Shown here: one piece after another, positions 1 to 35,973 of the stretch
How positions within the stretch are numbered: the first letter of the stretch is position 1
Layout: each line of letters begins with the position of its first letter
Assembly: GCA_016930435.1 (NCBI GenBank)
Contig: JAFGGQ010000106.1
Coordinates: 1 to 35,973, forward strand
Source of the DNA: a bacterium
Lineage (GTDB): Bacteria > UBP14 > UBA6098 > JAFGQG01
Direction: 5' to 3'
DNA: 35,973 bases
Position numbers and translations under genes: made by a program
The notes under the pieces: model-generated
Databases searched by the model: none
Told to the model about the DNA's origin: nothing
The model's input: only the letters and a program-made list of their open reading frames with translations

Positions 1-206
1 ATGTGGATAAAAAAGATAATATTAAAAAACACATTGTATGACAATAACTTACAACGATTAAACTTTCAACAAGTTAAAAACAATTTAAAAATAAGAACAC
101 CCAAAAAACCCATAACTCCAAAAATTGTTTATAAATGATGGGAAATCCCAACGTTATCCACATAGTTATTAACAAAATGTGGATAACTTTAAAGATATTG
201 AATATT
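1..206. other. oriC: Candidate replication origin / DnaA-box region
   Basis: This AT-rich gene-free stretch holds three perfect 9-mer DnaA boxes: TGTGGATAA at 2-10, TTATCCACA at 154-162 and TGTGGATAA at 178-186, the last two facing each other 15 bp apart. Perfect boxes clustered in AT-rich intergenic DNA are typical of bacterial oriC and of dnaA promoters. The window starts here, so the rest of the cluster and any dnaA or dnaN gene would lie to the left and cannot be seen. The genes to the right point towards the boxes, which is head-on if a fork moves right from here; that counts somewhat against oriC, and an autoregulated dnaA control region is the alternative. Confidence 0.6.
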
Positions 207-683
207 TTAAGTTTGTTCGGTTGGTTCCTGCTCGAATCTTCTGAGAAGTCTTAAGACCTCGAATGCGGAATTTGCCCCTACAAGTTTTTCCCTGTTTTCT
301 GCGCTTCTTAAATACAAGCTAATATTCGTTACCATTTTGGTATAGAGGTCCTTATCTCTATCCCGTGAGGCTACCATTATTATTATTTTGACAGGTTTCC
401 CGTCGATGGAATTGAAATCAACCCCTTCAGGTATTATGCCCATTACTACAGAGAATTTTTTTACTTCATCTATCCGTGCGTGAGGTATTGCAATTTCAAA
501 ACCAATGCCGGTGGAGAAAAACTGTTCACGGGCTAATATCTCTTGTTCAAATTTTACCTGGTTGAGGATATTGCCTGTCCTATTCAACATACCTATCATT
601 ATGTTTAGAGCCTCCTCTTTTTCTTTAACCTTGAGGCTCATGAGGATATTATCAGTATCCAGAAAATCCGAAAGTAATGCCAT
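207..683 (-). CDS. PTS EIIA-like (PtsN/fructose type) domain protein
   Basis: This 158-residue protein is a single PTS EIIA type-2 domain, the fold that carries phosphate on a histidine in sugar uptake or, as PtsN, in regulation. The phosphorylatable histidine is seen as H68 in IAIPHARID, the usual family context, and the length is normal for a stand-alone domain. No sugar permease, EI or HPr gene lies in the window, so a regulatory PtsN-like role is more likely than transport; that is inference. It starts 14 bp after the S41 protease stop and looks co-transcribed with it and tmk. An AAAGG sits just before the ATG. Confidence 0.85.
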   Translation of the reverse strand: MALLSDFLDTDNILMSLKVKEKEEALNIMIGMLNRTGNILNQVKFEQEILAREQFFSTGIGFEIAIPHARIDEVKKFSVVMGIIPEGVDFNSIDGKPVKIIIMVASRDRDKDLYTKMVTNISLYLRSAENREKLVGANSAFEVLRLLRRFEQEPTEQT

Positions 684-696
684 TTACCTTTCCCCG

Positions 697-2436
697 CTAA
701 GGATTCAAGTAGTTATTGTATTCCTCTGAATCGGTTAAAACCCTTATTGCTTCGTTCAATTCGGGATCAGTTTTTGTGGTAACCAGTTCATAACGTTTTT
801 CGGTGCCCCAGAGTTTTGCTATAATCTCCCTTTTGATCCCATTGATAATATATTCCATACTGCGTTCAAAATCCTTATCCTTTTCCCTTTCAAGGGATGC
901 CTGAAGGCTTTCGATAAGCTCCATGGTGGTTTCGTCATATCCGTTTTCTTCGGCCAATTGGATTATTTTGTCCAGTTCCTCCTCAGCCCGGGATTTATAG
1001 GAGAACTCATTCTCTTCCAGATAGTCCATAAATTCTGTCATGATCTCATCATCTACCTCGAAGCCTGGTTCTAATTCCTTATGATCGGTAGTATAGTTGA
1101 CCGCGAATCCGAAGAACATTGTCTTTCTTTCCAGTTCTACTTCCAAACGGGTGAGTATCTCAGGTGTATAACGAATATCCGGGAATATACCTCCTCCTCC
1201 ATAGACGATGCGGCCATTATCGGTAAAGAAAGTGGGTAATTCTGTTGAATCGAAGGTATCCTCTTCCGGGTCCAAACCGGTGAGGTCCTCAAAATCATTC
1301 TCAAAATCTTCCTCGTAATCTAAAAGACTATCCTCTTCTTCCAGTGTATAATCCGAGATAATTGATGTTGAAGCTCTTTGGAGGTAATCGTCCCTTTGAA
1401 TGCACCGTCCGCTTGGTATATAATATTTTGCGGTGGTTATTTTTAGGGCTTGACCATCATCCAGGGGGATGATACTCTGAACAAGGCCCTTTCCGAAGGT
1501 CCGGCTGCCCAGGACCAGTCCGCGGTCATGATCCTGAATAGCTCCGGAGACGATTTCAGATGCGGAGGCGCTGCCACGGTTCACCAACACAACAAGGGGC
1601 TTTTCTTTGTAAATTCCATCGCTGCGATTCTGAAAATCCTTGTTTTGAAATGCGGACTTGCCCTTGGTATAAACGATTAGATCACCCGCATTTAAAAACA
1701 GACCGGCAACCTCAATGGCCTGGGAAAGCAAACCGCCTGGATTACTGCGGAGGTCCAGAACTAAACCATCGATCTCTTTTTCTTGAAGAAAGGTAATAGC
1801 CTCCCTTAGTTCATAGCCGGATTCCTCGGAAAAACGGGACAGGCGAATATAACCGATATTATTATCCAGTACCCCATAATAGGGAACACTCTTGATCTCG
1901 ATAACGTCGCGGGTAATGTCGTATTCTAAAAGATTTGGTTCAGCTTTCCGCCTCACTGAGATATGGACCACCGAACCCTTTGGGCCCCTTAGTTTTTCGA
2001 TGGCGTCTTCCATGCTAATGCCCTTTGTGCTCCGACCCTCTATCTTGACGATCTGGTCCCCGGCCTGCAAACCTACCCGGTAACCAGGAGTCCCCTCAAT
2101 AGGCGATATAACGGTTAATACTTCATCCCGTAACCCAATCACAACCCCTATACCCTCAAACTTCCCCTGGGTGCCTACTTTTAAGTCGTCATACTGCTTC
2201 TTCTCAAAAAACTGGGTATGTGGGTCCAGTGTCTGAAGCATGCCCTTTATTCCAGCCTTTATGAGCTTGGGGGTGTCTATTGGATCAACATAGTTGCGGT
2301 AAGTCTCTACCGTTACATTGTCGATTAATTTTATCATCTTGTAAATGTTGTTTTCATCATCTTCCTGGGTTATCCCCCAAACGGTCACCAGACCGATAAC
2401 GATCAGGACCAAAAGGGGAATGGCTTTATTTCTCAT
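697..2436 (-). CDS. ctpA: S41 family C-terminal processing protease (CtpA/Tsp-like)
   Basis: An exported serine protease of about 579 residues that would cleave proteins from their C-termini outside the cytoplasm. An N-terminal hydrophobic signal or anchor (about 5-21) is followed by a PDZ domain (about 90-165) and the S41 core. The catalytic Ser-Lys dyad is visible: SASASE gives S291 and TFGKG gives K316, 25 residues apart as in E. coli Tsp. Oddity: a strongly acidic segment rich in Asp and Glu (about 362-395) interrupts the sequence between the core strand around YYIPSGRCIQ and the GGGIFPDI motif. I chose the ATG at 2436, 9 nt after AGGAG; an ATG two codons upstream lies only 3 nt after it. 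It overlaps the end of tmk. Confidence 0.92.
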   Translation of the reverse strand: MRNKAIPLLVLIVIGLVTVWGITQEDDENNIYKMIKLIDNVTVETYRNYVDPIDTPKLIKAGIKGMLQTLDPHTQFFEKKQYDDLKVGTQGKFEGIGVVIGLRDEVLTVISPIEGTPGYRVGLQAGDQIVKIEGRSTKGISMEDAIEKLRGPKGSVVHISVRRKAEPNLLEYDITRDVIEIKSVPYYGVLDNNIGYIRLSRFSEESGYELREAITFLQEKEIDGLVLDLRSNPGGLLSQAIEVAGLFLNAGDLIVYTKGKSAFQNKDFQNRSDGIYKEKPLVVLVNRGSASASEIVSGAIQDHDRGLVLGSRTFGKGLVQSIIPLDDGQALKITTAKYYIPSGRCIQRDDYLQRASTSIISDYTLEEEDSLLDYEEDFENDFEDLTGLDPEEDTFDSTELPTFFTDNGRIVYGGGGIFPDIRYTPEILTRLEVELERKTMFFGFAVNYTTDHKELEPGFEVDDEIMTEFMDYLEENEFSYKSRAEEELDKIIQLAEENGYDETTMELIESLQASLEREKDKDFERSMEYIINGIKREIIAKLWGTEKRYELVTTKTDPELNEAIRVLTDSEEYNNYLNP

Positions 2437-3079
2437 GATCATTAACTCCTTTATTTGACCAAAAAATTGAATATTCTTTTCTTATGGCCTCCCAGACCTC
2501 CTCTGCGCTTCCTTCCCCATCGATCCTTTTGATACGATCGGGGAATAATTCGCAAAGTTCAATGTACCCCTCTCTCACCCTTTGGTGAAAGCTAATGGAT
2601 TGGTCTTCAAGACGGTCTTTGGTTTTGCCGGTTTTCTCGATTCTCTTGATAGCCTCCTCCGGTGTGAGATCGATAAAAAAAGTAAGGTCAGGCTCCAAGC
2701 CCCCTGTAGCCACCTTATTGAAGGTCATAACAAGGTTTCGTGTCAACTCCCGGCCGCCACCCTGATAGGCAACAGATGAGTCGGCATAGCGGTCGGATAT
2801 AACAAAAACGTTCTGTTCTAACTTGGGCTTGATAACTTCATAGGTATGCTGATACCGACAGGCCAGATAGAGAAAAAATTCGGTAAGTGGAAGCACATTT
2901 CCGGAAGACTTATCCAGGATGATATCCCGAATCCTTTCGGCCAGGGGTGTTCCACCGGGCTCCCGTGTTAAGTACACTATATGACCATTATCTTCAAGGT
3001 ACCCTTTAAGCTTCGCTATCTGGGTAGTTTTTCCACTACCATCCAGGCCTTCTACGGTAATAAATAATCCTCTGTCCAT
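2426..3079 (-). CDS. tmk: Thymidylate kinase
   Basis: This enzyme phosphorylates dTMP to dTDP with ATP, an essential step in dTTP synthesis. The P-loop GLDGSGKTT is at residues 11-19, the DRY motif with the following SSVAYQGGGRE nucleotide-binding segment lies mid-protein, and a LID-like stretch (GKTKDRLED) follows. About 217 residues is normal. An in-frame ATG nine codons upstream (3106) is possible, but homologues begin two to five residues before FITVEG, so I place the start at 3079; neither start has a strong ribosome binding site. The stop overlaps the start of the S41 protease, indicating translational coupling. Confidence 0.95.
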   Translation of the reverse strand: MDRGLFITVEGLDGSGKTTQIAKLKGYLEDNGHIVYLTREPGGTPLAERIRDIILDKSSGNVLPLTEFFLYLACRYQHTYEVIKPKLEQNVFVISDRYADSSVAYQGGGRELTRNLVMTFNKVATGGLEPDLTFFIDLTPEEAIKRIEKTGKTKDRLEDQSISFHQRVREGYIELCELFPDRIKRIDGEGSAEEVWEAIRKEYSIFWSNKGVNDHEK

Positions 3080-3225
3080 AGTCGAGATTCCATGCAACAA
3101 CATCATCTAAAAATGCTAAACTATAAATTTATATTATAAAAAAGGATAGTCAAGGGTAAACCAATAGTATAGAATAAATATAGCAGTCAAAGGTCAACAA
3201 ATTCACAGGTTTACAAATGATTAAT

Positions 3226-3702
3226 TTAACCGCCCGTAAAAAGCAATCCAAGCAAGGAAGTCAGGGTAGATATTGCCTCAAGGACTGGTGGTGACAGGGG
3301 TTCTCCCCAATTCAGGGTTTGTGGTTGGATGCCCAGAAGGCAGCAATCCTTGTTCTCTTTCCGAAGGATAGCGCTCATAAGCCTTAGTGAAATCTGATGG
3401 GATGTTACGGGTGACTTCGGAAAGTACTCCGGTTCGAAAAGCTCTATATCACCGGGTAATCCCCCAAAATCAACGGCATCAATAAAGATGACCGTTTTCA
3501 GGTCGTACCGGTAAGCCAGGTCATAGAGATGTGTTTCGATACCATCCAGCTCGGAGAAGACCATGGTGGGGGCAGCCGCCTTCAGATTATCGGCAATATA
3601 GATTCCTAGGGCATCATCACCGCGGTCGGGATTTCCAAGTCCTATAATTGCAACCTTTCCATTTTGAAAAATGGATAGGAGTTTGATCCTGAGGGCTTCC
3701 AT
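3226..3702 (-). CDS. [NiFe] hydrogenase maturation protease (HycI/HyaD family)
   Basis: A 158-residue endopeptidase that removes the C-terminal tail of the hydrogenase large subunit once nickel has been inserted. The diagnostic GLGNPDRGDDALG is near residues 21-33, with the acidic nickel-sensing position. Further conserved features are an FIDAVDFGG strand and the TSHQISL segment that supplies the conserved histidine. It starts one base after the large-subunit stop, so its substrate is almost certainly the protein encoded next door. It is the last gene of the hydrogenase operon; no hyp maturation genes are in the window. Confidence 0.93.
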   Translation of the reverse strand: MEALRIKLLSIFQNGKVAIIGLGNPDRGDDALGIYIADNLKAAAPTMVFSELDGIETHLYDLAYRYDLKTVIFIDAVDFGGLPGDIELFEPEYFPKSPVTSHQISLRLMSAILRKENKDCCLLGIQPQTLNWGEPLSPPVLEAISTLTSLLGLLFTGG

Positions 3703-3703
3703 A

Positions 3704-4987
3704 TTATTTTCTGATTATTTTAATCATGTGGGCAGAGCAACTAATGCATGGGTCAAAAGCCCGGGCTATCATTTCCAGCTTGAATTCCAGTTTCTTTTCA
3801 TTGGGCTCCCCGATCAGATGGTCTGCGGCCTTGAAAAGATAGCGTTCGATATCATCCAGGTTTTGGGCGGTAGGAGTGGAGATGTCGCAGTCAGATGCCA
3901 GACCGTCCTTTAATTCGTAATGGTGGTACAGTGCGCCACGGGGCGCCTCTACCGCGCCTGTTCCGATACCGTTTTGGCGTTTTGGAATGACAACATCCGG
4001 AACCTTCAGGCCTACTATCCGGTCAACAAGGAGGGGTATATTTTCAAGGCAAAAGATTATTTCAAGGGCCTGGGCAAAGCAGAAATAAAGGGGATTTTTC
4101 TTCCACCTCTTATTGTAATAATCGGAGAAATATTGGCCAGCCTTGCCGGTAAGGCGTTCACCGAAAAGGTTTATCCGGGCCAGGGCGCCCACCGAAAAAG
4201 GTTTGCCCAGGTAGGAAGCTCTCTTTGCAAAAGAATACGGGACGACACGTTCATTGACCACACTTTTATATTCGGGGACCGGGAATTCATCTCCGTTGGA
4301 AATACGGATGGAATTACCCGCAAATCCGTATTTTCCGTCATCTGGATTGAGGGCAATGAAGGTTGTATCCTGATCCAGATAGGCAGGATAATCAAATATT
4401 CCGAACAACCCAGCCGCCTTTTCTGCCAGGGGCATGAGTTTAGCCGCTGAATTTTTAAGGTCCAACAGGTCTTTATTGGATGGATGTTTACCGAACCCCC
4501 CCAGAACGGGGTTTTCTCCGTGAACGGGCCGTCCGCTTAAAAGCCTGTTCATCTGGTAACCGAAACCCTTCAGGGTCATACCGGCTTCAACTTCGCCCGG
4601 ATAATCTGCTATCATCTCTACAACAGATGGATAACCGAGGAAATCGGGGAGGGATAGGTAGAACACGTGCAGGGCGTTGGATTGCAGTATCTCGCCGATA
4701 AGCATCAGTTCGCGTGTCAATTTAGTTCTCATGGGCACTTTGATATCCAGAGCATTTTCCAGGGCATTAATAGCTGCAAGTTTGTGAGATAGGCTACATA
4801 TTCCGCAGATCCTGGGTACTATATTGATTATCTCTCCGGGCGCTTTCCCAAGTACCAGTTGCTCGATGAGTCGGGGTCCTTCGTATATATTGACCCGCAC
4901 TTCTTTAACCTTTTTCCCCTCAAAGGTTACGCTTATACCGCCATGTCCCTCGACACGGGAGATGGTTTTTATGATCTTTTTTTTCAT
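3704..4987 (-). CDS. hydA: [NiFe] hydrogenase large (alpha) subunit, group 3b-like
   Basis: The catalytic subunit of a soluble NAD(P)-linked hydrogenase (427 residues), holding the NiFe(CN)2CO centre. The L1 motif RICGICSLSH gives C61 and C64, and the C-terminal L2 motif DPCISCSAH gives C414 and C417, so all four metal-binding cysteines are present. A seven-residue tail, MIKIIRK, follows H420 and is the expected substrate of the maturation protease next door. Gene order beta-gamma-delta-alpha matches archaeal and bacterial sulfhydrogenase operons (group 3b). Its ATG overlaps the delta-subunit stop in an ATGA junction. Confidence 0.95.
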   Translation of the reverse strand: MKKKIIKTISRVEGHGGISVTFEGKKVKEVRVNIYEGPRLIEQLVLGKAPGEIINIVPRICGICSLSHKLAAINALENALDIKVPMRTKLTRELMLIGEILQSNALHVFYLSLPDFLGYPSVVEMIADYPGEVEAGMTLKGFGYQMNRLLSGRPVHGENPVLGGFGKHPSNKDLLDLKNSAAKLMPLAEKAAGLFGIFDYPAYLDQDTTFIALNPDDGKYGFAGNSIRISNGDEFPVPEYKSVVNERVVPYSFAKRASYLGKPFSVGALARINLFGERLTGKAGQYFSDYYNKRWKKNPLYFCFAQALEIIFCLENIPLLVDRIVGLKVPDVVIPKRQNGIGTGAVEAPRGALYHHYELKDGLASDCDISTPTAQNLDDIERYLFKAADHLIGEPNEKKLEFKLEMIARAFDPCISCSAHMIKIIRK

Positions 4988-5766
4988 TTTATTTTGTCCA
5001 ATATTTTCCGAAGGCGATCAGCAATCACTGCGCCACCGAAATTTCTGAATTTTCGGATGATCTCTTCCCGTGAGTAGCCCTTTTCAAGCAGGAGCTTGAA
5101 TTCGGATGTGGTATTGGGTGTTTCAGCCGGGCCCCAGCATCCCACGCATGGGAGATTATGGGAGGGGCATATTGCCCCGCAACCGCCCCTGGTAAGAGGA
5201 CCCAGGCAGGGTAAACCCCGGTTCAAAAGACAGTCGTTTTCCTTCCATTTGCATTCGGTGCAGACCGGGAATGGATAGAGGTGGGGCTTGGTGTTATGAA
5301 GAACATGTGAGAGAGTATGCAAAAACTGGTCCTTGTCCATGGGGCAGCCGGGGATCAAATGATCAACCTTGACAAAGGCGCTGCAGGGTTGTGATTCAAA
5401 GGCTGCCATTTCCCGGTAGAGACCCTCATTGTTTTCATAAACCTTCATAAAGCGGTCTTTCCAGCCACCCTTGCCCAGTAACATCGATTGCACCCCACCA
5501 AAACAGGCGCAGGTTCCCATAGCAATCAGAACCTTGCTGGCCTTGCGAATTTCCTGTAACTCCTCTTTCTGATGCTGGGTAGTAATGGAACCCTCTAACA
5601 GGGCGATATCCAATTCGGAATATCGGTTATTACTTTGGGCCATGGGGAAGGTCTTGATCTCAAGGTCGCTAAAAATGTCCAATAGCTGTGCTTCACAATC
5701 AAGGATCATCAGTTGTTCACCGGAACACCCCGAAAAGCTGAAGATACCCACTTTTTTCTTTTCCAT
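4984..5766 (-). CDS. hydD: [NiFe] hydrogenase small (delta) subunit, group 3b-like
   Basis: This 260-residue iron-sulfur subunit relays electrons from the NiFe site. Three canonical proximal-cluster cysteines are visible: C14 (GCSGEQ), C86 (GTCACFGG) and C141 (PGCP). The usual fourth ligand of the CxxC pair is Glu (E17) here, with a nearby C24 in ILDCE that might substitute. Eight further cysteines between 169 and 210 (CTEC, C179, C187, C196, C200, CVGC) can bind two more [4Fe-4S] clusters. The gene follows the gamma subunit by 5 bp and overlaps hydA. Assignment is firm; the cluster variant is an observation worth checking. Confidence 0.93.
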   Translation of the reverse strand: MEKKKVGIFSFSGCSGEQLMILDCEAQLLDIFSDLEIKTFPMAQSNNRYSELDIALLEGSITTQHQKEELQEIRKASKVLIAMGTCACFGGVQSMLLGKGGWKDRFMKVYENNEGLYREMAAFESQPCSAFVKVDHLIPGCPMDKDQFLHTLSHVLHNTKPHLYPFPVCTECKWKENDCLLNRGLPCLGPLTRGGCGAICPSHNLPCVGCWGPAETPNTTSEFKLLLEKGYSREEIIRKFRNFGGAVIADRLRKILDKIK

Positions 5767-5771
5767 TAGGC

Positions 5772-6620
5772 TTAGATCAATCCTTTTTTGTTAATGATGT
5801 CCCAGTAAGTAAATACTGGTCCATCTATACAGGTATAAATATCACCGACGACACAATGGCCGCATTTTCCCACTCCGCACTTCATTCGCCGTTCCAGGGT
5901 CATCAGTATCTGGTTTTTGGGGATGCCCAACGCTATCAGTTTTTCGATGACGAAGCGATACATTACCGGTGGCCCGCAGACGGCTGCATAGGTATTCTGA
6001 ACATCGATGTTTTTCACGTATTTAAAGAGGTCTGTTACCTTTGAAATATAGCAGGGCCAATCGCCATCAGGATCATGGTCAACGGCCAGCAGGCAACCCA
6101 GATCATCCCGCTCAATAAACTCGAAGAACTCTTTCCTGAAAAGCATGTCGGCGGGTGTTCGAGCTCCGTAAAGATAATAGATGCGGCCGAAATTATCGCG
6201 ATTATCAAGGGCATATAGGATCAGGGAACGGAGTGGGGCAGCCCCCAATCCGCCGACTACAATAATGAAATCATGGCCCTTGATACGCTCCAGATCAAAG
6301 CCGTTTCCGTAGGGTCCCCGAATCCCTATAATGGCATTTTCTTTGAGGTCGAAAAGGGCCTCGGTAAACTCTCCTACCTTTCGAATACAAAATTCCAGCA
6401 GTCCCGGGCGAGATGGTGTTGAGGAGATTGAGAAGGGAGCTTCACCAATGCCGGCCAAGGAGAACATCATGAATTGGCCGGGGAGATATTTCAAAGAGAG
6501 TGCCCGTTCCATATCCACAAACCGCACCTGGAAAAAGCGCACGTCACTGGTAAGATCATATTTTCGGACGATCCGGGCTGGTTCCGGTAAAAAGGGATTT
6601 TCTTCTTGGAAATCGCTCAT
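5772..6620 (-). CDS. hydG: Hydrogenase gamma subunit, FAD/NAD(P)-binding with 2Fe-2S
   Basis: A 282-residue diaphorase subunit of the ferredoxin-NADP reductase family (HydG/PyrK/Fre-like) that exchanges electrons between pyridine nucleotide and the hydrogenase iron-sulfur chain. An N-terminal FAD-binding barrel carries YLPGQFMMFSL and APFSISS. A Rossmann domain carries the glycine-rich VVGGLGAAPLRSL. The C-terminus has C248, C253, C256 and C264, the CX4CX2CX7C pattern of a [2Fe-2S] site. It lies between beta and delta in the conserved group 3b order. NAD versus NADP preference cannot be read from sequence alone. Confidence 0.92.
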   Translation of the reverse strand: MSDFQEENPFLPEPARIVRKYDLTSDVRFFQVRFVDMERALSLKYLPGQFMMFSLAGIGEAPFSISSTPSRPGLLEFCIRKVGEFTEALFDLKENAIIGIRGPYGNGFDLERIKGHDFIIVVGGLGAAPLRSLILYALDNRDNFGRIYYLYGARTPADMLFRKEFFEFIERDDLGCLLAVDHDPDGDWPCYISKVTDLFKYVKNIDVQNTYAAVCGPPVMYRFVIEKLIALGIPKNQILMTLERRMKCGVGKCGHCVVGDIYTCIDGPVFTYWDIINKKGLI

Positions 6621-6631
6621 TTTTTTACCCT

Positions 6632-7687
6632 TTAAGGTTTTTTTGCTTTTGTACTTAGGGCTTGTTTTGTTTTATCGCCCAGTAATCGTTTGGAAACGGT
6701 AAGCACGTTTATGTCCACCGGGCAAGTATCCACGCATCTACCGCAGCCAACGCAGGCCGGGCGTTCCTGAGGGCCGAATGAATTGAGCTTATGCCAGTAC
6801 CATAGTCTAAGCCTTTCAGCCCTGCTTTCCCGGAAATTGTGGCCTCCCGCCACAACAGAATAGCCATTGAATGTACAGCTGTCCCAGTAGCGTTCCCGCT
6901 TGCCGGTTTCCGTGTTCAGATAGGGTTCATCGAATACATTATAACAATTACAGGTAGGGCACACCATGGTGCATGCGCCGCATTCCAGACACTTTTCTCC
7001 CATCTCTTCCCATACTGGATGCTCAGAGCTGAGCTCTACCAGATCCGGGATGATAGCCATGTCAATAATGTTGCAGGGTTCCTGAGTATATGAGCTCTTG
7101 CGGGTCACAAATTCGGAAAGGTCTTTGCGGCTGATATTATCGTTGAAAATTTCGGGCTTTAGGCGGATAAGGTCATCTCCCAGGCTTGAACCGACCCAAA
7201 CCAGATAATAATTGCCAAGGTCGGTAAAATAAAGATCAAATCCTTCCTTTATAAAATCCGTTCCCATAGATTGACAGAGGCAACTTTTCGGATAGCATGT
7301 GCAAAAAGAGGCTCCTAAAATCGCGGTTCTTTCCCGACGAATGGCATAATAAGGGTCACGGTACTGGCGCAGGAATATCTCGTCCATGATCAACAAACCA
7401 TGAATATCACAGGATGGAACCCCATAAACCACGCGCCGGGGAACCTCTTCCTGAGTATCCTGGTATTTTTCGCCCTCATATTGAAACATTTTTATCTTGG
7501 GAGGATAGATCAACTTTTTAAGCGGCAGCAAGGTACGCTGGGGCTGCAAGCTCATTTCGGAGATATCCTGGATATGTTCATAAACATAAACCTCCCCCTT
7601 TTTGACCGGACCCCATAATTCACCGAATTGCTTTGATGCTTCAAGAAACTCCGGGAGATGCCTTTTATTCATCCGCAGGACTCTCAT
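6632..7687 (-). CDS. hydB: Hydrogenase beta subunit, 4Fe-4S dicluster protein
   Basis: A 351-residue subunit resembling sulfhydrogenase beta (HydB/AsrA-like), carrying electrons between the gamma flavin subunit and the hydrogenase dimer. Two ferredoxin-type motifs lie in the C-terminal half: CLECGACTMVC followed by PTC, and C312-C315-C318-C322 in CVGCGRCVDTCP. Extra cysteines in ASFCTCYPKSCLC lie mid-protein. It is the first gene of the hydrogenase operon, preceded by AGGAG 7 nt before the ATG and by a good promoter. Related subunits in archaea were once credited with sulfur reduction; that activity cannot be inferred here. Confidence 0.92.
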   Translation of the reverse strand: MRVLRMNKRHLPEFLEASKQFGELWGPVKKGEVYVYEHIQDISEMSLQPQRTLLPLKKLIYPPKIKMFQYEGEKYQDTQEEVPRRVVYGVPSCDIHGLLIMDEIFLRQYRDPYYAIRRERTAILGASFCTCYPKSCLCQSMGTDFIKEGFDLYFTDLGNYYLVWVGSSLGDDLIRLKPEIFNDNISRKDLSEFVTRKSSYTQEPCNIIDMAIIPDLVELSSEHPVWEEMGEKCLECGACTMVCPTCNCYNVFDEPYLNTETGKRERYWDSCTFNGYSVVAGGHNFRESRAERLRLWYWHKLNSFGPQERPACVGCGRCVDTCPVDINVLTVSKRLLGDKTKQALSTKAKKP

Positions 7688-7739
7688 GCTAATGCTCCTG
7701 TAGATCCACAGTTAAATAATTGTAAAAAAGCAAAATTAA

Positions 7740-7764
7740 CCTCACATAGTATTATAAAATGAGG
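7740..7764. promoter_or_regulatory. Inverted repeat over the hydrogenase -10 region
   Basis: CCTCA (7740-7744) and TGAGG (7760-7764) form perfect arms 15 bp apart that straddle the predicted -10 hexamer. The placement suits a repressor operator. The regulator is unknown, and the site does not look like the Rex consensus. Confidence 0.35.
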
Positions 7765-7774
7765 TTTATGTCAA
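7746..7774 (-). promoter_or_regulatory. Promoter of the hydrogenase operon
   Basis: On the minus strand TTGACA (7774-7769) is followed 17 nt later by TACTAT (7751-7746), a good sigma-70-type match about 60 bp upstream of hydB. It is the only strong candidate in this gap. Confidence 0.6.
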
Positions 7775-7838
7775 CGAAATATTTTGACTATTAGAACCGG
7801 GCAGAAATCCGCAATAAGCAATATATTAAGTTGAATTT

Positions 7839-8357
7839 TTAATAAAGAGAGTCCATACGAAATTCGGAAATATCCATCCAAAAACCGGTTTTGGTAAGAT
7901 AGTCGTATTGGGATTGCAGAAGATCATAATGATATTCTTCCTCGCTCTTTATCTTATTAAGGATTTCCTTGCCTGTGGGATCATCAGTATCATCGGATAT
8001 CTTGCCATAGTATTGGATTGCTTCCCGCTCGGCCGTCATTGCCGCATTGAGGGCCTCCAGTTCGGTGGGAGCGATATTCCCCTTCTTCTCCAAAGCTTTG
8101 TCAAAAACGGTTATTGCCGGCTGAAAAGCCGATTTATGAACGACCTCCCGCCATTCCCGCGAACCGGTAAGGACATCAAAAATCTTCTGAAAAGTAGCAA
8201 GATGTTCTTTTTCCTCTTCGGCAAGCTTCCTGAACATCTTTTGTGCCAGCGGATCCTTGCTCTTTTGGGACCAGGATTCATAAAAAGCCTGGCCTTCTTT
8301 TTCCATGTTGATAGCGGTTTTAATGGCTTCAATGGCCATAGGGCTAATGTTGCTCAT
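7839..8357 (-). CDS. Ferritin-like (rubrerythrin-type) di-iron protein without rubredoxin domain
   Basis: A 172-residue four-helix-bundle protein of the rubrerythrin/ferritin-like superfamily. Two helix pairs each show the di-iron pattern: MEKEGQAFYE with EEEKEHLATF, and AEREAIQYY with SEEEYHYDLL. It lacks the C-terminal rubredoxin domain of true rubrerythrin, so electrons would have to come from a partner such as the rubredoxin encoded at 14117-14278. A peroxide-handling or iron-binding role is inferred from the fold and neighbourhood. It lies alone between the YyaL-like gene and the hydrogenase promoter, with gaps of about 100 bp upstream and 150 bp downstream. Confidence 0.8.
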   Translation of the reverse strand: MSNISPMAIEAIKTAINMEKEGQAFYESWSQKSKDPLAQKMFRKLAEEEKEHLATFQKIFDVLTGSREWREVVHKSAFQPAITVFDKALEKKGNIAPTELEALNAAMTAEREAIQYYGKISDDTDDPTGKEILNKIKSEEEYHYDLLQSQYDYLTKTGFWMDISEFRMDSLY

Positions 8358-8459
8358 TTTTTCTCCTCTCTCTTGATGAAGGTTATACGATCAAAATTTC
8401 TTAACTAAAAGGTATAATCTTAAAATAAAAACGCAATTCATAAAGTTTGATATCGAATA

Positions 8460-10568
8460 TTATTCCGGAAGACCCAGAAAATCAAGCATTTTATCCGGAT
8501 CTGTGGTTGGCAGATCGCATTGATTGTTTTGGCAAATATAGGCGGTAGCCTTTCCCTTAAGGGGTATCAGGTAACGGGTATAATCTGCAATACTCACAAT
8601 TTCAGGCAGTTTTGGGCTTGTTTCAAATGGATTCAGGTCTAAGCATGGCCGATGTATTAGAACCATGTTGGGCAGATATTTTTGCCGTAGTACTTGAGAC
8701 ATCAGCGTAAACCCTTCGCTATCATAATCACCGCTAATCACGGCTTCACGGCTTTCTCCACGCGTAAAATCCAGGCCGGACAGGAACATGCAATAGGCTG
8801 ACGGGTTTTTTCTGATCGGTTCAGAAAAGGTCTTTTCCATTTGGGCCGCCCTTTCCTCTAAATCAGTTCTTCCGGTGATCTTGCTTAATTTGAGGAGATT
8901 GAGGAAGGTTACCGAATTCCCGGAGGGCAGTGCTCCATCGTAAAGCTCCTTCCGGCGGACCGGTAAATTTTCTGAATTGCTTGCCGATTGAAAGAATCCA
9001 CCATTTTCGCTATCCCGGAAGTATTTCAATACAAGCTCGTTGAGTTCCAGCGCGGCTTTAAGGTAGAATAACCGGAATGATGACTGGTAAATTTCGAGTA
9101 GTGCCCAGATAAAGAAGGCATAATCTTCGAGGAAACCGGGGATAGAAGATGGGCCCTCCTTATAGCTGTGATAAAGAAAGCCATCATCGCTCCTCATATC
9201 CGTGAGGATGAAATCGGCAGCGCGCATGGCTATTTCAGTATATTCGCCCTTGTTGAATGCCCCACCCGCCTTGGCCATCGCCGAGATCATCAGACCATTC
9301 CAGTCGGTTAGTATTTTTTCGTCCCTGCCTGGCCGGACCCTCCTCACCCTTTTTTCAAAAAGTTTCTGATTGATCCTGTTTAGATCGCCACTAAGTTTTT
9401 CGGGGCTAAACCCAAGCTTAATCGCCAATTCGGGTAATGAACTGCGGAAATACAGAATGTTTTCACCGGTTCGTGAACCGGCTGATTCCCCGGTGAAATT
9501 CCCCTCCTCACTAAGATTATAGATTTGAGCTGCTAATTGTGAGTCCTCCGGGCTCAGGACATCATCGATCTCTGAAAGCGTCCACAGATAAAATTTTCCC
9601 TCTTTCCCCTCGCTATCGGCATCTTCGGCAGAGTAGAATACCCCCATGGGAGATTTTAAATCCCGAATAACATAACGTATTATTTCATCCGCGGATGTTT
9701 TATATTGAGGATCATTAGTGGCCTGGTAAGCCTCGGTAAGGGTGATGGTCAAAAGAGCCTGATCATAGAGCATTTTTTCGAAGTGGGGTAACCGCCATTG
9801 GTTATCGGTGGCGTAGCGGTGTACTCCTCCGCCGATCTGGTCATAAATGCCCCCCTGTCGAATAGCCTGGAGGGTATGTTCGACCATCCGGAGGGCCTGG
9901 AGCTCCTCGCCCCTCCTCCAGTAGCGAAGGAGATAACTTAATTTATGAGGAGTGGGAAATTTAGGAGCATTCCCGAAGCCTCCGTTGCAGCGGTCGTAAT
10001 TTTTGCTAATATCCCGGTAGGCCTGGTCAAGCAGATTAACTCCAAGTTCTTTGCCGGGTTTCAGAAAGGAGGCCTGCTTCATGGCTTCAATGATTTCACG
10101 GGAAGAGTCGATCACCTCCTCACGTCTCTGTTTCCAGATATCCATAACGTTTGGGAGCAGATCCATCAGTCCCACCCTTCCGAAGCGATTTTCCCGGGGA
10201 ATGTAAGTACCTGCGAAGAATGGTTTTTTTCCGGGGGTCATTATAATAGTCAGGGGCCACCCCCCGGTGCCGGTAAGCATCTGGCAAGCCGCCATGTATA
10301 TATTATCAAGGTCCGGCCTTTCCTCCCGATCTACCTTGATGGAAACGAATGAATCGTTTAGCAGTCGGGCAACCTCCTCATCCTCAAATGATTCATGAGC
10401 CATTACGTGACACCAGTGGCACGTGGAGTATCCAATGGATAGGAAGATGGGTTTGTCTTCAGACCGGGCTCTTGAAAAAGCCTCCTCTCCCCAGGGATAC
10501 CAATTTACCGGATTATCGGCATGCTGAAGGAGATAAGGACTCTTTTCATTTTTTAGGTTATTGGAAAT
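8460..10568 (-). CDS. YyaL/DUF255 thioredoxin-fold protein, probable ATT start
   Basis: A member of the YyaL/SSP411 (spermatogenesis-associated protein 20-like) family: an N-terminal thioredoxin-like domain followed by a long alpha/alpha-barrel domain resembling N-acylglucosamine 2-epimerases. The first in-frame ATG (10403) would remove the conserved start of the domain. Upstream the frame stays open for 55 codons, including [20 protein letters not shown] and the redox motif CHWC at residues 50-53. A TAA lies just before ATT at 10568, which sits 7 nt after a perfect GGAGG, so ATT is the likely start and the protein is 702 residues, a normal family length. Biochemical function is poorly defined; a redox or carbohydrate-related role is conjecture. 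Confidence 0.88.
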
Positions 10569-10609
10569 TTAAAATCCTCCGGGACTATTTTTATTGTTGC
10601 TCATTTACC

Positions 10610-11428
10610 TTAATTGTGCTCAGGGTCTTTATTGCCGAGTCCGCGGGTATTCAGAATTATGCCTATCGGGCAGTGATCGGATCCCATTACCCGGGGAAGA
10701 ATGAAAGCCTTTTCTATATGGTCCGCAAGGTTATTACTGCAAAAAAAGTAGTCGATTCTCCATCCGACGTTCCGGTCTCTTGCGCGGGTTTTATAATCCC
10801 ACCAGGAGTAATGGTCTCCGCCTTTATGAAAAATCCGGAAGGTATCGGTATAGCCATGTGAAATAAACTTATCGATCCATGCGCGTTCTTCAGGCAAAAA
10901 CCCGGATACCTTCTCATTATCCCTGGGCCGTGCTAAATCGATCTCTTTATGGGCGGTATTCAGGTCGCCGCAGACCAGTAATTTTTTCCCCAGGTCTCTA
11001 TATTTATCAAGTACCCGCAGAAAAGCCTCATAAAAATCCATCTTGTACTGCAGGCGCTGGGGCGAGGCTTTGCCGTTTGGGAAGTAGATGTTGAAGAGTA
11101 TAAAATCACCAAAATCGCTGACCAAAACCCTTCCCTCGTTATCAAATTTATCCGTTCCCAATCCGGCGATAACCTTCCCGGGTTTAAGCCTGCTGAATGT
11201 AGCTACGCCGCTGTAGCCCTTTCGTTCCGGCTGACTAAAATGTTTGTGGTAACCTGGCCACTCCAGTATCTCGGTGGGGAATTGTTCTTCCCAGGCTTTG
11301 GTCTCCTGAAGACACAGTATGTCGGGCCTTTCAACGGTAAACCACTTCAGAAAGCCCTTTTTATGGATTGCCCGAATGCCGTTAACGTTCCAGGAAATTA
11401 GTTTTAGGCTGGATTTATTTTTTCCCAT
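10610..11428 (-). CDS. xth: Exodeoxyribonuclease III (AP endonuclease)
   Basis: A 272-residue DNA repair nuclease of the ExoIII/APE1 family that cuts at abasic sites and trims damaged 3' ends. Family motifs are in order: [10 protein letters not shown] near the N-terminus, LQETKAW with the metal-binding Glu, the GDLNTAH active-site strand, and C-terminal GSDHCPIG with the catalytic Asp-His. Length is typical. It overlaps the PfpI-like gene by 14 bp and lies 41 bp upstream of the YyaL-like gene. Repair of oxidative lesions suits the adjacent oxygen-defence cluster. Confidence 0.95.
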
Positions 11429-11957
11429 TTCTTGAGCTATCCTTTAAAAGATTGATGACTTCCCTGAAAAAATAAGGAAGGTCTGCAGGGTTCCTTGAGG
11501 TAATGAGGTTACCATCAACCACAACACTCTGGTTAAGATATTCAACACCGGCTTCCTCTAATTCATCCCTGGTTTTGAAATACCCGGTGGCCTTTCTCCC
11601 CTTGAGCAATTCAGCGGAGATCAGTATCTGGGGACCATGACAGATAGCGGCAACGGGTTTTTCTGCCTGGAAAAAATGCCGGGCAATCTCTTTAACGATA
11701 TGATTTTTACGTAATCCCTGTGGGGCCTTCCCGCCGGGCAGAAAAAGCAGATTATATTCCTCGGGCTTTACGTCCTCAAGGGTAATGGTCACCTCCGCCA
11801 TATAGCCCCTCATACCCCTGATCCTCTCATTTTTAAAGGAGGCGAGATCGAATTCGATTTCCTCCTCCCGGAATCGATAAATAGGGTAGAACAGCTCCAT
11901 ATCCTCAAAACCGTTGGCGCTAATGATTAATACCTTCATTTTGGTTTTTCTTTTCAC
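11415..11957 (-). CDS. DJ-1/PfpI family protein
   Basis: A class I glutamine-amidotransferase-like protein of 180 residues (DJ-1/PfpI/YhbO group), a family linked to stress protection and disputed protease or deglycase activities. The nucleophile elbow [10 protein letters not shown] carries the conserved Cys-His pair, and the glycine-rich [13 protein letters not shown] loop is typical. The longest frame starts with GTG at 11957 after GAGGG at a short 4-nt spacing; an ATG at 11939 (MKVLIIS) also fits homologues, so the first six residues are uncertain. It heads a small unit with xth and the YyaL-like gene. Confidence 0.88.
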
Positions 11958-12040
11958 AATGCCCTCGAATTTCTATTTAAAGTTAACACTCCCGGAAAAA
12001 GAAATGGCACTCCGGATTTCAGAAAAAGGAAAATTTTAGA

Positions 12041-12073
12041 AGAGGGGCATCCCGGTAGAAGGAACACCCCTCT
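12041..12073 (-). terminator. Rho-independent terminator after the oxygen-defence cluster
   Basis: Read on the minus strand, AGAGGGG and CCCCTCT form a perfect 7-bp stem with a 19-nt loop, 11 bp past the EncFtn-like stop, followed by TCTAAAATTTT. The T tract is interrupted, so the terminator is plausible but not ideal. Confidence 0.6.
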
Positions 12074-12084
12074 GATAAACAGCT

Positions 12085-12378
12085 TTAACCCTCCAGGTCG
12101 GTGATCTCTGCCTCGGTAAAGAGGTAATCCTTCAGCTCATGGGCAAATGCCTGATCGAATCTTCTTATCCATTCGATAAGCATGGCAGCATGTTCTTTTT
12201 CTTCATCCCGGTTATGTTCCAGTATCTTGCGGAGGGATTCATCTTCGGTGGCATCCACTCGCTGCTGGTACCAATCGATGGCCTCCAGTTCCTCTTTAAG
12301 GGATAGTATGGCACGGTGCAGGTCAAGGGTGAAGCGTCCCATGTGTTTGCCATTTTCGGTTAACCCGTCGTAACCCAT
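12085..12378 (-). CDS. EncFtn-like ferritin (encapsulated-ferritin family)
   Basis: A 97-residue two-helix protein of the encapsulated ferritin family, whose members form a ferroxidase centre only on dimerisation and load iron into encapsulin nanocompartments. The segment EELEAIDWYQQRVDA (E32) and the RDEEKEHAAM segment (E60, H63) closely match that family. The protein ends in FTEAEITDLEG, right after the helical core, with no sign of the C-terminal cargo peptide that docks family members to the shell, and no encapsulin gene is in the window. It is the last gene before the terminator. It may act as a free ferroxidase, or the shell may be encoded elsewhere. Confidence 0.85.
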   Translation of the reverse strand: MGYDGLTENGKHMGRFTLDLHRAILSLKEELEAIDWYQQRVDATEDESLRKILEHNRDEEKEHAAMLIEWIRRFDQAFAHELKDYLFTEAEITDLEG

Positions 12379-12404
12379 AATGTTAGCTCCTTGGGTTTAT
12401 CTTA

Positions 12405-12980
12405 TTAATAGGTTTTACACCAGATTTCGTAGTATCCTTGAGGGTGGGCGCAGGCCGGGCATATCTCAGGAGCCTCTGCTCCATCGTGAATATAACCGCA
12501 GTTCCGGCATTTCCACTTTACTACCTGTTCCCGTTTGAATATTTTACCGTTTTGAATGTTTTGGAACAGCGCGAGGTATCGTGCTTCGTGTTCCCTCTCT
12601 ACCCTGGCAATGCTTTCGAATAATTCGGCTATTTCCTCGAAACCCTCCTCCCGGGCGACCCTTGCCGCTTCGGGATAGAGAACAGTCCACTCCTCATTCT
12701 CACCAGCAGCAGCAGCTTTAAGGTTTTCGGTAGTGCTGCCGATCACACCGGAGGGAAAAGAGGCTTGAATCTCCACCATTCCACCCTCCAGAAACTTGAA
12801 GAATCTCTCAGCGTGCTCCTTTTCATTATCCGCGGTTTCCTGGAAAATGGCCGAAATCTGTATGTAACCCTCTTTCCTTGCCTTGCTTGAAAAAAAGGTG
12901 TACCGGTTTCGGGCCTGAGATTCACCCGCAAAAGAGGCCAATAGATTCTTTTCGGTTTTAGTCCCTTTTAGGCTAGTCAT
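12405..12980 (-). CDS. rbr: Rubrerythrin
   Basis: A 191-residue non-haem peroxidase that reduces hydrogen peroxide to water in anaerobes. An N-terminal four-helix di-iron domain (about 1-145) shows FAGESQARNRY, DNEKEHAERF and a second VEREHEARY helix. A C-terminal rubredoxin-like domain has C-x-x-C pairs in CRNCGYIHDG and CPACAHPQGYYE. Length and domain order are those of classical rubrerythrin. It lies 9 bp after desulfoferrodoxin, a common anaerobic pairing in which superoxide reductase produces the peroxide that rubrerythrin removes. Its electrons probably come from rubredoxin. Confidence 0.96.
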   Translation of the reverse strand: MTSLKGTKTEKNLLASFAGESQARNRYTFFSSKARKEGYIQISAIFQETADNEKEHAERFFKFLEGGMVEIQASFPSGVIGSTTENLKAAAAGENEEWTVLYPEAARVAREEGFEEIAELFESIARVEREHEARYLALFQNIQNGKIFKREQVVKWKCRNCGYIHDGAEAPEICPACAHPQGYYEIWCKTY

Positions 12981-12989
12981 ATTTACTCC

Positions 12990-13382
12990 TCAATTAGATT
13001 TCCAGAAACCATGGATGTTACAGTATGCCCGGGCATAAATATGTTCCTTGCAGTCCGCGCAGGATGAAAATTCAGCCTGGGGCGCCTCTCCCGGTTTTAG
13101 AAACTTTATACGGATGCGACCGCATTCCTCATCCACCAGTTCAATCCACTGAATATAGTGTTCCTCGGTCATAGGGTGGGGCACGCTTCCAACCTTGACA
13201 AGGATATTGTCACCCTCCGCCTCTATTACCGGCACATGTTTTTCAAGCGCTGCATCGACGGTGTTTGGTGCTAACAGGGTCATTGGTCTGCCGCAGCAAA
13301 CCAGTTGCCCCGCGCCACCCAATAATACCTCAACAGTATTACCACAGGTGCTACAGCGGTACACTTCAAATCGCTTTGCCAT
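12990..13382 (-). CDS. dfx: Desulfoferrodoxin (2Fe superoxide reductase)
   Basis: A 130-residue superoxide reductase that turns superoxide into hydrogen peroxide without making O2. The N-terminal desulforedoxin domain has C10, C13, C29 and C30 for centre I. The catalytic centre II ligands are visible as H49, H69, H75, C121 and H124, and the conserved E47-K48 pair precedes H49. Spacing agrees closely with the Desulfovibrio protein. It sits between the peroxiredoxin and rubrerythrin genes with about 10-bp gaps, so a superoxide-to-water pathway is encoded in one transcript. Confidence 0.96.
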   Translation of the reverse strand: MAKRFEVYRCSTCGNTVEVLLGGAGQLVCCGRPMTLLAPNTVDAALEKHVPVIEAEGDNILVKVGSVPHPMTEEHYIQWIELVDEECGRIRIKFLKPGEAPQAEFSSCADCKEHIYARAYCNIHGFWKSN

Positions 13383-13392
13383 TTCTTCCTCC

Positions 13393-14040
13393 TTATAGTT
13401 TCTTATGACATAACCACCAATCGAAACACTCGTATTTTTGAGTCCTTTCTTTTGCGGTTTTGATATCCTTTGCCGGGGGAATGATTACATGGTCGCCTAT
13501 TATCTCGTTATTCGGCCAGTTTGCGGGCATGGCTACCTTTTCCTGGTCGGCGATCTGCATTGCTTTAACCACCCTGAGTATCTCGTCCATATTGCGGCCC
13601 AGCTCCTGAGGATAGTAAAGGATTATCCGGATATACCCCTTGGAATCAACTACGAACACCGCCCGAACGGTATTGGTACCCTTTCCGGGATGAATCAAAC
13701 CCAGGGTATCTGCAATCTCACCGGTATCTGCAATTATGGGGAATTCTATTTCGATATCCATATTATCCTTGATCCATTCCACCCACTTGATGTGAGAGTA
13801 CACCTGGTCAACGCTCATCCCCACCAGTTCACAGTTCAAGGCCCTGAATTCCTGGTACCTTTTCTGAAAAGCGATGAATTCGGTAGTGCATACGGGTGTG
13901 AAATCAGCGGGATGGCTGAATAACACGAACCACTTACCCTCGAAATCGTCGGGGATGGTCATCATACCCATAGTGGTCTGTACTTCTAACTTGGGCAATT
14001 TATCGCCCAGCAGGGGCATTCCATAAAGATCATCACACAT
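13393..14040 (-). CDS. Peroxiredoxin, Prx6/archaeal type
   Basis: A 215-residue thiol peroxidase. The peroxidatic cysteine is C51 in the PxxxTxxC motif (PADFTPVC), and the long C-terminal arm typical of Prx6-type enzymes is present. The arm holds C205 and C211 in a CFDWWLC motif like that of archaeal peroxiredoxins, where such cysteines take part in the disulfide cycle, so this may work as a 2-Cys enzyme despite the Prx6 fold. It heads the Prx-Dfx-Rbr trio; a 76-bp gap separates it from rubredoxin upstream. AhpC-like naming would be less exact. Confidence 0.94.
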
Positions 14041-14116
14041 TTTAACCTCCAGTTTTGAAATTAGGTAATAAGATTATTGGCAGGGATTATTTACCATGCC
14101 AGGCTTCACGGGGAAG

Positions 14117-14278
14117 CTATTCAACTAGTTCGAATTCGCTTTTATCGGCGCCGCAGATAGGGCATACCCAGTCATCGGGCAACTCGTCGAATGATGTACC
14201 GGGATCGATTCCAGAATCCGGGTCGCCTTCCTGGGGGTCATAAACGTAACCACATACGGTGCAACGGTATTCTCCCAT
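14117..14278 (-). CDS. rub: Rubredoxin
   Basis: A 53-residue small iron protein. The reading frame from the ATG at 14278 to TAG at 14117 contains C6 and C9 (CTVCGY) and C39 and C42 (CPICGA), with the conserved YDP-EGDP and DDWVCP segments; length is exactly typical. A TTTCCTCC complement, giving AGGAGG, lies just upstream. It would carry electrons to rubrerythrin, desulfoferrodoxin or the ferritin-like proteins. Protein and DNA closely resemble the rubredoxin domain at the end of the flavin reductase fusion (18494-19198). It lies 24 bp after the NifU-like gene. Confidence 0.97.
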
Positions 14279-14302
14279 TTTTTTCCTCCTTGTTTAAATG
14301 GT

Positions 14303-14686
14303 TTATTTTTTGGTTTTTTCCTTATAGTCCCTGATGGCAACATGCAGGGCATCAGCAGCCAAATTGGAACAATGCATCTTTTTGGGGGGCAATCCATCCA
14401 GTTCATTGGCGACATCGTCACGGGTGACCTTCAAAGCTTCATCAACATGCATTCCCTTGACCATTTCGGTGACCATGCTGCTGGTTGCGATGGCAGAGCC
14501 GCAACCAAAGGTTCGGAATTTAATCTCGGTGATGATGTCGTTTTCAACTTTGATATAGATCTCCATCAGGTCGCCGCAGACGGGGTTGCCAACTTTGCCG
14601 TAACCATCGGCGTTTTCAATAACCCCAACATTGCGGGGATTCATAAAGTGATCCAGCACCTTTTCACTATAACCAATGTCTGCCAT
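14303..14686 (-). CDS. NifU/IscU-type Fe-S scaffold protein
   Basis: A 127-residue scaffold on which [2Fe-2S] or [4Fe-4S] clusters are built. Ligands C37 (NPVCGD, with D39), C62 (GCGSAIA) and C106 (MHCSNLA, preceded by H105) are all present, and the fold matches IscU or the N-terminal domain of NifU. It lies 30 bp after the NifS-like gene, its expected partner. The HscA-binding LPPVK signature appears as LPPKK, as in NifU-type scaffolds not using the chaperone. Iron delivery partners are not obvious, though ferritin genes are nearby. Confidence 0.94.
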   Translation of the reverse strand: MADIGYSEKVLDHFMNPRNVGVIENADGYGKVGNPVCGDLMEIYIKVENDIITEIKFRTFGCGSAIATSSMVTEMVKGMHVDEALKVTRDDVANELDGLPPKKMHCSNLAADALHVAIRDYKEKTKK

Positions 14687-14716
14687 GTTTTCTCTCCCTT
14701 ATACAGATTTTGTTAT

Positions 14717-15868
14717 TTATAATGGTGATAACATTCGTAACTTTGCGACCGTATTTTTTACCGCTTCCACGGTTGGCGCAACCTCTTCTTCCCTGTTTTG
14801 GCGGCCCAGAGTGATCACCATGGAGCCATGCGCCTCCTCGTGTTTCAGGCCGATGGCCAGCAATACACGGGAAGCCTCCAGGGTTTGAGATGAGCAGGCA
14901 GAACCCGTAGCGATCTGGATGTTGAACATATCCATACTGAGCAGTATGCTTTCACCCTCTATCCTGGCGAATCGGAAGCTGGCATGATGGGGAAGGCGCT
15001 CGACAGGATGGCCGGTTAGGTAACTATCCTCGACTTTTAGAATACCCCTTATTAGTTCGTCCCGAATTTTCAGGTCATTTTGACGGTCTTTCTCCATGTC
15101 TTCTTTGGCGATCCGGGCTGCTTCACCCATTGCCGCGATCCCGAAGATATTTTCGGTACCCGAACGCAGCCCCCTTTCCTGTCCGCCACCGGGCATAATG
15201 GTTTGTATCTTGACGCCGGGCTTGATATAGAGGGCTCCTACCCCCTGGGGCCCATAAAGCGCATTGGAAGAAAGACTTAGCAGATCGATGCCGTCGGATT
15301 GCACATCAATGGGGATGTGACCAGCGGCGGCGCAGGCGTCAACGTGAAAATAAATCCCCTTACGGTGAACTATCTCACTGATCTCACGGATAGGCTGAAT
15401 GGTGCCGATCTCATTGTTGGCATACATGACCGAAGTAACTATGGTTTCAGGGGAAACGGCTTTTTCAAGCTCCCGAAGGTCTATATGGCCGTAATGATCA
15501 ACGGGTATTATGGTAAGCTTAAAACCCTGTTTCTGAAGCTCCTTCATAGGGTTGAAAACGGAGATATGCTCGATGGCACTGGCAACTATTTCCTGTCCCT
15601 TTGCCATATTCCGAAGGGCAGTCCCTCTGATGGCCAGATTGCTGGATTCCGTTGCTCCGCTGGTGAAGATGATGGACTTTTCATCCTCGGCGTTGATAAA
15701 CCCGGCCACTTTCTGACGGGCCGATTCGATAGCCGTTTTAGCCTCCAGGCCAGTACTGTAAAGGGAGGAAGGGTTGCCAAATGTGTCTTCCAGATATTTT
15801 CGGCCAAAGGCCAGAACCCTCTGATCCAGAGGGCAGGCAGAAGCATGGTCAAGGTAGATAATTTTCAT
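14717..15868 (-). CDS. NifS/IscS-like protein lacking the PLP-binding lysine
   Basis: A 383-residue class V aminotransferase-fold protein of the cysteine desulfurase family. Most of the active site is recognisable: TSGATESSN (71-79), EH101, HVDA (175-178), the substrate-binding RSGTEN (235-240) and the mobile-loop C325 in TGSACSSQT. The PLP Schiff-base site is not: where desulfurases read S-x-H-K-x-Y-G-P, this protein reads SSNALYGP, so the lysine is A203 and the preceding His is N202 (codons AAT GCG). It can hardly be a normal PLP desulfurase. The frame is otherwise intact and sits between NifU-like and DsrE genes. Archaeoglobus IscS is a known precedent for loss of this lysine. A cluster-assembly partner using free sulfide or sulfur from DsrE/TusA is an inference. 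Confidence 0.9.
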   Translation of the reverse strand: MKIIYLDHASACPLDQRVLAFGRKYLEDTFGNPSSLYSTGLEAKTAIESARQKVAGFINAEDEKSIIFTSGATESSNLAIRGTALRNMAKGQEIVASAIEHISVFNPMKELQKQGFKLTIIPVDHYGHIDLRELEKAVSPETIVTSVMYANNEIGTIQPIREISEIVHRKGIYFHVDACAAAGHIPIDVQSDGIDLLSLSSNALYGPQGVGALYIKPGVKIQTIMPGGGQERGLRSGTENIFGIAAMGEAARIAKEDMEKDRQNDLKIRDELIRGILKVEDSYLTGHPVERLPHHASFRFARIEGESILLSMDMFNIQIATGSACSSQTLEASRVLLAIGLKHEEAHGSMVITLGRQNREEEVAPTVEAVKNTVAKLRMLSPL

Positions 15869-15877
15869 AATAATCTC

Positions 15878-16231
15878 CTAAAAGGTGATTACCGCGTCGG
15901 CATCCAGGGCAAGATCGTTTAATGTACCGGCTCCTACGATCTTTGCGCCTGGGATTAACTCCACGTTATCCCAACCCAGCATCTTTTTGGAAGCCTCACA
16001 TACGAAGATATCCACACCCATATCCATTGTTTTTTTCAGCATTTCCGCCACCGTTGGGAAATTGCCGACCTTGATCTTTTCGGCTTCACCCCTCCGGAGA
16101 ACCCTCAGCCCGTTACCCAGATAATAAACCTGCGGTTCAATATCCATCATCTTGGCAGTCTGTGCTAAAATTAGGGGAGAATACTGTCTCTCCGGCAGAT
16201 CGGTCGTCTGAATATAAAGTATCTTAGACAT
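15878..16231 (-). CDS. DsrE-family sulfur-carrier-like protein
   Basis: A 117-residue protein of the DsrE/DsrF-like fold, whose members pass persulfide sulfur between proteins. The N-terminal strand KILYIQTTD and the FVCEASKKMLGW segment with a cysteine at the usual active-site strand fit the family. It lies 10 bp before the NifS-like gene and 11 bp after the TusA-like gene, an arrangement that suggests a sulfur relay. Substrate and direction of transfer cannot be deduced. It is small enough that a related DsrE-like subfamily label could also apply. Confidence 0.8.
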   Translation of the reverse strand: MSKILYIQTTDLPERQYSPLILAQTAKMMDIEPQVYYLGNGLRVLRRGEAEKIKVGNFPTVAEMLKKTMDMGVDIFVCEASKKMLGWDNVELIPGAKIVGAGTLNDLALDADAVITF

Positions 16232-16242
16232 TATTGTATCTC

Positions 16243-16485
16243 CTAACTGCGCTTTTTAATATAGAAGGTTAAGATATTACCCTTTTTTTCGAGCTTGAGA
16301 ACCTCGTGGCCGGTTCTTTTTGCCCATCTGGCGATATCCTCTTCGGCGGCTGGATCATCGGCTTCTACTTTAAGTACCTGACCAGCCTCCATTTTATCCA
16401 TTTCCTCCTTGGTCATGGCAATGGGAACGGGGCAAAAAAAACCTACACAATCAACTTCCCGGTCAAATAGTGGTTCGGGTGACAT
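16243..16485 (-). CDS. TusA/SirA-family sulfur carrier protein
   Basis: An 80-residue sulfur-transfer protein. The family motif CPxP is present as C18-P-V-P21, where the cysteine carries a persulfide; an additional C13 five residues earlier could form a disulfide or share sulfur. The rest follows the two-layer fold (VLKVEADDPAAEEDIARWAKRTGHEV). It lies directly upstream of DsrE and the NifS-like gene. TusA proteins normally receive sulfur from a desulfurase, which makes the missing lysine in the neighbouring NifS-like protein relevant. Confidence 0.92.
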   Translation of the reverse strand: MSPEPLFDREVDCVGFFCPVPIAMTKEEMDKMEAGQVLKVEADDPAAEEDIARWAKRTGHEVLKLEKKGNILTFYIKKRS

Positions 16486-16507
16486 CTAATCGCCTCCTGT
16501 TTTAAAC

Positions 16508-17035
16508 TCAGGTAATGTTAGGTTTTTTCTGTGAACCGGGAGGATGAAATTCCCGTTGGGCCAATTCCCGGTCCAGTTCGCCGTAACCTCCGACTAATCC
16601 TCCAGCCCTCCGGGCTTTCTCAAGCAGCTCTTCGGCGGATTCCTCTTCCTCTTCCTGTTCGTCCAGAAACCACTGCAGCATATTGCGGGTATTCTGGTCA
16701 TTTTCCTTCTCGGCCATCATGGCAATATCCTTTATCATTGCTGTTACCGCCTGCTCGTGTTCATATACATTAAGGGCAACGGCGGTGGGATCGGCCCATT
16801 CCGGCGGGGGGGCTTCTATAGCATCCAGAGTAACCCGGGCTCCCTGATCATGAATATAGTCAAATATTCTCATGGCGTGAGTCATCTCTTCCCGGGCCTG
16901 AACCTTCATCCAGTTGGAAAATCCGGGTAATTTCCGGGATTCCAGATAAGCCGCCATGGAAAGGTATAGATAAGCTGAATACATTTCGCGGTTAACCTGG
17001 CGATTGAGTGCCTTCTCAAGGTTGATATTTAGCAT
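16508..17035 (-). CDS. ftnA: Ferritin (FtnA-type)
   Basis: A 175-residue non-haem ferritin that oxidises Fe(II) and stores it as a mineral in a 24-subunit shell. Ferroxidase ligands E17 (NREMYSAYLY), E50 and H53 (REEMTHAM) are at standard positions, and an acidic EQEEEEES-like stretch supplies later ligands. The C-terminal tail (HPPGSQKKPNIT) is not conserved. Its place between Nfu and TusA in a PerR-led operon fits removal of iron that would otherwise react with peroxide. Confidence 0.95.
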   Translation of the reverse strand: MLNINLEKALNRQVNREMYSAYLYLSMAAYLESRKLPGFSNWMKVQAREEMTHAMRIFDYIHDQGARVTLDAIEAPPPEWADPTAVALNVYEHEQAVTAMIKDIAMMAEKENDQNTRNMLQWFLDEQEEEEESAEELLEKARRAGGLVGGYGELDRELAQREFHPPGSQKKPNIT

Positions 17036-17050
17036 CGAAGTTTCCCCTTA

Positions 17051-17272
17051 TTATACTGATTGAACTTCTTTTACTTCCGGGATTTCCTTTTTCAAAAGCC
17101 TTTCAATGCCCATCTTAAGGGTCATCTGGCTCATCGGACACCCCTTGCAGGCGCCGGTCAGTTTGACCTTGACGATACCGTCATCAGTGACCTCTACTAA
17201 TTCCACATCTCCTCCATCTGCCTGAAGGGAGGGTCGGATTTTATCCAGGGTTTTCTGTACCATTTCCAGCAT
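17051..17272 (-). CDS. Nfu-type Fe-S carrier (NifU C-terminal domain)
   Basis: A 73-residue stand-alone NifU C-terminal domain. The cluster-binding pair is C42-x-x-C45 in [11 protein letters not shown], and the N-terminal helix [21 protein letters not shown] is classic. Such proteins carry [4Fe-4S] clusters from the scaffold to targets, plausibly to Fe-S enzymes damaged by O2. It lies 32 bp after FprA and 15 bp before ferritin. NifU N- and C-terminal domains are thus encoded by separate genes in the same cluster. Confidence 0.93.
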
Positions 17273-17304
17273 TTTATTATTCCTTTGTTTTAGGTTGTGA
17301 TAAT

Positions 17305-18492
17305 TTATTCTGAATTTTTCAGCAACGATTTTCCCATCTCGACCCCGATTTCCCGAAAGGAAATCAGATCATCGGGGGAGGGGATATATGCTATTTTACC
17401 CCCTGGTTGAAAAATTTCCAATCCTGCGTTGACGAGTTCCCTTTCTATCTCCTGCACGCTTTCGCCGCTCCAGCCGAAAGAGCCAAAGGCAAAGCCTATT
17501 CGATTTCGGGGTCGCAATCCCCGGAAATAATTCAGGAATCCGGCTACTGTGGGCAGCATGGTTCGGTTCAGGGTGGGAGAGCCCACCAGTACTGCCCGGC
17601 TAAAGATAACGTCGGTCATTATATCGGAGATATCTGTGGTTTTAAGGTTCCGGATTACCGCAGGCACCCCGGCGTATTCAAGGCCCTCCATAAGGGCAAG
17701 GGCCAATTTCCGGGTAGAACCCCACATGCTATCATATATGATGACCGCACGTTTTTCGGATTGATAATCCGCCCACTTCTGGTAAGATTCCATTATTTGT
17801 GGAAGGAGTTTTCGCCAGATCAAACCATGGCTGGGGGCGATTACCTGTATATCCAGTGCCGATGCTGCCTCAAGGGCGCGTTTGACCTGATCCCCATAGG
17901 GCATCACGATATTGGCGTAATATTTGGCGGCTTCCTCGTGTAGTATCCCCCAGGAATACTGATCGTCAAAGCGTTCCGGTGATGCTATATGCTGGCCGAA
18001 GGAATCATTGGAAAAAAGGACCTTATCCTCCGGGCAGTAACTGACCATATTATCCGGCCAGTGAACCATGGGCGTAGGCAGAAAAGTAAGATTGCGTTTT
18101 CCAAGGTTGAGGGTGTCTCCCCCTTTCACGGGTTGAAGATCCCAGTCGCTTTTATAATGGGCCATTAATCCCTTTTCGCCCTGAATGGAGGTATAGATCC
18201 TGGCCTGAGGGGCAAGCTCTTTGATCCTGGGCAGGCCGCCGGAATGATCCATTTCAACGTGATTGGATATGATGTATTCGATTTTTGAGGGCTCCACGAT
18301 TTCCTTTATCCGTGAGATCATCTCATCTACCATATAATGCTTTACGGTGTCCACCAGGGTGATCTTCTCGTCCATTATCAAATAGGCATTGTAAGTTGTA
18401 CCCCGAGGGGTGGAATAACCGTGAAAGTTCCGGATATCCCAATCTATCCCTCCTACCCAAAATATTCCCGGTTTGATTTCAACTGGTTTCAT
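17305..18492 (-). CDS. fprA: FprA-type flavodiiron protein (O2/NO reductase)
   Basis: A 395-residue A-type flavoprotein (rubredoxin:oxygen oxidoreductase) that reduces O2 to water or NO to N2O. The N-terminal metallo-beta-lactamase-like domain has the di-iron motif H78-x-E80-x-D82-H83 with H-x-D ligands further on (MVHWPDN, FSNDSFG). The C-terminal flavodoxin domain (about 250-395) binds FMN ([13 protein letters not shown]). The frame extends upstream to 18675, but those 61 codons overlap the rubredoxin domain of the previous gene in another frame and are not conserved in type. The ATG at 18492, one base after that gene's stop, is the natural start. Confidence 0.95.
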
Positions 18493-18493
18493 T

Positions 18494-19198
18494 TTAATCC
18501 TCGACTTTCTCAAATTTGTCTTTTGATACCCCGCAAATAGGGCATACCCAGTCTGATGGCAGCTTTTCAAAAGATGTTCCGGGGGGAATGTTCGCGGTTG
18601 GATCCCCCTCTTTCGGATCGTAGATATAACCACATACGGTGCAGCGGTAACGGGGCGATGCTTCTTCTTGTGCAACGGCCTTGTCGGCGACGGGTTCTTC
18701 GATATAGGTGGGCGCCGATTTGGGTGCTTTGCCGCGTTTTACCCGGTGATAGTAAGAATAGGTCATGGGTTCGCCCTCGCCAAGTAGTTCGGCCTCCACC
18801 ACTTCACCCATGAATAGCGTATGAGAACCGACATCCATAGTAGCCCTTAATTCTACTTCTAAATATCCTGCTGAATAGTTGGTGGGTATCAGGGAACCGG
18901 TTTTGCCGACTTTATAATTAATCCCTTTAAATTTATCAATATCACGACCGCTTTTAAATCCGAACAAACCGATATGGGTCATGGGTGCCTCTTCGGTAAG
19001 TATGGATACGGTGAAGACCCTGTTTCGGGTGATAAATTCATGGGTATAATTCTGTTTATTGATACAGACTGCTATCTGTGGCGGATCGGAAGTAACCTGG
19101 AAAACGGTATTGGCAATCTGCCCGTTACACTTGTCTTCCGTTCCGGAGCTGACAATGTAAAGACCATAGCTGATCTTGTGTAGTGTTTGTGGATTCAA
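18494..19198 (-). CDS. hrb: Flavin reductase-rubredoxin fusion (Hrb, high-molecular-weight rubredoxin)
   Basis: A 234-residue two-domain electron carrier. Residues 1 to about 160 are a flavin reductase-like FMN domain ([36 protein letters not shown]). A charged linker leads to a C-terminal rubredoxin from about 182 with CTVCGY and CPICGV. In Moorella the equivalent Hrb passes electrons from NADH to FprA, and here fprA follows at one base, so the two are certainly one functional pair. The rubredoxin part is strikingly similar to the separate rubredoxin gene at 14117-14278. Confidence 0.95.
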
Positions 19199-19212
19199 GT
19201 GGGGCCTCCTGT

Positions 19213-19698
19213 TTAACGGCCTTCGATTTTCTTCTTCATTTTATTCAGGATTTCAATATGCTTCTGTTCTTCTTTTACCAGGGCTTCGACCACGGCTTTA
19301 TCGGCGGCCGGCACAAACTTTCCGAGACCCTCGAAAAAGCGGATGGAATCCTCTTCAAATTTTAAGGCAAGTTCAATGCCTTCAACCGGCTCCTGGATCT
19401 CCATAGCGGCTATTTTGCCGGCATCTTGTCTGGTGAAAACATGGGTCTCGGCAAGGGAATTTAAATAGCCCTCGTATTCACCAGGATAGCTTTCCTGGGG
19501 CTCCACCTTTTTTAAGGGTTCAAGCATTTTTTCAAAAATTTGAATATGTTTTTTCTCCTCATTCGCCAGAAAATCAAACACCTCCTGCACCTCGTCCTCA
19601 TCCGCGATCTCCCGGAGCATGGTATAGAACTCCTCGCCATTCTTTTCAATTTTCACTGCGGTTTCGATAACCTCACTCACCCTGAAAAGATAACCCAT
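19213..19698 (-). CDS. Ferritin-like di-iron domain protein
   Basis: A 161-residue rubrerythrin-like four-helix protein with no rubredoxin domain. Helix pairs with metal-ligand patterns are [13 protein letters not shown] with [14 protein letters not shown], and [13 protein letters not shown] with [13 protein letters not shown]. The architecture resembles the protein at 7839-8357, but the two are clearly diverged. It lies 14 bp before hrb, so rubredoxin-dependent peroxide reduction is a reasonable guess. A role as an iron buffer is equally possible. Confidence 0.82.
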
Positions 19699-19720
19699 GT
19701 TTCCTCCTTATTAGATAATC

Positions 19721-20029
19721 CTAAAGCTGCGCTAATTTGTTTTCGACAGATTTAATTTTACCCTTCATCGTAATGGTTTTGTCCCTGCGGTCGTCTATAT
19801 TAATGAAGGTAGCCACTCGTTGGGCCCCTTTTGCGAATGGAGATTCATGCATTTCCCGTATTGCCCTTAAAATCAGGTCCAGGTCGCCCTCGATGACCGT
19901 TCCCATTGGGCACAATTGATGCTGCAGTTCGGGATAGCCAGCCAGGATTTTCTGGCAGTTTGCCACGTACCGGCTAAGGCTGGGACTTTCGGTACCCAGG
20001 GGAACCACTGAGACTTGTACAACGGCCAT
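19721..20029 (-). CDS. MTH1187/YkoF-family thiamine-binding-like protein
   Basis: A 102-residue ferredoxin-like-fold protein of the MTH1187/YqgV family, small oligomeric proteins some of which bind thiamine-type ligands. The N-terminal VQVSVVPLGTESPSLSRYVA and the GTVIEGDLDLILRAIREMHE helix are recognisable. Cellular role is not established for the family. It is tucked into the oxygen-defence cluster 12 bp after the dihydroorotate-dehydrogenase-like gene, and I cannot say what it does there. Conserved co-occurrence would be informative. Confidence 0.8.
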   Translation of the reverse strand: MAVVQVSVVPLGTESPSLSRYVANCQKILAGYPELQHQLCPMGTVIEGDLDLILRAIREMHESPFAKGAQRVATFINIDDRRDKTITMKGKIKSVENKLAQL

Positions 20030-20041
20030 CTTGAACTCCTT

Positions 20042-21028
20042 TTATTCTATGCCGGTAAGGGCTTTGATGTATTGCAGCCTTTCGTATGCCTCGGGTTTAT
20101 TGCTAAGCTTCTGGCTCATTATTCCCCTCATCTGGCCCAGGTTCTGAAAGTTGTGTTGCTCCATCCAGCCCTGAATAAAGTCCAAAATCTGGTTTATGGA
20201 AACTAAGCCTTGCTTATAAAGCACTGAGCATAGTTGGGTTACGGTTGCCCCGGCCAAAAGATATTTGACCGCTCCTGCCCCGTCGTGAATACCCGTGGAG
20301 GCAGCTATCTGGGTTTTCAGGTTTCCGGCAAGAAGGGCGATCCACCTGAGGGGGAAGTGTATTTCGGCAGGAGAACTGAATTGATATGAGTAAGTGAGGT
20401 CCATTTTATCAATATCGAAATCCGGCTGGTAGAACCGATTAAAGATCACCAGTGCATCCGCCCCGCGTTTCGACAATTCATTTGCCACCCGGGCCATGGA
20501 AGTAAAATAGGGCCCGATTTTTACTGCAATAGGGATATTTATCCCCTTTTTAACCCCGTCCAATATGGTAAAATACTGCTCCTCGATCTGTTCGCTGGTA
20601 ATATTAGGACGGGTTGGGATCATCGATATGTTTAATTCCAGGGCGTGCGCACCAGCGCTTTCGATCTGACGGGCGTAGTCCACCCACCACCTGGGTGAAA
20701 TACAGTTCAGGCTGGCGATAATGGGTATATCCGTTGACCTCCGGGCCTCCTCGATCAACCTCAGATAATCATAAGGCCCCAGTTCCATTCCCATTCTTCT
20801 AACATATTCAAATGCCTCGGCATGCTGGTAAACTCCGAGGTGTTTTTCGATTATGCCCATGGGTTCGATCTCAATCTGCTCCTCGAAGAGGGACTTTAAA
20901 ACAACAGCGCCAGCTCCAGCATCTGCGCATTTTTTAACCCCTTCCGCCGTTTTGGTCAGCCCGGAGCTGGCCACTAACAGGGGATTTCTAAGGGTTAAAC
21001 CCATATAACTGGTTGACAGATCGGGCAT
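20042..21028 (-). CDS. Dihydroorotate dehydrogenase-like flavoprotein
   Basis: A 328-residue FMN-binding TIM-barrel protein related to PyrD. The N-terminus GLTLRNPLLVASSGLTKT and the C-terminal glycine-rich TGIHDGAGAVKYLLAGA phosphate-binding region match the family. The catalytic-loop signature of true enzymes (N-x-S-C-P-N) is replaced by ELNISMIPTRPNIT, so pyrimidine synthesis is doubtful; pyrR and pyrB are elsewhere in the window. The frame opens at 21058, but the ATG at 21028 follows GGAGGT by about 7 nt and matches homologues. As second gene of the PerR-led cluster it may be an NAD(P)H-dependent flavoenzyme of unknown substrate. Confidence 0.85.
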   Translation of the reverse strand: MPDLSTSYMGLTLRNPLLVASSGLTKTAEGVKKCADAGAGAVVLKSLFEEQIEIEPMGIIEKHLGVYQHAEAFEYVRRMGMELGPYDYLRLIEEARRSTDIPIIASLNCISPRWWVDYARQIESAGAHALELNISMIPTRPNITSEQIEEQYFTILDGVKKGINIPIAVKIGPYFTSMARVANELSKRGADALVIFNRFYQPDFDIDKMDLTYSYQFSSPAEIHFPLRWIALLAGNLKTQIAASTGIHDGAGAVKYLLAGATVTQLCSVLYKQGLVSINQILDFIQGWMEQHNFQNLGQMRGIMSQKLSNKPEAYERLQYIKALTGIE

Positions 21029-21067
21029 AGAATGACCTCCTTTGGTTCTTTTATGCAATAAAAATGC

Positions 21068-21517
21068 TTATTCGTTTTCCAAACGAGCCTTTTCTTTTTC
21101 CTTTTTTAAACACTCCGGACAAAGTCCATAAAGGTAAGCCTGAACTTCATCCACATAACAACCCCCAATTTTGACCTCCTGGATGATAGGACAACCATTG
21201 GGACAATCGAAATGAATATCCATCACTTTTCCGCAGTTCCGGCAAAGTAAATGATGATGTGATTTCTGACCCAGCTCAAAACAGGCCTTACTTCTCTTTC
21301 GAATGGATAATTCCTGAATTTCCCCCAGGTTCTTCAGCAGTTCCAGGGTCGCATAAACGGTGGCCAATGACATTGTAGGATATTTTTTCTTGATAGCCTT
21401 GTATATGTCATCTACAGTGGGATGGTTATGAACCTTTTCAAGATATTCAAGCACCGCAATTCTTTGGGGGGTCAGCTTGACCTTCTTGCTTCTCAAGCGC
21501 TCCAGAATCTCTTTCAT
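21068..21517 (-). CDS. perR: Fur-family regulator, PerR-like
   Basis: A 149-residue metal-dependent repressor. The winged-helix DNA-binding half has HPTVDDIYKAI and TMSLATVYATLELL, closest to PerR. The structural zinc site is C92-x-x-C95 with C133-x-x-C136. Sensing-site ligands by alignment to Bacillus PerR are H32, H87, H89 and D100, but the position equal to PerR D85 is Glu (E81), as in Fur. PerR uses oxidation of these histidines by peroxide to release DNA. As first gene of the 17-gene defence cluster it probably controls the cluster and itself. The upstream region has several palindromes. Confidence 0.9.
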   Translation of the reverse strand: MKEILERLRSKKVKLTPQRIAVLEYLEKVHNHPTVDDIYKAIKKKYPTMSLATVYATLELLKNLGEIQELSIRKRSKACFELGQKSHHHLLCRNCGKVMDIHFDCPNGCPIIQEVKIGGCYVDEVQAYLYGLCPECLKKEKEKARLENE

Positions 21518-21571
21518 TTAAGACCTCGATGTCTCTATTCTGTTTGAATTTTGCGAAAAAACTATGATAGC

Positions 21572-21650
21572 ATTATGTTTTGTCAATGAATTAATTTAAA
21601 AACAATTTTTTGTTTTATCATAATTGTTTTAAATTTTATGAAAACATAAT
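21572..21650. promoter_or_regulatory. Nested inverted repeats, candidate Fur/PerR operators
   Basis: Three inverted repeats occupy 79 bp. ATTATGTTTT (21572-21581) pairs with AAAACATAAT (21641-21650). AAAACAATT (21599-21607) pairs with AATTGTTTT (21622-21630). TTATG-AAAA-CATAA spans 21636-21649. They cover the promoter -10 and lie where an autorepressor would bind. They do not match the 15-bp Bacillus PerR box exactly, so the regulator is inferred from position. Confidence 0.45.
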
Positions 21651-21670
21651 AAAAAAAAAGAACTTGTCAA
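21643..21670 (-). promoter_or_regulatory. Promoter of the perR oxygen-defence cluster
   Basis: TTGACA on the minus strand (21670-21665) is followed after 16 nt by TATGTT (21648-21643). A second TTGACA lies at 21586-21581 closer to perR but lacks a well spaced -10. The -10 of the first promoter lies within a palindrome. Confidence 0.5.
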
Positions 21671-21904
21671 GAATGATTACGGAATAATAAAAGTTATTTT
21701 GTATTCATTAAGATGAACAACCCTACTAAAACCCCTTATAATCAGGGATTTATTAAAATGTTGCCCTCTTTGTTATTAATGTTAAATCTAAAAAATTTTA
21801 AAAGTAAATATTGCAGAATTGTTTTATATTTTGCTGGTAGTATTTTGATCAAAATCGAAAATACGATAATAATTTACAGAATACGAAAGCGAATTCTTAA
21901 AGTT

Positions 21905-23188
21905 TTATGACTTTATTTTGAAAGCGCTCAAACCGGCAAATGAGCACCTACTTCCAAGTTCCTCTTCAATTCTTATAAGCTGATTGAACTTGGCAATTCT
22001 CTCGCTTCGCGATCCGCCACCGGTTTTTAGGTGACCCGCTCCCACTGCGACGGTCAGGTCTGCTATTGTAGTGTCTTCGGTTTCACCAGAACGATGGGAG
22101 ATAAAGCAATTATAATTATTTGAATAGGCAAGATCAATGGTCTGCAAGGTTTCGGAAACCGTGCCTATCTGGTTAAGTTTGATAAGAATCGAGTTGGCTA
22201 CTTCTCTATCGATTCCCTCTTTCAGTATCCTGGGATTGGTACAGAAGATATCATCACCAACAAGCTCGATACGGTTTCCGATTTCCGCGGTCAATTTTTG
22301 CCAACCATCCCAGTCATTTTCAGCAATTCCATCCTCGATCAGAATGATGGGGTAATCGTTGACCCATTTTTCCCAAATGTTTATCATAGCGTCAGAAGAA
22401 ACCAAATGCTGATCCGACTTGAAGAACTTATATTGTCCGTTTTCCCACATCTCGCTTGCGGCGGGGTCCAAACAGATCGATACATCATCGCCCTGTTTGT
22501 ACCCGGCTTGAAGGATCGATTCAAGAATTATCTCAATCGCCTCTTCATTTGATTTAAGATTGGGTGCAAATCCACCCTCGTCGCCTACGCCGGTTGAATA
22601 ACCCTTTTTCCTCAGTATTCCTCTTAAGGTATGAAAAATTTCAATACCCATTCGGATCGACTCTTTAAATGAATCTGCATTATGAGGGGCTATCATAAAT
22701 TCCTGGAAATCGACGTTATTATCGGCATGTTTTCCTCCGTTAATAACATTCATACAGGGTACGGGCATAATATATTTATCTTTATCCGCAAGGTGGCGAT
22801 AAAGGGGAATGCCCTTGGATATTGCCGCTGCTTTTGCAAAGGCGATAGAAACGCCCAATATTGCATTTGCCCCTAATTTTTCCTTGTACGGGGTACCGTC
22901 AAGGTCTATCATCTTTTCATCCACTTCGTTTTGTGAATGAAAAACCTTGCCGGTTAATGAACCGGATATAATACCGTTAACGTTGGCAACGGCTTTTAAT
23001 ACGCCCCTGCCCCGGAACCTTGCCATATCACCATCACGAAGTTCAACGGCTTCTCTTTCACCCGTGCTTACTCCGCTTGGAACGCTTGCCCTTCCCCGGA
23101 ATTTTTCATCGATTGTCAAATCTACTTCAACGGTCGGATTTCCCCGTGAGTCTATTACTTCCCTGCCAATTACTTTTGTGATTTTCAT
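21905..23188 (-). CDS. eno: Enolase
   Basis: The glycolytic enzyme that interconverts 2-phosphoglycerate and phosphoenolpyruvate; 427 residues, normal length. It opens with the family signature EVIDSRGNPTVEVD and retains VPCMNVINGGKHADNN, GVGDEGGFAPNL, the metal-binding ILIEDGIAENDWDGW and GDDIFCTNP regions, and the C-terminal SHRSGETEDTTIADL active-site loop. It is transcribed alone, with a good promoter about 200 bp upstream and long AT-rich gaps on both sides. Nothing suggests an unusual role. Confidence 0.98.
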   Translation of the reverse strand: MKITKVIGREVIDSRGNPTVEVDLTIDEKFRGRASVPSGVSTGEREAVELRDGDMARFRGRGVLKAVANVNGIISGSLTGKVFHSQNEVDEKMIDLDGTPYKEKLGANAILGVSIAFAKAAAISKGIPLYRHLADKDKYIMPVPCMNVINGGKHADNNVDFQEFMIAPHNADSFKESIRMGIEIFHTLRGILRKKGYSTGVGDEGGFAPNLKSNEEAIEIILESILQAGYKQGDDVSICLDPAASEMWENGQYKFFKSDQHLVSSDAMINIWEKWVNDYPIILIEDGIAENDWDGWQKLTAEIGNRIELVGDDIFCTNPRILKEGIDREVANSILIKLNQIGTVSETLQTIDLAYSNNYNCFISHRSGETEDTTIADLTVAVGAGHLKTGGGSRSERIAKFNQLIRIEEELGSRCSFAGLSAFKIKS

Positions 23189-23491
23189 ATTATAATTCCC
23201 CTTAATTTTAGTCCGTTTTGTTATTAAATGTTTTTACGTATTGTGGGCTGGCAATATTTATTTTAATCGATAATCGTAAACCTCGGACGAATATCTATTC
23301 AATCATTACCTATATTTTATTACTTTTTTCCAGAATTAAATTCCAATAGTCTAATCCAATCTATTGAAACAAATTCTTACGATTAACATATTTAATTAAA
23401 CAAAATTAATAAAGACCTGTCAAGTACAATATACAAAAAACCCAAAACCGTACTTTTAAGATGCATTTTATTTTGTAATAAGGCAAGATAT
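23189..23491. other. Intergenic region upstream of enolase
   Basis: This AT-rich 303-bp gap holds the eno promoter and an untranslated leader of roughly 200 nt. I see no RNA gene, strong hairpin or repeat in it. The transcript of the FAH-family gene must also end here, but no clear terminator is visible. Confidence 0.5.
23395..23423 (-). promoter_or_regulatory. Promoter of eno
   Basis: TTGACA (23423-23418) and TTTAAT (23400-23395) on the minus strand are 17 nt apart, one mismatch from the full sigma-70 consensus. It predicts a leader of about 200 nt before the eno start codon. Confidence 0.6.
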
Positions 23492-24427
23492 TTATTCTAT
23501 TTGGCCTTCTACAATGTTGTTTAAGATAAATCCCAGGTTTTGAATTTCAATCCGGACAGTGTCGCCGGGCCTTAAAAAGATGGGGGGATCCCTGAATACG
23601 CCAACCCCTGCCGGGGTCCCGGTGGCAATAATATCGCCCGGACTGAGGGTGATCCCGGAAGAGATAAAATTTATCAAATAAGGTATATTGAAGATCAGAT
23701 TACTGGTATTTGAATCCTGCATGAGCCGGTCGTTAACAATGGTTTTAATGCTCAGGTTATGGGGATCGGGTACCTCCTCCCGGGTGACCAGGAACGGACC
23801 CATGGGGGCGAAGGTATCGAATGATTTTCCCCTCAGCCATTGCTTGTCTGCGAACTGTATATCCCTTGCCGTTACATCATGAAAGATGCTGTAACCGGCT
23901 ACATATTCAAGAGCCTCTTCTTTTGGAATATATCGGCCCTCCCGCCCGATAACAACGGCCAGTTCGCCCTCGAAGTCCAACTTCTCGGTTTGCTCAGGCT
24001 TGAGCACGGGGTCATAGGGTCCGGTCAGGGCGGTATTATACTTTGAGAAGATGATCGGGTTAGATGGGATCGGTTGATTTTGTTCCCGGCAATGGTCCCT
24101 GTAGTTTCGGCCGATGCAAATTATCTTCTCCGGGTTAAGGATAGGGGCTGTAAAGTGGATGCTGTCCAGTGGATAGAGGATCTCCTTCTCCAAAAACGGG
24201 CGCAGGTCATCGGAAGAACCGAGCAGGGCTTTGAGTTCGTGGGCGATTTTCTCTGCCCCCTCCATGCTTTCCTCCTCGTAATACAGAAAACTGAGCATGT
24301 CCTCGCACCAGTCGGGCGCGGATTCTTTAAAAAGATAGGGGTAAACCCGTTCCAGGACCACCGCATGATCCCCTAGTTTAAATCCAAGATAGGGAATGTT
24401 ATCTACTTCAAAGGTTAAAAGGCGCAT
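23492..24427 (-). CDS. Fumarylacetoacetate hydrolase family protein
   Basis: A 311-residue FAH-superfamily enzyme; relatives hydrolyse or decarboxylate acylpyruvates, oxaloacetate and related 2-oxo acids. An N-terminal variable part precedes the catalytic FAH domain from about residue 100. That domain shows IICIGRNYRDHCRE, the metal-binding DFEGELAVVIGREG pair of Glu, and SIFHDVTARDIQ, followed by GDIIATGTPAGVG near the end. Substrate cannot be told; the closest general description is an acylpyruvase or oxaloacetate tautomerase/decarboxylase-like protein. It follows the large secreted protein gene by 42 bp and may be co-transcribed with it. Confidence 0.9.
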   Translation of the reverse strand: MRLLTFEVDNIPYLGFKLGDHAVVLERVYPYLFKESAPDWCEDMLSFLYYEEESMEGAEKIAHELKALLGSSDDLRPFLEKEILYPLDSIHFTAPILNPEKIICIGRNYRDHCREQNQPIPSNPIIFSKYNTALTGPYDPVLKPEQTEKLDFEGELAVVIGREGRYIPKEEALEYVAGYSIFHDVTARDIQFADKQWLRGKSFDTFAPMGPFLVTREEVPDPHNLSIKTIVNDRLMQDSNTSNLIFNIPYLINFISSGITLSPGDIIATGTPAGVGVFRDPPIFLRPGDTVRIEIQNLGFILNNIVEGQIE

Positions 24428-24469
24428 TTTTGCTCCAGTGTATAATGATTCAAGGTTTATATTTATGGA

Positions 24470-26695
24470 CTATTCATCAGACGGAGTTTCATCCCCGGTC
24501 GATCTTGCCAGCTTTTTCAGTAACAGCCTTATCAGCAGGAAAATAATCAGTGTAATAGCACCCAGTATCCAGACCAGTGATATGGCCAGGCCCTCCACCG
24601 AGAACAGGCTGGCGACCCAGTAAAGGAGAAGCAGTTCGATGAACCCGAAGATCAGAATCTTTAACAACTGTCCCACTATTTTCTTCTGGATCAGCTTGAA
24701 CCGGTTGATGAACCTCATGATCGCTTTTGCAAAGTACAGAAATCCCATCAGGGCTAAAATCACCACGATTGCTGTGAGAACGGCCTTTATGCCCTTTTGG
24801 GAATACCGGACCCTGACTTCGGGATAGGGAGCCCGGGAGTCCTCGGGCACAACATATTTCTGAAACCGGTGTAATGTGCCAACTTCGGGAATGGAGATGC
24901 GTACCGGAAAGACCCCCTTATCGGTGGAGGTGAAGCTCTGGGCGTAGTCCCGTACTTCTTCCTCCATTGCCACCTGCGCTTCCAGCATTTCCTTCATAGG
25001 GGCAGATTTTTGGGCCATGGCCGGGATATTGGACTCCATATCCATCCCCCCTAAGGCACGGCCGGCTTCATCGTAAACCACCCCGAAAAAAGCCTCCTGC
25101 ATGTTGCCCCCAAATCCCGTATAGCTGAAACCATGGGGTAGATACAAAGAGAGGTTGATAACGCTTACCGGCACATCTACCTTGGGAAGAACTACCTTTC
25201 TGCTGCCGAAAGAGCGTAATTTGCTGCCCCTTACAAAATATATGATCTCCACAGGGAAGGTGGTTGATTCCCCGCCCCCTCTGGATTTCTCCATGGGTAT
25301 CAATATCTGGTCAAAGGTCCCCTTTCCGGGCTTGGCCGGTTTGCCGTTCACAAAAAGCGACCATAGTTCTGCTTCCCGTGGCAAAAGCAGGGCTAAAAAT
25401 TGTTTCAGGTTGTTCCTCACGCTGTAGGTGCCCTTGACGATATAATTACCGTCGGTGGTAAGCAGGGCGATAAAAGAAGCATTATCGGCAGTGGCGACTT
25501 TTACCGGGAGATCTTCGTGTTTTTCAACACCGATAGGAATTATATAAGGGGTCTCCAGATACTTGAAGGCAAGGATGATGGGAAATGCCGCCCGACCCCA
25601 AAGGGCCTGGGGCAACTCCGAACGATCCACACGGGTAGCCGTCCTTAAGGATTCCTCTAATAGGCTGATCTCTACATTCGTGGTAGCCTCTACTCCCACA
25701 TAACCCTTCTCCCGCTCTACATTGAGACACCGTATAACCGGGAGGTTGACTGCTGCGGTGACCGCCTCCATGGTCAATTCCAGTTCGGCGTGAACGTTGA
25801 CCGATCCGCCAGTTGGAAATTTTAAATATGCGTTTATCAGACGGACCCCATCTCCCTCCTCCATCTTCCAGTCCCGGAGATTGGCGGAGCTGATACTCAG
25901 GATCCGGATTTCCTGGGGGACCTCGAAACGGAGTACGTCCACCTTGCCCTGTACAATGGAATAATTGAGCTCAACTGAGCCCTTCACCATTCCTTCCCCA
26001 ACCGAGAAAAGGGAATGAGTTTCGCCATAGAGCATGGGTTCCACATCCGCCTCCTGTTCCTCGGGGATCGCGGTCATCCATTCACAGAAAATGTAATCGG
26101 TTGAAGCCAGAAAGGCTTCTATTACGGTATTTCCGCCCGAAGTTCTGCGGAAAACCCTTCCGCCCGGGCTAATTCTGACGTCTTTGTCGGTGCCCGGCAG
26201 GGATAATTGGAAAAGTGTAGAGGATGACTGGGGCACATTCAAACGGAAATTGGCGACCTGCTCAGGTAGTTCCATGGCGAAACCAGTGGTGAATTTGAAT
26301 TCGCCCGGGCCTTGTATCAGGATGGTATGCTTGTGGTTTCGGGGGGTAATGGGTGCCGGCGTCCCGTTCAGCAGGGGATCCTGCAGCGGCAGGCTGAGAT
26401 CGAAAAGGGGAATCTCAACGTATCCGGCCTTCAATACTATTATCGAGAACCGGGCCTGGCCAATAATGCTCTCCCCCTTAATTTCGGCATCGTATTGGCC
26501 GCTGGGGAGAAGGTAGTCCACCGGGGGCCTGAGAAGGGTAGTATCTATCCTCATTGAAAGTTCGATAAGCTGGCGGAGCTCGGTCCAGGGGATCTCCACG
26601 TTGGTTTGGGGCAGTCTGGGCAGTGAATCGATCTCGGGATAAGCAAGAGTGGTGAAAAGGGACAGGAGCATAACAAGCAAAGCTAATTTTTTCAT
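24470..26695 (-). CDS. Large exported protein with three C-terminal membrane segments, unknown function
   Basis: I do not recognise this 741-residue protein. An N-terminal signal peptide (about 1-19) leads to some 600 residues of apparently beta-rich extracytoplasmic sequence. Three hydrophobic segments follow at about 637-657, 677-697 and 702-724, and the C-terminus is short and charged. A long Met- and Glu-rich stretch near 550-580 (AQKSAPMKEMLEAQVAMEEE) may be helical. The architecture suggests an inner-membrane-anchored periplasmic protein. A GGGGAG ribosome binding site precedes the ATG. It is followed by the FAH-family gene, with no evident functional link. Confidence 0.75.
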   Translation of the reverse strand: MKKLALLVMLLSLFTTLAYPEIDSLPRLPQTNVEIPWTELRQLIELSMRIDTTLLRPPVDYLLPSGQYDAEIKGESIIGQARFSIIVLKAGYVEIPLFDLSLPLQDPLLNGTPAPITPRNHKHTILIQGPGEFKFTTGFAMELPEQVANFRLNVPQSSSTLFQLSLPGTDKDVRISPGGRVFRRTSGGNTVIEAFLASTDYIFCEWMTAIPEEQEADVEPMLYGETHSLFSVGEGMVKGSVELNYSIVQGKVDVLRFEVPQEIRILSISSANLRDWKMEEGDGVRLINAYLKFPTGGSVNVHAELELTMEAVTAAVNLPVIRCLNVEREKGYVGVEATTNVEISLLEESLRTATRVDRSELPQALWGRAAFPIILAFKYLETPYIIPIGVEKHEDLPVKVATADNASFIALLTTDGNYIVKGTYSVRNNLKQFLALLLPREAELWSLFVNGKPAKPGKGTFDQILIPMEKSRGGGESTTFPVEIIYFVRGSKLRSFGSRKVVLPKVDVPVSVINLSLYLPHGFSYTGFGGNMQEAFFGVVYDEAGRALGGMDMESNIPAMAQKSAPMKEMLEAQVAMEEEVRDYAQSFTSTDKGVFPVRISIPEVGTLHRFQKYVVPEDSRAPYPEVRVRYSQKGIKAVLTAIVVILALMGFLYFAKAIMRFINRFKLIQKKIVGQLLKILIFGFIELLLLYWVASLFSVEGLAISLVWILGAITLIIFLLIRLLLKKLARSTGDETPSDE

Positions 26696-26789
26696 TTTAC
26701 TCCCCTTGTGTTCTAAAGGTGTATGTTTTATAGGTTAACTCAATATTATAGTGCTCAAGTTAATTTGGTTCAAGGGCAGGTAAACTCAA

Positions 26790-28313
26790 TTAAACATTAT
26801 TTATAGACGGGATCTGGGCATCCGTAGTAATATTCATACGGAGCTTGACCAATCCCGCCTCATCCCCTTCAAGTGGGAGGTGCGTAACATGCATTTCGCA
26901 GTTGTATAATTCCCCCAGTTTCCACACTGCAGTCCTGGTTTGGGGATTATACCTGGCGCTGGTAGCCAACGCAATAAGGGTTTCATCAAGGTTAAGGCTT
27001 TCAGATGCACCTTTCAGAACCTTTTTTTTAAGAAGGCTTATATTTTTAAGGATTTCGGAATGTATCAGGTCGGCATCATCAGGAATTTGGGCCAGAGCCT
27101 TTATGGCATTGATCACTGCTGCCGCTTCGGCATGCAGGAGGGGAGAGTTTTTCCCCGTGACCATTTGTCCGTCGGCCAATTCGATGGCTGCTCCACAGAA
27201 TACACCCTTATGCCCCTTGCCCGAAGATGGCCCCTCGTCTGCGGCCTTACGCGCGGCCAGAACTACACGGCGGTCCTCCGGCTTCAGGCTCAGCTTCTGC
27301 ATTAAATGCTCCGCTCGCTGGATTGTATCCGGTTTCTCGATGCCCAGGAAGACCTCTTTCTTATAGCGGAAGTACCGCCGAATGATTTCCTGTTTGGCGG
27401 CTTCCCGGCAGATTTCATCATCGGTGATGGCAAATCCGGCCATGTTCACCCCCATATTCGTGGGTGAATTATAGCGGTGGATGTAGTTGCCTTCCGCGGC
27501 GATCTTTGCAGTTATATTTTTCATAAGATCAAAGTTTTCAACGTCACGATTGTAATTGACGGCAATCTTATTATAATTCCTGAGATGAAATGGGTCCACC
27601 ATGTTGAAATCGCCCAAATCGGCAGTGGCAGCCTCATAGGCAATGTTGATGGGATGGTTCACATCCAGATTCCATATAGGGAAGGTTTCGAACTTGGCGA
27701 ATCCGGAGTTTATTCCGTGTTTGGTATCGTGATAGATCTGGGCGAGGCAAAGGGCCATTTTTCCGGAACCGCCACCCGCTCCCGTTACAATGACTATGGG
27801 CTTGGTAGTAGGAATATAGGTCATTTTCCCGAAGCCTGCCGGACTAACCACCCGCTCAAGATCGAAGGGATAACCCTCGATTACCGGCTGCGTATAAACC
27901 CGGTAACCATAATTTTCAATTTTACGCTTGAACCGCTTTGCGGTCTCCTCACCCCCGAAAAGCGAGAGGCAGATTGTGGAAATGTTCAATCCCCTTTCCC
28001 GGAGATCGTAAAGGTCCTTTTGTACCTGGCGATCGTAAGGCAGCCCGAAATCATTCCTCATTCGGCCCTTCTGAATATCCCTTGCGCTCACACAGTAGAT
28101 TATCTCAATATCATCGCCAAGGGCTTTCAATACCTTGACCTTGGTGTCCGGTTCGTAACCCGGCAATACCCTGGCGGCATGAAAATCATGGCAGAGCTTC
28201 CCCCCAAATTCCAGGTAAAGCTTTTCCCCGAACCTGGATACCCTGTCCTTGATCTCACGGGTCTGGATTCGCAAATATTCTTCTGTGCTGAATCCGGCCC
28301 TCTTATCTTTCAT
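26790..28313 (-). CDS. DUF1846 family protein
   Basis: A 507-residue member of the DUF1846 family, found mainly in anaerobes and fermenters, with known structures but no settled function. The opening FSTEEYLRIQTREIKDRV and YLEFGGKLCHDFHAARVLPG are diagnostic. A P-loop-like VTGAGGGSGKMALCLAQIY near 190 suggests nucleotide binding. The frame runs upstream to 28460, but those codons overlap the metallo-hydrolase gene and are not family sequence; the ATG at 28313 overlaps its stop as ATGA and fits homologues. Translational coupling suggests a functional link. Confidence 0.92.
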   Translation of the reverse strand: MKDKRAGFSTEEYLRIQTREIKDRVSRFGEKLYLEFGGKLCHDFHAARVLPGYEPDTKVKVLKALGDDIEIIYCVSARDIQKGRMRNDFGLPYDRQVQKDLYDLRERGLNISTICLSLFGGEETAKRFKRKIENYGYRVYTQPVIEGYPFDLERVVSPAGFGKMTYIPTTKPIVIVTGAGGGSGKMALCLAQIYHDTKHGINSGFAKFETFPIWNLDVNHPINIAYEAATADLGDFNMVDPFHLRNYNKIAVNYNRDVENFDLMKNITAKIAAEGNYIHRYNSPTNMGVNMAGFAITDDEICREAAKQEIIRRYFRYKKEVFLGIEKPDTIQRAEHLMQKLSLKPEDRRVVLAARKAADEGPSSGKGHKGVFCGAAIELADGQMVTGKNSPLLHAEAAAVINAIKALAQIPDDADLIHSEILKNISLLKKKVLKGASESLNLDETLIALATSARYNPQTRTAVWKLGELYNCEMHVTHLPLEGDEAGLVKLRMNITTDAQIPSINNV

Positions 28314-29695
28314 TGCGGGAGCTCCAACGATTCCCCGAGCACCGGGAGGTAAGTATTGAAGCCTTCTGCCCGAAGCTTCTCCTGGAAGGCGGAAGCGGAG
28401 GTTTCTTCGCCGTGAACTACAAAGACCATCCGCGGTTTTTGTTTGAATCCCCCGGCCCACTTCAGCAACTCCCGATAATCAGCGTGTGCGGAAAAGCTGT
28501 TGATCTTTTCAATATCTGCCTTGACCACGATCTCCATGCCCATCATCTTCACCTTTTTTGCGCCCTCCAGAATGTAACGCCCCAGGGTTCCCTCCGCCTG
28601 ATAACCCACAAAGAGAACCGTATTTTGAGGATTCCACAAACCATGTTTGAAATGGTGGCGGATCCGGCCACCGGTACACATTCCGCTGCCTGCAATGATA
28701 ACGCAGGGCTCCTTGCTCTCATTAAGAGCGGCTGATTCACGGGCGCTGTGAACATAAACCAGATTGGAGAAACTTAAGGGATCCTCGTAGCGGGTCAGGG
28801 CCTCATAATCGTAAAGCTCTCTGTGCTTTTTAAAGATCTCGGTGGCCTTGATTGCCAATGGGCTGTCAAGGTAGATCTTTTCGTGGGGCAATTTCCCCTC
28901 CAGCTTCAGCTTGTTTAATGAATAAAGTAACTCCTGGGTTCTCTCTATGGCGAAGGAAGGGATGAATAGCTTGCCCCCCTTTTGGTAAGTTTCCACAATT
29001 ACCTTTAAAAGCAGCTCATCTCTTTTGGTGATATCTTTATGAAGCCGGTCGCCATAGGTTGACTCGATGAACAGGTAATCCGCCTCCTCGATGAAAGTAG
29101 GGTTCTGAATTATAGGGACATTCCACTGGCCCAGGTCGCCGGAAAACACAAGCTTGGTCTCCTGGCCATTCTCCTTGATAAATAATTCAATTATCGCGGA
29201 ACCTATGATGTGCCCGGCATCGCGATAACGGACGGAGATCTCCTTTGTGACAGGGTATAGCTCATCATAATCCGCCTCGAAAAAATTCTTCATTGCCCTC
29301 TTGGCTGCCTTGACCGTGTAAAGTGGCCTCCGGGCAGGCAGGCCCAACCTCTTGCGGCGGCGGTTCTCACGCTCCGTTTCCGATTCCTGAATACTGCCAC
29401 TGTCCTCTAACATTATCTCGCAAAGATCGATTGTCGCAGGTGTGGTAATTACCTTGCCATTGAAACCCATGGATTTTAACTTGGGGATCAGGCCGGAATG
29501 ATCGATATGAGCATGGGTCAGGAAAACATAGTCGATCTGCTGCGCATCAAAAAGAAAGGGCTCATAGTTCAGCTTGGTGATCTTTTTACTGCCCTGAAAC
29601 ATACCGCAATCCACTAATACCTGAGTCTGATTAACCTGAATCCAATAGCAGGAGCCGGTTACGATCCGGGCCGCCCCGCAAAACCTTAATTTCAT
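28310..29695 (-). CDS. Beta-CASP metallo-beta-lactamase fold RNA-processing-type hydrolase
   Basis: A 461-residue protein of the CPSF73-like family, zinc-dependent nucleases acting on RNA. The metal site H61-A-H63-I-D65-H66 is followed by the DAGHIIGSAI histidine and GDLGQW aspartate. A beta-CASP insert includes FIPSFAIERTQELLY and IAGSGMCTGGRIRHH, then FSAHADY, and the C-terminal RMMBL-like part has VFVVHGEETSASAF. Bacterial members are generally annotated as exonucleases involved in RNA processing; whether this one is an exo- or endonuclease is not evident. It is coupled to the DUF1846 gene downstream. Confidence 0.94.
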   Translation of the reverse strand: MKLRFCGAARIVTGSCYWIQVNQTQVLVDCGMFQGSKKITKLNYEPFLFDAQQIDYVFLTHAHIDHSGLIPKLKSMGFNGKVITTPATIDLCEIMLEDSGSIQESETERENRRRKRLGLPARRPLYTVKAAKRAMKNFFEADYDELYPVTKEISVRYRDAGHIIGSAIIELFIKENGQETKLVFSGDLGQWNVPIIQNPTFIEEADYLFIESTYGDRLHKDITKRDELLLKVIVETYQKGGKLFIPSFAIERTQELLYSLNKLKLEGKLPHEKIYLDSPLAIKATEIFKKHRELYDYEALTRYEDPLSFSNLVYVHSARESAALNESKEPCVIIAGSGMCTGGRIRHHFKHGLWNPQNTVLFVGYQAEGTLGRYILEGAKKVKMMGMEIVVKADIEKINSFSAHADYRELLKWAGGFKQKPRMVFVVHGEETSASAFQEKLRAEGFNTYLPVLGESLELPQ

Positions 29696-29998
29696 TTAAA
29701 ACTCACTTTCGTTATTGATTCTTAGCATCATTTTTTTGTAACTAATTCGTACATGAACCTGAAAATGTAATTTATAACAAACCGCAAGGTTTAGCTATTG
29801 TTTTTTTATATTTGAGCCATAATTTACGCCGGCTTGCCATGTAACATCCGGCCAATCAACCGTTATGTTTGTCTTATTTGCCGGATCAAGGTATTGTTCG
29901 GTTCCCTTTTTTGCTGGGGATTCATAGGTTGACCATTATTGTTTTGACAAAGAAAAGATTTTGTTTATTTTCATTATAAAACAAAAGTTTTGGTTTAA
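29696..29998. other. Divergent intergenic region
   Basis: This 303-bp AT-rich region separates the minus-strand metallo-hydrolase from the plus-strand DUF456 gene and must hold both promoters. A plus-strand candidate is described separately. GCCGG and CCGGC near 29829-29852 could form a weak hairpin. No gene or RNA was recognised. Confidence 0.5.
29944..29971 (+). promoter_or_regulatory. Candidate promoter of the DUF456 gene
   Basis: TTGACA (29944-29949) and TATTTT (29966-29971) are 16 nt apart, 28 bp before the start codon. The -35 is perfect, the -10 is weak. Confidence 0.4.
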
Positions 29999-30499
29999 AT
30001 GAACCTGATTTCGATCATAATCTATTATCTTCTGGCTTTTATAGCACTGGTAGTAACCCCCTTTGCTATACCCGGTACCTATGTTATTCTGGGCGCCACG
30101 CTGGTTTTCAGTTTTATATATGGTTTTGATCCTTTTCCCTGGTATATTCTGGTTATCTTTGTGGTGCTTACAGCCCTGGGTGAGTTGATTGAATTTGTGC
30201 TGGGGATCTATACGGTAAAGCGTTATGGTGGTTCTAAATGGGGGATGATTGGCGCCTTTATCGGGGGCATCGTAGGGGCCATGGCGGGATCGGCAATTGT
30301 GCCCCTTTTGGGCACCGCGATCGGAATGTTCGTCGGGGCCTTTGTGCTGGCGATTATCGGTGAGTACCTCTATACCAAAAAGCAGTACCAGTCCTTCAAG
30401 GCGGGTTGGGGCGCCTTCGTGGGCCGGGTGGCAGGACTTTCATTTAAATACGCCTGCATATTTGCCATGATCACGATATCGGTTTTCTATGTTCGCTAA
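29999..30499 (+). CDS. DUF456 family integral membrane protein
   Basis: A 166-residue hydrophobic protein with about five membrane segments. Characteristic are PFAIPGTYVILGA near the N-terminus and the glycine-rich IGAFIGGIVGAMAGSA and GTAIGMFVGAFVLAIIGE repeats that form the DUF456 core. Function of the family is unknown. No clear Shine-Dalgarno precedes the ATG (the upstream bases are GGTTTAA), so translation may start on a short or weak leader. It opens the only plus-strand block in the window, 110 bp upstream of pyrR. Confidence 0.85.
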   Translation: MNLISIIIYYLLAFIALVVTPFAIPGTYVILGATLVFSFIYGFDPFPWYILVIFVVLTALGELIEFVLGIYTVKRYGGSKWGMIGAFIGGIVGAMAGSAIVPLLGTAIGMFVGAFVLAIIGEYLYTKKQYQSFKAGWGAFVGRVAGLSFKYACIFAMITISVFYVR

Positions 30500-30535
30500 A
30501 GGGAAATTTATTCTTTTATTTTATATTCTTTACAG

Positions 30536-30563
30536 TTGACAAAGGCTTCATGGACTTTATCTT
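30536..30563 (+). promoter_or_regulatory. Promoter of pyrR-pyrB
   Basis: TTGACA (30536-30541) and TATCTT (30558-30563) are 16 nt apart, about 45 bp before pyrR. Confidence 0.5.
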
Positions 30564-30568
30564 TTCAA

Positions 30569-30582
30569 AAACCAGAAGGGTT
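30569..30582 (+). promoter_or_regulatory. Possible PyrR-binding hairpin in the pyrR leader
   Basis: AAACCAGAAGGGTT can fold as AACC-loop-GGTT and agrees at 11 of 14 positions, counting its wildcard positions, with the PyrR-binding loop consensus I recall from Bacillus. It lies 17 nt before the AGGAG of pyrR. No terminator follows, so control would act on translation or RNA stability. Confidence 0.3.
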
Positions 30583-30608
30583 AAAGCAGTAATATAACAG
30601 GAGCTAAT

Positions 30609-31151
30609 ATGAAGGAAGCAATGACGGCGGGTGAGATCAAAAGATCACTGGCCCGTATCGCTTATGAAATCCTGGAGAAGAATGACGGTGTGCAGGATCT
30701 TGCCCTGATCGGGATTCGCACCAGGGGTATTTATCTGGCCGATCGGTTGGCCACGACCATCGAGCGGCTGGAGGGCAAGAAACCGCTTCAGGGTACCATT
30801 GATATCACACTTTACCGTGATGATTTCAAGGAGATTATAGCAATACCAACCGCCCAGGGGACGGATATAATGTTCGATCTGAACGGGGTTAATGTGGTAC
30901 TGGTGGATGATGTCCTATATACCGGGCGGACTGTCCGTGCGGCAATCGACGTGATAATCGACTTTGGCCGGCCACGAACTATCCAGCTTGCCGTACTGGT
31001 GGACCGGGGCCTTCGTGAATTCCCTATTCACGCCGACTACATTGGCAAAGAACTATTTACACAGACAAACCAATTTGTGGAGGTGCTGGTCAAGGAAAAA
31101 GACGGCGCGGATAAGGTGTTGATCCTGGAAAAAGGGGAGGCGGTAAAATGA
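30609..31151 (+). CDS. pyrR: Bifunctional pyrimidine regulator / uracil phosphoribosyltransferase
   Basis: A 180-residue phosphoribosyltransferase-fold protein that binds pyr mRNA in a UMP-dependent way and can convert uracil and PRPP to UMP. The PRPP-binding motif VVLVDDVLYTGRT is at 96-108, and ALIGIRTRGIYLADRLA plus TLYRDDF match PyrR rather than other family members. AGGAG precedes the ATG by 5 nt. The gene overlaps pyrB by 4 bp (ATGA), the usual arrangement for autoregulated pyr operons. Confidence 0.96.
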   Translation: MKEAMTAGEIKRSLARIAYEILEKNDGVQDLALIGIRTRGIYLADRLATTIERLEGKKPLQGTIDITLYRDDFKEIIAIPTAQGTDIMFDLNGVNVVLVDDVLYTGRTVRAAIDVIIDFGRPRTIQLAVLVDRGLREFPIHADYIGKELFTQTNQFVEVLVKEKDGADKVLILEKGEAVK

Positions 31152-32083
31152 GTTTAAAATCAAAGAACTTGCTTGGTATCGAACAACTGAGCAAGGGCGA
31201 AATATTTGAGATACTGAATGCGGCCACCTCCTTTCGCAAGATACTCGACCGCCCCATCAAGAAGGTTCCTACGCTGAGGGGTATAACCGTTGCCAACCTG
31301 TTCTTCGAGGATTCTACACGCACCCGAACCTCCTTCGAGCTGGCAGAGAAAAGGCTTTCGGCGGAAACAGTAAATTTTTCGGCATCTACTTCAAGCCTGA
31401 AGAAGGGCGAAAGCCTGCGGGATACCGTGGAGAACATCGAGGCTATGCAGGTGGACATAGTGGTCATGCGTCATTCCGCGCCCGGCGCGCCAAACTTTCT
31501 GGCACGGCGGATCAAGTCGGCGGTTATCAACGCAGGCGACGGCTGCCATGAACACCCCACACAGGCGCTCCTGGATGTCTATACCATGAGAGAATACTTC
31601 CCAACTTTCGAGGGACTACGCGTAGTTATAGTAGGGGATATCAAACACAGCCGGGTTGCCGGTTCGGACATCAGGGCACTTAAAAAGCTGGGCGCCTCTG
31701 TAGCAGTGTGCGGCCCCCGTACGCTCCTCCCAATTGGCATAGAAAAGCTGGGTGCTGAGGTGTATTCCGATCTGAACAAGGCCATTAAAGGCGCTAATGT
31801 ACTATATCTGCTGCGCCTGCAACTGGAACGGCAGCACGGCGGGTATATCCCATCACTGAGGGAGTACACCCAGCTCTATGGCATAGATGTTGATAAGCTG
31901 AAACTGCTTTCCGATGATTATATCGTGATGCATCCCGGACCCATGAACCGGGGCGTGGAGATTACCCAGGAGGTCGCCGACCACGAACGCGCAGTTATCC
32001 TGGAACAGGTAACCAACGGGGTTGCCGTCCGGATGGCTATCCTCTATCTGTCCGCCAGCCTGATAAGGGACCTGGAAAAGTAG
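31148..32083 (+). CDS. pyrB: Aspartate carbamoyltransferase, catalytic subunit
   Basis: The enzyme that joins carbamoyl phosphate and aspartate in de novo pyrimidine synthesis; 311 residues, the normal catalytic chain. The carbamoyl-phosphate motif STRTRTS is at 56-62 in FFEDSTRTRTSFELAEKRL. HPTQALLD (about 137-144), the aspartate-binding LLRLQLER loop and the C-terminal MHPGPMNRG are all present. No pyrI or pyrC gene follows; the next gene is a YhaM-like nuclease 7 bp downstream. Confidence 0.97.
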   Translation: MSLKSKNLLGIEQLSKGEIFEILNAATSFRKILDRPIKKVPTLRGITVANLFFEDSTRTRTSFELAEKRLSAETVNFSASTSSLKKGESLRDTVENIEAMQVDIVVMRHSAPGAPNFLARRIKSAVINAGDGCHEHPTQALLDVYTMREYFPTFEGLRVVIVGDIKHSRVAGSDIRALKKLGASVAVCGPRTLLPIGIEKLGAEVYSDLNKAIKGANVLYLLRLQLERQHGGYIPSLREYTQLYGIDVDKLKLLSDDYIVMHPGPMNRGVEITQEVADHERAVILEQVTNGVAVRMAILYLSASLIRDLEK

Positions 32084-32090
32084 GCCCGAG

Positions 32091-33035
32091 ATGAAAGCAA
32101 TCTACATCCAGGACATCGAACCGGGCCTGGTGTTTACATCCTGCTTCGCATTGCGAAAGGTGGAACTGCGCGATTCCGGCGGGAAACAATACCTCGTGCT
32201 GGAGTTGGGTGACCGGACCGGGCGCCTGCGCGCAACATACTGGGGCAGCAACTCATCACGCCTTGCAAGGTCGCTCTCCCTCTACGACCTGGTAGAGATC
32301 GAGGGGCAGGGAACCGTCTTCAGGGACGAACTCGAAATAAAGATCGATAATATCCGCCAGGTTGCCGCCGGAGAGTATGACAATACCGACTTTATTCCAA
32401 CAAGCGCTACCCCGCCTCAAAAGCTCATGGATGAATACCGGAAATGGGTCAAAAGCATTGAAAATGAATATTTATTCGGAATTTTCAGGGAACTTTTCCG
32501 TTCCAAAGACTTCAAGGGTCGCTTTATGCTGGCGCCCGGCGGCAAGCTATGGCACCATGCATATTTAGGGGGACTGCTGGAACATACCATGAGCGTCGCT
32601 GGTATCTGCCAGAAGGCCGCAGAACTCTACCCGGGCGTTAACCGGGACCTCCTGATAACCGGCGCACTGCTGCACGATGTGGGGAAAGCCTATGAAATGG
32701 TATGGACCACCTTTATCGATTACTCGGTACGGGGCCGGCTGGAAGGACATATCTCCATCGGCGCGCAGATGGTCAGGGAGGCAATCACACATATAAAAGA
32801 TTTCCCGGAAGACCTTGCCAATAAAGTCATACACCTCATCCTTGCACACCAGGGGGAAAAGCAGTACGGCTCACCGGTAGTCCCTATGATGATGGAGGCC
32901 GTTATACTATACTTCGCCGACCAGCTCGATTCCCAGGCATCCGCATTCAGCAGGATAATCGAATCGGAACGTGATGGCAAAAAGGTTTGGAGCGACTGGG
33001 TACACCTCATCGATCGCTTTATCTACCTTAAATAA
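32091..33035 (+). CDS. YhaM-type 3'-5' exoribonuclease (OB-fold + HD domain)
   Basis: A 314-residue protein joining an N-terminal OB-fold (about 12-95, with DRTGRLRATYWG) to an HD phosphohydrolase domain. Metal ligands are seen as H156 and H165 (WHHAYLGGLLEHT) and the HD pair H195-D196 in GALLHDVGKAYE. In Bacillus, YhaM trims RNA and single-stranded DNA 3' ends. Coupling to pyrR-pyrB is by operon position only; dihydroorotase would be the more usual neighbour. The gene runs towards the lipoprotein gene with a 71-bp convergent gap. Confidence 0.92.
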   Translation: MKAIYIQDIEPGLVFTSCFALRKVELRDSGGKQYLVLELGDRTGRLRATYWGSNSSRLARSLSLYDLVEIEGQGTVFRDELEIKIDNIRQVAAGEYDNTDFIPTSATPPQKLMDEYRKWVKSIENEYLFGIFRELFRSKDFKGRFMLAPGGKLWHHAYLGGLLEHTMSVAGICQKAAELYPGVNRDLLITGALLHDVGKAYEMVWTTFIDYSVRGRLEGHISIGAQMVREAITHIKDFPEDLANKVIHLILAHQGEKQYGSPVVPMMMEAVILYFADQLDSQASAFSRIIESERDGKKVWSDWVHLIDRFIYLK

Positions 33036-33106
33036 AGCATTGAGGATAGATAATCCCCGGAGCTATTTACTATTCAATAATAACAATTTCCCATAGCGGC
33101 GAAAAC

Positions 33107-34441
33107 CTAACGTATAAACTCGTAAATAGTGGTATCGTCATGGGCAGTAACCAGGAGCAGCCGGTATGATGTACCCGTGGTGAGATCCGGGGCGACGGAT
33201 GATAGCGGCACTAATTGGGTGGCGCCCCGTGGAGGTTCCCCATAGTTTACCGGGGATGTGAAACCGGCCGTGGAGACGATGGTCCAGCGGGGGACGGGCA
33301 ACGGAGTCAGTTCCTGGACTGATAGTTCATAAGCGAATTCCGATGGTGGCATCCAGGTTATTTCGGGGCGAGGCCCGGGCCCAAGAGTCAACTCTATATT
33401 GACCAATTCATAGAATTCGATTTCCAGGGTATCACGGGCTATTCCGCTTGCGGCGGCCAGGATGGCAATCCCCGGCGTTTCCGGGGCGGTAAGCGTTGTC
33501 CGGGCAACACCACCAGCCGTGGGCGCCGAGGACGGTTCCAAATGACCAAGCGTGGTCGAAAAATAAACCGGCGTACCATCTGAAACAGGGGAAAGATATT
33601 GATCCAGAGCCTCCGCCTCGATAAGCGTTTGGGTACTCCCATCAGCAGCTATATAATCGGAATGGGCGAACAATGTCAGGTGAATGGCGTCACCGCTGTC
33701 CGATTCCTGGGGAATGATAAGTGTGGCTGCCTCGAAAAGAATGACTATCCCGCTACCCTCAGACGCAAGGTCCCCGGTGAATGGAATGGGGTTGAAGACC
33801 GCAGAAACGCTTATCCAAAGCTCTCCCTCGAGGTCGGCGGTAGCGCTGGCGGGGACATTGTGGCTGGTAGTGTTTCCGTTGAAAACGGCCTCAAGACTGA
33901 AGATGGTGTCACCCTCGCCATGTTCGGTAGCCAGGCACAACTCCACGCTGTCGGGCGAGCCGCCGCCGGTGTAGCTCCAGCTAACAAAAAGCGCTTCGCC
34001 CGGGGTGTAAGTATCCGAAGGTGAGGGCGAATCTATACGCACCGAAGTCATGGAGGGGGTGGTCAAGGCACAGGTGGCGGACTTGCTTCCAAGAAACACC
34101 TCGGCCTCGTACCCGGATGACGGCCCATAACCGATATGATCGATCAGGAAAAGGGCATCGTCGGCGTCGCTGAGCGAGTTCTGAATGGGCGCGTCTTCGG
34201 CGTTGAGGGTTACGGTAGCCTGGTTGACGGGCAGGCTGAGGGTGTCAAGGCGTGAGACCCAAAGCTCAAAGGAGCCGTCGGAAAAGAGAACGGTGCCGAT
34301 ATTCCCCAGAATAAAACACCGCTCTTCAGTTGGATTATTACCGTTCCCGTTGGGGTCTTCACCCTCGGTGCCGCAATTGATAAGTATCCCTAAAAGTCCT
34401 ACGCATAACAATGCGTTAAACCTTAAAGCCTTCATGCTCAC
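33107..34441 (-). CDS. Candidate lipoprotein with an Ig-like domain
   Basis: A 444-residue exported protein of unknown function. A signal sequence (about 1-22) ends at LINC, with C23 the likely lipidated residue, although Asn at -1 is unusual, so ordinary secretion is possible. A short polar linker (NGNGNN) follows. Ser/Thr- and Gly-rich beta-type sequence fills residues 50-250, and an Ig-like invasin-type (Big_1) segment lies near 255-345 (AHSDYIAADGSTQTLIEAEA, TLGHLEPSSAPTAGG). The C-terminal part (ITWMPPSEFAYELSVQE) resembles a fibronectin-like module. GGGGTGAG precedes the ATG. A surface adhesion or structural role is inference. Confidence 0.8.
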   Translation of the reverse strand: MSMKALRFNALLCVGLLGILINCGTEGEDPNGNGNNPTEERCFILGNIGTVLFSDGSFELWVSRLDTLSLPVNQATVTLNAEDAPIQNSLSDADDALFLIDHIGYGPSSGYEAEVFLGSKSATCALTTPSMTSVRIDSPSPSDTYTPGEALFVSWSYTGGGSPDSVELCLATEHGEGDTIFSLEAVFNGNTTSHNVPASATADLEGELWISVSAVFNPIPFTGDLASEGSGIVILFEAATLIIPQESDSGDAIHLTLFAHSDYIAADGSTQTLIEAEALDQYLSPVSDGTPVYFSTTLGHLEPSSAPTAGGVARTTLTAPETPGIAILAAASGIARDTLEIEFYELVNIELTLGPGPRPEITWMPPSEFAYELSVQELTPLPVPRWTIVSTAGFTSPVNYGEPPRGATQLVPLSSVAPDLTTGTSYRLLLVTAHDDTTIYEFIR

Positions 34442-34500
34442 CCCTGTTTTTAAAATGTATTATTGGCAAATTCATTGTTTTAAACCATTGCACAACAACA

Positions 34501-34581
34501 TGTAGGGGCGAACCTGTGTGTTCGCCCGTTTTGTAGGGTTTGTCCGTTTTATTGGGGCAGACACGCAGGTCTGCCCCTACA
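34501..34581. repeat. 81-bp REP-like palindromic pair
   Basis: The element is bounded by perfect 9-bp inverted repeats, TGTAGGGGC (34501-34509) and GCCCCTACA (34573-34581). Each half folds: GGGCGAAC (34506-34513) pairs with GTTCGCCC (34520-34527), and GGGGCAGAC (34554-34562) with GTCTGCCCC (34569-34577), both over 6-nt loops. About 26 bp separate them. Paired inverted REPs are the expected substrate of RayT enzymes. Its length of 27 codons keeps the surrounding frame. Confidence 0.75.
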
Positions 34582-34810
34582 ACGGGGCCCATATTTACCA
34601 CAATAAAATGAACGTGGTTTGGCATGCATATAAATTCATCATGTTGTATATCGGGGAATTTATTTTCTAATTCATGGTACCATTGCGTAACCATATGTCC
34701 TGCATCATTTAATTTCATTTCTCCGTTGCGTATATACCCGAACAAACATGCCCGGTTTTGCACGCAAATGGTTACGAAATATCCACCCGTCGATGAATAA
34801 TCGCAATGTT

Positions 34811-35215
34811 TTAACCGTATGGGCCGGCGGCGGCTTTTTGCCGTCCGTTGCAACGCCTTGTTATACGCCAACATTGTTTTTTATTCTTTTTGAATGATTG
34901 CTTTATCAGGTTTAAATTGTATTCCAAGTCTTCGTCAGTCCGGATGAAAAACACATAGTCTCCATTAACCCAATGTCCAACCGAAGAAACGTATCTAGCT
35001 ATCCCTTTTGGGTCGTCAAGGTCGCCTTGTTGAAGATTGAGCCACATTTTTAAGGCACTTTTTTGTATGTGAATGTCAACAACATTCGAACCTGAGACAA
35101 AAGCAATATACTTTTTCTTTGGCTCAACTTCTAACTCACCAAGATTAAGAATAGCACTTTTAACTATGTCGAGACCAAATATTGAATTCAGGTTTTTTTC
35201 TGTCAACGACTGCAA
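34811..35215 (-). pseudogene. DUF5655-family protein remnant with internal deletion
   Basis: The frame has 134 codons from a TTG. Its middle (KKYIAFVSGSNVVDI, LDDPKGIARYVSSVGHW, NGDYVFFI, LIKQSFKKN) matches the C-terminal DUF5655 domain of predicted transport or nuclease-associated proteins. The N-terminal side, including 12 codons before the TTG back to a stop (KEQPFKLEKEL), matches the start of the same family. The large central part expected between them is absent. The last 20 codons read into the attC-like sequence. It looks like an internally deleted, start-less remnant rather than a working gene. Confidence 0.6.
34822..34866 (-). repeat. attC-like half site or mobile hairpin
   Basis: Read on the minus strand this begins GTATAACAAGGCGTTGCAAC and continues into a GC-rich hairpin (34829-34845, TTTTT loop on the plus strand). 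The start resembles the left part of integron attC sites, including the Vibrio repeat that begins TATAACAA. It directly follows the DUF5655 remnant, as an attC follows a cassette gene. The right arm is missing, replaced by transposase sequence, so a degraded attC is only one reading. Confidence 0.35.
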
Positions 35216-35318
35216 TTCCTTTTCAAGTTTGAAAGGTTGTTCTTTGATGACTGCCTAATCTATATTCCTTGTTAACTGTTTACTATTATTACATTTAATC
35301 ACATTATTTGAGCGGAAG

Positions 35319-35335
35319 CCGGCTTGTCCAGCCGG
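35319..35335. repeat. Short GC-rich hairpin in the AT-rich gap
   Basis: CCGGCT and AGCCGG form a perfect 6-bp stem with a 5-nt loop inside an otherwise AT-rich 264-bp gap (35216-35479). No T run follows. It may be a REP-like scar; the rest of the gap shows nothing recognisable. Confidence 0.4.
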
Positions 35336-35479
35336 AGCTGCATAGTCGCTGTTGTCGGATCATTTTGGTACGTTTCTCTTCTTTTAATTAGAGTAAGCTG
35401 GCAAATACAAATCAAACTTTATTATAGCAATAATAGAATTTATTTTATCATTTACTGAAACAAATGACCACCAAAAAAA

Positions 35480-35973
35480 TTAAAACTCAACTCCTATGCC
35501 CATTTCAGAGCCATGCGTAATATCAGGTAAAATTCCAAAAGCATAGTTAGCATATATATTAAAGAGTTTATAGTTAAATATTAGTCCCATAAGAAGACCA
35601 TCAGAAACCTCTTCTTTTGTAATTAAATGTTCATTTTCCAGTCCAAATCCGATTCCCATTTTCTCATTAATTTTAAACATTTTTTCAAGAGTAAATGTAT
35701 TTACATATTCAAATGATTTGTCATTGAAATTATATAAAAATTCATTTTCATCTTCTAACAATAGGCCGATTTTTTCCAATTCATACCCAAAAGTTACCAT
35801 TCCGTCAATTCCAAAAGTTATTGAATCTGAAATTAATATTTTTGAAGCTATCCCGATTGACAAAAAATCCAGTAATCCGAGACCTGCGCCTATTGTTATT
35901 TCATCTGTTAAATCAGGTTTTTCAAAAATAACAAGATTTTCAAAGCCTAGTGTAAGGCCTTTGAATACATCAA
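35480..35973 (-). CDS. Beta-barrel-like outer membrane protein, N-terminus outside the window
   Basis: The frame is open from the right edge of the window; about 164 residues are visible and the true start lies beyond 35973. Sequence alternates short strands rich in Gly, Ile and aromatic residues (LTIGAGLGLLDFLSIGIA, MGIGFGLENEHL, FNIYANYAFGIL) and ends in GIGVEF, a terminal Phe typical of outer membrane barrels. A TTG at 35863 is not a real start because strand-like sequence continues upstream. No family was recognised. The gene is AT-rich like the degraded zone beside it. Confidence 0.6.
   Translation of the reverse strand, partial: DVFKGLTLGFENLVIFEKPDLTDEITIGAGLGLLDFLSIGIASKILISDSITFGIDGMVTFGYELEKIGLLLEDENEFLYNFNDKSFEYVNTFTLEKMFKINEKMGIGFGLENEHLITKEEVSDGLLMGLIFNYKLFNIYANYAFGILPDITHGSEMGIGVEF

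Follow-up and report, generated by a model that had tools for sequence, protein, structure and literature searches.

The closest described counterpart of the gene analyzed here is the IscS of Archaeoglobus fulgidus, known together with its IscU (PDB 4eb5, 4eb7 and 4hvk; D199K mutant, 4r5f). Like the protein of our locus it keeps the mobile-loop cysteine, with Asn-Asp in place of the His-Lys pair of the PLP site, Ala in place of the PLP-contacting Gln and Leu in place of the substrate-binding Arg. According to PMC7585200 and the title of Pagnier 2015, this protein is without desulfurase activity and ligates the cluster on IscU through a cysteine. However, PLP is drawn bound in PDB 4EB5 (PMC9769115) and the title of entry 4hvk speaks of an “unusual L-cysteine desulfurase”, so that the activity record of A. 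fulgidus IscS is in conflict. Published proposals for the sulfur supply of A. fulgidus-type IscS, as excerpted, comprise only the ligand role or environmental sulfide. In Methanosarcina acetivorans, IscS1 (MA0808) also lacks the catalytic lysine; its genes iscS1U1 are grouped with four others described as being of unknown function, and the protein was insoluble when made in E. coli (PMC7585200). The minimal iron-sulfur system of methanogens, MIS (MisS-MisU, Garcia et al.), is a two-gene system of IscS and IscU homologs that the excerpted text presents as a cysteine desulfurase and a scaffold, with mention of neither a lysine-less state nor TusA or DsrE (PMC12442378). In the E. coli complex of TusA with IscS, TusA Cys19 lies 4 Å from IscS Cys328; the binding sites of TusA and IscU on IscS overlap, and the two proteins compete for them (PMC11302665).

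Active site of the window IscS

The window, by which we mean the whole stretch of 35,973 nucleotides that was analyzed, contains an iscS gene whose product lacks the PLP lysine. The positions discussed below are:

14717..15868 (-), Lys-less IscS/NifS homolog, 383 aa, ATG start (PF00266, 272.7 bits)
15263-15265 (-), N202 (AAT), His column of the PLP site
15260-15262 (-), A203 (GCG), Lys column of the PLP site
15329..15331 (-), A180 codon (101/101 Lys-containing homologs have Gln here)
14816..14818 (-), V351 codon (101/101 Lys-containing homologs have Arg here)
14894..14896 (-), C325 codon, mobile-loop cysteine, retained in 132/132 Lys-less homologs

The open reading frame runs on the minus strand from an ATG at 15868 to a stop codon ending at 14717, with no internal stop. 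Its PLP-site motif reads S200-S201-N202-A203-L204-Y205-G206-P207. The column is set by a HMMER alignment with A. fulgidus IscS, which reads SSNDIYGP (PDB 4eb5), and with the D199K form, which reads SSNKIYGP (4r5f). By this and by alignment with 232 homologs, A203 occupies the column of the PLP lysine and N202 the His column before it. This bears out the preliminary description, which had read SSNALYGP as a site without the lysine but had put the codons at 15270-15276, about 10 bases from their true place at 15260-15265 on the minus strand. Its further statement that the substrate-binding motifs remain does not hold: V351 occupies the column of E. coli IscS R354, the Arg of the cysteine (substrate) carboxylate, and A180 that of Q183, the PLP-contacting Gln. 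The mobile-loop cysteine does remain, as had been noted (C325, motif GSACSS), and H101, D177, N151 and T73 are retained. Measured against a catalytic group I cysteine desulfurase, the protein has the loop cysteine and is without both the PLP Schiff-base lysine (A203) and the substrate-binding Arg (V351); it also scores below every NCBIfam desulfurase cut-off (442 vs 531 for TIGR03402; 394 vs 643 for TIGR02006).

The N-terminal DHASACP, described as an altered motif, is a real change (the Thr11 column is Thr in 96% of Lys-containing homologs vs 2% of group A, defined below). GNPSSLY is not a defect, since Tyr also occurs there in the Lys-containing homologs L011, L065 and L069. An AlphaFold2 model of the protein has a mean pLDDT of 90.7, the Cys loop being its least certain part (low pLDDT at residues 326-328). 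In VIA-align the best matches, at 48-49% identity and Z ~52, are the A. fulgidus IscS structures 4r5f, 4hvk and 4eb5, and E. coli IscS aligns at Z 51.5-51.6; the pLDDT and the Z scores of 51-52 to IscS structures identify a full-length fold type I protein. A. fulgidus IscS, already named as a precedent, is the right one and is also the nearest solved structure. Against the nearest relative (69% identical), a pN of 0.217 vs a pS of 0.861 (saturated) indicates purifying selection, in agreement with the earlier reading of an intact frame and not simple decay. This relative has GAT where the window gene has GCG, a difference of two bases, and GCG is at least 2 bases from either Lys codon (AAA, AAG).

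Lysine-less IscS proteins across genomes

The comparison covers 233 unique IscS homologs, drawn from a scan of genome contigs, from relatives, and from the phyla of G056 (a Methanocellales genome), G046 (a Thermoplasmata genome), G026 and G049 (a genome titled Deltaproteobacteria). The PLP Lys is absent in 132 of the 233, and the Arg of the substrate carboxylate site is absent in every one of these and kept in all 101 Lys-containing homologs. The PLP-contacting Gln follows the same division (absent in 131/132, present in 101/101), and the loop Cys and the PLP-stacking His101 are retained throughout. A scan of all columns for those fixed in Lys-containing sequences and lost in group A or B returned only seven (11, 12, 180, 202, 203, 243 and 351), six of which fall in known active-site motifs; the seventh, 243, changes from Gly to Ala. 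The lesion is confined to the active site, and from these sequences desulfurase chemistry is predicted to have been removed from the Lys-less class and the remainder of the protein kept. No report of this family-wide joint loss of Lys, Arg and Gln was found in the open literature searched. Another lysine as Schiff base was considered and rejected, the alignment having no invariant Lys; those conserved in more than 90% of group A are Lys 109 and 113, neither of them in an active-site motif.

Group A comprises 84 sequences including two outliers, mostly with Asn-Asp at the His-Lys columns, and takes in the window protein and those of A. fulgidus, Methanosaeta, Methanoculleus and Thermoplasmata, as well as proteins from records titled WOR-3, Cloacimonadota, Syntrophomonas and Desulfobacteraceae. 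Asp occupies the Lys position in 78 of 82 group-A sequences and Ala in two, namely the window protein and L212, an archaeal homolog 68% identical to it (motif SSSALYGP). The preliminary description had treated the gene as a singular case, but the Lys-less family is widespread, and only Ala for the usual Asp is uncommon. Asp is not essential to group A, whose residue pattern the window protein otherwise shows (A203, V351, A180, C325). Group B comprises 48 sequences in which the Lys position holds Arg, Gln, Thr, Pro or Ser. It draws on 27 genomes of the small phylum of G026 (HR/QR), on G017 (QT) and, with 20 sequences, on the phylum of G049. Each of the 27 genomes fetched for the phylum of G026 (L182-L208) encodes an IscS with Arg at that position (H-R or Q-R), in nearly every case together with iscU and tusA.

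In trees built without the trait columns, the window IscS lies inside the group-A clade (SH-aLRT 96; 90 in a smaller set) and the starred branches part groups A and B. A single Lys-less clade is nevertheless not rejected by the AU test (p 0.58 and 0.61), and convergent loss of the lysine was therefore set aside as a firm claim. Later trees left out L031, a Lys-less long branch. This NifS-like gene (L031/L283, G022; GANGFYGP and GTAC) lies behind an Rrf2-type regulator and has no linked sulfur carrier. The archaeal genome G052 carries, beside an SSND module, a second and solitary Lys-less IscS (L137/L282) with an SQD motif and Ala at the Arg column, with neither iscU nor tusA nearby.

Gene context of lysine-less iscS

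The window iscS belongs to a run of genes on one strand that begins with a PerR/Fur homolog (21517) and ends at 12085. This run includes rubrerythrins and the following genes:

21068..21517 (-), PerR/Fur-family regulator, head of the run (best NCBIfam match PerR, 122.7 bits, under the cut-off of 180)
18494..19198 (-), flavin reductase with C-terminal rubredoxin, HRB-like (ORF sequence only)
17305..18675 (-), flavodiiron protein (PF19583, PF00258)
17051..17272 (-), Nfu C-terminal-domain carrier (PF01106, 110.9 bits)
16508..17035 (-), ferritin (PF00210, 146.3 bits)
16243..16485 (-), TusA sulfur carrier, 80 aa, CPVP (PF01206, 88.8 bits)
15878..16231 (-), DsrE/DsrF-family protein, 117 aa, Cys78 (PF02635, 63.9 bits)
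14303..14686 (-), IscU scaffold, NifU_N (PF01592, 175 bits; TIGR03419, 213 vs cut-off 188)
14117..14278 (-), 53-aa rubredoxin-like protein, encoded between the iscU and peroxiredoxin genes (match to the rubredoxin section of the HRB profile)
13393..14040 (-), peroxiredoxin (PF00578)
12990..13382 (-), desulfoferrodoxin (PF01880, PF06397)
12405..12980 (-), rubrerythrin-like (ORF sequence only)

The genes tusA, dsrE, iscS and iscU are tightly packed, with gaps of 11 bases (tusA-dsrE), 9 bases (dsrE-iscS) and 30 bases (iscS-iscU). Window TusA has the CPxP cysteine (CPVP), and window IscU, whose nearest structures are 7c8m and 4eb5_C, has the cluster site of three Cys and one Asp (C37, D39, C62 and C106). 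A weak promoter-like TTGACA-16-TATGTT lies at 21670-21643. ORF lists that start at 60 aa miss the 53-aa rubredoxin-like gene. The run closes with 12085-12378 (-), which encodes a candidate encapsulin-associated ferritin-like protein (TIGR04535, 122.8 bits vs cut-off 125), and an apparent NiFe-hydrogenase set occupies 3226-7687 (-), with large and small subunits, flavin/Fe-S electron-transfer subunits and a maturation protease (ORF sequences only). The locus had been called an Fe-S operon, which is too narrow for a run that also holds iron and oxidative-stress genes. Among loci of at least 6 kb, at least one stress/iron family occurs in 14/24 Lys-less vs 1/48 Lys-containing loci, and at least two in 13/24 vs 0/48. 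Elsewhere in the genome, where a check for a canonical NifS had been advised, we found a canonical iscS (C122, SGHKLYGP), a canonical iscS-iscU pair (C127, SGHKIYGP), two additional TusA and another NifU_N protein; the window module is thus an addition and not the sole Fe-S system.

Counting tusA and/or dsrE within 1.5 kb and on the same strand as iscS, linkage is found for 115 of the 132 Lys-less genes vs 1 of the 101 Lys-containing ones (Fisher's p 2e-46, which is not independent evidence, the rows being related); these linkage counts, like the residue counts above, come from related homologs and are not phylogenetically independent. For comparison, iscU is linked to 120/132 and 62/101, respectively. 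By group, the tusA/dsrE linkage amounts to 81/84 in A (exceptions L031, L137 and L167) and 34/48 in B, the latter splitting into 27/28 for the G026/G017 set and 7/20 for the phylum of G049. Within the fetched loci, neither gene accompanies the second, Lys-containing iscS of the same genomes (L138-L146). The usual group-A order is tusA-dsrE-iscS-iscU. In E. coli, tusA lies outside the isc operon. Group B shows iscS-iscU-tusA, iscU-tusA-iscS, iscS-iscU-dsrE-tusA and tusA-iscS-iscU, and from this variety the linkage is not one inherited block. For 13 of the 20 Lys-less genes in the phylum of G049, tusA/dsrE are absent from the fetched flank, so TusA is not obligatory there. Some iscS-iscU runs of that phylum (L267-L274) have a 117-aa SufT/DUF59-looking gene (MTKREILRILDHILDPDLRDRSIVEMGF...) in the place of tusA/dsrE.

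Every cysteine that a sulfur relay through these proteins would need is conserved. In counts from 112 Lys-less genes, the TusA CPxP cysteine is present in 102/102 proteins beside Lys-less iscS, DsrE Cys78 in 67/68 relatives, IscU C37/D39/C62 in 103/103 and C106 in 99/103. Seven TusA ORFs seemingly without the CPxP Cys raised the idea of selenocysteine, which was dropped when reading upstream gave Cys codons and non-ATG starts that the ORF finder had truncated. The A. fulgidus genome (G176, with a 100% match to the 4eb5 sequence) has two loci with identical IscU (about 7045-7326 in L177; 7772-8362 in L178). L178 holds a complete tusA-dsrE-iscS-iscU; L177, from which the crystallised IscS comes, has a 5'-shortened dsrE followed by iscS-iscU, with no adjacent tusA. 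No paper linking Lys-less IscS with tusA/dsrE was found in the open-licence PMC text searched. Lys-less IscS is a known oddity, and what is new here is the gene context, with its near-exclusive tusA/dsrE linkage that includes A. fulgidus.

Sulfur supply and comparison with known systems

Gene linkage alone does not show interaction. The adjacency of tusA and dsrE nevertheless suggests that Lys-less IscS may receive its sulfur from these carriers, and an alternative sulfur source tied to TusA/DsrE, raised in the preliminary description, gains backing from comparative genomics (115/132 loci). We lean, with a little better than even confidence, toward a persulfide-fed ISC module running DsrE to TusA to IscS Cys325 to IscU, in which IscS is a cysteine relay and cluster ligand and not a desulfurase. 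Sulfane sulfur would be loaded on DsrE/TusA (Cys78 and Cys18, respectively), with sulfide, polysulfide or some other compound as donor, and handed on to IscS Cys325; the IscS loop would then carry it to IscU and could serve as the fourth ligand of the nascent [2Fe-2S] cluster. We infer the direction of flow, the physical contacts, the sulfane-sulfur source and the regulation from the residues and the gene context. Such a flow would reverse the E. coli direction, where IscS Cys328 supplies TusA Cys19, and suggests that sulfur traffic through IscS can go either way. Persulfide exchange is reversible in principle. Given the competition of TusA and IscU for E. coli IscS, the relay would have to be sequential, and given the iron/oxidative-stress run that holds its genes, stress of this kind probably induces the module.

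The main competing account is the published view of A. fulgidus IscS (PMC7585200; title of Pagnier 2015), by which the Lys-less protein is a ligand donor to IscU, its loop Cys completing the [2Fe-2S] site, with inorganic sulfide coming from the medium and TusA/DsrE serving another client. In M. maripaludis, according to the literature, sulfide directly supplies the sulfur of Fe-S clusters, and many Lys-less genes of the phylum of G049 have no linked tusA/dsrE; we nonetheless regard this account as unlikely, as it leaves unexplained why tusA/dsrE stand beside Lys-less genes so much more often than beside Lys-containing ones, and in several gene orders. A role in sulfur storage, repair or export, with sulfur from damaged clusters moving off IscU/IscS onto TusA to serve tRNA thiolation or stress sensing without cysteine, would fit both the E. 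coli flow from IscS to TusA (PMC11302665) and the stress/iron genes that flank Lys-less loci. The two other TusA and two canonical IscS of the genome speak against such a role, as does the fact that reading through the loci brought no thiolation gene to notice; it seems to us improbable.

Continued cysteine desulfurase activity, with PLP held non-covalently and another residue acting as base, might be read from the PLP drawn in 4EB5 (PMC9769115), the 4hvk title and the retained H101, D177, N151 and T73. It is very improbable in view of the substrate Arg gone from all 132 Lys-less homologs, the lack of an invariant Lys (Lys 109 and 113 being outside the active-site motifs) and the reported inactivity of A. 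fulgidus IscS (title of Pagnier 2015). Decay or a sequencing error behind the missing lysine would suit a fragmented draft genome of 180 contigs, and error had been named as a way to overturn the preliminary description. We give it hardly any credence: the frame is intact with pN far below pS, the codon is at least 2 bases from any for Lys, two further catalytic columns (Arg and Gln) are lost in concert, 131 other homologs are also without Lys, and L212 shows the same Ala in SSSALYGP.

The persulfide relay might extend to a distinct and widespread ISC variant, in which persulfide from DsrE-TusA into IscS replaces cysteine desulfuration, in reverse to E. coli, with Lys and Arg lost more than once, each time with recruitment of tusA/dsrE, for Fe-S assembly under iron/oxidative stress in archaea and anaerobic bacteria; we advance this wider scenario tentatively and hold it to be rather doubtful. 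A large share of the proteins annotated as “cysteine desulfurases” in archaea, and in one phylum that contains Deltaproteobacteria, are unlikely to be desulfurases, and such a class would affect the annotation of sulfur metabolism. Through their near-exclusive linkage, TusA and DsrE become specific candidate donors, and sulfur supply can be put to the test with easily expressed proteins.

Among known systems, E. coli IscS-TusA and IscS-IscU (3lvj, 3lvl) share the fold, the partner families and the cysteines of the window set. The difference is that in E. coli the PLP Lys and substrate Arg are both present in IscS, which itself provides the sulfur. For the scaffold, the closest solved structures to window IscU (E 2e-60) are probably those of Methanothrix thermoacetophila IscU (7c8m, 7cnv and 9wcv, by our assignment); the IscU of that organism is named A0B757 in PMC13423590, and only the scaffold was studied there. 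A. fulgidus IscS is 48-49% identical to the window protein over its full length (Z ~52), and its gene is accompanied by dsrE and, at one of the two loci, by tusA as well. The window differs from it in having Ala and not Asp at the Lys position, and in the placement of its genes within a long run with PerR/Fur, rubrerythrin, ferritin and desulfoferrodoxin genes.
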